DNA of 64,000 nt, from NCBI GenBank assembly GCA_001874265.1, contig MPDD01000005.1:1-64000 (forward strand). Direction: 5' to 3'. Every line of letters starts with the position of its first letter. The stretch's first letter is position 1. The notes under the pieces are model-generated. The model was not told the origin of the DNA. It saw only the letters and a list, made by a program, of their open reading frames with translations, and ran no database searches. Made by a program: the position numbers and the translations under genes. This document shows, in pieces, positions 1 through 64,000 of the stretch. This DNA is from Bacteroidetes bacterium MedPE-SWsnd-G1 (lineage in GTDB: Bacteria; Bacteroidota; Bacteroidia; Flavobacteriales; Flavobacteriaceae).

Positions 1-1508
1 GCACCGCTCATTTCTGACAAATTCAATAAATCTCGAGATTGCACCAATTTCAATGCCTTATCTATATCATAAGAAAAGATGCGATCTTCTTTTGCAAAAT
101 CTACATGCTTGCGAATTTCATTAAATACTTGATCTAATATTTTACTCGACTTTAAAGGTTTTCTAAACTCAAATGCCTGAGCAGCACTTAACAATTCAAT
201 CGCTAATATTTTTTCTAAGTTTTCTATAACGCGCAATGCTTTTCGACCACCAATAGAACCCATACTTACATGGTCCTCTTGACCTAAAGAAGTCGGAATA
301 CTATCCGCGCTGGCTGGGAAGCACAATCCTTTATTCTCACTAACCAATGCGGCAGTTGTATATTGTAAAATCATAAATCCGGAATTCAACCCTGTATCTT
401 GCATCAACAACCTTGGAGTCCCTTCGTATTTTCCTTCTAAAGACAAATATGTTCTTCTATCAGAAATACTACCCAATTCCGCTGCGGCCAAACAAGCATA
501 ATCTAGCGGCAAGGCCAATGGTTGCCCATGAAAGGAGCCTCCACTAATAATTAAATCTTCAGAAATAATAATTGGATTGTCAGTAGCCGAATTCATTTCT
601 ACCTCTACTATTTCCTTTAAATGCAACCAAGCATTTCTAGAACTTCCATGTACTTGTGGCATACATCGAAGAGAATACGGGTCTTGCACTTTGCCACAAT
701 CTATATGTGATTTTCCGATATCAGAATCCTTTAAAAACTTTGCAATTCTTGCAGCAACATGTGTATTGCCTTTATACGGCCTAGTAGCGTGTAATTTTGG
801 ATGAAAAGGCGCTTGTGACCCCATCAATCCTTCTATCATTAATGCACCAATAACATCGGCATGCGAAAGTGTGCTATGCAATTTATCCACAACCATCACG
901 GCATGCGCTAGGATAAATTGCGTACCATTAATTAATGCCAATCCAGCTTTAGGATGTAAAGGAACCGGCTCTAAATTAAATGCATTCAATACTTCTGAAC
1001 TGTGAACTCTTTTCTCTTTATAATAAACTTCTCCTTCGCCCAATAATGGTAGGAACAAGTGCGATAATGGACATAAATCTCCCGAAGCTCCGACAGAACC
1101 TTGTTCTGGAACTACCGGAATAACGTCATTATCAATATGCCATAAAATACGATCAATAATTGTTCTAGAAATACCAGAATGCCCTTGCGATAATGACTGA
1201 ACTTTTAGAATCAACATTAATTTTGCCAAGTCTTCTGAAATAGGATTACCAACCCCAACACTATGACTTAATAAAATTTTACGCTGCAACTCGCTGGTGT
1301 CTTCTGGTGAAATCTTAGTGTCACACAATGGCCCAAACCCTGTATTTATTCCATAAACGGCCTCTTCTTTTTGAGAGGTCTTTAACACAATTTGATGTGC
1401 TTTTTCTATTTTACTTGCAACCGAAGATGAAATTATTGTTTCTAAATTACCTCTTAAAATGGCTAAAACTTTCCCTACAGTTAAATGATCTTCTCCGTAT
1501 TTAAACAT
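1..1508 (-). CDS. hutH: Histidine ammonia-lyase, C-terminus truncated by window edge
   Basis: Open reverse frame from ATG at 1508 running off the left edge (so absent from the ORF track); translation starts MFKYGEDHLTVGKVLAIL and contains GSVGASGDLCPLSH, the Ala-Ser-Gly MIO motif of the HAL/PAL family. Confidence 0.93.
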   Translation of the reverse strand, partial: MFKYGEDHLTVGKVLAILRGNLETIISSSVASKIEKAHQIVLKTSQKEEAVYGINTGFGPLCDTKISPEDTSELQRKILLSHSVGVGNPISEDLAKLMLILKVQSLSQGHSGISRTIIDRILWHIDNDVIPVVPEQGSVGASGDLCPLSHLFLPLLGEGEVYYKEKRVHSSEVLNAFNLEPVPLHPKAGLALINGTQFILAHAVMVVDKLHSTLSHADVIGALMIEGLMGSQAPFHPKLHATRPYKGNTHVAARIAKFLKDSDIGKSHIDCGKVQDPYSLRCMPQVHGSSRNAWLHLKEIVEVEMNSATDNPIIISEDLIISGGSFHGQPLALPLDYACLAAAELGSISDRRTYLSLEGKYEGTPRLLMQDTGLNSGFMILQYTTAALVSENKGLCFPASADSIPTSLGQEDHVSMGSIGGRKALRVIENLEKILAIELLSAAQAFEFRKPLKSSKILDQVFNEIRKHVDFAKEDRIFSYDIDKALKLVQSRDLLNLSEMSG

Positions 1509-1544
1509 ACTCCAACTCCTTTTTAATTTCTTCAAAATTAGCAT

Positions 1545-1552
1545 TATATTTG
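1545..1552 (+). promoter_or_regulatory. Bacteroidota-type -7 element (TATATTTG) for the LysR gene
   Basis: Matches TAnnTTTG, 49 bp upstream of the LysR ATG; no clear -33 TTTG seen. Confidence 0.4.
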
Positions 1553-1564
1553 ATGCTTAACAAT

Positions 1565-1603
1565 ATCAATACTATCAAGTATTGATAATTAATAGTTATC
1601 AAT
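1565..1603. promoter_or_regulatory. Two overlapping inverted repeats in the hutH/LysR divergent intergenic region (candidate operator)
   Basis: ATCAATACT-ATCA-AGTATTGAT (1565-1586, perfect 9-bp arms) overlapping ATTGATAA-TTAATAG-TTATCAAT (1581-1603, perfect 8-bp arms); the second covers the LysR start codon. Confidence 0.6.
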
Positions 1604-2468
1604 GGAGTTGCGTCATATTCATTACTTTTTGGCAGTTGCTGAAGATTTACATTTTCGAAAAGCGGCAGAACGCTTATTTATTTCTCAGCCGGGATTAAGC
1701 CGACAAATAAAGCAGTTGGAAGAAGAATTAGGCTTCCCGTTATTTGAACGTAGCAATAAAAAAGTTTCATTGACCAAAGCAGGAAATTATCTTAAAAATG
1801 AATTTGTACTCACACTTAAAAACATCAATGATTCAGTGCAACATGCACAATTATTACATCAAGGAATTGAAGGAAATATAAACCTTGGCTATGTTGGCTC
1901 AGCCATGCAAAACGTGATTCCAAGTCTATTACATCGCATAAATGAAAATCTTCCAAATCTTCATTATAATTTAAAGGAAATGGAAAATCCTGAACAAATT
2001 GATGCACTGCTTACTCAAGAAATTGATCTTGCATTTGTACGTATGAACCAAGTTCCATCGGGTTTAAAAATAAAACCGATTTTTGAAGATACTTTTTCTC
2101 TAGTCCTGCCAAAAAATCACCCAATTAATCAAAGTAATTTTAAAAACCTTTCACAATTTAAAAACGAACAATTTATTCTTTTCGATCAATCATACAGTCC
2201 TAACTACTATGCTCAGGTGATGCAAATTTTTAGTGATAGTGGGTTTACACCCAGCATTTCTCACAATACAGTTCATGCAAGTACCATTTTTAAACTGGTC
2301 GAGAACAATTTTGGAATAGCCATTGTTCCTAGCACGCTTCAATTAGGGTATCAAATGAATATTAAGTTTATTGAATTGAAAAAAATAAAACAACGAACTG
2401 TTTTATCAGTTGCATGGAATGCCTCTAATAGAAACCCAATTTTAGAAAACATACTTCAACTTATATAG
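1602..2468 (+). CDS. LysR family transcriptional regulator
   Basis: N-terminal MELRHIHYFLAVAEDLHFRKAAERLFISQPGLSRQIKQLEEELGFPLFER is a classic LysR HTH; divergent from hutH. Confidence 0.95.
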   Translation: MELRHIHYFLAVAEDLHFRKAAERLFISQPGLSRQIKQLEEELGFPLFERSNKKVSLTKAGNYLKNEFVLTLKNINDSVQHAQLLHQGIEGNINLGYVGSAMQNVIPSLLHRINENLPNLHYNLKEMENPEQIDALLTQEIDLAFVRMNQVPSGLKIKPIFEDTFSLVLPKNHPINQSNFKNLSQFKNEQFILFDQSYSPNYYAQVMQIFSDSGFTPSISHNTVHASTIFKLVENNFGIAIVPSTLQLGYQMNIKFIELKKIKQRTVLSVAWNASNRNPILENILQLI

Positions 2469-2506
2469 CACAGATTCTGGAAAAAAGACATCATTATCTT
2501 TTTTAC

Positions 2507-2514
2507 TATATTTG
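2507..2514 (+). promoter_or_regulatory. Bacteroidota -7 element (TATATTTG)
   Basis: TAnnTTTG match 17 bp upstream of the Rrf2-family ATG. Confidence 0.35.
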
Positions 2515-2531
2515 AATTCTAAAGGAAATCT

Positions 2532-2981
2532 ATGCTCTCAAACGCTTGTAAATATGCAATTCGATCCGTTTTGTATTTGGCAATTCACTCAAATGAATTA
2601 AAAAAAATTGGGGTGAAGGCTATTACTGAAGAGCTAGAAACTCCTCAACCTTTTTTAGCAAAATTATTACAACAATTATCGAGAGACAACTTGGTGTCTT
2701 CTACTAAAGGCCCTAATGGTGGTTTCTTTTTAAGTGATATAGACAAACAAAATACCATTTGGAATGTTATTGAAAGTATAGACGGAACTGATAAATTCGA
2801 TAACTGTTTTTTGGGGTTGAAAAAATGCAATGGCGAAAATCCATGTCCTGTACATTTTATTGTTGTTCCATTTAAAGAAACCATTTTAGCAGATTTTAGA
2901 GATAAAACTATTGAAAAATACGTGGCTTCAATGGAAGGTACAAGACAAGTAATTACACTTAAAGATTTAGATAGCTTCTAA
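2532..2981 (+). CDS. Rrf2 family transcriptional regulator
   Basis: MLSNACKYAIRSVLYLA...FLAKLLQQLSRDNLVSSTKGPNGGFFL is the Rrf2 wHTH; C-terminal CFLGLKKCNGENPC cysteines. Confidence 0.93.
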   Translation: MLSNACKYAIRSVLYLAIHSNELKKIGVKAITEELETPQPFLAKLLQQLSRDNLVSSTKGPNGGFFLSDIDKQNTIWNVIESIDGTDKFDNCFLGLKKCNGENPCPVHFIVVPFKETILADFRDKTIEKYVASMEGTRQVITLKDLDSF

Positions 2982-3429
2982 TAATTTTATTAGCAAGGTC
3001 AGCAATCCAAATTCTAAATATTCAACAATTACTTTTTTTTATCCTTTAGAATTAAAGTGTTCTATAGAATAGCATAAACTATCATTTGTTAGTTGAAGGC
3101 TTCAGAAGAAAAAGTCTAATTATAGCGTTCCAAATAACTAAACCATAAAACTAATTTAGAAGCTTAATAATATTGAATGACAATTCTTCGTAAAGCCTTC
3201 CTACTAACCAAATCATAAAAAGAAAACTTGAAATCGATGTTCTAATCAAGTTTTGTTTAAAAAGTGTTTTGTCTTCTAAACAAAGAAAAATGATAAAATC
3301 CATACAAGTTCTGATATTTATCATATTTGATAAATTAATTCAGTTCTGAATAGAATCGCTAAAATAAAATGATGAGGACTAAAAAAACTCGGAAATTTCC
3401 TCCTAGCTTTTTCAATTTGATTAGAAAAG

Positions 3430-3996
3430 TTATTTAATTTTTAATTGCCAACTAGCCTCTCCTTTTTCTAATGTATAAATTACTTCTTCTTGATATTCCA
3501 CAGGCTCAGAATTAATATCTTCGTTTAAATAGATTGGGAAATAACGTATCAATCGATCGCTTTCAAAAACAAAAGTATCATGCCCCTTATAGGCTTCGAA
3601 CAATGCGCCCTCTTCAAAATCTTTTTCAGTAAACTCCGGAATATAAATAGGTGTGACACTTTTATCTTGGTTCGAAGCGTATCCGTAAACATTAGCGTAA
3701 CTTCCTGAACCAGCCGATTGTGTAACTATATACAATTCGTCATAACCATTATTATCAAGATCTGTAACTTTAATTTCCATTACTGGATCAATATCCGTCA
3801 AGGAAAATTCGTTGTTGATTTTAAATCCTTTCGTTTCAATTATTAAAGAGGCTAAACTTGCACTTTCTGAAATTTCCTCAGAAACAATAAAAACCTTTTC
3901 TGTAGAAGTCGGAAACTCTTTTTTTACATGTTGCTGTATTTTCTTTTCACATGAAATAAAACAAGCTAATATACACGCAACTAAAATTATTCTCAT
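3430..3996 (-). CDS. Putative lipoprotein of unknown function
   Basis: 188-aa ORF with N-terminal hydrophobic stretch and lipobox-like ACFISC. Confidence 0.7.
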   Translation of the reverse strand: MRIILVACILACFISCEKKIQQHVKKEFPTSTEKVFIVSEEISESASLASLIIETKGFKINNEFSLTDIDPVMEIKVTDLDNNGYDELYIVTQSAGSGSYANVYGYASNQDKSVTPIYIPEFTEKDFEEGALFEAYKGHDTFVFESDRLIRYFPIYLNEDINSEPVEYQEEVIYTLEKGEASWQLKIK

Positions 3997-3998
3997 CT

Positions 3999-4850
3999 TT
4001 ATTTTTTATAGAATGGTGAATGTTTTGCCAAGTATTTCAATGTAATTTTATAAGCATCTTGAGTATTCCAAAATGAAGTATGGTCTTTATTAAAAATACT
4101 ATTTCCTTTATCGTTATAAATATGGACTCTTATCGATGTTGAATAATTCTGAATATTTGTAGAAACTCCAAATGAAGTAGATTTACTTTTTCCATTTCCA
4201 AATATATCTCCAACTATATGACCATGACTATCTACATAAGGCTTACCTTTACTTTTGGAAGTTGTAGTGGAAGAACCAACGTTGGACTGGTTTGTTTTCT
4301 GGACGGTAACTATACCTTGAATAACAAATTCAACTCCAAGAATATTACAAATTTCGCCCATTGTATAGCCATCAATATTGTTATTCTGAACTCCTGCTTT
4401 TATCAATAAAGCATTTGTAGTTCTAGGTTCTTGAAATTGTAAACCGCTACTGTATTTGTCAAAAATATCGTAAGATTCTTCTTGAATTTTGGAAGACATT
4501 TGATCGGAACTAAATTCTTGATCTCTTATAAATCCAAATGGTAAAACCGCTACTTTATTGTGATGACTCGCCAAATCTGAATCCGGTTTAGATTTCGTAT
4601 CGAATTTATTGAAAAACTGTATTCTACCAGATGAAAACGTAATTTTAACAATATCAGCAACCTTCACCGTATAGTCAATACTTTCATTTTGATACACAAA
4701 ATGGACATCATTGTCAGAGATAGATTGAACTTTACCAATCATTTCTTCCCCGTTGGTTTTTAAAATGACATCATTTATTTCAGGAGTTTGCGCACCTAAA
4801 GAAAATGAACATAATAATAGCAGAACGAAATAAACCCAACTCTTTTTCAT
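3999..4850 (-). CDS. Secreted protein of unknown function
   Basis: Signal peptide MKKSWVYFVLLLLCSFSLGAQ followed by a 283-aa coherent ORF; 2 bp from the lipoprotein gene. Confidence 0.75.
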   Translation of the reverse strand: MKKSWVYFVLLLLCSFSLGAQTPEINDVILKTNGEEMIGKVQSISDNDVHFVYQNESIDYTVKVADIVKITFSSGRIQFFNKFDTKSKPDSDLASHHNKVAVLPFGFIRDQEFSSDQMSSKIQEESYDIFDKYSSGLQFQEPRTTNALLIKAGVQNNNIDGYTMGEICNILGVEFVIQGIVTVQKTNQSNVGSSTTTSKSKGKPYVDSHGHIVGDIFGNGKSKSTSFGVSTNIQNYSTSIRVHIYNDKGNSIFNKDHTSFWNTQDAYKITLKYLAKHSPFYKK

Positions 4851-4891
4851 AGCCTAATAATTAGATTGACTTTAAAGTTAACAAAAAATGA

Positions 4892-7024
4892 TTACTTATA
4901 TTTCATAGATAATTGAATTCGCTTCCGTTGCACGTCCACTTCTAGCACTTTTACTATGACTTGTTGATGCAGTGCAACAACTGAAGAAACGTCAGACACA
5001 TATTTATCTGCCAAATTCGAAACATGCACCAGACCGCTTTCTTTAACCCCTACATCCACAAAACATCCAAAATTTGTAATGTTATTTACAATCCCCGGTA
5101 ATAATTGTCCTTCTCGTAAATCGTTAATGGTCCTTATATCTTTATTAAATGTAAATACTTTAGCCGTTTCTCTCGGGTCAACCCCAGGTTTTTCTAATTC
5201 GGAAATGATATCCTTTAAGGTTGGTAAACCCACAGTATCTGTGCAATACTTCTGTAAATTTATTTGTTGTAGAACCGATTTATTTCCAATTAACTCATCA
5301 ACCGATTTTCTTTCATCCTTTGCCATTTTGTTTACCAATAAATAACTTTCTGGGTGCACAGCCGAATCATCTAATGGATTCTTAGCATCTTTAATTCTTA
5401 AAAATCCTGCTCCTTGTTCAAATGCCTTGGCTCCCAATCTCGGTACTTTCTTAATCTCATTTCTCGATTCAAACGCGCCATTTTCATTTCGATACGCCAC
5501 AATATTTTCAGCCAATTTTGGTCCAATACCCGAAACATAACTTAACAAAGGTTTACTTGCAGTATTGATGTTTACGCCAATAGTATTAACACAACTTTCA
5601 ACAACAGCATCCAATGATTTTTTGAGTTTCGATTGATCTACATCGTGCTGGTACTGTCCCACTCCTATAGACTTGGCATCTATTTTAACCAACTCAGCCA
5701 ACGGGTCTGCCAAACGTCTTGCAATAGAAACAGCTCCACGCACCGTTACATCATAATTCGGAAATTCTTCTCGTGCAATTTTTGAGGCAGAGTAAATCGA
5801 GGCCCCTGCTTCACTTACAACAAATACTTGAAGTTCTGAATCAAATCTAATTTTACGAATCAACTGTTCCGTTTCTCTAGAAGCTGTTCCGTTACCAATT
5901 GCAATGGCCTCAATTTTATGCGCATTTACTAAGGAACTAATTTTCTTCATAGCCTCTATAGCTTTGTTCTGTGGCGCATGCGGAAAAATGGTTTCGTTAT
6001 GTTTTAAATCACCTTGCGCATTTAAGCAAACCACCTTACAACCAGTTCTAAATCCAGGATCAATACCTAAAATTCGTTTCTCACCTAAAGGTGATCCAAG
6101 CAACAACTGCTTTAAGTTTTTAGCAAATACATTAATGGCTGTTTCGTCCGCTTTCTCTTTAGCTTTTGCTTGAATTTCATTCGATAACGCTGGCAGTAAC
6201 AAACGTTTATAAGCATCTTTAATAGCCAACGCTATTTGATCTGCACACTCATTGTTTGATCGAATAATTCTACTTTCAATTTTATCCAAAGCCCGTTCAT
6301 TATCTATTTCAATTTTTAGCCGAATAAAACCCTCCTTTTCAGCGCGTAAAATGGCTAATAATCTATGCGAAGGACATCTACTTAAAGACTCTGACCAATC
6401 AAAATAATCTCTAAATTTTTGTGCTTTTTCATCCGTAATTTTTGCCTTAACTCCTTTGGTAGTAATCTGTGCAAACTTTTCTAATTGCCAACGAATATTA
6501 TTTCTGATATCAGTTCGTTCATTTATCCACTCTGCAATAATATGTCGCGCACCGTCCAATGCATCGTCTTCATTTGTTACTTTCGCATTCACATATTTAG
6601 AAGCGATATAATCCAAATCATTTGCGCGTTGACTCATGATTATTTTGGCTAAAGGCTCCAATCCATTTGCTCTAGCAGTTTCTGCCTTTGTTTTACGCTT
6701 CTTTTTATACGGCAAATACAAATCTTCTAAGACAATCAAATTATCAGAACTTTCAATTTTCCGCTGTAATTCGTCCGTTAAAACCTCTTGTTCTTTAAGT
6801 GCTTTTAAAATGGATGATTTCCGTTTTTTTAATTCTTCAAATTGCTCTTTAAACTTTACAATATATCCAATCTGAACCTCATCTAAATTCCCCGTACGCT
6901 CTTTACGATATCTAGAAATAAAAGGAACGGTGCAGTCTTCATTTAACAATTCAACTGTATTGCTAATTGATGCTTCTGACAGGTTGGTAAAATTCTTTAT
7001 AAATTGAATTAATTGGCTACTCAT
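4892..7024 (-). CDS. tex: Tex-family RNA-binding transcriptional accessory protein
   Basis: 710 aa; YqgF-like ILGIDPGFRTGCKVVCLN, HhH region (GIGPKLAENIVAYRNENGAF) and C-terminal S1 domain (GIVNNITNFGCFVDVGVKESGLVHVS). Confidence 0.95.
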   Translation of the reverse strand: MSSQLIQFIKNFTNLSEASISNTVELLNEDCTVPFISRYRKERTGNLDEVQIGYIVKFKEQFEELKKRKSSILKALKEQEVLTDELQRKIESSDNLIVLEDLYLPYKKKRKTKAETARANGLEPLAKIIMSQRANDLDYIASKYVNAKVTNEDDALDGARHIIAEWINERTDIRNNIRWQLEKFAQITTKGVKAKITDEKAQKFRDYFDWSESLSRCPSHRLLAILRAEKEGFIRLKIEIDNERALDKIESRIIRSNNECADQIALAIKDAYKRLLLPALSNEIQAKAKEKADETAINVFAKNLKQLLLGSPLGEKRILGIDPGFRTGCKVVCLNAQGDLKHNETIFPHAPQNKAIEAMKKISSLVNAHKIEAIAIGNGTASRETEQLIRKIRFDSELQVFVVSEAGASIYSASKIAREEFPNYDVTVRGAVSIARRLADPLAELVKIDAKSIGVGQYQHDVDQSKLKKSLDAVVESCVNTIGVNINTASKPLLSYVSGIGPKLAENIVAYRNENGAFESRNEIKKVPRLGAKAFEQGAGFLRIKDAKNPLDDSAVHPESYLLVNKMAKDERKSVDELIGNKSVLQQINLQKYCTDTVGLPTLKDIISELEKPGVDPRETAKVFTFNKDIRTINDLREGQLLPGIVNNITNFGCFVDVGVKESGLVHVSNLADKYVSDVSSVVALHQQVIVKVLEVDVQRKRIQLSMKYK

Positions 7025-7036
7025 AATTGATTTTCA

Positions 7037-7063
7037 TAAAAAACCCTGAATAAATTCAGGGTT
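7037..7063 (-). terminator. Intrinsic terminator downstream of metG
   Basis: AACCCTGAA-TAAA-TTCAGGGTT stem-loop (7042-7063) followed on the minus strand by a T-run. Confidence 0.75.
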
Positions 7064-7087
7064 CAAATAGTCTTTTAAAAAGGTGAG

Positions 7088-9142
7088 TTAACTCACGCTT
7101 TCTCCATTATTTACTTCTCTTTCTGGCTCAATAAAGGCTAGTTTACCATCCATAGTGTCAGTCATTAAAATCATCCCTTGACTTTCAACTCCTCTAATTT
7201 TTCGAGGTGCCAAATTGACCAACACACTTACTTTTTGCCCGATAACGTCTTCCGCTGAAAAACTTTCTGCGATACCGCTAACAATAGTTCTAGTATCAAT
7301 ACCAACATCGACTTTCAGTTTTAACAACTTCTTTGTTTTTGGAACTTTTTCGGCTTCTAGAATCGTTCCAATTCTAATATCTAATTTTGTAAAATCATCA
7401 AAAGAAATAATGTCCTTTTGAGGCTCTACTTCTTTATTTGCAATTTCATTTGCAACTTTTGTAGCCTCTAACTTATCTAATTGCGCTTGAATGTCTTTGT
7501 CCTCTATCTTAGCAAATAATAATTCAGCCTTTCCAATTTGATGACCAGATGGCAATAAAACTTCCTTTTCTGCTATAGCACTCCAAGAGTTCTCTATTCC
7601 ACTCGAACCGGCATTCAGTATCCCTTTTAACTTCTCTGATGTAAATGGTAAAAATGGTTCGGATAAAGTTGCTAATGCTGTCGCAATTTGTAAAGCAACA
7701 TTCATAATAGTTTCTACTCTTTCAGGATTTTCTTTTACCTGCTTCCATGGCTCTTCATCTGCCAAGTATTTGTTTCCTAAACGAGCCAAGTTCATCAATT
7801 CGCCCATCGCTTCTCTAAATCGATAACGCTCTACAGAATTTGCAATGATTCCAGGATACTCCTTTACTTTTGCAAGGGTCTCTTCATCAACTTCAGAAAA
7901 CTCTCCTGCTGTTGGAACAATTCCATCATAATATTTATTTGTTAGCACCACAACTCGGTTTATAAAGTTTCCGAAAATGGCAACCAACTCACTGTTATTT
8001 CTTGTTTGGAAATCTTTCCAAGTAAAATCATTATCCTTTGTTTCTGGCGCATTCGCTGTTAATGCATAACGCAATACATCTTGCTTTCCAGGGAAATCTT
8101 CTAAATATTCATGCAACCAAACAGCCCAATTCTTAGAAGTAGAAATCTTGTTTCCTTCTAAATTTAAAAACTCGTTGGCTGGCACATTCTCTGGCAATAT
8201 GTAGTCGCCATGTGCTTTTAACATTGCTGGGAAAATGATACAATGAAATACGATATTATCCTTCCCAATAAAGTGTACTAATTTAGTGTCTTTATCTTTC
8301 CAATAGGGCTCCCAATCTTTTCCATTTTCTTTTGCCCATTCTTTAGTAGAAGAAATATATCCAATCGGCGCATCAAACCATACATACAGCACTTTTCCTT
8401 CGCCTCCTTCTACAGGAACGGGAATTCCCCAATCCAAATCACGTGTTACCGCTCTTGGTCTTAAACCATCATCTACCCATGATTTCACTTGACCCAGTAC
8501 ATTGCTTTTCCAATCGTTTTTATGGCCTTCTACAATCCATTCTCTTAACCAAGATTCGTATTTATCTAGTGGTAAAAACCAGTGTTTAGTTTGCTTTAAA
8601 CTGGGCACATTACCGGTAATTGCCGATTTCGGGTTGATTAAATCTGTAGCATTATGACTCGTTCCACATTTTTCACATTGATCTCCATAACTCTCTTCAT
8701 TTCCACACTTTGGACAGGTTCCAATAACAAATCTATCTGCTAAAAACTGATTTGCCTCTTCATCGTATAATTGCTCATCTACCTTTTCAATAAACTTGTC
8801 ATTCTCATACAAATTCTTGAAAAATTCTGATGCTGTTTCATGGTGAACCGGTGCTGAAGTTCTTGAATAATTATCAAACGTAATTCCAAATTCATTGAAG
8901 GAATTTTTAATGATTGTATGATATTTATCTACCACTTGTTGCGGTGTAATTCCCTCCTTTTTTGCTTTTAAAGTAATTGGCACTCCGTGCTCATCAGAAC
9001 CACAAACAAAAGCAACATCATGCCCTTGCATTCGCAAATAGCGCGCATAAATATCTGATGGTACGTAAACGCCTGCTAAATGTCCAATATGAACAGGGCC
9101 GTTTGTATAAGGTAATGCCGATGTAATGGTATATCTACTCAC
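7088..9142 (-). CDS. metG: Methionyl-tRNA synthetase with C-terminal tRNA-binding domain
   Basis: [37 protein letters not shown] zinc motif, [12 protein letters not shown]-terminal EMAP-like domain. Confidence 0.98.
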
Positions 9143-9252
9143 AAAAATGAATTTTAATCTTTGATTGCAAAAGTACTCAATCCGACTGATAGGTTAAAAT
9201 GAGAATGATTTTTTCTTTACTTTTGATAGCATCTAATAATTAACCCATTTCA

Positions 9253-10233
9253 ATGTTAAAACAACTTCTGTTATTCGTATTTTCTTTTAGTATTACTCTT
9301 AGCTATGGTAATAATTTTAAAAGTGACTTAATTAAACCGCCAAGTCTTAAGAAAGGTGATACCATCTTGATAGTTGCTCCGGCAGGAAAACTTAAAAATT
9401 TAGAGGCAATACAAGCAGGAATTGACCTTGCCGAACAATGGGGTCTAGTTGTGAAGTTAGGTAAATATGTGTTAGGAGAAAGTAGTTCCTTTTCAGGCAC
9501 TGATCAAGAGCGCTTAGATGATTTTCAAAAAGGATTAGACAACCCAAATATTAAAATGATTTGGGCAGGTCGCGGTGGTTATGGAGCTGTCAGAATTATT
9601 GATGATTTAGATTTTACAACTTTTAAAAAACACCCCAAATGGGTCGTTGGTTATTCTGATATTACAGTTTTACATAACAAATTACACGCGTTAGGATATC
9701 AGAGCATTCATGCACAAATGCCAAGTACGTTGGATTTAAAAGATCCCATTCAAGAACCATCTATACAATCACTTTATCAAGTGTTATTTGGTAAAAAATT
9801 AAAATATAGTTTAGAAGGGAACGGAAACAATAGAATTGGAAAGCGTAGAGGTACTTTAGTTGGAGGGAACCTATCCATATTATACAGTATGCTTGGTTCT
9901 GATACAGATTTGGATACTACTGGAAAAATCATCTTCATTGAAGACGTTGGTGAGTATTTATATCATATCGATCGTATGCTGATTAGTTTAAAAAGAGCAG
10001 GATATTTTGAAAAGGCCGCTGGACTAATTGTTGGTGATTTTAGATTAAAAACAAATGATAGCAATCCTTTTGGTAAAACATTACAAGAAGTGGTTTTTGA
10101 AGCCATAGAAGGAACTGATTTTCCAGTAATCTTCGATTTTCCTGCAGGTCATATTGATGATAATAGAACATTAGTTTTTGGAAGTGACGTGAAATTAAAT
10201 GTAACCAAAAATGAATCTAAGTTGTCATTCTGA
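9253..10233 (+). CDS. LD-carboxypeptidase (peptidase family S66)
   Basis: PPSLKKGDTILIVAPAGK, WAGRGGYGAVRIIDDLD, GTLVGGNLSILYSMLGSD; stop codon lies inside the downstream repeat. Confidence 0.93.
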   Translation: MLKQLLLFVFSFSITLSYGNNFKSDLIKPPSLKKGDTILIVAPAGKLKNLEAIQAGIDLAEQWGLVVKLGKYVLGESSSFSGTDQERLDDFQKGLDNPNIKMIWAGRGGYGAVRIIDDLDFTTFKKHPKWVVGYSDITVLHNKLHALGYQSIHAQMPSTLDLKDPIQEPSIQSLYQVLFGKKLKYSLEGNGNNRIGKRRGTLVGGNLSILYSMLGSDTDLDTTGKIIFIEDVGEYLYHIDRMLISLKRAGYFEKAAGLIVGDFRLKTNDSNPFGKTLQEVVFEAIEGTDFPVIFDFPAGHIDDNRTLVFGSDVKLNVTKNESKLSF

Positions 10234-10297
10234 GCGGAATAAAATGAAGTGAAGAATCTCGAGAATAAAGATTCTTCGTTACACTCAGAATGACAAC
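10221..10297. repeat. Palindromic repeat element, copy 1
   Basis: Perfect outer arms GTTGTCATTCTGAG/CTCAGAATGACAAC and inner arms GAAGAATCT/AGATTCTTC; shares its sequence with copy 2 at 10635-10718. Confidence 0.9.
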
Positions 10298-10316
10298 GTG
10301 AAGCGAATTGCTAATA

Positions 10317-10628
10317 ATGAAAACACTCGGAACACATAATTACTATGTCTATATTCTAACCAATAAATTAAAAACTGTACTATACACTGGTGTAACAAAT
10401 GATTTAAAAAATCGAGTACGGTTTCATAGAGAAAATGCCAATTTGAACAAAAAAGCATTTACCTCTAAATACAAGTGTTTTTATTTAATTTATTACGAGC
10501 AATTTAAAGATGTAAATGCGGCAATTAAAAGAGAAAAACAGATAAAAGGATGGTTGCGATTAAAAAAAGATCACTTAATATCAGAGTTTAATCCGAAATG
10601 GAAATTTCTAAATGATGATATTAAATAA
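10317..10628 (+). CDS. Single-domain GIY-YIG nuclease superfamily protein
   Basis: YYVYILTNKLKTVLYTGVTNDLKNRVRFHRE...AIKREKQIKGWLRLKKDHLI; typical small GIY-YIG protein. Track start 10308 is a TTG; ATG at 10317 preferred. Confidence 0.9.
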   Translation: MKTLGTHNYYVYILTNKLKTVLYTGVTNDLKNRVRFHRENANLNKKAFTSKYKCFYLIYYEQFKDVNAAIKREKQIKGWLRLKKDHLISEFNPKWKFLNDDIK

Positions 10629-10634
10629 ATCAAA

Positions 10635-10718
10635 TGTCATTCTGAACGAAATGAAAAGAAGTGAAGAATCTTTTAAGAGAATTAATTGTATAGATTCTTC
10701 GTTACACTCAGAATGACA
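10635..10718. repeat. Palindromic repeat element, copy 2
   Basis: TGTCATTCTGA...GAAGAATCT/AGATTCTTC...TCAGAATGACA; 28 nt AGATTCTTCGTTACACTCAGAATGACAA identical to copy 1, left 36 nt match at 32 of 36 positions. Confidence 0.9.
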
Positions 10719-10739
10719 AAAATCAAACATTTACTAAAA

Positions 10740-11099
10740 ATGGCTCAACATAATGAACTTGGAAAAAAAGGAGAGCAAATTGCCATTGATTATTTGATAG
10801 ACAAAGGGTATACCATATTAGATAAAAATTGGAGGTTTCAAAAAGCAGAAGTAGATGTTATTGCTCAAAAAAATGAACTCATAATTGCGGTAGAAATTAA
10901 AACCAGAACATCTGATTATTTTGGAGACCCTCAAGATTTTATTTCAAAAAAGAAAATAAGCCTACTCGTTTTGGCTATGAATGAATACGTTCTGTCTAAA
11001 AACTTTGATAATGAAATAAGATTTGACGTCATTGCTATTCTCAAAAACAAACAGACCTTTAAAATTGAACATATAGAAGATGCGTTTTTGTATTTTTAA
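10740..11099 (+). CDS. YraN/UPF0102 family endonuclease-like protein
   Basis: MAQHNELGKKGEQIAIDYLIDKGYTILDKNWRFQKAEVDVIAQKNELIIAVEIKTR; track start (10686) reads through the repeat, so start moved to 10740. Confidence 0.9.
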   Translation: MAQHNELGKKGEQIAIDYLIDKGYTILDKNWRFQKAEVDVIAQKNELIIAVEIKTRTSDYFGDPQDFISKKKISLLVLAMNEYVLSKNFDNEIRFDVIAILKNKQTFKIEHIEDAFLYF

Positions 11100-11117
11100 C
11101 CGTCAACTCAACCATTT

Positions 11118-12512
11118 ATGAACAGATACTGCATTAGTATTATAGCTACGTTAGCATTTATAGCAACTTCTTGTAAAGAAAAACCTGAATCAATTGTAAA
11201 AAACGAATCGCCAAAACCAAATGTTGTTATCATCTTTTTAGATGATTCTGGGTATTCAGATTTTAATCCTTTCGGACAAGTAACTATCGAAACTCCAAAC
11301 GTTCAAAAACTAGCAAATGAAGGTGTACGTTATACCAATTTCCATGTGCCACAAGCAATTTGCTCGGCATCTAGATCTGCTTTAATGACTGGTTTATACC
11401 CGGGAAGAACAAAGGTTTTCGGTGCTCATGGCCCAAAAGAAAAGTGCTTAGATACCGTTTATCCGACTATGGGTGAAGTTTTTCAATCGGCAGGTTATAC
11501 AACTGGAATATTCGGAAAATGGCATTTAGGAGATACGCCAGAAACGAGACCTCATAATAGGGGGTTTGATGAATCTGAAGGGTTGATGTATTCTAATGAT
11601 ATGTGGAAACATCATCCTGTAAATCCTAAATATTGGGGTAGATTTCCAATTCAATATTGGAAAAACGGAAAAGTTACTATTGAGGATGTCGGTGTACCCG
11701 AACAAAAACAATTGACGAAATGGTATACAGAAGGTGCAGTAGATTTTATCAATAGAAATAGCAACGAACCTTTCTTATTATACGTGCCACACTCAATGCC
11801 GCATGTGCCTATTTTTGCTAGCGAAGAATTTGAAGGAAAATCCGGTAAAGGCTTGTATGCTGATGTCATGTTAGAATTAGATTGGTCAGTAGGACAAATT
11901 ATGAATGCATTGCATAAGAATGAGGTAGACGAAAATACCATTGTAATTTTCACATCAGACAATGGCCCTTGGGCGGCATATGGAAACCATGCAGGAACAA
12001 CGCCATTTAAGGAGGCCAAAGCTACAAGTTTTGAAGGTGGTACTAGAAGTGCTTGCATCATAAAATACCCAAATCATTTAGAAGCAAATTCAAGTTCTGA
12101 TAAAATGTTTTCATCTTTAGATTTATTGCCTACGCTGGCAAGTATAACCTCATTAGAATTACCAGAAGGTCCAATGGACGGCAAAAATGTATGGGATCTA
12201 ATTACGGGTGAAGCCGGTGCAAAAAATCCGCATAACTACTATCCTTTCTCTACAGGGAAAAATTTTGAAAGTGTAATGAGTGGCGATGGAAAATGGAAAT
12301 TACATTTGCCCCACAAATACGCTTCTTTAAATACACCCGGTAAAGACGGTGCTTCTGGAAACTATGATAACAAAGAGATTGAACTATCATTATTTGATAT
12401 GGAAAACGATCCATATGAATCGAAAAATGTGATCAACGAGTATCCGGAAATTGCAAAGCAATTAAAGGCTTTTTCCGATGCTCATAAAACAAAATTTTAT
12501 TCAGAAAAATAA
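11118..12512 (+). CDS. Sulfatase (arylsulfatase-like lipoprotein)
   Basis: Lipobox ATSC; PNVVIIFLDDSGYSD and sulfatase signature CSASRSALMTGLYPGR; IVIFTSDNGPW. Confidence 0.95.
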   Translation: MNRYCISIIATLAFIATSCKEKPESIVKNESPKPNVVIIFLDDSGYSDFNPFGQVTIETPNVQKLANEGVRYTNFHVPQAICSASRSALMTGLYPGRTKVFGAHGPKEKCLDTVYPTMGEVFQSAGYTTGIFGKWHLGDTPETRPHNRGFDESEGLMYSNDMWKHHPVNPKYWGRFPIQYWKNGKVTIEDVGVPEQKQLTKWYTEGAVDFINRNSNEPFLLYVPHSMPHVPIFASEEFEGKSGKGLYADVMLELDWSVGQIMNALHKNEVDENTIVIFTSDNGPWAAYGNHAGTTPFKEAKATSFEGGTRSACIIKYPNHLEANSSSDKMFSSLDLLPTLASITSLELPEGPMDGKNVWDLITGEAGAKNPHNYYPFSTGKNFESVMSGDGKWKLHLPHKYASLNTPGKDGASGNYDNKEIELSLFDMENDPYESKNVINEYPEIAKQLKAFSDAHKTKFYSEK

Positions 12513-13831
12513 TCGATTACCTCTTCAAAGGTATCTGGCTTTGCCAGAATTTTTTTATCGGAATCCAATACAAAATAAGAAGGTGTTGCATTGATATCGT
12601 AACTACTCGCGAATTCATTTTCCCATTTATCTAGACCTAAAACATTAATCCAGTTAGGCATCATTTTTATTTGGTTTTTAAAGCCAATTGCGTCTTCCTC
12701 TAAGGCAACAGCAATAACTTTTACATTAGGCAAACTTTCTGAATAGTTGTAAAACAAAGGAATTTCATCTAAACAATGTGAACAAGTTGTGCTCCAAAAA
12801 ACGACAACATAATTTTCAGCTTCACTTAATTCAGATAATTTTTTTTCAACTTCATTTTCAGTCCAAGTAATTTCAGGGGCAGTCATTCCAACTGCAATTT
12901 TTATCATACTATGTATCTGTTTCAAAAACCGTTCGTCTTGAAATTCCTGCGGCTGTGTTTTATAGTAGTTTTCTTCGATATATGACACCAATTCTATGTT
13001 TTGTTGCTGTGCAAATGCATATATTAAAGAACTAATCACCTCATTCTTAACTTTATTATTATCTCCAATCTTATCCATGGCAATAGCAATGACTTGCTTT
13101 TTTAAGGTATCATCTGTTTCCTGATCCTCAGCCGAATTGATATAAAACACATACTCAATCACCTTATCAATAAAAAAAGAAGATGAAGTTAAATTGTCAT
13201 TCGAGAAATCTACATAATCAAAAAAGTGTTCATTCATGTTAAGCATGTAGTCTTCTAAGCTCTCAATGATTTCAGGACTATAGTACTTCTCATTGCCTTT
13301 GATGAAATCCAATGTCATTAATCCAACAGCTCGCTTTTCAAATCCATCCTGGAGTTCATATAATTTTTGCAATTCTTTTGGGTATTCCTCTTTTATATAT
13401 TGCTTTATCGGAGTATTAAAATAAGCATATTGCAAGGAGTCTAATTTATATTGCTGTGCTCCAATCTGCTGAATATAGGTTTGATAAACTTTATTCTCTT
13501 CAGAACTAGAAAAGACCGCAGTATCATTTGGCATAGAAGGGTCAAATTCTACCGCTATGGTTTCATTATTATATAAAACCTCGAAAAAAAGCCCGTTTTG
13601 TAAATCAAAAAACAAACGATACATCCCTGCAGTAGCATCCGGTGGAAATTCAAATTTAAAATTTCCATCCTCACTTTTTGCATTTGTAACATATGCTTGA
13701 TGCGCTCCATTAATTCTAAACATTGATATTTGATCGAATGCTCCTTGTGGGTTCAGTTTTACAAATAGAGAATCTTGACTTAGGGCAGTAATCGGAACTA
13801 AAACTAGTAGAAACAACAGTCGTTTTAACAT
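12497..13831 (-). CDS. TlpA-like thioredoxin-domain protein
   Basis: Signal peptide and VVVFWSTTCSHCLDEIPLFYNY (CxxC) near the C-terminus. Confidence 0.88.
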   Translation of the reverse strand: MLKRLLFLLVLVPITALSQDSLFVKLNPQGAFDQISMFRINGAHQAYVTNAKSEDGNFKFEFPPDATAGMYRLFFDLQNGLFFEVLYNNETIAVEFDPSMPNDTAVFSSSEENKVYQTYIQQIGAQQYKLDSLQYAYFNTPIKQYIKEEYPKELQKLYELQDGFEKRAVGLMTLDFIKGNEKYYSPEIIESLEDYMLNMNEHFFDYVDFSNDNLTSSSFFIDKVIEYVFYINSAEDQETDDTLKKQVIAIAMDKIGDNNKVKNEVISSLIYAFAQQQNIELVSYIEENYYKTQPQEFQDERFLKQIHSMIKIAVGMTAPEITWTENEVEKKLSELSEAENYVVVFWSTTCSHCLDEIPLFYNYSESLPNVKVIAVALEEDAIGFKNQIKMMPNWINVLGLDKWENEFASSYDINATPSYFVLDSDKKILAKPDTFEEVIDYFSE

Positions 13832-13917
13832 GGTAACTTTTTAAAAATCAGCGTTATTTTTCGAGTGAATAAAAATACACTTTAATTGCTTATTTTGCTA
13901 AAAATTAACGCTTCGTT

Positions 13918-14712
13918 ATGGATTTAAAAAACAAAGTAATTTGGATTACAGGGGCATCTTCAGGAATTGGAGAGGCAACCACTATCGAATTGTCTAAAAT
14001 GGACTGTAAGTTGATCATCTCATCTAGAAATGAACGGCAATTGGAAAGTGTAAAAAAAGCGGCAATGCATCCTAAAAATATTAAAATATTAACGTTAGAT
14101 TTAGAGCAATACGAAACCTTAGAAGTAATAACCCATAAGGCAATTGAGTTATTTGGACATATCGATATTCTAATTAATAATGGAGGTATAAGTCAACGCG
14201 CTTTAGCCAAAGACACTTTGTTAAAAGTTGATAAAAAAATGATGGATGTCAACTACTTCGGAACAGTGGCGCTTTCAAAAGCTTTACTTCCTCATTTTAC
14301 GGATCGAAAATCAGGACAATTTGTTGTGGTAACCAGTGTCGTTGGTAAAGTGGCCACACCAGTTCGTTCTTCTTATTCGGCATCCAAACATGCATTGCAC
14401 GGCTTTTTTGATAGTTTGCGTGCTGAGGTGCATAAACACAATATAGTTGTTACTTTAATAATGCCGGGCTATGTAAGAACTCGATTGTCATTTAACGCTT
14501 TAGTTGGAAATGGTGAGTTGCAAAATAAAATGGATGTAGCCACAGACAACGGTATTTTACCTGAAGTGTTTGCCAAAAAAATGATCCGGGCAATGAGTCG
14601 AAAAAAACGTGAAGTTGTAATTGGTGGACTCAAAGAAACCGCAAGCATTTATTTAAAACGAATATCCCCTGCGCTACTTGCAAAAGTAGTTCGAAAGGTG
14701 AATGTGACTTAA
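13918..14712 (+). CDS. SDR family oxidoreductase
   Basis: VIWITGASSGIGEATTIEL, NNGGIS, SSYSASKHALHGF. Confidence 0.95.
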   Translation: MDLKNKVIWITGASSGIGEATTIELSKMDCKLIISSRNERQLESVKKAAMHPKNIKILTLDLEQYETLEVITHKAIELFGHIDILINNGGISQRALAKDTLLKVDKKMMDVNYFGTVALSKALLPHFTDRKSGQFVVVTSVVGKVATPVRSSYSASKHALHGFFDSLRAEVHKHNIVVTLIMPGYVRTRLSFNALVGNGELQNKMDVATDNGILPEVFAKKMIRAMSRKKREVVIGGLKETASIYLKRISPALLAKVVRKVNVT

Positions 14713-15062
14713 ATCAAATCCTTTTCAATAAAGTACTGTACAATAGCTTCTTTCATTAATACCGATTGTTCACCAGGTTTTAGTGTTGGCAATTGTTCTT
14801 TAGTATTATAATGTGGCCAGCCATCATCATCAAAAAAGTCAAATTCATAATAACCATAGGGCTCTAGCAACCTACAAATAGCAATATGCATTAAATTTAC
14901 TTTTTCGTCTTTTTTAAAATTCTTTGCTCCAATACCTAGTTCTTGAACTCCAATTAAATACACAATCGCATCTAAATCTAATTGTTCTCCATCACCAAAC
15001 TTTTCGGACATAAATCCGACAACTGCTTCCCAGTTTTCTTTCAATTGCTGTTCTCCTATCAT
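14709..15062 (-). CDS. Conserved hypothetical protein (117 aa)
   Basis: Coherent ORF between two confidently annotated genes; stop overlaps the SDR stop by 4 bp. Confidence 0.7.
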   Translation of the reverse strand: MIGEQQLKENWEAVVGFMSEKFGDGEQLDLDAIVYLIGVQELGIGAKNFKKDEKVNLMHIAICRLLEPYGYYEFDFFDDDGWPHYNTKEQLPTLKPGEQSVLMKEAIVQYFIEKDLI

Positions 15063-15110
15063 GGTGTAAAGATACTTTATTCTATCATTTTTCGTTTATA
15101 GTTCAAACAG

Positions 15111-15140
15111 TTTGATTTACAATTTATTCTGTTAAATTTG
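15111..15140 (+). promoter_or_regulatory. Bacteroidota-type promoter for the CvpA gene
   Basis: TTTG (15111-15114), 18-bp spacer, TAAATTTG (15133-15140), 20 bp before ATG at 15161. Confidence 0.6.
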
Positions 15141-15160
15141 TTTACACCAAATCAACTCCT

Positions 15161-15673
15161 ATGAACACATTTGATATTGTCTTACTCGTTTTATTGCTAT
15201 TCGGATTTATTCGCGGACTTATGAAAGGTTTGTTTGTTGAACTAGCCTCGCTTATTGCCCTAATTGCTGGAATTTACGGAGCCATGCATTTTTCTTATTT
15301 TGTAGGAGACTACTTGCATGAAAGTGTAGATTGGGATGAAAAGTACATTTCAATAACAGCGTTTGCCGTAACATTTATTGTAATTGTAATCGTTATCGCT
15401 ATGCTCGGTAAAATGCTTACCAAAATGGCTGATTTTGCATCCTTAGGCTTTATTAATAAATTGCTTGGTGCCATTTTTGGAGCACTAAAAATTGGAGTGA
15501 TATTAAGTGTTTTGTTATTGATTTTTGACAAACTCAATAAAAACATTCCATTTACTTCTGATGATGTAACCGAAGACTCTATACTTTATGAACCAGTGCG
15601 CGATTTAGCACCGATGCTGTTCGGAGATTATTTAAACGTGGTTGAAGAAACAATAGAAGATGTTGAGATTTAA
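15161..15673 (+). CDS. CvpA family membrane protein
   Basis: FDIVLLVLLLFGFIRGLMKGLFVELASLIALIAGIYGA, multiple TM segments. Confidence 0.92.
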   Translation: MNTFDIVLLVLLLFGFIRGLMKGLFVELASLIALIAGIYGAMHFSYFVGDYLHESVDWDEKYISITAFAVTFIVIVIVIAMLGKMLTKMADFASLGFINKLLGAIFGALKIGVILSVLLLIFDKLNKNIPFTSDDVTEDSILYEPVRDLAPMLFGDYLNVVEETIEDVEI

Positions 15674-16422
15674 ATCTCTTTAATATTCTCTCCAACGATC
15701 CAACCAATTTTACCATCGGCTAGTTTTATTTTTTTCCAATCGTCTATAGCGTCTAGCACTTGCACCTTTGTCCCTTCATGTAACTCAAAGATTGTATCGC
15801 TATTAAAAGTAGGTGCGTTTTTAATTTCCGTTTCTTTTTCAAAAACAATTGCCATAGTCGTGTTTTCCTCAAAACTGTAGGCTTTAAAGGCAAAAGTTGT
15901 AGCAATTACTAAAAGAATCGCACTCAACAAGCTGGTGTTGAAAAACAATATTTTCTTTCCAGATGAATAAGAGAAATGATACAATAAAAACAACAGAGCA
16001 CCTAAAAATGAAAATACAATAGCGAGAACAGCCCAGGTTTCATATGGCAACTTATAAATAACAGCATCAGAAAACTTTTGAAAAACTGTTTTTGGTAATA
16101 TTTCAATAGCATCTAGGGCTAGCTTATTGGCAAACTCTAAATTTATCTGGGCATCTTCATTGGTCGGGTTAATTTTTAGCGCTTTTTCAAAATTGTAAAT
16201 TGACGGAGCCACCATATTTAATTTATAATAACTATTCCCCAAATTGAAATACAACTCATCCGACTGTACTTCTAATTTTGAAATTTGCTCATAAACCTCA
16301 ATAGCCTCTTGATATTTTCCTATCTTGTATAATTCATTACCCTTATCAAATAATTCATATGCAGACTGTGAAAATCCAAAACTTGAAATCAATAAAAACG
16401 CTATGATAACTATTCGATTCAT
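15670..16422 (-). CDS. batE: BatE-like TPR/SH3 protein
   Basis: N-terminal TPR repeats, two TM segments, C-terminal SH3-like (KVQVLDAIDDWKKIKLADGKIGWI); position in Bat cluster. Confidence 0.85.
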   Translation of the reverse strand: MNRIVIIAFLLISSFGFSQSAYELFDKGNELYKIGKYQEAIEVYEQISKLEVQSDELYFNLGNSYYKLNMVAPSIYNFEKALKINPTNEDAQINLEFANKLALDAIEILPKTVFQKFSDAVIYKLPYETWAVLAIVFSFLGALLFLLYHFSYSSGKKILFFNTSLLSAILLVIATTFAFKAYSFEENTTMAIVFEKETEIKNAPTFNSDTIFELHEGTKVQVLDAIDDWKKIKLADGKIGWIVGENIKEI

Positions 16423-18198
16423 TTATATCTGTTTATCAATTTTAGCAATTACCATTTTTGCTTTGTTATACTCCTCTTTCATCATAGTATCTGTGGTTGG
16501 GGTATAACGAGCAAAGTCACAATCATTCAGTACTTCTATAAACTCTTTAATCGTTTCAATATCAACTTTTCTTCCTTGTAGAATTTCTGATATTTTCTCT
16601 TTACTGATATCCGAGGTTTCAATATTCAATGTCGCCTTTAAATAATTATGCAACGCTTTTTCCAATGAAATATAAAATGCTTCTTTTTTACCTAATTGCT
16701 TCTTAGCCTGAGATAAATATTTCTTCGCAAGTTTATCTGCTTTTCTTAAACGTTTTCCTACTACATCACCGTCTCTTTGCGCCTTTTTCTTTCCGATAAA
16801 TATTCCAATCGGAATGGCAATAAATGGAAGTAATAATAATAAATAAAACAAATTAGATTTAAAGAATACCTCTTTTAAAACCGGCTCAAAACTTGTTCTG
16901 TATTGAATAAATCTAAAGTTTTTATCCGTTGCCATTACCACTTGTTTTCCTGGAGTTACCGTCACATCATTTACTGATGCATTCGGTTGTGTTTTACCCT
17001 CAGTAACATCAATTATTATGGCTTCATTGGTAATTGTTCTATAAGCTTTTTCTTTTAAACTAAAGTAGGTAAATGATACCTCAGGTATTTTATATTTACC
17101 CTTAAACTCAGGCACAATGGTGTATGTATCCGTTATTTTACCCGATAATCCGGTTAAGGTGGTTTTAACACTTTCCTTATGTTCTGGTGTGTAAACCTCT
17201 AATTCTTCCGGCGTTTCTATTTTTGGTAATTCAAATAATTTTAAGTTCCCTTTACCAGAAACTTTAACTTCTAATTGTGTGGTTTCATTAGCTCTTAAAA
17301 TATCTTTTGAAGCCGAAACTAAGAAATCGAATTCTCCTACAGCTCCAGAGAAATCAGCAGGCCTGTTTTCATAAGGCAAGTCTTGAACGTTTACTTTTCG
17401 TTTACCAGAACTTGTTGAGTAATTAACACGCTGCGTGATTGCATTTCCAAAGAAATCACCTCTTCCGGTTGGTACTGCTACGGCAATGTCCATGTTAATT
17501 GGATCAATGTCTAGTTTACCCGATTTTTGAGGAATTAACAGGGCCCGTTTTAAAATAATATAACGGTATTTCTCTCCTTTGTACGTAGTATTCTGAACCT
17601 CTGGTTTCTTTACTTCAATATCTTGATTCCAAAATCCATTGTATTGGGGTACATCTTTAATTTGCCAATTGCTAAAGCCAATATTATGGCTGAAATACAA
17701 TTTATAGACAACATAAATACCTTCGCCCACATAAGGTCTTTCATTAGAAATTTCAGCAGTTAAGTGTAAATTCTGACTTGCTATATAATATGGGTCATTC
17801 GGATCCTTAGGCACTTCGGATTCCGGTAAAACCTTTATTTGAACACTGTTTGATTTAATACGCTTCCCCTTATAGTCAATGGTACCTGGTTGAATAATAA
17901 ATGTTCCAACCTTTTTAGGTTTTAAAATAAAAATATACGATTGCTCATAAGAAGCTTTGCCATTTATCCAAGATTGATTTATAGAGGAACTTGGGCCAGC
18001 CAAGACTTCAAAATCTTCCATGTCTGGCAGTTCAAAATCGTCGGCTCCTTGTTTGTTTACCGTAAATTCTAATCTAAAACGTTGGTGTACGCCTAACTCA
18101 CTTTTACTTACTGTAGTGATAAATTCCACCTCATTCTGCCCAAATACTGTAGCAGAAACAAATAGAAAAATTACTATGTAAAAATGTTTAATTCGCAT
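16423..18198 (-). CDS. batD: BatD-like protein
   Basis: Signal peptide, repeated Ig-like segments, QSYIFILKPKKVGTFIIQPGTIDYKGKRIKS; follows BatC in the cluster. Confidence 0.92.
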   Translation of the reverse strand: MRIKHFYIVIFLFVSATVFGQNEVEFITTVSKSELGVHQRFRLEFTVNKQGADDFELPDMEDFEVLAGPSSSINQSWINGKASYEQSYIFILKPKKVGTFIIQPGTIDYKGKRIKSNSVQIKVLPESEVPKDPNDPYYIASQNLHLTAEISNERPYVGEGIYVVYKLYFSHNIGFSNWQIKDVPQYNGFWNQDIEVKKPEVQNTTYKGEKYRYIILKRALLIPQKSGKLDIDPINMDIAVAVPTGRGDFFGNAITQRVNYSTSSGKRKVNVQDLPYENRPADFSGAVGEFDFLVSASKDILRANETTQLEVKVSGKGNLKLFELPKIETPEELEVYTPEHKESVKTTLTGLSGKITDTYTIVPEFKGKYKIPEVSFTYFSLKEKAYRTITNEAIIIDVTEGKTQPNASVNDVTVTPGKQVVMATDKNFRFIQYRTSFEPVLKEVFFKSNLFYLLLLLPFIAIPIGIFIGKKKAQRDGDVVGKRLRKADKLAKKYLSQAKKQLGKKEAFYISLEKALHNYLKATLNIETSDISKEKISEILQGRKVDIETIKEFIEVLNDCDFARYTPTTDTMMKEEYNKAKMVIAKIDKQI

Positions 18199-18203
18199 TT
18201 AAT

Positions 18204-19007
18204 TTACCAATCTTTTTCTTGTTTAATCTTTTTTCCTTTTTCCTTTCTAGCATTCATTTTTTCTTGGGTCTTTTTCTCCTCATTATTCATTGCTTCTAGC
18301 AATTGCTGAATTTGTTGAGGCGATAATTTACCCGGTTGAGGCTTTTTATTTTGATCATTACCCTTGTCGTCTTTTTGATCCTTCGGGTCTTTTTGCTGAT
18401 CGTTTTTATCATCTTTCTCATCATCTCCCTTCTGCTGATCATCCTTTTTATCTTGCTGATCATCCTTCTTGTCGTCGTTCTGATCTTTTTTATCCTGATT
18501 CTTATCGTCTTTATTATCCTTGTTGTCTTTATTGTCTTTGTTATCTTGATTTTGCTGCTGATCTTCTAACATTTTTTGAGCCAAGGCTAAATTGTAACGA
18601 GTCTCGTCGTCTTTAGGGTTGTTTCTCAAAGAATTTTTATAGGCATCAATTGCTGGCTGGTATTTTTTAGCATCAAAATGTGTATTACCAATATTATGAT
18701 ATGCCTCACTCTTTGTCATTTTATCCTCCGTCAACTTTGCAGTTATCTCGTACTGTGCAATTGCTTCTTCATCTCTGTTTTGTTGCGATAAAGCATTTCC
18801 TAAATTATAATTTGCTATTTCGTACGCGGGGTCATTTGCCAATGCCTTTTTATAAGCGACCTCAGCATCAGAAAATTTTTGTTGGTTGTACAACTCATTT
18901 CCTTCCCTAACGTACTTTCTAGCCTCACGTTGTAAAGCAGGGTCAATTTCCTGAGCCAAAATACTCAGCGGAATTAATGCACATATGATTATTAAAACTT
19001 GTCTCAT
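18204..19007 (-). CDS. batC: BatC-like TPR protein with charged low-complexity tract
   Basis: TPR repeats followed by DQQQNQDNKDNKDNKDNKDDKNQDKK... tract. Confidence 0.87.
   Translation of the reverse strand: MRQVLIIICALIPLSILAQEIDPALQREARKYVREGNELYNQQKFSDAEVAYKKALANDPAYEIANYNLGNALSQQNRDEEAIAQYEITAKLTEDKMTKSEAYHNIGNTHFDAKKYQPAIDAYKNSLRNNPKDDETRYNLALAQKMLEDQQQNQDNKDNKDNKDNKDDKNQDKKDQNDDKKDDQQDKKDDQQKGDDEKDDKNDQQKDPKDQKDDKGNDQNKKPQPGKLSPQQIQQLLEAMNNEEKKTQEKMNARKEKGKKIKQEKDW
18323..18572. repeat. Low-complexity K/D/N/Q-coding tract in batC
   Basis: Reiterated Asp-Asn-Lys / Lys-Asp-Asp / Asp-Gln codons. Confidence 0.8.
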
Positions 19008-20038
19008 TTTTTATTAAACAAATTTAATTTTTGAATCCATTTTGTCTTTTTCTCTAGCATAAGAGCATCCATAATTAAAAAGAACAAAGCAATAGCAACA
19101 AACCATTGGAATTGATCTTTATAATCTGAAAACTGCTTGGTCTCAAACTCACTCTTTTCTGCCTTCAATAATAAATCTTCAACATAGTCTACAGTAGCCT
19201 GCGTTTTATTTCCTAAAATATATTTTCCATTGCCTTTGTCTGCAATTTCTTTTAGAGTTGATTCAACCAATCTTGTAACTACAGTTTCTCCTTTACTATC
19301 TTTTTTATAGCCTTCTAATTTGCCATTAAATTTAATCGGAATTGGTCCTCCTTTTGCCGTTCCCACTCCAACCGTATAGGTTTTAATTCCTTCTTTTGTC
19401 GCTTTGGCGATGGAGCTCGATGCATCTTCTTGATGATCTTCACCATCCGAGATAATAAACAAAAAACGATTTGTTTGTTCATCATCATTATAATAGGTCG
19501 TAGCCATTTCAATAGCATCGTTTATAGCTGTTCCCTGGCTAGATACTAAATTTGGACTTGCATTTTGCAAAAACATTTTGGCCGCTCCTTGATCTGTGGT
19601 TATTGGTAATAACGGATATGCATTACCCGCATAAATGATGATTCCAATTCTATCACTTCCTAATTTATCAACTATTTTAGTAATGATTTGTTTTGCCTTT
19701 TCAAGTCTGTTTGGTGCAATATCTTCAGCCAACATACTTTTAGAAACATCCAGTGCAAATACAATATCTACTCCTTGTCTTTTTACTGTTTCTAACTTTG
19801 TCCCCATTTTTGGGTTAGTTAAAGAAATAATTAAAAATGACAGCCCAAATAAGAAGGCAATGATCTTAACAAAACTCTTAAAATCAGATTTTTCAGGCAT
19901 TAATTTTTCTAACAACTCCGGATTTGCAAATTGTTTCTGTTTCCTTTTTTTCCACCAAAATATCGCAAGGAAAACCGCAAAAATCACCGGAACAGCGATT
20001 AAAAAGGTAAAGTAATATGGTTCTTCTATTTGATACAT
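19004..20038 (-). CDS. batB: BatB-like VWA domain membrane protein
   Basis: GVDIVFALDVSKSMLAEDIAPNRLEKAKQ VWA MIDAS motif; N- and C-terminal TM segments. Confidence 0.93.
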   Translation of the reverse strand: MYQIEEPYYFTFLIAVPVIFAVFLAIFWWKKRKQKQFANPELLEKLMPEKSDFKSFVKIIAFLFGLSFLIISLTNPKMGTKLETVKRQGVDIVFALDVSKSMLAEDIAPNRLEKAKQIITKIVDKLGSDRIGIIIYAGNAYPLLPITTDQGAAKMFLQNASPNLVSSQGTAINDAIEMATTYYNDDEQTNRFLFIISDGEDHQEDASSSIAKATKEGIKTYTVGVGTAKGGPIPIKFNGKLEGYKKDSKGETVVTRLVESTLKEIADKGNGKYILGNKTQATVDYVEDLLLKAEKSEFETKQFSDYKDQFQWFVAIALFFLIMDALMLEKKTKWIQKLNLFNKK

Positions 20039-20042
20039 TGTA

Positions 20043-21047
20043 CTATATAAATGATCTAAAAATTGTAAATCTTAATAACATTTCTAACCCTAAAATAAGT
20101 CCCGCTAATATTACCAAGAATCGGTATCTTTCATCGTAATTGTAATATTTAAACTCCTCTATTTCGGTTTTCTCTAGTTTGTTTATTTCGTCGTAAATAG
20201 CTTCTAACTTTTTATTGTCAGTTGCTCTAAAATATTTTCCTTCAGTTTCAGAGGCTATATATTCTAATAATTCTTCATCAATCTCTACAGGCATGTTTTG
20301 AAACACCAACTTTCCGTTGCCATCTCTATAAGCCGGTGAAGGCGCATTTCCCTTTGTTCCAAGGCCAATTGTATAGGTTTTAATTCCTAATTCTTTAGCC
20401 AATTCTGTAGCCGTTTTAGGATCTACAAACCCAGAATTATTTACACCGTCCGTAAGTAAAATAATAACTTTGCTCTTTGCCTTACTTTCCTTTAAACGGT
20501 TTACGGCAGAACCTAAACCCATTCCAATGGCGGTACCTCCTTCTAATTGCCCCCATTTGATATCATTAATGGTTCTTTTCACGATTCTTTTGTCACTTGT
20601 TATTGGCGTTTGAGTAAAACTTTCTCCGGCATAAATGACAATTCCGATTCTATCACTTGGTCTTTTATCAACAAAATTAGTCGCTACCTTTTTTAAGGCT
20701 CCCAAACGATTTGGTTTTAAATCACGTGCCAACATACTCGCAGAAACGTCAATAGCCATTACAATATCAATTCCTTTATTGGTATTTACTTTTGTGCTAA
20801 CCGATGTAATTCTTGGTCTTGCCAATGCTACAATTAATAAAGAAATCGCAGCCAACCTTAACACGTGTAATATTGGTTTTAATCTTGGTAAAATAGATGG
20901 TTCTCCAAACGATTTTGTACTTGATAAAGTAAGTGATGCTGTGCTTTTTTTACGCAATACAACGTAATAAACAACCAATAGTGGAACCACCAACAGCAAC
21001 CATAAAAACTCAGGATTTGTAAATTCTATGTTATTCCACAACCTCAT
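20043..21047 (-). CDS. batA: BatA-like VWA domain membrane protein
   Basis: NTNKGIDIVMAIDVSASMLARDLKPNRLGALKK; paralogous neighbour of BatB. Confidence 0.95.
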   Translation of the reverse strand: MRLWNNIEFTNPEFLWLLLVVPLLVVYYVVLRKKSTASLTLSSTKSFGEPSILPRLKPILHVLRLAAISLLIVALARPRITSVSTKVNTNKGIDIVMAIDVSASMLARDLKPNRLGALKKVATNFVDKRPSDRIGIVIYAGESFTQTPITSDKRIVKRTINDIKWGQLEGGTAIGMGLGSAVNRLKESKAKSKVIILLTDGVNNSGFVDPKTATELAKELGIKTYTIGLGTKGNAPSPAYRDGNGKLVFQNMPVEIDEELLEYIASETEGKYFRATDNKKLEAIYDEINKLEKTEIEEFKYYNYDERYRFLVILAGLILGLEMLLRFTIFRSFI

Positions 21048-21048
21048 C

Positions 21049-22638
21049 TTACAACTTTACAGACTTAATTACACGATTTGCTATTTCTTCTCCACTGGCA
21101 TCTCCATCTTTGTAAGTAACTACAATTGTCCTTGATCCGTTAATATCTCCAAACACTGCACCTCTCAACTGATAAAATTCTGGCTTATTAGTTACAGGAT
21201 TAACCATGCTATACTGAGAAATTAATTTTACACCTTCTTCTCCGTCAATTTGCATCGACTCCTGGTCTGAGGAAATAAATTCTACTCCTTGCGACTGCAT
21301 TGCAGACAATGCACCTTGCACACCCGATTCCAAATTATACTCAGTTACCTTTTCCGTAAAATCCATCGTAGTAACACTAATTTGAAGACCCCCAATAATA
21401 CTTGTGTATTCAAATTGTGCTATTTGATTGATCATTTCTTTTGCCTGAGTCGGAACCTCTAATAAATTAGATTTTAGAATTTCTGGAGACTCTAAGGTTA
21501 CCGTTGGTGAACCATAGGTGCTTAAACTCCAATCATTCTTCAATAACTCTTTAGTTTGATACCCAATTATATTCTCCTGAGCGTATTTATATCCTTTGAA
21601 CATCAGAACTCCTACAACTGTTAGAACAACAAAAAGGAAACCAACAACAGAGACAATAATGATCTTCTTTTTACTCCACTTTTTCTTTGTTGCTTGCTTG
21701 TTCTGAGGAGTATTTATAGTTTCATTTGTTACATTCTCAGTCACTTCAACTTCTTCTGGACGAAGGTTATTGATAATATTTTCTGTTTGAGATCTGTGTC
21801 CTTCCACCTCTATGGCTATTGGCTTAAACTTGGCAAATTTTACCAAATCGGCTTCTTGCAATAATTTCTGCAAATTCTTTATTGTCTCTTTTGGCAAATC
21901 GAGTTTATCCATACTCTTAAAATCCAAAATCATCTCAATCAATTCATCCGTTGTAGATTCTAATGCCGGAATTTTTAACTCTCGCTCTATATAAGACCTT
22001 ATAATATCAGTTAATTCAATATAATAGAGTTTTATCTTATCCTGTTTCAATAATTCTTTTGCATCCAATTCTCCTAAACGCTGCATTGCTAATTGATACG
22101 GTGGTATTCTTTCTTCAAGTGGAATTTCTTCCTTTTTCTTCCTTAAAACAACATACAATACAATTGCAATAATCAACAACAGAATTGCCAAGCCTATCCA
22201 AACATACAAGGCATAATCATCAAAAATTATGGGCTGGTTTTTAACTGCTTTTATCGGAAAAAGTTTTTGCTTCAGTGTATCAACCTTTACAGTAGATACC
22301 GCAATAAGTAAGGAATCCGTTTTAAAATTTTTAGCATTTATTAAAACTTCTTGCTGAGGGATTACGTACGATCCACTATCAAAACTAGTCAATAAATACT
22401 TTTTTATAAATTTTGTTTTCGTTGTGTCAACTGGCAAGTCTTCAACAACCTCTACTTTTTTAAGACTGTCCATTTCCAACTTTGGAAAAACAACAGTTTC
22501 TGTATTATCTACAGTTAATTTATATTCAATCTGTTCTCCAATTCTAATGTTGGTTGTATCTACCTCCATTTTTATTGGGGACTGAGCCATTACAAATGCT
22601 CCTATGAAAAATGCTATATAGAAAATTCTTTTCTTCAA
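21049..22638 (-). CDS. Bat-cluster membrane protein (BatD-N/DUF4381-like) with extra C-terminal domain
   Basis: Signal peptide, Ig-like region, TM, cytoplasmic helical region; then a second TM (KKWSKKKIIIVSVVGFLFVVLTVVGVLMF) and ~180 aa more. Confidence 0.8.
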   Translation of the reverse strand: MKKRIFYIAFFIGAFVMAQSPIKMEVDTTNIRIGEQIEYKLTVDNTETVVFPKLEMDSLKKVEVVEDLPVDTTKTKFIKKYLLTSFDSGSYVIPQQEVLINAKNFKTDSLLIAVSTVKVDTLKQKLFPIKAVKNQPIIFDDYALYVWIGLAILLLIIAIVLYVVLRKKKEEIPLEERIPPYQLAMQRLGELDAKELLKQDKIKLYYIELTDIIRSYIERELKIPALESTTDELIEMILDFKSMDKLDLPKETIKNLQKLLQEADLVKFAKFKPIAIEVEGHRSQTENIINNLRPEEVEVTENVTNETINTPQNKQATKKKWSKKKIIIVSVVGFLFVVLTVVGVLMFKGYKYAQENIIGYQTKELLKNDWSLSTYGSPTVTLESPEILKSNLLEVPTQAKEMINQIAQFEYTSIIGGLQISVTTMDFTEKVTEYNLESGVQGALSAMQSQGVEFISSDQESMQIDGEEGVKLISQYSMVNPVTNKPEFYQLRGAVFGDINGSRTIVVTYKDGDASGEEIANRVIKSVKL

Positions 22639-22639
22639 C

Positions 22640-23512
22640 TTATCTCGCTCCTTTTTGCTTAAAATATCCTAATAATTTCTTTACATAACTTTCATCTACA
22701 CGCGTACTGATTGTTCCTGCTCCACTGCGACTAAACGATTTCTCGTAATAATCAACCGATTTTAAATAATTGGCTTTATAACTAGTACGCACAGATTTGG
22801 ACATGGTGTTTACCAGAACAACTTCGCCACTTTCTGCATCTTTTACAGGTAGCATTCCTAAATTCGGAATCTCTTCGTCATGCTTATCGTATACTCTTAT
22901 ACCCGTTACATCGTGCTTATTTCCAACTATTTTCATAGTGTGATCATAGCCTTCATCCATAAAATCTGACAATACAAATACAATGGCTTTTTTCTTCATC
23001 ACATTAGATAAATACTTTAAAGCCTCTTCAATATTTGTTTTATTACTTTTAGGTTTAAATTCAATTAACTCACGAATAATTCTAAGTACATGTCCTTTTC
23101 CTTTTTTAGGCGGAATAAACAATTCCACATCGTCAGAAAACAATAGCAGTCCTACTTTATCATTGTTTTGAATGGCCGAAAATGCCAATGTCGCCGCAAT
23201 TTCAGTAACTGTATCTCGCTTAAATTGAGAAGTGGTTCCAAAAAACTCAGATCCACTAACATCAACCATTAACATCATGGTTAATTCGCGCTCCTCTTCA
23301 AAAACTTTAATATATGGTTCGTTGTAACGTGCAGTAACATTCCAGTCTATACTTCTAACATCATCTCCAAACTGATACTGTCTTACTTCAGAAAAAGTCA
23401 TACCACGTCCTTTAAACGAACTGTGATATTCGCCAGAAAATATATGATCAGACAAGCGTCTTGTCTTAATCTCTATTTTTCGTACTTTTTTTAATAATTC
23501 TTTAGTATCCAA
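22640..23512 (-). CDS. DUF58 domain protein
   Basis: GRGMTFSEVRQYQFGDDVRSIDWNVTARYNEPYIKVFEEERELTMMLMVDVSGS. Confidence 0.96.
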   Translation of the reverse strand: MDTKELLKKVRKIEIKTRRLSDHIFSGEYHSSFKGRGMTFSEVRQYQFGDDVRSIDWNVTARYNEPYIKVFEEERELTMMLMVDVSGSEFFGTTSQFKRDTVTEIAATLAFSAIQNNDKVGLLLFSDDVELFIPPKKGKGHVLRIIRELIEFKPKSNKTNIEEALKYLSNVMKKKAIVFVLSDFMDEGYDHTMKIVGNKHDVTGIRVYDKHDEEIPNLGMLPVKDAESGEVVLVNTMSKSVRTSYKANYLKSVDYYEKSFSRSGAGTISTRVDESYVKKLLGYFKQKGAR

Positions 23513-23580
23513 TGTTGTTGAATTGTTGAATTGTGTAATCGCTGTTTTACCATTTAAACAATTAAACGGTTTAACAAAAA

Positions 23581-24588
23581 CTATGGTACTTCTACCTCGT
23601 TTACGATTTTGCTAACAATATCTTCTGAAGTTACATTCTCAGCTTCAGCCTCATATGTAATTCCGATCCTATGACGTAATACATCTGTAACTACAGCTCT
23701 TACATCTTCTGGAATAACATAACCTCTTCGCTTAATAAATGCATAACATTTTGATGCCATTGCTAAATTGATACTTCCCCTAGGCGATGCACCAAAGCTA
23801 ATCAAGTTCTTTAACTCTGCTAAGTTATAACGCTCCGGAAAACGCGTAGCAAAAATGATATCTAAAATATATTTTTCGATTTTTTCATCCATATAAACTT
23901 CTTTTACAGCCTCTCTTGCCGAGTTGATCTGATCTAATGAAATTACAGGATTTATCTTATCGAATCCGCCAGATAAATTCTGACGCATAATTAATTGTTC
24001 ATGTTCTATCTGAGGATAATCAATTACCACTTTTAGCATAAAACGGTCTACCTGAGCTTCAGGTAACGGGTATGTTCCTTCCTGTTCTACTGGGTTTTGC
24101 GTTGCCATTACCAAAAATGGCTCATCTAACTTAAACGTTTCATCTCCAATTGTAATTTGACGTTCTTGCATGGCCTCTAACAATGCCGACTGCACTTTTG
24201 CCGGTGCACGGTTAATCTCATCTGCCAATACAAAGTTTGCAAAAATAGGTCCTTTTTTAATCATGAAATCATTCTCTTTCATGTTATAAATCATGGTACC
24301 TACAACATCGGCAGGTAATAAATCAGGCGTAAATTGCACCCTGCTAAATTCTCCTTTAACCGCTTTAGATAAAGTATTAATTGCTAGGGTTTTTGCCAAA
24401 CCAGGAACTCCTTCAAGTAAAATATGTCCATTTCCCAACAAACCAATAAGCAATCGTTCAATCATATGTTTCTGACCAACAATGACTTTATTCATCTCCA
24501 TCGTTAACAAATCTACAAAAGCGCTTTCCTTCTCTATTTTCTCATTTATCGCTCTGATATCTACGGTAGTGTTAGTATTTTCTATCAT
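23581..24588 (-). CDS. MoxR family AAA+ ATPase
   Basis: GNGHILLEGVPGLAKTLAINTLSKAV, LADEINRAPAKVQSALLEAMQE, ATQNPVEQEGTYPLPEAQVDRFM. Confidence 0.97.
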   Translation of the reverse strand: MIENTNTTVDIRAINEKIEKESAFVDLLTMEMNKVIVGQKHMIERLLIGLLGNGHILLEGVPGLAKTLAINTLSKAVKGEFSRVQFTPDLLPADVVGTMIYNMKENDFMIKKGPIFANFVLADEINRAPAKVQSALLEAMQERQITIGDETFKLDEPFLVMATQNPVEQEGTYPLPEAQVDRFMLKVVIDYPQIEHEQLIMRQNLSGGFDKINPVISLDQINSAREAVKEVYMDEKIEKYILDIIFATRFPERYNLAELKNLISFGASPRGSINLAMASKCYAFIKRRGYVIPEDVRAVVTDVLRHRIGITYEAEAENVTSEDIVSKIVNEVEVP

Positions 24589-24698
24589 TATTTGAATTTT
24601 AAGGCGTGAATTTACATTCCTTTATTGAGTGTTGCAAGTAGCAGAATATTTTTTTTTAACGCTGTTAAAAATTGGTTAAAAATATTCTATAAAAAAGC

Positions 24699-25451
24699 TT
24701 ATTCTACAAAGGTTTGAAGCGATAATTCGCTTCCATCAAAGACCGCAAAAGTGAAGTGCGTAATCCAGTCTCCGGTGTTGATGTATTTTGAATTTTCTCC
24801 AACAGAGATTTCCATAGGTAAATGACGGTGACCAAATAAAAAATAATCATAGTGCTTTGACTCTAATTTGCGCTTAGCATATTGCACCAACCATTCATTT
24901 TCTTCTCCTAAAAAAACGACGTCCTCGTCACCGGAAATCAATTTGTTTTTTACCGATAAATACTGCGCCAATCGAACCCCGATATCCGGATGCAACCAAC
25001 GATACAACCATTTAGAAAAAGGGTTTGTAAACACCTTTTTCATGCGCTTATACCCCTTGTCTCCAGGCCCTAAACCATCGCCATGCCCAATTAAAAATGA
25101 TTTTTTATTAAAGGTAAATTCTTGTGGTTTATGATACACAGGAATGTCCAATTCTTTTTGAAAATAATCATCCATCCATAGGTCATGATTACCAATAAAG
25201 AAATAAATCGGTATACCGGAATCTCTAATTTCCGCAAGTTTACCCAAGACTCTTACAAAACCTCTTGGGACAACTTTTTTATACTCGAACCAAAAATCGA
25301 ATAAATCTCCAAGCAAGAAAATAGCTTCAGCATCTTTTTTTACAAGATCTAGCCAACGAATAAATTTCTGCTCTCTTGGGAAACTCTCTTCGGGAGTTGG
25401 CGCTCCAAAGTGCTGATCAGAAGCAAAATATATTTTTTTAGTTGAATCCAT
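24699..25451 (-). CDS. lpxH: UDP-2,3-diacylglucosamine diphosphatase-like metallophosphoesterase
   Basis: YFASDQHFGAP, FLLGDLFDFWFEY, FFIGNHDLWM, FGHRHLP. Confidence 0.88.
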   Translation of the reverse strand: MDSTKKIYFASDQHFGAPTPEESFPREQKFIRWLDLVKKDAEAIFLLGDLFDFWFEYKKVVPRGFVRVLGKLAEIRDSGIPIYFFIGNHDLWMDDYFQKELDIPVYHKPQEFTFNKKSFLIGHGDGLGPGDKGYKRMKKVFTNPFSKWLYRWLHPDIGVRLAQYLSVKNKLISGDEDVVFLGEENEWLVQYAKRKLESKHYDYFLFGHRHLPMEISVGENSKYINTGDWITHFTFAVFDGSELSLQTFVE

Positions 25452-25473
25452 TTAAAAATGAAAAGTACAAAGA

Positions 25474-27036
25474 TTAATTGGAGTTTTCCAATTCCTTTAC
25501 TGTTTCTATCATTGAATCATCGATTTGAATAACTTGATAAAAGCCATTTTCATCATATAAATTCTGAGCAAAACTTGCTTTCAAATAATCCTCTACCCTT
25601 TTCCTTGTAGCTGGTGCTAATGGTAGATTTACATCTAACTGTAATAAGTATTCATTCAATATTTCTCCGTCCTTATCGAATTCAGCAATAAATTTATCTA
25701 CATCTAGTCCTTTGAATTTATCTCGGTTATTATCTACATATTCAAAAGAAAATTCGTTCAATCCTCTTACATATCTATTTTGAATATATTGCGTAGTATC
25801 AATCCCTACAAAGGTATCTGGTACAATTCCTCCTCCTCCAAAAACAACCTTTCCTTTTGGTGTAACAAATCTTAAAGAATCATTTACTTTAATACTATCG
25901 GCACTAACTAGTTCGCCATTTGAATAACGCTCAGAAAACGTTTCATAATATTCCTTGCTTCGACTTAAATTATATGGTTTTTGAATTGATCTTCCGGTTG
26001 GCGTATAATATCTTGCTGTGGTTAAACGAATGGCAGAACCGTCTCCAAGACCCATTGTTTGTTGCACTAATCCTTTCCCAAAAGACCGACGCCCAATTAT
26101 TGTTCCCCTATCATTATCTTGCAATGCTCCCGCAATAATTTCGCTGGCCGAAGCAGAATTTTCATTGATGAGAACATAGACTTTTCCATCTTCAAAACTA
26201 CCCGCTGAAGTTGCAAAGTCTTCCATAACATCTCCCTTCTTATTTTTTGTGAATACAATTAATTTATTCTTTTCTAAAAACTCATCTGCTATTTGATTGG
26301 CTATATTCATAAATCCACCGCCATTATCTCTTAAATCAAACACCAATGTTGTCATCCCCTTATTTATCAATTGATCCAATTCTATTTTAAACTCATCATA
26401 CGAGGTCATTGCAAATCGATCCAGTTTTATATACCCAATATCTTCATTAATCATATAAGAAGAAGTAACACTTTTAATTGGCACATCTCCTCTGGTTAAA
26501 GTATATGGCAAAACTTTATCTACAGATCTTCTATAAATTGAAAGTTCCACTTGAGTCTCGGGCTGACCTTTTAAAATTTTCATCACTCCATTATTGTCCA
26601 ACCCAACACCTGAAAGAGAATCGCTGTTTGCTTTCAAAATTCGATCGCCTGCTTTCAGTCCAATTCTTTCGCTAGGTCCTCCTTCCAACACTCTTGACAC
26701 AACAACAGAATCAGCAAAAATTCTAAACTGCACACCAATTCCAACAAAGTTTCCTTGTAACTCCTCCGTTTCCCGTTGTAATTGCTCCTTTGTAAAATAA
26801 ACAGAGTGCGGATCTAATTTTCCAACAATCTGATTAATTGCCCCGTCCAATAATTCTTCAGTATTCACCTCATCTACATAATCGTATTGAATATAATTTA
26901 TCAATCTTTTTATTTTAGATTCCTCAGCACTGGCTCCAAAAATGGAACCCGACTTATTTTCGAAGTTTAGAAAACTTCCAATCAATATTCCAATGGCTAC
27001 GGCTATTCCTAAATATATGGGTCCTTTATTATTCAT
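25474..27036 (-). CDS. S41 family C-terminal processing peptidase
   Basis: PDZ region and TLVFDLRDNGGGFM, VLINENSASASEIIAGALQDNDRGTIIGRRSFGKGLVQ. Confidence 0.95.
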   Translation of the reverse strand: MNNKGPIYLGIAVAIGILIGSFLNFENKSGSIFGASAEESKIKRLINYIQYDYVDEVNTEELLDGAINQIVGKLDPHSVYFTKEQLQRETEELQGNFVGIGVQFRIFADSVVVSRVLEGGPSERIGLKAGDRILKANSDSLSGVGLDNNGVMKILKGQPETQVELSIYRRSVDKVLPYTLTRGDVPIKSVTSSYMINEDIGYIKLDRFAMTSYDEFKIELDQLINKGMTTLVFDLRDNGGGFMNIANQIADEFLEKNKLIVFTKNKKGDVMEDFATSAGSFEDGKVYVLINENSASASEIIAGALQDNDRGTIIGRRSFGKGLVQQTMGLGDGSAIRLTTARYYTPTGRSIQKPYNLSRSKEYYETFSERYSNGELVSADSIKVNDSLRFVTPKGKVVFGGGGIVPDTFVGIDTTQYIQNRYVRGLNEFSFEYVDNNRDKFKGLDVDKFIAEFDKDGEILNEYLLQLDVNLPLAPATRKRVEDYLKASFAQNLYDENGFYQVIQIDDSMIETVKELENSN

Positions 27037-27457
27037 TTAACTCTTTTAAATGGGTTATTTCTACACCTGCCTTTGCTAAAAAATCCAATCCTGAAGTGTC
27101 TTTATATTCTTGATGATATACCACTCTTTTTATTTCAGATTGATGAATAAGTTTACTACAATCTTTACATGGTGATAGCGTAATATATAACGTAGCAGCC
27201 CTACAAGATTGTGTAGAACTAGCAACTTTTAAAATGGCGTTTGCTTCTGCATGTAATACATGCCATTTGGTATTTCCATCACAATCCTCACATTCATTAT
27301 CAAAACCGGTTGGAGAACCATTAAATCCATCTGAAATAATCATTCTTTTCTTAACGATTAGAGCCCCCACTTGTTTTCTTTTACAATGCGACAATTTAGC
27401 CCATTCTAATGCCATTCTCATATAGGCATTATCATATTTAAGTTGCTTTTTACTCAT
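27029..27457 (-). CDS. dCMP/cytidine deaminase family protein (ComEB-like)
   Basis: KRKQVGALIVKKRMIISDGFNGSP, HAEANAILK, TLSPCKDCSKLI; start trimmed to MSKKQLKYD. Confidence 0.93.
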   Translation of the reverse strand: MSKKQLKYDNAYMRMALEWAKLSHCKRKQVGALIVKKRMIISDGFNGSPTGFDNECEDCDGNTKWHVLHAEANAILKVASSTQSCRAATLYITLSPCKDCSKLIHQSEIKRVVYHQEYKDTSGLDFLAKAGVEITHLKELNE

Positions 27458-27567
27458 CCTTATTTTTAACCTCACGAAAATAAAGAGAATTGATTAATAG
27501 TGCGTTAAATATTTACCAAATTTTAGCACAAGACTCTTTTCAGGAACACATTAAGTTTAAATCAGAA

Positions 27568-29289
27568 TTACATACTATGAAATTCTACCAAAGTGGCTTC
27601 ATAATATTGATTTCCAAGTTTTGAAAGTAAACTGTTAATTACATTGCTATCACCGTCTACAGCAATTGCAGAATACCCAACATCATTTAAACTTCCCAAT
27701 CGTAAATCGATAATATTAATCTGTTTTGATGCCAATGCTGAAAGAAGAATTAACAAAACTCCTGGTGCATTGTTGTGCTTAGTAACAATCATTTTACTAC
27801 TCAGTGCAATTTTTAACTCAACTCCGTCTAACTCTAACAAATAAACTCCTTCGCGATTGTAGTTCGGTAAGACTGCATTTTCCTTAAAGGTCAAATTTGT
27901 AAACAACCCTGCATCTGTTCCGTTTATAAAATCAATTGCATTTTGAATATTTCCATTACTAGAACCTAAGGATAAAAACGCTACAGCAGTTCCATCACCA
28001 TTAGATTTTAACCTTGCCGTTTCTACATTAATTTCTTCTGAAGCCAATGTATTAAATAGTGATGATATCACTCCTGGCTTGTCTAGGTGTTCAGAAAACA
28101 ACCCATTCACTTTTTTATTCGAACTTTCTGGTGCCTTATCAGTTACTGTTATAGATTTATCAAATTTTCTAACACGCAATGCATTGTAACCACCCATGCT
28201 CGTTGCATTCTTATAAATATCTACAAATTCTGAGAACGAACCACCAAACGAAAAATCAGGAATTATTCTTCGTTCTTCATTATCTAATCTAGAGTTCAAT
28301 AGTTCAATCCCCTTATTTAAAACGGTAAATTTCACCTTTAAATCATGATCATCGAAAATCGTTCTCGTTTCAGGAATTAGTTTTGAATAGCTCACATAAT
28401 TTTGATATCCTGCTTCATTAATGTACTCTAAACTTTCTTTAAAATTTACGCCGTAATAGCGCACATGATGTGTGTCTGTCCCAACACAAACAGGAATTTG
28501 CAATTCATGAGCTCTCTTTAGAATTGGCAATATTGGATAAACGCCAACCCCCTTAAATTTACCTGCCATGTTCACATCGAGAGATAAATTTCTATCGGCA
28601 ATAATTTCTAGTAATGTTCTTAATTTATTTGCTAACGGATGATCGCTTGTCTCAAAATTTAAAATAGCATCTGGAATGTCAACATTTAATTTCGGTAAGT
28701 CTAAATGACCAATAATCTGAATCATATCACCGAAACCTTCGATCATTTGGATCATTTCATTGAAATAACCATCCCAATAGGCTTCTAAACTTCCACGAAG
28801 TTTTAACAATTCTTGCGCCTCTTCTTTTGAACCATCATATGGCAATCCTTCTGGTGAGAAATGAACTGAACCTATAACATAATCGGCATCTTCTGCCTGA
28901 AAAATTTTAGACCTACTCCATTGTAAGCCCAAATCTTCTCCCATCCATTCCAATTCTACACCGTACTTAATATTAATTTGTCCATCATATTTTTCACGAA
29001 GATTTGCAATACGCTTTGGATAATTTAAATAAGATTGATTTCCACGAATAAACTTAACATTAGTGTCTAGCTCGGCTATATATCTAAACTTAGTTAACCT
29101 GGGAGAATGGATAATAAATGTGATGCTCGGATGCCCCGCTTCAATGGCCTTATCAACAATATCTTCTAATTTGTCAATTCCATGCTTTACATGATCTTGC
29201 TCAGTCCCGGCATGAATTCCATGTGTTTCCCAAATAAATTCATTCAACTTTTTCATTAATCCGTATTGTTTGTGAATAATATCATACAA
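27568..29289 (-). CDS. PHP-domain phosphoesterase-like protein with C-terminal tandem ACT-like domains
   Basis: PHP-like segments (GSVHFSPEGLPYDGS, IIGHLDLPKLN, VCVGTDTHHVRYYG) followed by two ACT-like segments (GLFSEHLDKPGVISSLFNTLASEEINVETARL; KMIVTKHNNAPGVLLILLSALASKQINIIDLRLG). Confidence 0.8.
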   Translation of the reverse strand: MYDIIHKQYGLMKKLNEFIWETHGIHAGTEQDHVKHGIDKLEDIVDKAIEAGHPSITFIIHSPRLTKFRYIAELDTNVKFIRGNQSYLNYPKRIANLREKYDGQINIKYGVELEWMGEDLGLQWSRSKIFQAEDADYVIGSVHFSPEGLPYDGSKEEAQELLKLRGSLEAYWDGYFNEMIQMIEGFGDMIQIIGHLDLPKLNVDIPDAILNFETSDHPLANKLRTLLEIIADRNLSLDVNMAGKFKGVGVYPILPILKRAHELQIPVCVGTDTHHVRYYGVNFKESLEYINEAGYQNYVSYSKLIPETRTIFDDHDLKVKFTVLNKGIELLNSRLDNEERRIIPDFSFGGSFSEFVDIYKNATSMGGYNALRVRKFDKSITVTDKAPESSNKKVNGLFSEHLDKPGVISSLFNTLASEEINVETARLKSNGDGTAVAFLSLGSSNGNIQNAIDFINGTDAGLFTNLTFKENAVLPNYNREGVYLLELDGVELKIALSSKMIVTKHNNAPGVLLILLSALASKQINIIDLRLGSLNDVGYSAIAVDGDSNVINSLLSKLGNQYYEATLVEFHSM

Positions 29290-29431
29290 ACTTACTAATT
29301 GGTTTAGAATTTACACCTTATTGATGATTGTTTTGAGAATATTTAAATAATGGCATTCATCTGAATTCATGTTTATGAAATAAACTCGTGTTAATTACAT
29401 TATTTGCAATGAAAAGAAGATCTTTAAAATG

Positions 29432-29461
29432 AAAAAGCTTCAACAAATGTTGAAGCTTTTT
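29432..29461. terminator. Terminator hairpin downstream of tRNA-Leu
   Basis: AAAAAGCTTCAACA-AA-TGTTGAAGCTTTTT, A/T-flanked. Confidence 0.8.
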
Positions 29462-29462
29462 G

Positions 29463-29544
29463 TACTCAAGGTGGGAATCGAACCCACACTCCCGAAAGAA
29501 CTGGATTTTGAATCCAGCGCGTCTACCAATTCCGCCACTTGAGC
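29463..29544 (-). tRNA. tRNA-Leu (anticodon CAA)
   Basis: Minus strand GCTCAAGTGGCGGAATTGGTAGACGCGCTGGATTCAAAATCCAGTTCTTTCGGGAGTGTGGGTTCGATTCCCACCTTGAGTA; class II arm, TTCAAAA anticodon loop, GGTTCGATTCC T-arm. Confidence 0.95.
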
Positions 29545-29562
29545 CTGTTTAAAATTGGTGTG

Positions 29563-29570
29563 CAAATTTA
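29563..29570 (-). promoter_or_regulatory. -7 element (TAAATTTG) for tRNA-Leu
   Basis: TAnnTTTG match on minus strand about 19 bp upstream of the tRNA. Confidence 0.4.
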
Positions 29571-29653
29571 GGGAATAAATTATTTTTAATCCTATAAATA
29601 CCGAATAAATATTTCTACTTTTGCACCAAACAACACACTTAAATTCTTTCAAA

Positions 29654-30595
29654 ATGTCAAACAACATTCTAGAGCCAAAATTCTTTGCTTGTACTCAAAG
29701 TAGAGAATTGGCTGAAAAAATTGCAAAAGCCTATGGCGCTGATTTAGGCAACGTTATCATATCTAAATATAGCGATGGTGAGTTTCAACCAGCCCTAGAG
29801 GAATCGGTTAGAGGGCGTCGTATTTTCGTAATAGGATCTACATTCCCAAATTCAGACAATTTAATGGAAATGCTGCTAATTTTAGATGCTGCAAAAAGAG
29901 CATCTGCAAGACATATTACAGCAGTTATTCCTTATTTTGGATGGGCTAGACAAGATAGAAAAGACAAACCAAGAGTGCCTATAGCTGCAAAGTTAATTGC
30001 AAAAATGTTGGAAACTGCTGGAGCAACTAGAATTATTACCATGGATTTACATGCTGATCAAATTCAAGGTTTCTTCGAAAAACCAGTAGATCACCTATTT
30101 GCCTCTACTATTTTTATGCCTTATTTAAAAAGTTTAAATCTAGAAAATCTAACAATTGCATCTCCAGATATGGGTGGTTCTAAAAGAGCCTATGCCTATT
30201 CTAAGCACTTAAAAAGCGAAGTTGTGATCTGTTATAAGCAGCGTTTGAAGGCAAATGTGATTGCTCACATGGAATTAATTGGTGATGTACAAGGAAAAAA
30301 TGTTGTTTTGGTAGATGATATGGTAGACACTGCAGGAACTTTGGCAAAAGCCGCAGAATTAATGATGGAACGTGGAGCGCTGAGTGTTAGAGCATTAGCG
30401 ACTCACGGAATTTTATCTGGCGGAGCAATTGAGCGTATTGAGAACTCTAAATTAGAAGAGTTAATTATTTCAGATACTATTCCATTAGAAAGGAGTAGTT
30501 CTAAAATAAAAGTTGTACCTTGCGCGCCCTTATTCGCTGATGTAATGTCTCATGTTCAGAACAATACATCTATTAGCAATAAGTTTATATTATAA
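29654..30595 (+). CDS. prs: Ribose-phosphate pyrophosphokinase
   Basis: FACTQSRELAEKIAKAYGADLGNVIISKYSDGEF, VIPYFGWARQDRKDKPRVPIAAKL, VVLVDDMVDTAGTLAKAAE; start at MSNNILEP. Confidence 0.97.
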   Translation: MSNNILEPKFFACTQSRELAEKIAKAYGADLGNVIISKYSDGEFQPALEESVRGRRIFVIGSTFPNSDNLMEMLLILDAAKRASARHITAVIPYFGWARQDRKDKPRVPIAAKLIAKMLETAGATRIITMDLHADQIQGFFEKPVDHLFASTIFMPYLKSLNLENLTIASPDMGGSKRAYAYSKHLKSEVVICYKQRLKANVIAHMELIGDVQGKNVVLVDDMVDTAGTLAKAAELMMERGALSVRALATHGILSGGAIERIENSKLEELIISDTIPLERSSSKIKVVPCAPLFADVMSHVQNNTSISNKFIL

Positions 30596-30614
30596 ATTTA
30601 ATTAAATAATAATC

Positions 30615-31241
30615 ATGAAATCGATTACAATCTCAGGATCTAAAAGAGAAAGCGTAGGTAAAGTTGCGACTAAAGCCTTACGTAATGCTGGAAAGGTACC
30701 TTGCGTATTATACGGAGGAAAAGAAGCCTTACACTTTTCGGCAGATGAACTAGCGTTCAGAAACTTAGTGTATACTCCAAATGTATATACTGCAACGATT
30801 GAACTTGAAAGCGGTGAAAAATTTAACGCTATTCTACAAGACATTCAATTTCACCCAGTAACTGACAAAATCTTACACATTGATTTCTATCAATTGTTTA
30901 GTGATAAAGAAGTTACTATGGAAATTCCAGTGCATTTAGTAGGGAACTCTCCAGGTGTTATGAATGGTGGTTCTTTACGTTTTCCTAAGCGTAAATTAAG
31001 AGTTAAAGGTTTACCAGATAATTTACCTGACTTCTTCAATGCAGACATTTCTAAATTAAGAATTGGAAGCAAGTTAACAATTACAGAAATTGATGACCAC
31101 GGTTGTACTTTCTTACACCCTGAAAACACGGTTGTAGTACAAGTGAGACAATCTCGTAATGCTACTGAAGAAGAAGAGGATGAAGACGAAGAAGGAGTTG
31201 AAGAAGGAGCAGAGGCTGCTGAAGCAACTGCTGCTGAATAA
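30615..31241 (+). CDS. rplY: 50S ribosomal protein L25/general stress protein Ctc, acidic C-terminal tail
   Basis: [41 protein letters not shown]-like [47 protein letters not shown] tail. Confidence 0.96.
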
Positions 31242-31260
31242 TTCAATTCTAAGCAAAACA

Positions 31261-31292
31261 AAAAAAGCATCTCAATTATGAGATGCTTTTTT
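31261..31292. terminator. Bidirectional terminator between rplY and kynA
   Basis: AAAAAAGCATCTCA-ATTA-TGAGATGCTTTTTT between convergent genes. Confidence 0.88.
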
Positions 31293-31311
31293 CGTTTACA
31301 GCAATATGTTT

Positions 31312-32265
31312 TTACAATGCCTTATCTAGTTTTTTATAACTCTCCAAATTAGATATTCCCCAATTTTTCAATTCTTCCTTAGACCATAAATCCGGAAAAA
31401 ATATGCGTCGTTGATATTTAGGATGCATATATTTTCTCCAAGTGCTTCCACCTGTTGCTTCCACTTCTTTATCTCCACTGCTTAAATATTTTCCTGCGGC
31501 ATCATAATGTGCCATAACCCAACTAACATTAACGGTATGATCATAGTGACGCATGGCATTTACCAATTCAATGTTTTTTTGATCATCTTCTGGTAATTCT
31601 TTAAAACGACTCCATAAATTAGTAGTGTTATACTCTTTCATAAATCGCAAAAAACGTGATTTATACTTTCGCTCAAATTGTTGTAGCATAAACGTTTTAT
31701 CACCTGTTTTATGATCTTTCCCTGCGGCTTGCCAATACAAATGTTCAAACGCATGCTCATATGGTGTATCTCTATTTATAGAATCTCTAAACCTATAATC
31801 GATTAAATTAATTAATTCCGTCGAGGCAAATTCTATCATTCTATATTGTGCGCTTTGGAATCCACTAGCCGGAGTTAACGTATGCCTAAACTGCATATAT
31901 TGCTCTACATCCATACCATCTCCCATAATATCAAAAGAAGTAGCCAGCATGTCAAAATAACGGCTTACTCTTCCCAATCTAGAAGTGAAAAATTCTGTAG
32001 TTAGATTTTCCTTGCGAGAAATTTGAGTCATTTCCCAAAGGATCATTTTAAATAACAACTCATTTATTTGATGATACATAATAAATACTTTCTCATCAGG
32101 CAGTGTTGTTCTTTGCGCTTGCAACGAAAGTAAGGGTCCTGTTTGAATATAATCCCAATACGTTACGGGTTTGCTATAGAGCATCCCTTCTAGAATAGCC
32201 TGTTCAGGAATTCCTAATTCGTCATACCTCGCTTCTAAATCCTTAAGAATTTGTTCTTTTTTCAT
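31312..32265 (-). CDS. kynA: Tryptophan 2,3-dioxygenase family protein
   Basis: MYHQINELLFKMILWEM, FRHTLTPASGFQSAQYRMIEF, EATGGSTWRKYMHPKYQRR. Confidence 0.88.
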   Translation of the reverse strand: MKKEQILKDLEARYDELGIPEQAILEGMLYSKPVTYWDYIQTGPLLSLQAQRTTLPDEKVFIMYHQINELLFKMILWEMTQISRKENLTTEFFTSRLGRVSRYFDMLATSFDIMGDGMDVEQYMQFRHTLTPASGFQSAQYRMIEFASTELINLIDYRFRDSINRDTPYEHAFEHLYWQAAGKDHKTGDKTFMLQQFERKYKSRFLRFMKEYNTTNLWSRFKELPEDDQKNIELVNAMRHYDHTVNVSWVMAHYDAAGKYLSSGDKEVEATGGSTWRKYMHPKYQRRIFFPDLWSKEELKNWGISNLESYKKLDKAL

Positions 32266-32274
32266 CTATAACAC

Positions 32275-33435
32275 TTATAAAGTACCTCTGTTTTCTTGTT
32301 CTCTTTCAATGGCTTCAAACAAGGCTTTAAAATTACCAACTCCAAATGATTGGGCGCCCTTTCTCTGAATAATTTCAAAAAACATTGTAGGCCTATCAAC
32401 TACAGGCTTGGTGAATAATTGCAACAAATAACCTTCATCATCCCGATCAATCAATATTCCGTGTTCCTTTAAAACCTCAACATCTTCATCTATTGCACCT
32501 ACACGTTCCAACAAATCATCATAATACGTTTCTGGCACATATAAAAATTCGACACCTCTATCTCTCATTGCAGAAACTGTTTTTACAATGTCATTTGTTG
32601 CTACCGCAATATGTTGCACACCTGGTCCATTATAAAAATCGATGTATTCTTCTATCTGAGATTTCTTTTTCCCTTCAGCCGGTTCGTTTATCGGGAATTT
32701 AATTCTTCCATTTCCATTGGACATCACTTTACTCATCAATGCCGTAAAATCCGTAGATATATCATCATCGGTAAAGGAAATTATTTGTGCAAAACCCATT
32801 ACTTTGGCATAAAACTGGCACCATTCTTTCATTTCTCCCCAATCTACATTACCTACCATATGATCTACAAACTTTAAACCTACAGGTTCTGGATTGTAAT
32901 GAGATTCCCATTTTTTATATCCCGGAAGAAACACGCCGTTATAATTTTTGCGTTCCACAAAAATATGAACGGTATCTCCATAGGTATGAATTCCAGATCT
33001 TACAACCGTTCCGTTTTCATCCTCTTCAACTCTCGGCTCCATATAAGATTTTGCACCTCTTTTTGTAGTCTCTTCCCATGCTTTTCTAGCATCTTCTACC
33101 CAAAGGGCAACCACTTTAACACCATCGCCGTGTTTATTAATATGCTCGTTTAACTCTCCTCCCTCTTCCAAGGGAGTTGTTAAAACCAATCGAATTTTAT
33201 CTTGCTTTAATACAAATGATACACGGTCTTTCATTCCCGTCTCTAAACCTGCAAATGCCTCTGATTGAAACCCAAATGCTGTTTTATAGAAATGCGCCGA
33301 TTGTTTCGCGTTACCAACGTATAATTCAATATAGTCTGTTCCTAATAGTGGTAAGAAATCTTCTGCTTCATCAAATAATTTCTCTAATCCGTATGTCGTA
33401 TTCTGTATGTTCTTTAAGTTTTTAATCTCTCCCAT
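32275..33435 (-). CDS. hppD: 4-hydroxyphenylpyruvate dioxygenase
   Basis: VDHMVGNVDWGEMKEWCQFYAKVMGF, GPGVQHIAVATNDIVKTV, DDEGYLLQLFTKPVVDRPTMFFEIIQRKGAQSFGVGNFKALFEAIE. Confidence 0.97.
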   Translation of the reverse strand: MGEIKNLKNIQNTTYGLEKLFDEAEDFLPLLGTDYIELYVGNAKQSAHFYKTAFGFQSEAFAGLETGMKDRVSFVLKQDKIRLVLTTPLEEGGELNEHINKHGDGVKVVALWVEDARKAWEETTKRGAKSYMEPRVEEDENGTVVRSGIHTYGDTVHIFVERKNYNGVFLPGYKKWESHYNPEPVGLKFVDHMVGNVDWGEMKEWCQFYAKVMGFAQIISFTDDDISTDFTALMSKVMSNGNGRIKFPINEPAEGKKKSQIEEYIDFYNGPGVQHIAVATNDIVKTVSAMRDRGVEFLYVPETYYDDLLERVGAIDEDVEVLKEHGILIDRDDEGYLLQLFTKPVVDRPTMFFEIIQRKGAQSFGVGNFKALFEAIEREQENRGTL

Positions 33436-33439
33436 CTTC

Positions 33440-34603
33440 TTAATTTTTATCTACCCATGATTGGTAATATGATTCGTCCGAAATTTTTACAGCCTCCTCC
33501 GTAACCATTAAAGGTGCAAACGTATCAACCATGACTGCCAATTCTAATGTTTCTTTTTCTCCTATACTTTTTTCCATTGTTCCTGGGTGTGGTCCATGTG
33601 GTATCCCCGCCGGGTGCAATGTTATTTGCCCCTTATCCACACTTTTTCTACTCATAAAATCACCATCTACATAATACAAAACCTCATCAGAGTCTATATT
33701 ACTATGGTTGTATGGTGCAGGCACCGCATTTGGATGATAATCATATAAACGCGGTACAAATGAACAAATTACAAAGGCATCTGTTTCAAAAGTCTGATGA
33801 ATTGGAGGGGGCATGTGTACACGACCCGTTATTGGTTCAAAATCATGAATTGAGAATTTGTATGGATAATTATATCCATCCCAACCAACTACACTAAACG
33901 GATGTGCAGCATAAACATATTCATGAATCATTTCTTGCTTTTTAACCTTTATAGTAAAGTCTCCTTTTTCATTAAAAGTTTCTAATTCTTTTGGTGGATG
34001 CATATCGCGTTCGCAAAAAGGCGAATGTTCTAAATGTTGCCCAAACCAATTTCTATAACGTTTTGGAGTATAAATTGGACTTTTAGACTCTACAATAAAC
34101 AATCTATTCTCTTCTGTATCGAAGTCTATTTGGTATATCATTCCTCTTGGAATGACTAAATAATCTCCATACTCAAAGTCTATATTGCCAAGAAAAGTTC
34201 TTAATTTTCCTGTGCCTTCATGAATAAAAATGACCTCATCTGAATCTGTGTTTTTATAAAAATACGAGGTAAGTGATTTCTTCGGAGCTGCCAAAGCAAT
34301 ATGGCAAGTACTATTGGTCAAAACAATTTTTCTACTTTCTAAAAAGTCGTCAATTGCTGGAACCTGAAATCCTTTTAAACTTAACGATTTCATGTTTTTA
34401 TCCACCGCAATTTTTGGGCTTACATCTGTAGATTTTAGCACCTCTTTAACCTGCGTTGGTCGTTGGGTATGATATAATAATGAAGACATCCCATCAAATC
34501 CTATAGTTCCGAAAAGCTCTTCATAATAGAATTTACCTTCAGGACTTTTAAAAACAGTGTGTCTTTTAGAAGGAATATTACCTATTGTATGATATCTAGG
34601 CAT
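33440..34603 (-). CDS. hmgA: Homogentisate 1,2-dioxygenase
   Basis: MPRYHTIGNIPSKRHTVFKSPEGKFYYEELFGTIGFDGMSSLLYH; DEVLYYVDGDFMSR; ITLHPAGIPHGPHPG. Confidence 0.95.
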   Translation of the reverse strand: MPRYHTIGNIPSKRHTVFKSPEGKFYYEELFGTIGFDGMSSLLYHTQRPTQVKEVLKSTDVSPKIAVDKNMKSLSLKGFQVPAIDDFLESRKIVLTNSTCHIALAAPKKSLTSYFYKNTDSDEVIFIHEGTGKLRTFLGNIDFEYGDYLVIPRGMIYQIDFDTEENRLFIVESKSPIYTPKRYRNWFGQHLEHSPFCERDMHPPKELETFNEKGDFTIKVKKQEMIHEYVYAAHPFSVVGWDGYNYPYKFSIHDFEPITGRVHMPPPIHQTFETDAFVICSFVPRLYDYHPNAVPAPYNHSNIDSDEVLYYVDGDFMSRKSVDKGQITLHPAGIPHGPHPGTMEKSIGEKETLELAVMVDTFAPLMVTEEAVKISDESYYQSWVDKN

Positions 34604-34622
34604 ATTTTAATATTTAAAATGT

Positions 34623-34670
34623 TGAATAATAATTTGCAATACTCTATTAATAAAAGAGTACAATTATTCA
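34623..34670 (-). promoter_or_regulatory. Nested inverted repeat in the hmgA leader
   Basis: Outer TGAATAAT/ATTATTCA and inner TACTCT/AGAGTA arms, 20-67 nt upstream of hmgA ATG. Confidence 0.45.
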
Positions 34671-34736
34671 GGGCTTCTCTTGATGAGAAATTTTAAAAGA
34701 AGTAATAATTCTGCCCATGTATTGTTCATAACAACA

Positions 34737-34744
34737 CAAATATA
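34737..34744 (-). promoter_or_regulatory. -7 element (TATATTTG) for the hmgA-hppD-kynA operon
   Basis: CAAATATA on plus strand = TATATTTG on minus strand; no clear -33. Confidence 0.4.
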
Positions 34745-34763
34745 CAGAATTTAAAGGGAAGTA

Positions 34764-35015
34764 TTATTCGACAGTTTCTTGACTAATTTCAATTACTTTT
34801 TTAATCTGAGGAACATGTCTCTTAATTGTAGCCTCAACTCCGTTTGTAAGTGTCATTTGATTGACAGAGCAGCCAACACATGCTCCTTCTAACTTCACTT
34901 TTACAACATCATCTTCAATATTTACTAAAGAAATATTACCTCCATCTGTAATCAAATAAGGTCTGATTTCTTCAAGTGCATCTTCTACTTTTGCTATTAA
35001 TTCTTGTGCTGTCAT
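34764..35015 (-). CDS. NifU C-terminal domain Fe-S carrier protein
   Basis: LEEIRPYLITDGGNISLVNIEDDVVKVKLEGACVGCSVNQMTLTNGVE. Confidence 0.95.
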   Translation of the reverse strand: MTAQELIAKVEDALEEIRPYLITDGGNISLVNIEDDVVKVKLEGACVGCSVNQMTLTNGVEATIKRHVPQIKKVIEISQETVE

Positions 35016-35018
35016 ATC

Positions 35019-36152
35019 CTATTTTTTATTTGGGCTACATCCGCTCATTGTTGTAATTCTCACCACTTCTGTAGGTGGTAAGTTTTTATTTCTTTTCAAT
35101 AGTTCTGCAACTGTATTTTTAGTCACTTCATTAAAAATCGTTTCCTGTGCTGTTCCAGATTGCAATGCTGCAGGTGTTCCAAAATCTCCTGCTTCACGTA
35201 TGCTCTGAACTAATGGAACTTCTCCTAAGAATCGAGTTTCCAAATCTTCTGCCAAATTCTTAGCTCCATCTTTTCCAAAGATATAGTATTTATTGTCTGG
35301 CAATTCTTCAGGAGTAAAATAACTCATGTTTTCTACAATTCCTAAAACCGGAACATTGATACTCTCTTGTTTAAACATTGCAACTCCTTTCTTTGCATCA
35401 GCCAAAGCAATGTTTTGAGGTGTACTTACAATTACTGCTCCTGTAATTGGTAAAGATTGAACAATTGATAAATGAATATCTCCAGTTCCTGGAGGTAAAT
35501 CCAACAATAAGAAATCTAATTCTCCCCAATCCGCATCAAAAATTAATTGGTTCAATGCTTTGGAGGCCATCGGTCCTCTCCATATTACTGCCTGATTCGG
35601 TTGCGTAAAAAAGCCTAGTGATAATATTTTTACACCATAATTTTCAATCGGCTTCATTTTTGAACGTCCATCAACCTTTACAGATCTCGGTCTTTCTTTT
35701 GCCACATCAAACATTATGTGTGTTGATGGTCCATATACATCGGCATCCAATACTCCAACACTAAAACCCATTTTTGCTAAACTTACCGCCATATTGGCTG
35801 TAATTGTAGATTTTCCTACACCACCTTTACCAGATGCAATTGCAATAATATTTTTAATTCCAGGAATTTCTTTTCCTTTGATTTGGTTTGTAGGTTTTGC
35901 TTGCGCAACGGCTTTTACATTAACCTTTATATCTGCTTTTGGATGTACTTGCTCATGAATTGTTTTCATGATATCTACCTCTACACGTTTTTTTGCTTGC
36001 AAAGACGGGTTTCCAATTTCTACATCTACAATTACTTCTTTGTCAAAAACTACAATGTTTTTAACCGAATTACTTTCAACTAAACTTTTCCCTTCTCCAG
36101 GAGCAGTAATACTTTCAAGTGCTTTTAATATGTCTTTTTTAAGAATACTCAC
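35019..36152 (-). CDS. Mrp/NBP35 family ATP-binding Fe-S carrier
   Basis: N-terminal MIP18-like domain; IAIASGKGGVGKSTITANMAVSLA, DLPPGTGDIHLSI. Confidence 0.96.
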   Translation of the reverse strand: MSILKKDILKALESITAPGEGKSLVESNSVKNIVVFDKEVIVDVEIGNPSLQAKKRVEVDIMKTIHEQVHPKADIKVNVKAVAQAKPTNQIKGKEIPGIKNIIAIASGKGGVGKSTITANMAVSLAKMGFSVGVLDADVYGPSTHIMFDVAKERPRSVKVDGRSKMKPIENYGVKILSLGFFTQPNQAVIWRGPMASKALNQLIFDADWGELDFLLLDLPPGTGDIHLSIVQSLPITGAVIVSTPQNIALADAKKGVAMFKQESINVPVLGIVENMSYFTPEELPDNKYYIFGKDGAKNLAEDLETRFLGEVPLVQSIREAGDFGTPAALQSGTAQETIFNEVTKNTVAELLKRNKNLPPTEVVRITTMSGCSPNKK

Positions 36153-36213
36153 GTAACTAAATAATAAAGGTTTTACGCAGCAAAGATACGCTTATTTTTT
36201 ACTTTAATTTAAC

Positions 36214-36558
36214 CTAATTTTCAAGGTCTAATTCTTCGGATGGATCCCAAAAAATCTTATCGAAATCTTGGATTTGATTTTCGATTACAACCACGCCTTC
36301 ATTTTCTAAAAGTTGCTGCATTAAATTAGTGCCATCAAAGTGGTTTTTACCTGTCAATAGACCCACTCTGTTCACCACTCTATGAGCAGGAACGGTTTCA
36401 TCATTATGAGAAGCATTCATAGCCCAACCAACCATTCTTGCCGAACGAGCAGCACCCAAAAATTTGGCAATAGCACCATAACTAGTAACCCTTCCGAACG
36501 GGATTAAACGTGCCACTGCAAAGGCCTTTTCAAAAAAGTTTTCGTTTGTTTTTTTCAT
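36214..36558 (-). CDS. Alkyltransferase-like (MGMT-fold) protein lacking the acceptor Cys
   Basis: FGRVTSYGAIAKFLGAARSARMVGWAMNA...VPAHRVVNRVGLLTG; PAHR replaces PCHR. Confidence 0.9.
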   Translation of the reverse strand: MKKTNENFFEKAFAVARLIPFGRVTSYGAIAKFLGAARSARMVGWAMNASHNDETVPAHRVVNRVGLLTGKNHFDGTNLMQQLLENEGVVVIENQIQDFDKIFWDPSEELDLEN

Positions 36559-36639
36559 AAACTAAAAGTACTAAAATCAATGATAAGAATTCTCGAATTC
36601 AACGAAATGAAAAAAGAAAGCTATTCTAAAGATTAGCGA

Positions 36640-37314
36640 CTAGTAATTCAATCTAAATTTAATGTAAGTAATAGCCTTTCCTGTTTCTAAATACTGGCTT
36701 TCATAATAAGTTTGCGTATTAACAACCTCTTTTGGCGCATGCTGAATATTCTTATAAACATCATGGTGGGCATACAATACTTCATGACCTTCGCCATGTA
36801 AAATACCCAACGTATAACCATGCATAAATTCACTGTCCGTTTTTAAATGAGCCACACCATCTGGTTTTAAAATTGTATCATACATTTTTAAAAACTGTTG
36901 ATTGGTCATTCTATGCTTAGTACGTGTGTATTTAATTTGAGGATCTGGAAACGTAATCCAAATTTCATCCACTTCATTTTCGGCAAAACACTTATCAATC
37001 AATTCTATCTGAGTTCTTAAGAAGCCAACATTTTTCATGTCGCTTTCTAAAGCTGTTTTGGCTCCACGCCAAAAACGAGCACCTTTAATATCTACACCGA
37101 TAAAATTTTTATTGGGATGTTGTTCTGCTAAGGCCAGTGAATATTCACCCTTTCCACAACCTAATTCTAAAATAATTGGGTTGTCATTTTTGAAAAAGGT
37201 ATTCCACTTTCCTTTCAGCGAAAAATTAGTCAATACTTCTTCACGAGAAGGTTGTACAACATTTGCGAAAGTTTCATTCTCGCGAAAACGCTTCAATTTG
37301 TTTTTACTTCCCAC
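36640..37314 (-). CDS. trmB: tRNA (guanine-N7-)-methyltransferase
   Basis: ILELGCGKGEYSLALAEQHPNKNFIGVDIKGARFWRGAK, WITFPDPQIKYTRTKHRMTNQQFL. Confidence 0.96.
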   Translation of the reverse strand: MGSKNKLKRFRENETFANVVQPSREEVLTNFSLKGKWNTFFKNDNPIILELGCGKGEYSLALAEQHPNKNFIGVDIKGARFWRGAKTALESDMKNVGFLRTQIELIDKCFAENEVDEIWITFPDPQIKYTRTKHRMTNQQFLKMYDTILKPDGVAHLKTDSEFMHGYTLGILHGEGHEVLYAHHDVYKNIQHAPKEVVNTQTYYESQYLETGKAITYIKFRLNY

Positions 37315-37352
37315 GGGAGACTATTTAAAATAAGTATAAAGGGAGTGAAGAA

Positions 37353-37550
37353 CTACTCAGTTCCTTCGTCTTTGAATTTCTTCAATTGACGCATCCAATA
37401 AACGAAAGCATAGCATGTAATTAACACAAGAATCCAGCTAAACGAATTTTGCAACCACCAGTTATCCATAAATCTAATTCCGTCTAATGGCTTAAATGCT
37501 ACATTGGTAAAAAAATCGCCTATCGCTCTAAAAATATTGTTTGCAATCAT
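37353..37550 (-). CDS. Small membrane protein (65 aa), conserved-type in flavobacteria
   Basis: One TM segment; divergent from a membrane protein gene. Confidence 0.65.
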   Translation of the reverse strand: MIANNIFRAIGDFFTNVAFKPLDGIRFMDNWWLQNSFSWILVLITCYAFVYWMRQLKKFKDEGTE

Positions 37551-37590
37551 TGTTAAATATATTTACTTTGCAAATGTATAAAAACTCAGA

Positions 37591-38514
37591 ATGATTGCCA
37601 ATTTTTTTAAGAAAACTAAACCTATTCATGCTATATTTATAGGGGGTATTTTCGTCTTTTTTTATTTGCTATCGATTTTTTTAATAGAAAAACCTGAATT
37701 TTCATTTTTAACTGTGTTGTTAAAATTTGGATTTTCCATTGTTTTTTTAATTCTCTTTTTCCTGATTCGATTCATCAATCGAAAAAATAATCTGTCTGGT
37801 CAAGACTCTTATGTATTATTATCGCTAGCATTCTTATTTGGAATGTTCCCAAAAACAATGCAATTGAATGACGTTTTTATTTCTCATTTTTTATTGCTCT
37901 TTGCATTTAGAAGAACCTATAGTATTCAATCTTTAAAAAGTGTAAAACTGAAGGTTTTTGATAGCGGTTTTTGGATTGGTATTGCGGCATTGTTTTATGA
38001 ATGGAGTTCTTTATTTCTTATTCTTACAATTATTGCTGTAATCGTTTATAAAAAACAAGAAATTAGAAATAGCATTATAGTATTAATTGGGTTTATAACT
38101 CCTTGGTTCTTGTTTTACACCTATTGTTTGGTGTCGGAAAAAATGGAGTTATTTTCAAATCAACTTTTAATTGAATACAGTTTTACCTTTGACAATTACA
38201 GTTCCTTAAATGTACTTGTGCCTCTGTTATCTATGAGTGCTTATGGTCTTATTGCAATGGGGCTAACAAGACTAAAAATCAATTCACTTACAAATGATAT
38301 AAGGCCATCTTTGAACCTTTTATATGGCCATATTATTATTGCAGTAACAGTATTGCTATTTGCTCCAAATAAAACCGGTTCCGAATTTATTTTTGCCTTT
38401 TTACCGCTTGCTGTTTTCTCTGCTAATTTATTGCAACTAGTAACACATCAAAAAGTTAGAGAAGTTTTCGTTTACTTATTAGTCTTGGTGAGTTTAAGCG
38501 CCTATATATTATAA
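37591..38514 (+). CDS. Multi-spanning membrane protein of unknown function
   Basis: About eight hydrophobic segments in 307 aa. Confidence 0.8.
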   Translation: MIANFFKKTKPIHAIFIGGIFVFFYLLSIFLIEKPEFSFLTVLLKFGFSIVFLILFFLIRFINRKNNLSGQDSYVLLSLAFLFGMFPKTMQLNDVFISHFLLLFAFRRTYSIQSLKSVKLKVFDSGFWIGIAALFYEWSSLFLILTIIAVIVYKKQEIRNSIIVLIGFITPWFLFYTYCLVSEKMELFSNQLLIEYSFTFDNYSSLNVLVPLLSMSAYGLIAMGLTRLKINSLTNDIRPSLNLLYGHIIIAVTVLLFAPNKTGSEFIFAFLPLAVFSANLLQLVTHQKVREVFVYLLVLVSLSAYIL

Positions 38515-39174
38515 TTTAGAGCCATAGGCTAAATCGCCAGCGTCTCCTAAACCAGGCAGAATATATCCTTTATCGTTTAATTTATTATCAACCGTTGCAA
38601 TCCATAAGTGGGTGTTTTCCGGAAAATGCTTTTTGATATAAGCTATTCCTTCCGTTGAACCAATTACTGCCATAATATGCGTTTGTTTAGGAACTCCATT
38701 TTTCAACATCGCCTTATACGTTTCTACTAAAGATCTTCCGGTAGCCAACATTGGGTCTGCTAGAATAAGCGTTTTCCCATCAAAACTTGGAGATGCTAAA
38801 TACTCAACTTCTATTGTAAAATTGGTTTCAAAAGTATGTTTTCTATAGGCAGAGACAAACGCATTTTCTACATCATCAAAATAGTTTAACAAGCCATTGT
38901 GCAAAGGCAATCCTGCTCTTAAAATAGAACACAACACCAACTCTTCAGTAATTAATTCAATTGGTTTTATACCAAGGGGAGTTGTAATTTCTTGACTAGA
39001 ATAATTGAGTACTTGACTCATCTCATATCCTAAAATTTCGCCAATACGTTCAATATTTCTACGAAACCTTAAACTGTCTTTTTGCAAATTTTCGTCTCTA
39101 ATTTCTGAAATGAACTTGTTTAAAATTGATTTTTTAACAGAGAAATCATGAATGGTCATAAGCATTGTTTTCAC
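38509..39174 (-). CDS. upp: Uracil phosphoribosyltransferase
   Basis: CSILRAGLPLHNGLLNYFDDVENAFVSAYRKH, LILADPMLATGRSLVETYKAM, YILPGLGDAGDLAYG; true start may be MTIHDF (39159). Confidence 0.93.
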   Translation of the reverse strand: MKTMLMTIHDFSVKKSILNKFISEIRDENLQKDSLRFRRNIERIGEILGYEMSQVLNYSSQEITTPLGIKPIELITEELVLCSILRAGLPLHNGLLNYFDDVENAFVSAYRKHTFETNFTIEVEYLASPSFDGKTLILADPMLATGRSLVETYKAMLKNGVPKQTHIMAVIGSTEGIAYIKKHFPENTHLWIATVDNKLNDKGYILPGLGDAGDLAYGSKL

Positions 39175-39241
39175 AAAGATAATTTTTATTCGATATGTTT
39201 AACAGCATTATTTATCATCTTTGCAAACTAATAACTACGAG

Positions 39242-40135
39242 ATGAAAGGTAGAATTTTAGCGTTTCTTGCCGCATTAGGAGCTACTTTAATTTATGGTGC
39301 CAATTATAGTATTGCCAAAGATGTGATGCCTTTGTATGTTAAACCTTATGGTTTTATAATACTTCGTGTTGTAGGTGCGTGCCTCTTATTTTGGATCCTA
39401 GGTTTATTTGTGAAAAAGGAAAAGATTGATAAAAAAGATTTTATCCCTATTTTCTTTGCAGGTCTTTTTGGAGCGGCCTTAAACATGCTATTCTTTTTTA
39501 AAGGTCTTAGTTTAACTACCCCTATTAACGCTTCTGTTATTATGATAGTTGGTCCAATTCTCGTTTTTATTTTGTCTATTTTATTTCTGAAGGAGAAGTT
39601 GGTTCCGCATAGAATATTAGGAGTACTAATTGGATTTATTGGTGCAGCAATTTTAGTTATTTATGGAAAATCTGAAGCAGAAAACGCCCCTAATATTGTT
39701 TTAGGAAATCTATACATCTTTATCAATGCATCTAGTTATGCAGTTTATTTAATCATTATTAAAAAACTCCTCGAAAAATATCATCCATTTACGCTGATTA
39801 AATGGGTTTATTTGTTTGGACTTTTTGTTGTTGTTCCCTTTGGATTTTCAGAATTTCAAGAAATTGAATGGGGGCTTTTACCTGAATCGATTATTTACAA
39901 AATTCTATTTGTAGTTGTATTCACCACATTTTTCGCTTATTTATTTAATATTATTGCCCTAACCAAATTAAAAACTACAACCGTTGCTGCCTTTATTTAT
40001 CTACAACCTGTTGTTACAAGTATTTTCGCACTAATTTTAGGAAGTGATGAATTAAGCACTACAAAAGTAACGGCTAGTCTCATAATTTTCTTAGGCGTAT
40101 ATCTTGTAAGTAAACGCCCAAAGCAAACCGCCTAG
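39242..40135 (+). CDS. EamA/DMT superfamily transporter
   Basis: Ten-TM hydrophobic pattern with two EamA-like halves; start at MKGRILAFLAAL. Confidence 0.9.
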   Translation: MKGRILAFLAALGATLIYGANYSIAKDVMPLYVKPYGFIILRVVGACLLFWILGLFVKKEKIDKKDFIPIFFAGLFGAALNMLFFFKGLSLTTPINASVIMIVGPILVFILSILFLKEKLVPHRILGVLIGFIGAAILVIYGKSEAENAPNIVLGNLYIFINASSYAVYLIIIKKLLEKYHPFTLIKWVYLFGLFVVVPFGFSEFQEIEWGLLPESIIYKILFVVVFTTFFAYLFNIIALTKLKTTTVAAFIYLQPVVTSIFALILGSDELSTTKVTASLIIFLGVYLVSKRPKQTA

Positions 40136-40178
40136 AACACAATTTTGTGTACCTTTGCATAATTTTATTTTCGAGTAT

Positions 40179-41036
40179 ATGTTACAATCAATGACGGGTT
40201 ATGGTAAGACTGAATTACAATTACCAACAAAGAAAATTACAATTGAAATTAAATCTTTAAATAGTAAAAATTTAGATTTAAATGTAAGAACGCCCTCTTA
40301 TTACAAAGAGAAGGAAATGAAAGTGCGTAAAACCATTGCCTCAATATTAGTGAGAGGTAAGGTAGATTTTTCAATTTTTGTAGAAAGCATTGGTGAGAGT
40401 TCTTCTTCTCAAATTAACAAAGAAACAGTTGTTTCTTATATGAACCAATTAAAAGAGATTTCTCCTGCTTCAGAACTAGAGTTGCTTGAAATGGCCATTC
40501 GTTTACCAGAAACCATACAAAGTAAAAGAGAGTCTTTAGACGATAATGAATGGAAAGAGATTGAAAAAGGAATCAATATAGCGCTAAAAAACATAGCAAC
40601 ATACAGAAAAGATGAAGGCGAAGTTTTAAAACAAGACTTTTTAAAAAGAATCACTGTTTTACAAAATCTATTGGATCAGGTAATTACCATTGATCCGCAA
40701 AGAATAGAAAATGTAAAGGAAAGATTGAATAAAGCTATTTCAGAAATTGAGGTAAAAGTAGATGAAAACAGATTTGAGCAAGAGTTGATATATTATCTAG
40801 AAAAATTCGATATCACTGAAGAAAAAGTTCGATTAAAAAATCACTTAGATTATTTTCTTACTGAACTAAATTCAGAAACTTCAAATGGAAAAAAACTTGG
40901 TTTTATAACGCAAGAAATTGGTAGAGAAATAAATACCATAGGTTCAAAAGCCAATTTTGCCGATATGCAAAAGCTGGTAGTTCAGATGAAAGACGAATTA
41001 GAAAAAATCAAAGAACAAAATTTAAATGTGCTTTAA
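40179..41036 (+). CDS. YicC family protein
   Basis: MLQSMTGYGKTELQLPTKKITIEIKSLNSKNLDL...NTIGSKANFADMQKLVVQMKDELEKIKEQNLNVL. Confidence 0.95.
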   Translation: MLQSMTGYGKTELQLPTKKITIEIKSLNSKNLDLNVRTPSYYKEKEMKVRKTIASILVRGKVDFSIFVESIGESSSSQINKETVVSYMNQLKEISPASELELLEMAIRLPETIQSKRESLDDNEWKEIEKGINIALKNIATYRKDEGEVLKQDFLKRITVLQNLLDQVITIDPQRIENVKERLNKAISEIEVKVDENRFEQELIYYLEKFDITEEKVRLKNHLDYFLTELNSETSNGKKLGFITQEIGREINTIGSKANFADMQKLVVQMKDELEKIKEQNLNVL

Positions 41037-41608
41037 TGAGTAAAGGTAAATTAATTGTTTTTTCGGCACCATCAGGATCTGGTAAAACTACCATCGTACG
41101 TCATTTACTAAAGCAGACTGAGTTAAACCTTGAGTTTTCAATTTCTGCAACTTCCAGAGATAAACGTGGCACTGAAGAAGAAGGTAAAGATTATTATTTT
41201 TTATCTGCGTCAGAATTTAAAAACAAAATAAAAAACGAAGAATTCTTAGAGTGGGAAGAAGTGTATCGTGATAATTTTTATGGTACTTTAAAAACAGAAG
41301 TTGAACGCATTTGGGCACTGGGTAAACATGTTATTTTTGATATTGACGTCTCTGGTGGATTAAGAATCAAGCGTAAGTTTCCAGATCAAACGTTGGCGAT
41401 TTTTGTAAAACCTCCAAGTATAGACGAATTAAAAATCCGTTTAAAAAAGAGGCAAACTGAAAGTGATGATAAAATAAATATGCGTGTTGCAAAGGCTTCG
41501 GCAGAATTAGCCACCGCGCCACTTTTTGATGAAATTGTGATAAATGACAATTTAGACGATGCTAAAAAAACAGCATTTAACTTGATATCAGATTTTACTA
41601 AAAAATAG
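41036..41608 (+). CDS. gmk: Guanylate kinase
   Basis: GKLIVFSAPSGSGKTTIVRHLL, SATSRDKRGTEEEGKDYYFLS. Confidence 0.97.
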   Translation: MSKGKLIVFSAPSGSGKTTIVRHLLKQTELNLEFSISATSRDKRGTEEEGKDYYFLSASEFKNKIKNEEFLEWEEVYRDNFYGTLKTEVERIWALGKHVIFDIDVSGGLRIKRKFPDQTLAIFVKPPSIDELKIRLKKRQTESDDKINMRVAKASAELATAPLFDEIVINDNLDDAKKTAFNLISDFTKK

Positions 41609-41611
41609 AAT

Positions 41612-42193
41612 ATGAAAGTTGGTTTGTTTTTTGGGAGCTTCAATCCGATTCATATTGGTCATTTAATCATTGCAAATCATTTTGTAGAACATTCAGATTT
41701 AGATCAGGTCTGGTTTGTTGTTACACCTCACAATCCACATAAAAAAAAGAGTTCGCTTTTAGCAGATATCCATAGATTGTCAATGGTGAAAATTGCTGTT
41801 GAAGATTATCCCAATTTAAAGGCTTCAAATATAGAATTTGGGCTTCCCCAACCTAATTACACGGTAAATACGCTTGCGCATTTAACCGAAAAATATCCAA
41901 CGCATCAATTCTCAATGATTATGGGAGAAGACAATCTTAACGGTCTTCATAAATGGAAAAATTACGAAATTTTATTGGAAAACTATTCAATTTTGATTTA
42001 TCCAAGAGTTTCTAAAAAACTTGTGGCTTCAGAACTAATATCTCATCCTAATATTCAAAAAATTGAAGCCCCAATAATCGAGATTTCGGCTACGCTTATT
42101 AGAAACTCAATTAAATGCAATAAAAACTTTAAGCCTTTAGTACCTGCTGTCGTATGGAACTTTATTGATCAAATGAATTTCTATAAAAATTAG
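41612..42193 (+). CDS. nadD: Nicotinate-nucleotide adenylyltransferase
   Basis: KVGLFFGSFNPIHIGHLIIANHF; ISATLIRNSIK. Confidence 0.96.
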   Translation: MKVGLFFGSFNPIHIGHLIIANHFVEHSDLDQVWFVVTPHNPHKKKSSLLADIHRLSMVKIAVEDYPNLKASNIEFGLPQPNYTVNTLAHLTEKYPTHQFSMIMGEDNLNGLHKWKNYEILLENYSILIYPRVSKKLVASELISHPNIQKIEAPIIEISATLIRNSIKCNKNFKPLVPAVVWNFIDQMNFYKN

Positions 42194-42244
42194 AGGAAAA
42201 ATTACTGTACTTTTAAATGAAATTATTCTAAGCAATTTCCGTTG

Positions 42245-42252
42245 TATATTTG
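42245..42252 (+). promoter_or_regulatory. -7 element (TATATTTG) upstream of the M23 peptidase gene
   Basis: TAnnTTTG match 16 bp before ATG at 42268. Confidence 0.4.
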
Positions 42253-42267
42253 CTTTTAAGAGGATTT

Positions 42268-43137
42268 ATGACAGAACAAACGCAAAATAAAAAGAATCTA
42301 AAACAAAAACTGACTCACAAATACCGTATGGTATTGATTAACGAAGATACTTTTGAAGAAAAGCTGTCTTTTAAAATGAGTCGGTTAAACGTATTTATTG
42401 CAATTGGCATTGTCTCTATTATATTAATTAGTTTTACAGCGGCTTTAATCTCTTTTACTTCTCTAAAGGAATATATTCCGGGCTATTCATCTCTTAAACT
42501 AAAAAAACAAACAAATGAATTAATTTTAAAAATTGATTCTCTAGAAACTATTCTGGAAGTGAATAACCGATACATTAGTAATTTTCAGAATGTATTAATG
42601 GATGATGTTACCGCTTTTAATTTTGATAAAGATTCGGTGTTTGAAACATTGCAATTCAATCAAGACTCATTGCAAATAGATAATTCCGAATTAGACTCTC
42701 TTTTCCGACTAGAAGTTGAAAGTGAAGACAAATACAGTTTTTTTAATGAGGCCCAAAAAGATGTAGGAATTGTATTTTTTGCTCCCGTAACAGGAAAAAT
42801 CACCCAAACTTACGACGTAAACCTTCGCCATTTTGCTGTTGATGTTGTTGTTAAAACTGGAACCCCTGTTAAGGCCGTTGCAGATGGTACAGTTGTTTTT
42901 GCAGAATGGACAGCAGCCACTGGGCATGTAATCGTATTACAGCATACTAAAAAATATATCTCTATATACAAACACAATGGCGAATTGCATAAGCAACAAG
43001 GAGATTTAGTAAAGTCTGGTGAAGTTATTGCAAGTTCAGGATCTACTGGTGAACTAACTACGGGACCTCATTTACATTTTGAATTATGGAGTGACGGTTA
43101 TCCAGTAAATCCAACTAATTTTATTGATTTCGAATAA
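42268..43137 (+). CDS. M23 family metallopeptidase (membrane-anchored)
   Basis: N-terminal TM; coiled-coil; KAVADGTVVFAEWTAATGHVIVLQHTKKYISIYKHNGELHKQQGDLVKSGEVIASSGSTGELTTGPHLHFELW; start moved to MTEQTQNKK. Confidence 0.95.
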   Translation: MTEQTQNKKNLKQKLTHKYRMVLINEDTFEEKLSFKMSRLNVFIAIGIVSIILISFTAALISFTSLKEYIPGYSSLKLKKQTNELILKIDSLETILEVNNRYISNFQNVLMDDVTAFNFDKDSVFETLQFNQDSLQIDNSELDSLFRLEVESEDKYSFFNEAQKDVGIVFFAPVTGKITQTYDVNLRHFAVDVVVKTGTPVKAVADGTVVFAEWTAATGHVIVLQHTKKYISIYKHNGELHKQQGDLVKSGEVIASSGSTGELTTGPHLHFELWSDGYPVNPTNFIDFE

Positions 43138-44628
43138 ATGAATATAAAATCAATTCTAGCGATTCCGTTTGCAAAAAGCGTAGTAAAACGTATTTATAAA
43201 TGGGCATATAACCCTGTTAAAACACAGGATAAAGTAATGGAAAAACTGCTTTCCAAAGCAAAATTTACCTCATTTGGAAAAGATCATAACTTTTCTAGTA
43301 TAAAAAATTACGGCGATTTTAAAACAAATATCCCTATTAGAGATTACGAAGGTTTAAGACCATATGTAGATCGTGTTGTAGCTGGAGAATCGAATGTTTT
43401 ATGGAAGGGAAAACCGCTATACTTTGCCAAAACTTCAGGAACTACTTCTGGCACAAAATACATTCCACTTACCAAAGCCTCTATGCCCGAACATATTAAG
43501 GGCGCTAGAAATGCCCTATTAATGTACATCAACCGAAAAAAGAAAGCGAATTTTGTCGAAGGTAAAATGATCTTTCTTCAGGGAAGTCCAGAATTAAATG
43601 AAAAAAATGGAGTTAAAGTCGGAAGGCTTTCAGGAATTTCTGCGCATTATGTCCCTGGATATTTACAAAAAAACAGGCTGCCAAGCTGGGAAACAAATTG
43701 TATTGAAGATTGGGAAACAAAAGTTGAGAAAGTAATTGATGAAACCATTAACGAGGATATGCGTTTAATTGGTGGTATTCCATCTTGGGTACAAATGTAT
43801 TTTGAACGAATTGTAGCTAGAACTGGGAAGAAAGTTGGAGACGTTTTTCCAAATTTTGAAGTTTTTGTTTATGGAGGCGTCAACTACGAACCTTATCGAA
43901 AAAAGTTTGAAGAATTAATAGGCCGCAATGTACCATCTGTAGAATTATATCCGGCTTCTGAAGGATTTATTGCCTATCAAGATACCGATGAAATTGGAAT
44001 GCTATTAAATTTAAATGGTGGTATTTTTTATGAATTTATACCAGCCGACGAATTTTATGATGAAAATCCGACTAGACTATCGATTGCCGATGTTAAATTA
44101 GGAGTAAACTATGTTATTATTTTAAATACCAATGCGGGTCTTTGGGGTTATAATATTGGAGATACTATAGAATTTGTGAACCTTAAACCTCATAGGATAT
44201 TGGTTACAGGACGTATAAAACATTTTATATCAGCATTTGGAGAACATGTTATTGGTAAAGAAGTGGAATCTGCAATGCTAGAAGCAACTATCAATTCAAA
44301 CGCAAGTGTTACCGAATATACTTTGGCTCCTAAAATTAAGACTAAAAATGAATTACCTTATCATGAATGGTTTGTGGAATTTGAGGAAATACCAAACGAT
44401 ATTGAGACTTTTAAATTGGACATCGATAACTCGTTACAAAAACAAAACAGCTATTATAAAGATTTAATTGAGGGTAAAATTTTACAACCCTTAAAAATAT
44501 CGATTGTAAAGAGAGGTGGCTTTCATGAATATATGAAGTCTCAAGGAAAGTTAGGGGGGCAAAATAAAATCCCGAGGCTTTCAAACGACAGAAAAATTGC
44601 CGATCGTTTAGAAAATTATATCCTATGA
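43138..44628 (+). CDS. GH3 auxin-responsive-promoter family protein (acyl-adenylate amidosynthetase fold)
   Basis: AKTSGTTSGTKYIPLT, VYGGVNYEPYRKKFEELIG, ELYPASEGFIAYQD, ILVTGRIKHFISAFGEHVIGKEVESAM. Confidence 0.93.
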   Translation: MNIKSILAIPFAKSVVKRIYKWAYNPVKTQDKVMEKLLSKAKFTSFGKDHNFSSIKNYGDFKTNIPIRDYEGLRPYVDRVVAGESNVLWKGKPLYFAKTSGTTSGTKYIPLTKASMPEHIKGARNALLMYINRKKKANFVEGKMIFLQGSPELNEKNGVKVGRLSGISAHYVPGYLQKNRLPSWETNCIEDWETKVEKVIDETINEDMRLIGGIPSWVQMYFERIVARTGKKVGDVFPNFEVFVYGGVNYEPYRKKFEELIGRNVPSVELYPASEGFIAYQDTDEIGMLLNLNGGIFYEFIPADEFYDENPTRLSIADVKLGVNYVIILNTNAGLWGYNIGDTIEFVNLKPHRILVTGRIKHFISAFGEHVIGKEVESAMLEATINSNASVTEYTLAPKIKTKNELPYHEWFVEFEEIPNDIETFKLDIDNSLQKQNSYYKDLIEGKILQPLKISIVKRGGFHEYMKSQGKLGGQNKIPRLSNDRKIADRLENYIL

Positions 44629-45167
44629 AAGTTTTAGCTACAAATATTGGTGAAAGAAAAGTAATCCAATGGAAAAATAAATCTGTTGAAACTGGTATTT
44701 ATAAATACCCAACAAATGCACCAATTTTCTTGGGCGAAGAAGATGTAAAAGATGATGCCGTTGTAGACAGAAAGCACCATGGAGGTTTAGACCAAGCTGT
44801 TTATGGCTATTCAGCCCAGCACTATGCATATTTTAAGGATTTGCACCCCAATCTAGAATGGGAATTCGGAATGTTTGGAGAAAATTTGACTTTTGATGAG
44901 TTAGACGAAGAAACCATTACTGTTGGTAGTACCTATCAATTAGGTGAATGCCTACTTGAAGTAACAAAACCAAGACAACCTTGTTTTAAATTAGGTATTC
45001 GATTTGGAACACAAACCATCGTAAAGCAATTTTGGAATAGCACTAAAAGCGGTATTTATTTTAAGGTTTTAAAAACTGGAATAGTTGAAACTGGAGACAT
45101 CCTTATTCCTGAGAATATCAAAAAAGACACGCAAACCATTGCGGAAGTATACAACACAAAAAAGTAA
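44625..45167 (+). CDS. MOSC domain protein
   Basis: VDRKHHGGLDQAVYGYSAQHYAYF, MFGENLTFDELDEETITVGSTYQLGECLLEVTKPRQPCFKLGIRFG. Confidence 0.95.
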   Translation: MKVLATNIGERKVIQWKNKSVETGIYKYPTNAPIFLGEEDVKDDAVVDRKHHGGLDQAVYGYSAQHYAYFKDLHPNLEWEFGMFGENLTFDELDEETITVGSTYQLGECLLEVTKPRQPCFKLGIRFGTQTIVKQFWNSTKSGIYFKVLKTGIVETGDILIPENIKKDTQTIAEVYNTKK

Positions 45168-45172
45168 CTATC

Positions 45173-46393
45173 ATGACAAAGTTTAATAGGGACTCTCCTT
45201 TACTGCAGCCATTTACATTACCATGTGGTGTAGTAATTCCAAATAGAATTGCAAAAGCTGCAATGACCGAACGTTTGTCTGATAAAAACTTTTACGCCAC
45301 GGATGCTTTGTCTAATTTATATAAGAAATGGGCTAATTCTGGATCTGGGCTATTAATTTCAGGAAACATTATGGTGGATAAACGCTATAAGGAATCATCT
45401 GGAAATGTAGTTGTAGAAGATGAAAGTGGGTTAAATCAACTTAGTAAATATGCCAAGTCAGGCACAAGTAATGGTAATCAGTTTTGGGCACAAATAAGCC
45501 ATGGAGGAAGGCAATCAACGATTTTTTCAACCTTTAATCCTATTGCTCCGTCTGCCGTAAAATTGAAAAAATTAGGCCTATTTGCCAAGCCAAAGGCAAT
45601 GACAATTGAGCAAATTGAAGATGTAATAGAGCGTTATGTTACCACTGCAAAAGTTTGTAAAAAAGCAGGATTTACAGGAGTCCAGTTTCATGCTGCTCAT
45701 GGTTATTTATTAAGCCAATTTTTATCACCAAATACCAATAAAAGAACCGACGAGTATGGAGGCTCTATAGAAAATAGATCTAGAGTTTTATTAGAAATAA
45801 TTAAAAAAGCAAGGATTGAACTTGGTGCAGATTTTCCTATAGCAGTTAAATTAAATTCAGCAGATTTTCAACGTGGTGGATTTGATGAAAAAGACGCCTT
45901 TTATGTAATTGAACGTTTGAAAGAACTAAACATAGATTTGCTTGAAATTTCTGGCGGAACCTATGAGAATATTGTGTTCTTAACAAAACGTAATGAACGC
46001 GAATCTACTCGAAAAAGAGAGGCTTATTTTATGGAGTTTGCCGAGAAAGTTAGAAAAGAAACAAATATTCCCTTAATGGTAACTGGTGGATTTCGAACCT
46101 TAGAATTTTGTGAGCAAGTAATAGCAAATAACGAATTAGAAATGATCGGTTTTGCAAGACCATATTTGGCTGATGAATCATTTCCTTCTTGTTTTGTGAA
46201 CAAAGAAAAAACAACCATGCAAGATGCTTCCTTTGATTTTCCAATTAAAAAAATGAGCGATTTTGCCGAAGCTGGATTCTACGATTATCAAATACATCAA
46301 ATTGCAAAAAACAAACCTTTAAAACCAAATTACAGCCCATATGCTGCCATTGTTAGAATGACCAAAAACGAATTGGTAAATGGGTGGTTTTAA
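45173..46393 (+). CDS. Old yellow enzyme family NADH:flavin oxidoreductase
   Basis: PNRIAKAAMTERLS, FTGVQFHAAHGYLLSQFLSPNTNKRTDEYGGSIENRSR, IPLMVTGGFRT. Confidence 0.95.
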   Translation: MTKFNRDSPLLQPFTLPCGVVIPNRIAKAAMTERLSDKNFYATDALSNLYKKWANSGSGLLISGNIMVDKRYKESSGNVVVEDESGLNQLSKYAKSGTSNGNQFWAQISHGGRQSTIFSTFNPIAPSAVKLKKLGLFAKPKAMTIEQIEDVIERYVTTAKVCKKAGFTGVQFHAAHGYLLSQFLSPNTNKRTDEYGGSIENRSRVLLEIIKKARIELGADFPIAVKLNSADFQRGGFDEKDAFYVIERLKELNIDLLEISGGTYENIVFLTKRNERESTRKREAYFMEFAEKVRKETNIPLMVTGGFRTLEFCEQVIANNELEMIGFARPYLADESFPSCFVNKEKTTMQDASFDFPIKKMSDFAEAGFYDYQIHQIAKNKPLKPNYSPYAAIVRMTKNELVNGWF

Positions 46394-46425
46394 AAAAGCC
46401 CGATATTTTTAAATATCAGGCTTTT
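46393..46425. terminator. Bidirectional terminator between OYE gene and mscL
   Basis: AAAAGCCcGATATTTttAAATATCaGGCTTTT stem-loop between convergent genes. Confidence 0.8.
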
Positions 46426-46429
46426 AACT

Positions 46430-46831
46430 TTATTTTTTCAATAAATCTCTAATCTCGGCAAGTAGATCATTGTCACTTGGACCGGATGGTGCAGGCGGCG
46501 GCGGTGGAGTTTTCATTTTATTTACCCCTTTTACAACCATAAACATCACAAACGCGACTATAATAAAATCGATCGTGTTTGTTAAAAAATCGCCGTATAA
46601 AACAGCAACTTCTCCCTCAATTTTACCTTCTGCATTTGCAACGCCTTCCTTTACCACATATTTTAAATCTTTAAAGTTAGAATTAAATATCAGTCCTATT
46701 AACGGAGAAACAATTCCTCCTGTAAACGAAGTAACCACACTTTTAAATGCGGCACCCATTACAAAACCAACAGCAATATCTACAAGGTTTCCCTTCATTG
46801 CAAAGGCTTTAAATTCTTTGAGCATTCCCAT
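46430..46831 (-). CDS. mscL: Large-conductance mechanosensitive channel
   Basis: MLKEFKAFAMKGNLVDIAVGFVMGAAFKSVVTSFTGGIVSPLIGLI. Confidence 0.97.
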   Translation of the reverse strand: MGMLKEFKAFAMKGNLVDIAVGFVMGAAFKSVVTSFTGGIVSPLIGLIFNSNFKDLKYVVKEGVANAEGKIEGEVAVLYGDFLTNTIDFIIVAFVMFMVVKGVNKMKTPPPPPAPSGPSDNDLLAEIRDLLKK

Positions 46832-46876
46832 AATAATTAGTTTTAATTAGTAATTAGAATACTAATATAATGATTT

Positions 46877-47977
46877 TTAAGACACCAACACTCTTCTAAC
46901 TCGTTGTGAAATAGCTGTTAGCATTTCATACGAAATGGTATCGGCTGCAGTTGCTAATTCTTCAATGGATTCTTGGCTATCAAAAATAACTACAGAATCA
47001 CCTTCTTTGCATTCAATACCTGAAATATCTATCATTATCATATCCATACACACATTACCCACAATTTGTACTTTCTGTCCATTAATATGTACAAACCCTT
47101 TTCCATTTCCAAGGACTCTTGGTATTCCATCGGCATGACCAATAGGAATTATAGCTATATGCATAGATTCTTTAGCGATTAAGCCTCTGTTATATCCAAT
47201 ACTCTCACCTTTTTTAAGGGAATGAATTTGAGATATTATAGATTTTAAGGAAAGTACGTTTTTTAACACCAAACCGGCGTTTTTTTCATTGGTAAGTCCG
47301 TATAAACCAATTCCTACTCGTACCATATCTAAATGAGCTTCCGGGTAATTTAAAACCCCAGATGTATTGCATAAATGAAATTCAGGCATAAATCCAAATT
47401 TATGTTGGAATTCCGTTGAAATCTTTTTGAATAAAGCAATTTGGTCAAGTGTAAATTCCTTTTCATTAAGGTCTTCCGAGGCGGCTAGATGAGAGAAAAG
47501 AGATTTAATTTTTAATGCTAGGCTCTCTTTTAATTCATTCCTCAAATAATCAATATCTTCAAACGAAAACCCTAATCTATTTAATCCAGTATTAAATTTA
47601 ATATGGACAGGGTAATCTGTTACTTTATTGTGACTTGCTATTTCAACAAATGCTTCAAGAATGTTTCTATTGTATAAGTTTGGTTCTAAATCATACGATA
47701 ATAGATCCACTAAATTCTCTTTCTGAGGGTGTAAAACCAAAATTGGTGTTTTAATTCCTACTTCTCTAAGACCAACTCCTTCATGGGTATACGCAACAGC
47801 AAAATAAGAAACTTTATTTTGGATAAATTGTGCAACAGCAATAGCGTCGCTACCATATCCGAAAGCTTTAACAACGGCCATTATTTTAGTCTCGCTCTTA
47901 ACTTTAGATTTAAAATAATTTAAATTAAAATGTAAGGCGTTTAAATCAATTCGTAAAGTGGTAACATGGTTACTCAT
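46877..47977 (-). CDS. alr: Alanine racemase
   Basis: [58 protein letters not shown]-Lys region KAFGYG. Confidence 0.95.
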
Positions 47978-48599
47978 CTTTTTTTATCTCTTCTTCAATA
48001 ACATCCATTTTGGCAACTTTTTTTTCAAGATTTGCCTTGTAATAAGCCGCTCTACTCAAAGGTTCATACTCTTGGGTTTCTCCCAATAAAACCAAATCGT
48101 CACCCTCTGCAGTTCTATGGCTATAATGGGCTAAGTTTCCAGTTCTCGTACATACAGCATGTACTTTGGTCACATATTCTGCTGTGGCCATTAAGGCAGG
48201 CATAGGTCCAAACGGGTTCCCTTTAAAGTCCATGTCCAATCCTGCTACAATTACTCTAACCCCTCTATTTGCCAAATCATTGCAAACAGCAACAATTTCA
48301 TCATCAAAAAATTGTGCCTCATCAATCCCAACTACATCAACATCACTTGCCAAAATTCTAATATTGGCCGCTGCTGGAACCGGCGTAGACCTTATTTCAT
48401 TAGAGTCATGAGAAACCACTTTCTCTTCATCATAACGAATGTCAACCGCTGGTTTAAAAATTTCAACTTTTTGCTTTGCGAACTGAGCTCTTCTTAGTCG
48501 TCGAATTAATTCTTCAGTTTTTCCTGAAAACATCGACCCACAAATAACTTCTATCCACCCAAATTGTTCTGTATGATTTACTGTATTTTCAAGAAACAT
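47970..48599 (-). CDS. tdk: Thymidine kinase
   Basis: [57 protein letters not shown]. Confidence 0.97.
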
Positions 48600-48698
48600 T
48601 TTGTAATTTTCGGACTTGTAAGGTTAAACAAATTTATCTTGCTAACCCTACAAATGTATCAAAAATAAACACGTACCACCAACTAAATTTTCGAACTT

Positions 48699-49487
48699 AT
48701 GCACAAAAGATTGGAAGCCGAATTAGTGAGTTTAGCTCATACTATTTTGCAAATGAAAAACAGAAATGATGTAAATGCTTTAAAAGAGAAAGCAAGAAAA
48801 TTGCATGAAAGACTATCTGTTTTGGCTTTTGTTGATGAGTATTTAGAAACGACTCCAACTGCAACAGAAACAAAAGAAGAGTTATTAGAAAAAATTGAAG
48901 TTGCTATTGAAAATAACAAGGTAGAAATTGTAGAGGAATTATTGCAGGTGGAAGAAGTTGAAGAGAAAATTGAAATTCAAAAGACTGAAGAACCAGTTGA
49001 AACTGTCGAAACCAAAATAAAAATTACACAATCTAAAGTTGATGTTGAAGAAGAAATTGAAGAGGAAATTGTGTTAGATATAGAATCGCCGGAAGAAAAT
49101 GATACTTCTGCATCAGAAGCGGTTAAAACTGAACCCCTAAAACAATTAACCATTGAAGAAGAGTTTAAAGATGCTGTTTCTGCTGATGTAACGACAAATT
49201 TATTTTCGAAAGTTGAAGACGTAAAAACACAAACTAAAACTTCTTTAAATGACGTGCTTCAAAAAAATATTCAAGTAGGATTAAATGATCGTATTGCGTT
49301 TGTAAAGCATTTATTTAATCATTCTCAGGCTGATTTTAACCGAGTTCTTTCTCAATTAAACTCGTTTAAAACAGAAAAAGAAGCTAAGAATTTCATTAAA
49401 AAAATGGTGAAACCAGATTACGACTGGACTGGTAAAGAAGAGTTTGAAGACAGATTTATAAATTTAATAGAACGTAAATTCTTATAG
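48699..49487 (+). CDS. Glu-rich protein of unknown function with conserved-looking C-terminal helical region
   Basis: 262-aa ORF; acidic central tract; C-term LNDVLQKNIQVGLNDRIAFVKHLFNHSQADFNRVLSQLN. Confidence 0.8.
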   Translation: MHKRLEAELVSLAHTILQMKNRNDVNALKEKARKLHERLSVLAFVDEYLETTPTATETKEELLEKIEVAIENNKVEIVEELLQVEEVEEKIEIQKTEEPVETVETKIKITQSKVDVEEEIEEEIVLDIESPEENDTSASEAVKTEPLKQLTIEEEFKDAVSADVTTNLFSKVEDVKTQTKTSLNDVLQKNIQVGLNDRIAFVKHLFNHSQADFNRVLSQLNSFKTEKEAKNFIKKMVKPDYDWTGKEEFEDRFINLIERKFL

Positions 49488-49488
49488 G

Positions 49489-50220
49489 ATGGCGCAAACA
49501 AATTATATTTTTTGCATGAAGTGGGGAACTCTTTACGGAGCAGAATACGTGAATAGATTATATTCTATGGTTAGTAAAAACCTAACATATGATTTTAAAA
49601 TGGTTTGTTTTACTGATGACGAAACTGGAATTATTGACGAGGTAGAATGTCACCCAATTCCAGAAATTGACATACCATCAAATTTACCCGAAAGGATGTG
49701 GAAGAAATTAACCACACTAAAATCCGATTTATATGGTTTGGAAGGAAGAGCCTTGTTTTTAGATTTAGATATCGTAATTGTAGATAATATTGATTGCTTC
49801 TTTGACGTTGAAGGTGAGTTCAGAATTATAAAAGATCATAGTTGGCGTTCATGGAGAATAACAGGAAACTCTTCCGTTTATCGCTTTGACATTGGTAAAC
49901 ATGGGTATGTTTTTGATGACTTTATTGCCAACTTTGACAACGTTATTAAAGAGCATAGAAACGAACAAGAGTACCTAACACACGCCATTAACGATAAAGG
50001 TAAATTACAATATTGGGACAAAGCCTGGTGCCCAAGTTTTAAATACGATTGTATTTCCAGATTCCCATTGGCGTTTTGGAAAAAACCCACTATTCCAGAA
50101 GGGTCAAAAATTATCATCTTTCATGGAGAGATAAATCCTCATAAGGCTATAAAAGGTGGTCGCGGCAAATGGTATAGATATGTAAGACCTGCTCCTTGGG
50201 TGGCAGATTATTGGAACTAA
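49489..50220 (+). CDS. Glycosyltransferase-like protein
   Basis: KWGTLYGAEYVNRLYSMVSKNL, GRALFLDLDIVIVDNIDCFF (DxD), HYxxK-like IIFHGEINPHKAI. Confidence 0.75.
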   Translation: MAQTNYIFCMKWGTLYGAEYVNRLYSMVSKNLTYDFKMVCFTDDETGIIDEVECHPIPEIDIPSNLPERMWKKLTTLKSDLYGLEGRALFLDLDIVIVDNIDCFFDVEGEFRIIKDHSWRSWRITGNSSVYRFDIGKHGYVFDDFIANFDNVIKEHRNEQEYLTHAINDKGKLQYWDKAWCPSFKYDCISRFPLAFWKKPTIPEGSKIIIFHGEINPHKAIKGGRGKWYRYVRPAPWVADYWN

Positions 50221-50221
50221 T

Positions 50222-51868
50222 TTATTTCTTTTTATCCTTTCCTGTTGGCGAGATTGTATTTACAATTCCGCTTTGAAGGGTTTTCCAAATATAGTTCCCC
50301 AAACCTTTATAGGTGTCGCGTGTAAACTGCATTTCTACCTCTTTTACTTTTCCTTTTTTATTAGGGTTAGATTTTCTAACAACATGATTTACGGACCAAC
50401 TTAAGAATTTGTTCCTTTCTAAGGAGTTAGATTTAAAAACAGTTGCTTCTAAATTATGATATAGCATGGTCATATTTCCACTCGAAGAAGTATTGTTTGC
50501 TTTTGCTGAAAATTGCATTTTATCTATCTCTCCACTTAAAATCTTTAATCCAAGCACTGGATAAAGTGCAGCGTCATATAATTCGAACTCCGATTGCCCT
50601 AATTCTCCTGAAAAATAAAAGGTATGTTGTCCTTTTTTCAAAGGCATATTCATAACTACATGTAGTGGAGCCTCATTCATTAATTTCGCATCGATATTTA
50701 CGGTTATTGGAATTTGAATAAATTCTGGTATGGTAGATATGTTTTGAATTTTAGCATTTATATCATTAATCGTTAAACTAAACAAGGTGTCTTTATTTTC
50801 TAATTGCTCTTCTATTGTTAAATGACTGTTCTTAACAGATACCAAGGGAACGTTTATAACTTTGGAACTATTTTGTAAATTAATGTGTGGTAAGCCAACA
50901 TATTTATTCATGTTAAACGGCTTCCTTTTATCTTTAAACAACTTTAAATCCAATCCGTTTATAGCCACACTATCGAGTAAAAAAGCATTTTCTTTAAACA
51001 ATTTAATCAAGTTAAAATTGTAAACATTTACTTCTTGAAAAGTTACATCAAAAACATCATCGTTAAAGGTGTATCTCTCCGCTAAATCGAATTTTGAAAT
51101 ATTTGGTTTGAATGAAAAATCATTAATTGTTGCAACTTGAGATTTAAAATCTAATACCAATTTATCCAAACTTAAAGAGTAGTTCTTTTTTTCAAATTCC
51201 AACTGGACATCTTCAATTTTAAATATTTCTTGCGATGGACGTAATTTGAATAATTCTTCTCCAATTTCAATCAGTTTTACACCACTAGAATTGAAACTAA
51301 CCGGGCTATTTTGAAACGTAATTTCGCTCTTAGACACATCATAAACCTGATACATAAGATCTACGAATTCCAAATTATCAATAACCAATCCTCCCAATTT
51401 TGTAACTTTAATTGAATCTAAATTTATAGGTTTCGGCTTTTTCTTTTCATCCTTTTCGATAACTAAATTTGGGTTCTCGATTTTCCGAATAAATAAATCG
51501 TTAAACGATAAAGTATTGATGGAAATTTTCTTCGAAAGAAGCAAATTAAATATTCCTATCCCCTTTAATTCCAGCGATTTCAAAGTGATATTATCAACAC
51601 TATTTACCTCTCCTTTATTCTCTACCATGTCCGAAACCACTTCAGATTTAGGCACAAACTTAACTCCGTTAAAAGACAGTGATCGCCGAATCAATTTGAA
51701 TTCAACTTTGTCTACCGAAGCTGTATACTCTTTGAGTAGATTTTCAGATAATACGGTAACAATTTTCTTTTTTACTATATAAGAAACAGAATAGTTAGTG
51801 AGTAAAATAGCCCCTATCGCAATAAGGATGACTATCAAATATTTTCTTTGTGGGTTTCTAAGTTTCAT
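50222..51868 (-). CDS. AsmA/DUF748-like membrane-anchored protein
   Basis: N-terminal TM then long beta-rich repetitive extracytoplasmic region; distant resemblance only. Confidence 0.6.
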   Translation of the reverse strand: MKLRNPQRKYLIVILIAIGAILLTNYSVSYIVKKKIVTVLSENLLKEYTASVDKVEFKLIRRSLSFNGVKFVPKSEVVSDMVENKGEVNSVDNITLKSLELKGIGIFNLLLSKKISINTLSFNDLFIRKIENPNLVIEKDEKKKPKPINLDSIKVTKLGGLVIDNLEFVDLMYQVYDVSKSEITFQNSPVSFNSSGVKLIEIGEELFKLRPSQEIFKIEDVQLEFEKKNYSLSLDKLVLDFKSQVATINDFSFKPNISKFDLAERYTFNDDVFDVTFQEVNVYNFNLIKLFKENAFLLDSVAINGLDLKLFKDKRKPFNMNKYVGLPHINLQNSSKVINVPLVSVKNSHLTIEEQLENKDTLFSLTINDINAKIQNISTIPEFIQIPITVNIDAKLMNEAPLHVVMNMPLKKGQHTFYFSGELGQSEFELYDAALYPVLGLKILSGEIDKMQFSAKANNTSSSGNMTMLYHNLEATVFKSNSLERNKFLSWSVNHVVRKSNPNKKGKVKEVEMQFTRDTYKGLGNYIWKTLQSGIVNTISPTGKDKKK

Positions 51869-51912
51869 ATAATAGAGGTGATATAAATATATGAAATTAA
51901 TAATAGAGCGGA

Positions 51913-52263
51913 TTAATTATTCAATATCTCAACAAGCTTCTCAACTGTTTTTTTACTATTCCCTACGAAAATTTCATCATCAATAACAAAAACGGGGCGC
52001 TTCAAAAAGGTATATTCATCCAAAATTAATTGACGGTACTCTTTTTCACTTAATTCCTGTCCTTTTAGGTCCATTTGCTTGTATTTCTTTGCACGTTTAT
52101 TAAACAGGTCCTCATAGCTATTTGTAAAGGCATACATTTCTTCTAATTGTGCTACAGTTACTGGATTTGTTTTTATTTCTTGCAATTCAAATCCGTCAAT
52201 ATTTACGGCTTTCAAAATTCGTCTACACGTATCACATGTTTTAAGATGATAGATTTTTTTCAT
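51913..52263 (-). CDS. ArsC/Spx-like arsenate reductase family protein
   Basis: KKIYHLKTCDTCRRILKAV (CxxC), KRPVFVIDDEIFVGNSKKTVEKLVE. Confidence 0.9.
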   Translation of the reverse strand: MKKIYHLKTCDTCRRILKAVNIDGFELQEIKTNPVTVAQLEEMYAFTNSYEDLFNKRAKKYKQMDLKGQELSEKEYRQLILDEYTFLKRPVFVIDDEIFVGNSKKTVEKLVEILNN

Positions 52264-52305
52264 GGATTAAAGTTATCCGTTTTCACTTTAAAATTGGTTA
52301 TTTTT

Positions 52306-52776
52306 ATGAAAAATTTAAACATGACGCACCAATTCGACATCCTTAAAAAGACGAGATCCGCAATTCTTAGAATTATTGATCCTTTTACATTGGAACAAAT
52401 AAACAAAGTGCCAAATGGCCATAAAAATAATATTGCTTGGAACATTGCTCATTTAATGGTTACTCAGCAACTATTATGCTACAAGAATTCGGGTTTGCCT
52501 ATGCATATTTCGGATGAAATTGTAGAAAAATTTAAAAAAGGAACAAAAACCGAAGGGGATCTATCTAAAGAAGAGTTTGAAGAAATAAAACGATTATTTA
52601 TAGAACTTCCGGAAAAACTTGAAGTTGACTATAACAATGGGATTTTTAAAAGTTATAATGCTTACACCACTAGTTTAAATGTAACTTTAACGAATATTGA
52701 AACAGCTTTGGCATTTAGTAATTTTCATGAAGGTATTCATTTAGGCGTTTTATTTGGACTGAAAAAATTGATCTAA
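52306..52776 (+). CDS. DinB family protein
   Basis: NNIAWNIAHLMVTQQLLCYKNSGLP...NFHEGIHLGVLFGLKKLI; track start at 52147 overlaps the divergent gene and is not credible. Confidence 0.88.
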   Translation: MKNLNMTHQFDILKKTRSAILRIIDPFTLEQINKVPNGHKNNIAWNIAHLMVTQQLLCYKNSGLPMHISDEIVEKFKKGTKTEGDLSKEEFEEIKRLFIELPEKLEVDYNNGIFKSYNAYTTSLNVTLTNIETALAFSNFHEGIHLGVLFGLKKLI

Positions 52777-54012
52777 ATGGATGTATTTACAATAATTACT
52801 GTTCTTATCGTCTTAGCGGCCCTTTTTGGATATTTGAACGCGCGATTTCTAAAACTGCCAAACACTATTGGGCTAATGTCTATAGCCATTCTTTCTACTT
52901 TCATCGTTTTAGGTATTAGTTATTTTGATGATACGCTGTTGGAACAAGAAAAACTATTGATTTCAGAAATAGATTTTGAAACGGTCCTTCTAGATGTAAT
53001 GTTGAGTTTTTTATTGTTTGCAGGGGCTTTACACACAAGTTTTCAGCAATTAAAAGTACAACGTAAACCTATTTTAGCATTTGCAACCTTAGGTACTATA
53101 ACCTCTACATTTTTGGTTGGAATTCTTGTTTATTATTTATTGCCATTGTTAAGTTTAGAAGTAGATTTTATTTATTGCCTATTATTCGGCGCCCTTATTT
53201 CTCCTACAGACCCTATTGCAGTATTAGGAATTTTAAAACAAGTTGGCGCACCTAAAAAATTAGAAACTAAAATTGTTGGAGAGTCATTATTTAATGATGG
53301 CGTGGGTGTTGTGGTGTTTATCACCATTTTCCAGATTGCAAAAGGAGGGTCTGAAATTTCTGCTTTACATATAGCAGAATTATTTTTAGTTGAAGTGGGT
53401 GGCGGAATTGCTTTAGGGTTATTACTTGGTTGGCTCACGTATCGTCTATTAAAATCTATAGACGATTATGACACGGAGGTAATTATAACAATTGCAACAG
53501 TAATGGGCGGAACCGTAATTGCCCAATCCCTGCATTTATCTGCACCACTAGCAATGGTAACAGCGGGATTGATGGTTGGTAATGATACTGTTAGAAACAA
53601 CGCCATGAGCAAAATAACGGAACAATATGTAGACAAATTTTGGGAACTAGTTGATGTATTGCTAAATACTATCCTGTTTGTTTTAATTGGCATGGAAATA
53701 CTTGTATTAACTTTTGACAAAGAATACATATTAGCGGGAATATTAATCATTCCTCTGCTATTATTTGCAAGATATATGTCATTACTATTACCCATAAAAT
53801 TCTATTCAAAAAAACTCGATTTTGTACCAAACACCAATTTAATTATGACTTGGGGTGGACTGCGTGGGGGTATTTCAATTGCTCTTGCACTAAGTCTAAC
53901 TTCAGCAATGCATCGCGATTTATTTTTAGTAATTACCTACATCGTTGTTGTGTTTTCAATTGTAGGCCAAGGGCTTTCTCTAGGAAAATTAATAAAAAGA
54001 GTTGTAAAGTAA
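52777..54012 (+). CDS. CPA1-type Na+/H+ antiporter
   Basis: [61 protein letters not shown]. Confidence 0.96.
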
Positions 54013-54037
54013 TTTTTAACCACACTTAAGTAAATAG

Positions 54038-55183
54038 ATGAAATTCGAAACAAAAGCAATTCACGGAGGCCAACAGCATGATCCAAGTACAGGAGCGGTT
54101 TCAATGCCAATTTATCAGACATCAACTTTTGCACAGGCTTCTCCCGGAGAACATAAAGGCTATGAATATTCAAGATCTGGAAACCCTACTAGAACCGCTT
54201 TAGAAAAGGCATTCGCTAGTCTCGAAAACGGATCTCATGCATTTGCCTTTGCTTCTGGAATAGCAGCCGTAGATTGTGTATTAAAATTGTTAAAGCCCGG
54301 AGATGAAGTTCTCACAACAAATGATATTTACGGTGGGTCTTTTAGGATTTTTACCCAGGTTTTTGAAAGATACAATATCAAATTTCAATTTATAAAATAT
54401 GACGATGTTCATAAAATAGATCAATATCTTAAAGATAATACCAAGTTAATCTGGATAGAAACACCTTCCAACCCTTTATTGAACTTAGTAGATATCAAAA
54501 AAATTACAACTCTTGCAAAACCAAAAAACATATTAGTCGCTGTAGATAATACTTTCGCAACTCCATATTTGCAAAGACCTCTAGATTTAGGTGCTGATAT
54601 AGTTATGCATTCTGCAACAAAATACCTCGGTGGTCATTCTGATGTTATTTTGGGAGGGCTTATTGTTAAGGATAAAAACTTGGCTGATGAACTTTATTTT
54701 ATTCAAAAGTCATGTGGGGCTATAGCTGGCCCAATGGACAGTTTTTTAGTGTTAAGAGGAATAAAAACTTTGCATTTACGAATGGAGTGCCATTGCAGCA
54801 ATGCAAAAAAGTTAGCGCATTTCTTAAAAGCACATTCAAAAGTTGATAATGTGTATTGGCCAGGCTTTAAAACACATCCAAATCATATCATTGCTAAAAG
54901 TCAAATGAAAGATTTTGGAGGTATGGTTTCATTTACTTTAAAAAATAACCAATTATCAAGCACCTTAAAAATTTTAGAGGGTCTAAGTCTTTTTGCTGTA
55001 GGGGAATCATTAGGGGGTGTAGAATCACTTTGTAGTCATCCTGTTAGTATGTCGCATGCCTCAGTCCCTAAAAAAGATAGAGATTCTGTTGGCATTGTTG
55101 ACTCACTTATAAGAGTAAGTGTTGGAATAGAAAATATTGAAGATATAATTACTGACTTAGACCAAGCTCTTGGTTTAATTTAA
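54038..55183 (+). CDS. metB: Cystathionine gamma-synthase/beta-lyase family PLP enzyme
   Basis: FETKAIHGGQQHDPSTGAVSMPIYQTSTFAQ, HSATKYLGGHSDVILGG. Confidence 0.93.
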   Translation: MKFETKAIHGGQQHDPSTGAVSMPIYQTSTFAQASPGEHKGYEYSRSGNPTRTALEKAFASLENGSHAFAFASGIAAVDCVLKLLKPGDEVLTTNDIYGGSFRIFTQVFERYNIKFQFIKYDDVHKIDQYLKDNTKLIWIETPSNPLLNLVDIKKITTLAKPKNILVAVDNTFATPYLQRPLDLGADIVMHSATKYLGGHSDVILGGLIVKDKNLADELYFIQKSCGAIAGPMDSFLVLRGIKTLHLRMECHCSNAKKLAHFLKAHSKVDNVYWPGFKTHPNHIIAKSQMKDFGGMVSFTLKNNQLSSTLKILEGLSLFAVGESLGGVESLCSHPVSMSHASVPKKDRDSVGIVDSLIRVSVGIENIEDIITDLDQALGLI

Positions 55184-55987
55184 GTAGTAAATATATCCTA
55201 CATGCAACCAAATTAGCCAATCAACAAATTTATTAGCAGGATCATTTCTAGCATTTAAGCCATCTACCCAATTTGAGAAAAAGTATTGGTGACGACTTTC
55301 AATAAAAATATCTGAATATTCTCCTAATTTCCGTCTTGTTCCAAGACCTAGAGTTGCCGACATAGTTACACCTTTAGAATCACGGGCCATTTCAGGTCCC
55401 GCCCATTTTAAAAACAAAAGATCGTAATTAGATTTCCAATCACCATCACCGTAAGTTGTTTCAAGATCCGGATTATAAAAGTTTACCCCAGCGCCTATAC
55501 TTGCATATGGTGACCATTTAAGATTTGGGTCACGTCTAGAGCCAAAATCATTTATATCTACAAAGTGATATTCTAAATGAGAACCTAAGTGCCAAGTTCT
55601 GGTTTTTCCATGCATAGCGCGTAATTTTTCTCCTTGAACACCTCCAATAATTCTTATCCATTTCCCAAAATGGTCCAATTCCGCTTGATGATAAGAAACT
55701 TCATTTCGCAATCTAAAGTGCTCGGCAAAATAACTTGTTTGATGATTCCATCTATATCTGTAGTCTGTAAAAGTTAAATAATGAATAATTCCAATTCCTG
55801 GACCTAAATTTCCGGATTCATTACTGGATCTATCTCCTCGCTGACCATAATCAGTAGTAAAACTCGAAACTCCGTATGCTATCCCTATCTCATGAGTTCT
55901 TTTACTACGAACTCTTTGTGAATAGGACGACATCACGAATATTACCGTAAATAATATTGGGGTTACTATTTTAAATTTACGAATCAA
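55175..55987 (-). CDS. Putative outer-membrane beta-barrel/secreted protein
   Basis: Signal peptide then EIGIAYGVSSFTTDYGQRGD and alternating beta-like pattern. Confidence 0.7.
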   Translation of the reverse strand: MIRKFKIVTPILFTVIFVMSSYSQRVRSKRTHEIGIAYGVSSFTTDYGQRGDRSSNESGNLGPGIGIIHYLTFTDYRYRWNHQTSYFAEHFRLRNEVSYHQAELDHFGKWIRIIGGVQGEKLRAMHGKTRTWHLGSHLEYHFVDINDFGSRRDPNLKWSPYASIGAGVNFYNPDLETTYGDGDWKSNYDLLFLKWAGPEMARDSKGVTMSATLGLGTRRKLGEYSDIFIESRHQYFFSNWVDGLNARNDPANKFVDWLIWLHVGYIYYLN

Positions 55988-56037
55988 ATTCTTTTTCTAA
56001 GTTTACAAATGTAGCGATTTAAATTTTCTCATAATAT

Positions 56038-57636
56038 CTAGTTAAAAGTTAACGGTATTTCCCAATTTGCTCTTATTTCAATTGGACCATCAACATCTTG
56101 ATAATAAACGACTTTTTCAGGGTTTTCTCGTAATAAAAAATTTCCAGAATCCCAGCGCCCATTTTCATTGGCATCATATATAATTCTTACAATATATTCA
56201 CTTGGTTCTAGATTTTCGAATCTAAATTTCCTTTCTTCTTTAGAATATTCTCTAGCAACAACATCTCCTTTTGTATTTATCAACTCTAATATAAACGGAA
56301 AACTCGAAATTTTATTTAAACTTAAATCTAGTATACCATAATCACTCTCTTCTTTTGTAGAGACCGAATACTGCAATGTATCATTTACATTTCCAAATAA
56401 GTCTTCTATAGCATCGGGTAAAATTCTAAATTTATATTTTTCCCGTTGCTTTTTATCAAAATTCAATTTCAATCTCTTTTTAGAAGCGTCTAACTCTGCC
56501 GAAAAATAAACGTTTAAAGAGTCCTTATCCACAATTGAAATTTTGGATTTGTCAAATTTATCAATTGGAATATTTGTAACAATTGAAAAAGTATCTCTTA
56601 AACTCAATGTCCCTTTTACTTCTGTTGAAACCAATAAAGAGTCTATTTTTTTTGAACGCAATTTTACGATTAATTCTTTTTTATAATCTCCTTTCGAAAT
56701 TTCGAAATGCAAAGAATCCTTTACATTGGGAGTATACCAATAGCTAACAGTATCTTTATCCTCTTCAAAAACCAATGTCGACTTAAAATCGGGTGGTGTT
56801 GGTGTTAATAATTTAATTTCCATCCCGTCCGGATTTCCTTCATATCCAAAATAAATTTGTCCTTTTTTTACTTCCGATGGTCTTGTTGCTGTAAAAGGGA
56901 GTTCTTCTCTAAAAAGGGTTAATTCAAAAGATTCATCAGTTGGCAGCGTAATGATTTCCTTATGAAATGCAATTTTATCTTGTCTGCTATCAAATTTGTA
57001 ATTTTTACTTACATCTTCCAAGGCCACTAATAAGTATTTCCCTTCCTTTAAATTTGTGATTTCAAAACCTATACTATCTAAAGTATTACCAACATATGTT
57101 GGTCTTTCTTTATATACGATAGAATCTGTATATGTTTCAGTTATTTCATATAGTTGAACCGAAATGTTATTGGCTGCTTTTTTTTCAAAACCGTCCTTTA
57201 CCGTTCCCGTTACACTTAAAGAATCGATGTAATCTCCAGTAGAAAAAACATATTTAAAGTTCCTTAGGATATTACCTTCATTATTGTCTATTACACTATT
57301 TCCAAAATTGAATGTGTATGTAGTGTTTTCTTTTAAGGTGTCTAAAATCTTAATGTTTATATCTCTACTTGAGGCGCCAATTGGAGTAATTATTGGTTGT
57401 TTTTCCATAGGTGGAGAAATAACCAATTGCTGTTCTAACTTGTCTAATTTAATGTATTCATCAAAGCTGATTCTAATTTTTTCAGCCTTAAATTCTATGG
57501 TCTCCTGTGTCGGAGATGCCGTTAAAAAAACAGGAGCAACTTCATCTTTTTCTCCTCCCTCAGGTCTTCCTTGTCTGGCGCATCCTTGAATAATTAATAC
57601 TCCTATTAAAAAGTACAAAAAACGAATATTCATCAA
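56038..57636 (-). CDS. Lipoprotein with N-terminal Ig-like (SbsA/Big-type) domain
   Basis: Lipobox QGCARQGRPEGGEKDEVAPVFLTASPTQETIEFKAEKIRISFDEYIKLD. Confidence 0.85.
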   Translation of the reverse strand: MMNIRFLYFLIGVLIIQGCARQGRPEGGEKDEVAPVFLTASPTQETIEFKAEKIRISFDEYIKLDKLEQQLVISPPMEKQPIITPIGASSRDINIKILDTLKENTTYTFNFGNSVIDNNEGNILRNFKYVFSTGDYIDSLSVTGTVKDGFEKKAANNISVQLYEITETYTDSIVYKERPTYVGNTLDSIGFEITNLKEGKYLLVALEDVSKNYKFDSRQDKIAFHKEIITLPTDESFELTLFREELPFTATRPSEVKKGQIYFGYEGNPDGMEIKLLTPTPPDFKSTLVFEEDKDTVSYWYTPNVKDSLHFEISKGDYKKELIVKLRSKKIDSLLVSTEVKGTLSLRDTFSIVTNIPIDKFDKSKISIVDKDSLNVYFSAELDASKKRLKLNFDKKQREKYKFRILPDAIEDLFGNVNDTLQYSVSTKEESDYGILDLSLNKISSFPFILELINTKGDVVAREYSKEERKFRFENLEPSEYIVRIIYDANENGRWDSGNFLLRENPEKVVYYQDVDGPIEIRANWEIPLTFN

Positions 57637-57699
57637 TTTTTACATTTAACTACAAAGAAACATTATTTTGACTTAGAACGAATAAATTTAATGGTTATT

Positions 57700-58386
57700 T
57701 TAAGTTGTATATGCAATCACAGCAACACTAACGGTTACATTTTTGCATTTTAGCAGCTCCCTAGTACATACTTCAATTGTTGCGCCAGTTGTAATAACAT
57801 CATCTAAAAGTAAAATATGTTTTCCTTCGAACAAATCTTTGTCTATTATTTCAAAATGATTCCGTTTTCCTAAAAACCTATCAACTCTTCCTTTATGCGT
57901 CTGTGCTGCAGTATTAATTACTCTAACAAGGTTGTTTTCAATAAAAGGAAGGTTTAAGGTTTCGCCAGCGGTTCTACCCAATTTAGTCAATTGATTATAT
58001 CCACGTTGCTTTTCTTTTTTAGGATGAATTGGAACTGGGACAATACAGTCTATAAATTGAAATCGGTCGCTACTTTTTAAAGAATTTCCTAGCCATTCTC
58101 CGAAAAATACACCAATATCCTCTTGTCCTTTGTATTTCAATTTATGAATTAAATGCTGTACTTTTCCTTTCTTCGTATAATGGAACAAGGCCATGGCTTC
58201 TTTTATTTGAACTCTCCCATAGAACTGTTTCTCTAATTGATTGTTTTTCTGATTTAAAAAATCTGTTTCAGGAAAATCATGCCGACAAGCAATACAAATC
58301 AATTTTTCATGTTGATGCAAAACCTCTTGACAAGAATGGCATACTTCATGAAAAAACAAATGAAATATATCTTTAATAAATTGCAT
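57700..58386 (-). CDS. ComFC-like phosphoribosyltransferase domain protein
   Basis: CHSCQEVLHQHEKLICIAC zinc cluster; VPVPIHPKKEKQRGYNQ; HILLLDDVITTGATIEVCTREL. Confidence 0.95.
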   Translation of the reverse strand: MQFIKDIFHLFFHEVCHSCQEVLHQHEKLICIACRHDFPETDFLNQKNNQLEKQFYGRVQIKEAMALFHYTKKGKVQHLIHKLKYKGQEDIGVFFGEWLGNSLKSSDRFQFIDCIVPVPIHPKKEKQRGYNQLTKLGRTAGETLNLPFIENNLVRVINTAAQTHKGRVDRFLGKRNHFEIIDKDLFEGKHILLLDDVITTGATIEVCTRELLKCKNVTVSVAVIAYTT

Positions 58387-58441
58387 TATATAGAATCATA
58401 GCAAGCGTAAAAATACAAATCTATTTCTAAAGCTTTTTAAC

Positions 58442-58475
58442 TTTGTCATGTCCTGAATAATTTAATGTAACTTTG
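58442..58475 (+). promoter_or_regulatory. Candidate Bacteroidota promoter
   Basis: TTTG (58442-58445), 22-bp spacer, TAACTTTG (58468-58475), 39 bp upstream of ATG 58514. Confidence 0.45.
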
Positions 58476-58513
58476 CGCGTTCACAAGAATAATAACCCCA
58501 TAAATATTAAACC

Positions 58514-59401
58514 ATGGAAAATAACAAAACTTCAAATCACAAAATAATTATAGGTGTTTTGATCGCATTGCTACTAGGATCATTAGGTTATACTTACTAT
58601 AACAATGGTAAGGCTAATGAAATGCAAGAATTTTTAACTGAAGAAAAAGAAGAAATTCAAAAAGAATTGGATGCTATGATTGCTCAATATGATGAAGCAA
58701 TTGCAGATAATTCTGCTCTTTCTGAAGAATTGGAAGACGAGCGCGAAAAAATTGTAATGTTTAGAGATTCTGTTTCTAATCTAAAAAAATCTAATAAAAG
58801 TATTATCAGACGTTACCGAAAGAAAATTTCTGATTTAGAAGCGAGTAACCAAGATTTATTTGAACAAAACGAAGAGTTGAAAGCACAAAATGCTGGACTA
58901 AATAGCGATTTGAATGATGCCAACTCAACTATTGGAAGTCAAAATCAAAAAATTGATTCAATAAACCAATACAACCAAGAGTTGAACGACAGAATTGGTG
59001 AAGGCGCCGTATTGAAAATTAACACGGTTAAAGTAGCACCAATGCGTAAGCGAAATAACGGACAGTTAAGACCAACCACACGTCAAAGAAATACAGATGC
59101 ACTAAGAGTTAGTTTTGTAATTGCTGAAAATGTTTTAGCGGAAGAAGGTTCTAAAAAAGTATTCTTACAAATTATAGATCCGAAAGGAAATTTAATTATC
59201 GATAAGGGTGTAGAAAAGTTAAATGACGATGTAACCGAAATTCATTATTCAGATATTTTTGATGTTGACTTTGTACAAGATAAGTTAGAAGTAATCTCTG
59301 TAATTGATGTAAACAGAAAAGAAATGAACGAAGGTACACATACCATAAAGGTGTATTTAGATGGAAGATTTTCAGGAATTACAACTTTTGAGTTAAAATA
59401 G
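58514..59401 (+). CDS. Membrane-anchored coiled-coil protein of unknown function
   Basis: N-terminal TM, long coiled-coil, C-terminal globular region. Confidence 0.8.
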   Translation: MENNKTSNHKIIIGVLIALLLGSLGYTYYNNGKANEMQEFLTEEKEEIQKELDAMIAQYDEAIADNSALSEELEDEREKIVMFRDSVSNLKKSNKSIIRRYRKKISDLEASNQDLFEQNEELKAQNAGLNSDLNDANSTIGSQNQKIDSINQYNQELNDRIGEGAVLKINTVKVAPMRKRNNGQLRPTTRQRNTDALRVSFVIAENVLAEEGSKKVFLQIIDPKGNLIIDKGVEKLNDDVTEIHYSDIFDVDFVQDKLEVISVIDVNRKEMNEGTHTIKVYLDGRFSGITTFELK

Positions 59402-59425
59402 TAATTATCCTTCCAAAAAATAATG

Positions 59426-59462
59426 GTGAATGTCCTTTTAATTTAGGGCATTCACTTTTTTA
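59426..59462 (+). terminator. Intrinsic terminator
   Basis: GTGAATGTCC...GGGCATTCAC followed by TTTTTT. Confidence 0.8.
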
Positions 59463-59506
59463 TTTATAGTGGTTCATAGTTCTAAAACCTTTACTATTTT
59501 TGCAGC

Positions 59507-61048
59507 ATGGCAAAACAAGAAGACAAATTTAAGAGTGTAATTTCACACGCTAAGGAATACGGTTACGTATTTCAAAGCAGTGAAATTTATGATGGATTGA
59601 GTGCGGTTTATGATTACGCACAAAACGGAGTAGAATTAAAGAAAAATATTCGCGAATATTGGTGGAAAGCCATGGTGCAAATGAATGAGAATATTGTTGG
59701 TCTAGATTCAGCAATATTTATGCATCCTACAACCTGGAAAGCATCAGGGCATGTAGATGCCTTCAGCGACCCACTAATTGACAATAAAGATTCTAAAAAA
59801 CGCTATAGAGCAGATGTTCTAATTGAAGATTACGTTGGTAAACTAGACACAAAAATTGAGAAGGAAGTTAAAAAAGCAGCGAAACGTTTTGGAGATTCTT
59901 TTGATAAAACGCAATTTTTAGAAACCAATCCTAGAGTTTTAGGCTATAAAGAAAAAGGAAATGCTATTTTAAAACGCATGGGGCAATCTTTAGAAAAAGA
60001 AGATTTAGCCGATGTTAAGGCATTGATTGAAGAGTTAGGAATTGCTTGCCCATTGTCTGGATCAAAGAACTGGACAGATGTAAAGCAGTTTAACTTAATG
60101 TTTGGAACCAAGTTAGGAGCCTCTGCAGAGAGCGCAATGGATTTATATTTACGACCAGAGACGGCTCAAGGAATTTTTGTTAATTTCTTAAATGTTCAAA
60201 AAACGGGTCGAATGAAGATTCCATTTGGAATTGCACAAACTGGAAAAGCTTTTAGAAACGAAATAGTAGCGCGTCAGTTTATTTTTAGAATGCGTGAGTT
60301 CGAACAAATGGAAATGCAATTTTTCATTAAACCTGGAACCCAACAAGAGTGGTACAAACACTGGAAAGACGCACGTTTAAAATGGCATTTATCATTAGGA
60401 ATGGGTGAAGATAATTATCGTTTTCATGACCATGAAAAATTAGCTCATTATGCAGACGCTGCTGCCGATATTGAATTCCGTTTCCCATTCGGGTTTAAAG
60501 AATTAGAAGGGATTCATTCTAGAACTGATTTTGACTTGAAAGCACACGAAGAGCACAGTGGTAAAAAATTACAATTTTTCGATCATGAGGAGAACAAATC
60601 TTATGTGCCATATGTGTTAGAAACTTCTATCGGATTGGATAGAATGTTTTTGGCTGTGTTCTCTAACTCTTTACAAGAAGAAGAATTAGAAAACGGAACC
60701 GCAAGAACTGTTTTAAAATTACCATCAGTGTTAGCGCCTACTAAAGCCGCTATTTTACCATTGGTTAAAAAAGATGGCTTACCGGAAGTAGCACGTAAAA
60801 TTGTAGAAGATTTGAAATGGGATTTCGCTGTTAGTTATGATGAAAAAGACGCTGTTGGACGTAGATATAGAAGGCAAGATGCCAATGGTACACCTTTCTG
60901 TATTACTGTAGACCATGACACTTTAGAAGATAATTCGGTAACAATTAGACATAGAGATACTATGGAACAAAAAAGGGTTCCAATTTCTGAATTAAAATCA
61001 ATTATTGAAGAAGAGGTTTCTATGAAAAACTGGTTATTAAGAATGTAA
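59507..61048 (+). CDS. glyS: Glycyl-tRNA synthetase
   Basis: YLRPETAQGIFVNFLNVQKTGRMKIPFGIAQTGKAFRNEI; RMREFEQMEMQFF; VLETSIGLDRMFLAVF. Confidence 0.97.
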   Translation: MAKQEDKFKSVISHAKEYGYVFQSSEIYDGLSAVYDYAQNGVELKKNIREYWWKAMVQMNENIVGLDSAIFMHPTTWKASGHVDAFSDPLIDNKDSKKRYRADVLIEDYVGKLDTKIEKEVKKAAKRFGDSFDKTQFLETNPRVLGYKEKGNAILKRMGQSLEKEDLADVKALIEELGIACPLSGSKNWTDVKQFNLMFGTKLGASAESAMDLYLRPETAQGIFVNFLNVQKTGRMKIPFGIAQTGKAFRNEIVARQFIFRMREFEQMEMQFFIKPGTQQEWYKHWKDARLKWHLSLGMGEDNYRFHDHEKLAHYADAAADIEFRFPFGFKELEGIHSRTDFDLKAHEEHSGKKLQFFDHEENKSYVPYVLETSIGLDRMFLAVFSNSLQEEELENGTARTVLKLPSVLAPTKAAILPLVKKDGLPEVARKIVEDLKWDFAVSYDEKDAVGRRYRRQDANGTPFCITVDHDTLEDNSVTIRHRDTMEQKRVPISELKSIIEEEVSMKNWLLRM

Positions 61049-61068
61049 CTATTTAAATACTATAAATT

Positions 61069-61094
61069 AAAGCTCACTTCGGTGGGCTTTTTTT
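61069..61094 (+). terminator. Intrinsic terminator of glyS
   Basis: AAAGCTCAC-TTCG-GTGGGCTTT followed by T-run. Confidence 0.88.
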
Positions 61095-61105
61095 ATTTTT
61101 GCCAA

Positions 61106-61732
61106 ATGAATCTATTTTCATTTTTTAAAAAAGCGCTTAACGAGCGATTTAAAGTAGAAGATCACATGAAAAAATTCCTAATTGTTGGACTTGGAAATAT
61201 TGGAGAAAAATATGATGACACACGTCATAATATTGGATTTAAACTGCTTGATAATTTAGCCGGAAATGAAAATGTACCTTTTGAATCGGATAAACTTGGA
61301 GCAGTAACTTCTTTTCGATTTAAAGGTCGCACCTTTGTTTTATTAAAACCTTCCACTTTTATGAATTTAAGTGGTAAAGCCGTAAAGTATTGGATGACTA
61401 AAGAAAAAATACCGTTAGAAAATGTGTTGGTTATTTGTGATGATTTAAACATTCCTTTTGGTACTATACGCTTAAAAGCAAAGGGAAGTGCAGGAGGTCA
61501 TAACGGCTTAAAAGACATTCAAGATAAATTACAAACACAACAATACCCAAGATTTAGATTTGGAGTAAGCGATGCTTTTTCAAAAGGAAGACAAGTAGAT
61601 TATGTTTTAGGCAAATGGTCTAAAGACGAGCAATCTCAACTAATTGAGCGCCTGGAAAAAGGAGCGGAGGTTATAAAGTCTTTCGGAACCGCTGGACTCA
61701 GAAATACCATGAATAATTTTAACGGGCAGTAA
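61106..61732 (+). CDS. pth: Peptidyl-tRNA hydrolase
   Basis: FLIVGLGNIGEKYDDTRHNIGFKLLD, LLKPSTFMNLSGKAV, GSAGGHNGLKDI; start moved out of the terminator to MNLFSFF. Confidence 0.95.
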   Translation: MNLFSFFKKALNERFKVEDHMKKFLIVGLGNIGEKYDDTRHNIGFKLLDNLAGNENVPFESDKLGAVTSFRFKGRTFVLLKPSTFMNLSGKAVKYWMTKEKIPLENVLVICDDLNIPFGTIRLKAKGSAGGHNGLKDIQDKLQTQQYPRFRFGVSDAFSKGRQVDYVLGKWSKDEQSQLIERLEKGAEVIKSFGTAGLRNTMNNFNGQ

Positions 61733-62185
61733 TTACTGATTATCCGAAGCATACCACTCGGCATGAGAAGTTCCTGTTTCTCTTAATTTAAGCGAGTGCA
61801 ATTCTATATTTTCTGGAAGTCTCTTTTTAATTTTCTCGGCAAAATCTATAATCATCATTTCACTAGTTGGCTGGTAATCTACCAAAATAACGCTGTGTCC
61901 TCTATCTTTTAATTCTTTTGCCAATTCTATATGAGGTGTGTTTTTATTGAATACTGTGGCATGGTCAAATACATCTACCACTTCGCTTTCAACAATGTCT
62001 TTCAGATCTTTAAAATCGATCACCATTCCAAATTTCACATTGTTTGTGTCAGAAATAGGTGTACCAATTACCGTTACTGAAAGTTTATAACTATGGCCAT
62101 GTACATTTTTACATTTACCATCGTAACCATATAAGGCATGACCCGTTTCAAAGTTGAACTGCTTTGTGATTCTAATTTTGCTCAT
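61733..62185 (-). CDS. queD: 6-carboxytetrahydropterin synthase/PTPS family
   Basis: FNFETGHALYGYDGKCKNVHGHSYKLSVTV; MVIDFKDLKDIV; DHATVFN. Confidence 0.93.
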   Translation of the reverse strand: MSKIRITKQFNFETGHALYGYDGKCKNVHGHSYKLSVTVIGTPISDTNNVKFGMVIDFKDLKDIVESEVVDVFDHATVFNKNTPHIELAKELKDRGHSVILVDYQPTSEMMIIDFAEKIKKRLPENIELHSLKLRETGTSHAEWYASDNQ

Positions 62186-62188
62186 GTC

Positions 62189-62944
62189 TTATTTTTTAAA
62201 CTTTTCTAATGCTTTTTTTGTGAAATCAGACAGTACTAATTTTCCGCTAATTTCGGCCCGTTCTGTCAACAATGTTTCCCAATTTTCTGTCCCTTTCCAT
62301 AAAACGGCTATCATTTCTTCTACTGCTTTTGGGTTGTACGATGCCAATTCTAACGCAATGACATCTACTTCTTTGTGTAATTTTTCAATGGAATCATATA
62401 CCTCAGCATACAAGCCTTTTTCTTTGCCCCAATAGGCATTTTTCCATGCGGTTGCGTTTAAACTCAACTCGCTTAAACCTACCAATCCTATTTTTCTTTC
62501 AACGGCTGGCGCGATTACAAAAGGTCCAATTCCAATGGTCAATTCCGATAATTTAACGGCGGCCTTATCCGAAGCATACACATAATCACAGGCTGCAATT
62601 AAGCCAACACCACCACCAACTGCTTTTCCTTGTACACAACCAATTATTGGTTTTTTACAAACGCGCATTGCATTGATCACATCGGCAAAACCCATAAAAA
62701 AAGTAACGCCAGACTCCAAGGAACCAATGGCTACTAATTCGTTAAACGAAGCGCCTGCACAAAAAGCTTTTTCACCTTCACTCTTTAAAATAATAACATG
62801 TGCGTTGTCATCTGAACTCAATTCTATAAAGGCTTTTTCTAAACGACTTAAAAGAACGCTAGGAAAACTATTACTTGCTGGGTGGGCGAACTCAATAGTC
62901 GCTACTTTATTCTCAATTTTGGTATATAAACTTCCTTGATCCAT
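62189..62944 (-). CDS. Enoyl-CoA hydratase/isomerase family protein
   Basis: KAFCAGASFNELVAI, IGCVQGKAVGGGVGLIAACDYVYASDKA. Confidence 0.95.
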   Translation of the reverse strand: MDQGSLYTKIENKVATIEFAHPASNSFPSVLLSRLEKAFIELSSDDNAHVIILKSEGEKAFCAGASFNELVAIGSLESGVTFFMGFADVINAMRVCKKPIIGCVQGKAVGGGVGLIAACDYVYASDKAAVKLSELTIGIGPFVIAPAVERKIGLVGLSELSLNATAWKNAYWGKEKGLYAEVYDSIEKLHKEVDVIALELASYNPKAVEEMIAVLWKGTENWETLLTERAEISGKLVLSDFTKKALEKFKK

Positions 62945-62954
62945 CGGTTCAAAG

Positions 62955-64000
62955 TTACGTGTTTTTAACTAGAATTTTATTTCTAAATTTTACGATTAAG
63001 ATTCCACTTCTCAAGAGCATCCAAACCGTAAAGGCTATCCAAATACCTGTAAGTTCTAATCCTAAATAATCTGTTATCAAAAGCGTGGGAACAAATCCTA
63101 AAAAAGTGGCAACTAACAACAGGTTTCTAAGTGTAACGGCCTCAGCCAAGCCCTTAAATATACCATCATACACAAAGGCCAATGCATTTATAGGTTGCAT
63201 TACTAATACAATCCAAAAAATGGAATTAAACAGCAGAACTACTTCTTCTTCGTTGGTGAATAAGCCACCTATTTTGTTATAGAAAACACCACATATCGCA
63301 ACCAACAAAATTGCCACGACAATAGAATACCTGCTTAATTTTACACTCAACAACCACATTTTTTTGAAATTTCGCTCCCCTAATAATTTCCCGGAAACTA
63401 TATTTCCAACACTAGAATAACCATCAATAAAAAAGGCAAAAAACAACCAAATTTGAAAGGCGATGGTTTGTGCAGCAATATGATTATCACCATACTTTGT
63501 AGCATAAGAATTAGCCATAATCAATGCTACGTTTAAAGAAATTGCCCTAATTATTAAATTAAAACTTATCGAAATAATATTCTTAATCTCATGATTAAAT
63601 GGCAATTTGAATTTTAATGTAAATGGTGTTTTCTTCAACATTAAAACAAACGCCATAATAGCCATAATTAATTGGGCAATAACACTGGCCCACGCCGCAC
63701 CTTCAATATGCATTGGCTCGATTAGACCAGAAATTCCATATACAAAAGCAAAGTCTAAAACAATATTAATTGAAACGCCAACAATACTAATTACCATAGG
63801 CCAAAAGGTGTTTTGAAGCCCTCTGAACACCCCAAATACCGAAAACACAAAAAGAGTAAGCGGAAATCCTAACGCCCTAATTTTATAATAGTTAACCGAA
63901 TAATCTAAAATTAACCCTTTGGCATTATAGACCTGAAATATTTCCTTTGCAAAAACCACTGTAATAAAATAAATCACAATGCTTAAAACCACGTTTAAAA
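62955..64000 (-). CDS. MATE family efflux transporter, N-terminus beyond window
   Basis: YYKIRALGFPLTLFVFSVFGVFRGLQNTFWPM; multiple TM; frame open to the right edge region so 63992 M is probably internal. Confidence 0.9.
   Translation of the reverse strand, partial: LNVVLSIVIYFITVVFAKEIFQVYNAKGLILDYSVNYYKIRALGFPLTLFVFSVFGVFRGLQNTFWPMVISIVGVSINIVLDFAFVYGISGLIEPMHIEGAAWASVIAQLIMAIMAFVLMLKKTPFTLKFKLPFNHEIKNIISISFNLIIRAISLNVALIMANSYATKYGDNHIAAQTIAFQIWLFFAFFIDGYSSVGNIVSGKLLGERNFKKMWLLSVKLSRYSIVVAILLVAICGVFYNKIGGLFTNEEEVVLLFNSIFWIVLVMQPINALAFVYDGIFKGLAEAVTLRNLLLVATFLGFVPTLLITDYLGLELTGIWIAFTVWMLLRSGILIVKFRNKILVKNT

Follow-up and report, generated by a model that had tools for sequence, protein, structure and literature searches.

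A small gene for a GIY-YIG nuclease lies between two palindromic repeats in a 64,000-nucleotide stretch of DNA from Bacteroidetes bacterium MedPE-SWsnd-G1 (GCA_001874265.1, contig MPDD01000005.1, positions 1 to 64,000), hereafter the window. This raises a simple question: is the nuclease the partner enzyme of the repeats, in the way that RAYT (TnpA-REP) is paired with REPs? The initial annotation had proposed, with reservations, a REPtron-like unit in which a GIY-YIG enzyme replaces the HUH enzyme. Our comparative analysis supports this proposal and suggests that the nuclease is probably the partner of the [C/T]GTC-tagged (CGTC-type) REPs, although cutting and mobilisation are inferred rather than demonstrated.

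Features of the window discussed in the text. Ranges refer to positions in the window; strands are given where assigned.
Coordinates	Strand	Feature	Remarks
9253..10233	+	S66 LD-carboxypeptidase	Left neighbour of the unit
10210..10233		End of the S66 LD-carboxypeptidase gene	Stop codon (TGA) and last residues (LSF*) lie inside REP monomer 1, so the repeat supplies the end of the gene
10223..10295		First palindrome	Head-head dimer of monomers 1 and 2, 9-nt loop
10223..10259	+	REP monomer 1 (TGTC-tagged, forward)	TGTCATTCTGAGCGGAATAAAATGAAGTGAAGAATCT; left REP (36 nt) starting at 10224
10269..10295	-	REP monomer 2 (inverted)	Right REP ending at 10294
10297..10316	+	Probable remnant of the ORF-proximal REP and leader	CGTGAAGCGAATTGCTAATA, aligned by eye to GTGAAGAATCTAAAATTGCTGATAA before the same start codon in congener G012
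10317..10628	+	Small stand-alone GIY-YIG nuclease	103 aa, intact; Pfam PF01541, E 9.6e-17
10635..10718		Second palindrome	Head-head dimer of monomers 3 and 4, 20-nt loop
10635..10671	+	REP monomer 3 (TGTC-tagged, forward)	Left REP (36 nt) starting at 10636
10692..10718	-	REP monomer 4 (inverted)	Right REP ending at 10717
10269..10296 and 10692..10719		Right arms of the two palindromes	28 nt, identical
10740..11099	+	YraN/UPF0102	Right neighbour; orthologous interval used for the empty-site comparison
19359..19776 and 20356..20776		Direct repeats 1000 bp apart	72-80% identical, probably tandem paralogous genes

The first step was to ask whether the arrangement is real. The two left REPs match at 32/36 positions (89%) and the right REPs are 97% identical; their 28-nt arms are identical, as the initial annotation had stated. 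Each palindrome, of 72-83 nt, consists of two inverted copies of a TGTC-tagged repeat, with the tags outside and the tails inside. Folded as single-stranded DNA, the palindromes reach -16.2 kcal/mol (z -5.4, 0/200 shuffles) and -13.2 (z -3.2, 2/200). The repeat is also dispersed. With up to 3 mismatches, the REP pattern has 16 hits in the 2.7-Mb assembly (85% complete), whereas the reversed-pattern control has 0. Two of these hits are the right arms at this locus; the two left arms are longer and fall outside the pattern. Interestingly, a REP-like remnant (GTGAAGCGAAT) lies just before the ATG of the nuclease, and in G012 the ORF-proximal REP is intact (GTGAAGAATCT). The window's own genome (G000) also carries, at locus L037 (G000:C49), two related GIY-YIG genes 1.9 kb apart (5050-5361 and 6956-7252), both with GAGCCTGTCGAAG-type REPs.

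Is the pairing a peculiarity of this locus? Relatives carry several small GIY-YIG ORFs each, and their flanks contain repeats of several types. For 37 intact ORFs of Flavobacteriales, in stretches of up to 20 kb, the best inverted match between the 150 nt upstream and downstream scores >=32 in 57%, against 0.4% of 269 neighbouring ORFs (p 2e-16). A search of the plasmid collection gave homologues in Sinorhizobium, Shinella, Rhizobium, Sphingobium, Novosphingobium, Azospirillum, Neisseria, Aeromonas, Planktothrix, and Spirosoma. Most of the 14 loci that we read have REPs close to the gene, often as REP-ORF-inverted REP, and two, in R. tumorigenes and Photobacterium, lack visible REPs. We then scanned one genome per species. 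A broad alignment (A1) had no stretch conserved enough for this purpose, and the use of a narrower one (A2) biases the resulting 80 named loci to one nuclease subgroup. Still, these loci come from Pseudomonadota, “Deltaproteobacteria,” Chloroflexota, Zixibacteria, Atribacteria, Planctomycetes, Myxococcota, Nitrospirae, Ignavibacteria, and Patescibacteria. Of the 77 usable ones, 57% score >=32, against 0.8% of 357 neighbouring ORFs (p 2e-20). Counting either orientation at a score >=28, 84% of the Flavobacteriales set and 74% of the cross-phylum set are bracketed, against 4.8% and 4.2% of the neighbouring ORFs. Hence, the association is not specific to Bacteroidota.

We also searched for the repeats with a structural definition ([C/T]GTC, 7-9 bp stem, 3-9 nt loop). 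A REP is present on at least one side in 92% of 76 loci, against 12% (p 2e-43), and six of the 76 fail this strict search. A bracket of REPs with tails facing the ORF is found in 37%, against 0.6% (p 2e-21), with median gaps of 17 nt to the start codon and 23 nt from the stop. One REP on each side, tails inward, is the commonest arrangement, and the dimer-ORF-dimer arrangement of the window is one variant. Since both REPs and these genes are intergenic, one could imagine that they simply collect in non-coding gaps. The comparisons with neighbouring ORFs make this very unlikely, even if these controls are not intergenic spaces of matched length, and so does the type-specific pairing described below. 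Cross-paired flanks were a poor control for the named loci because most of these share one REP type (36% of cross pairs score >=32).

What kind of repeat is this? Di Nocera and colleagues (PMC3733652) defined a superfamily of REPs tagged CGTC (often TGTC), with 8-9 bp stems opening with AT, 4-5 nt loops, CCA tails, and mostly head-head dimers. It was described in five phyla, includes Neisseria dRS3 and Rickettsia RPE-4/RPE-6, and was said to “apparently lack a dedicated transposase.” Many of the cross-phylum bracket REPs, for example CGTCATTCCCGCGAAGGCGGGAATCCA, and some of those in Flavobacteriales fit this definition closely; CGTCATT is found in most bracketed cross-phylum loci. Several of the CGTC-bearing taxa of that study are among our nuclease hits. 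The repeat of the window shares the tag and the AT opening (TGTCATTCT), and both of its palindromes have the dimer form, but it is longer, has an imperfect inner stem, and ends in CT rather than CCA. We therefore call it CGTC-type rather than a proven member. REP/RAYT REPtrons and REPINs also have a small gene bracketed by REPs, REP dimers elsewhere in the genome, and type-specific pairing of enzyme and repeat. Yet RAYT is a Y1-HUH transposase associated with GTAG-tagged REPs, whereas only the GIY-YIG domain was matched here and the tag is [C/T]GTC. The recurrent pairing with a nuclease gene is what is new relative to the published survey of CGTC REPs, and we found no earlier report of it in a search restricted to open-access papers and without preprints.

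Across genomes, loci with similar nucleases have similar flanking repeats even at non-orthologous sites: a flank match >=30 rises from 5% of pairs (protein similarity <0.35) to 83% (>=0.7), with a permutation p of 0.0005, and also 0.0005 when flanks are shuffled only within each genome. In 101 genomes of Flavobacteriaceae, window-type REPs (REP-A) co-occur with the nuclease clade of the window (clade A; 4/5 vs 8/96, p 6e-4) and CCTGC-type REPs (REP-B) with clade B (11/12 vs 24/89, p 2e-5), while the crossed pairs are not significant (p 0.57 and 0.15). These co-occurrence tests are not corrected for phylogeny, although there is nearly one genome per genus, and the clade cut-offs were set after seeing the hits. 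Thirteen CCTGC-type sites lie within 150 bp of clade-B genes, where 0.014 are expected for uniform placement. The matching is not absolute. Some REP-rich genomes lack the matching nuclease clade (G006 with 20 sites, G132 with 24, G138 with 12, and G152 with 19), and G019 has 24 CCTGC-type REPs with only a stop-riddled GIY-YIG remnant (G019:C11:2628-2921). The enzyme is thus not needed for the persistence of REPs, which outlive it or do without it.

Does the unit move? In the S66-YraN interval, ten of the congeners searched lack the ORF, and five of these (G004, G008, G010, G011, and G013) have a gap under 20 nt. The ORF is found in G000, G012, and probably G003, where S66 is next to the ORF on one contig and REPs are next to YraN on another. 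Other congeners hold other REP types there. In Neisseria, N. gonorrhoeae and N. viridiae share a 525-nt block at 95% identity in different gene neighbourhoods, starting at a CGTC tag and ending at a REP. A search with the upstream flank was swamped by repeats and we used pdxA as the query instead. At the N. viridiae site (pdxA-rne), resolved at about 98% identity of the flanking gene, N. viridiae has a REP dimer plus the GIY unit and N. gonorrhoeae has one REP dimer and no ORF. Genome G162 has a REP cluster and no ORF in the 1.2 kb read, and genome G158 has no REP. A second N. viridiae copy, 98.9% identical in the ORF, is a 432-bp contig whose title gives a coverage of 121, against about 36-41 for two other contigs of that genome, which suggests about three collapsed copies.

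These edges could also result from recombination between REPs, for example after natural transformation in Neisseria, moving passively whatever lies between them while the nuclease has an unrelated role. The repeat-rich Neisseria loci are compatible with this process. However, it does not predict that the same gene family is captured in many phyla, nor the covariation and the double dissociation between nuclease clades and REP types, and we regard it as unlikely. Alternatively, the protein could be a true transposase that cuts and rejoins DNA at the REP ends and mobilises solitary dimers in trans, as in MITE/REPIN-like elements. The tail-in inverted REPs close to the ORF and the solitary dimers with unrelated loops do resemble an autonomous/non-autonomous pair. 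This also seems unlikely: GIY-YIG enzymes appear to hydrolyse DNA, apparently with no known strand-transfer step, the orientation of REPs around the ORF varies, and no target-site duplication was seen in the comparisons made here.

How could such an enzyme act? An alignment of the family (A3) keeps the GIY-YIG active site, with Y12, Y23, G25, R33, and E73 invariant and H37 at >=90%. The predicted structure (pLDDT 92) is closest to the UPF0213 protein BH0048 (1zg2) and then to SLX1, and a profile search agrees on UPF0213 (BH0048, EF2693). NCBIfam gave no match and PHROGs gave only weak homing-endonuclease hits. SLX1 is a repair nuclease of eukaryotes that works with SLX4 and cleaves branched DNA (PMC6902002). 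The nuclease could be a domesticated caretaker that trims or resolves REP cruciforms and controls REP load, remaining near REPs because it binds them or is regulated by them. The SLX1-like predicted fold, the conserved active site, and the presence of a few copies per genome in Flavobacteriales would fit this role. Yet the patchy presence, the different positions in congeners, the decayed copies, and the tandem fragments, such as those interleaved with REPs in genome G073 (G073:C20:45721-46687), look selfish rather than house-keeping, and we consider this explanation improbable.

We favour, with moderate confidence and in the absence of biochemical data and of a precisely mapped target site or duplication, the interpretation that the small stand-alone GIY-YIG protein is the partner nuclease of the CGTC-type REPs and that REP-GIY-REP is a selfish mobile unit of about 0.35-0.55 kb. 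We infer that the SLX1-like enzyme recognises the REP, most likely as an extruded hairpin or cruciform of a head-head dimer, and cuts there, and that the break is repaired from a REP-GIY-REP copy by REP homology. The ORF would thus be copied into REP sites, a form of homing into palindromes, and solitary dimers would be target sites and/or ORF-less relatives. Free-standing GIY-YIG homing endonucleases of the I-TevI type may also spread by cutting a target and being copied in, but here there is no intron and no added DNA-binding domain, and the proposed target is a dispersed palindrome family instead of one allele. The REPtron-like proposal passes the genomic tests suggested in the initial annotation (genome and relative scans, proximity enrichment, co-occurrence by type, and orthologous empty sites), and neither of the genomic outcomes that would have contradicted it was observed. 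A survey of GIY-YIG domains (PMC1564403) describes one recently inserted in an HsdR gene, which fits a mobile unit.

Such a partnership bears on how CGTC-type REPs move, which their survey left open because no transposase gene was linked to them, and suggests a second solution to REP dispersal, enzymatically unrelated to RAYT. It also gives a likely role to a large family of small “GIY-YIG nuclease family” genes, some of them labelled “excinuclease ABC subunit C.” More tentatively, it remains possible that this is a new class of prokaryotic mobile system, in which a nuclease recognises palindromic repeats by their folded form and spreads both itself and a CGTC-type REP population, explaining the origin of one of the two REP superfamilies across many phyla, although our evidence does not explain which step moves solitary REPs to new places.

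In Azospirillum lipoferum, the GIY-YIG gene with its REPs sits between sufB and sufC (locus L078, 1489-1782). In two other loci (L016, 1489-2841; L026, 1465-2802), the GIY-YIG ORF is in frame with a downstream kinase-like ORF of about 450 aa, and the junction reads through REP-like sequence. Finally, a different small GIY-YIG subfamily lies next to tRNA genes (L025, 1364-1850; L034, 1378-1873; also L019 and L023). In L025 and L034 the tRNA 3' end and its terminator hairpin are repeated after the ORF, and in L034 a truncated second copy of the ORF start follows, which looks like insertion at tRNA ends.
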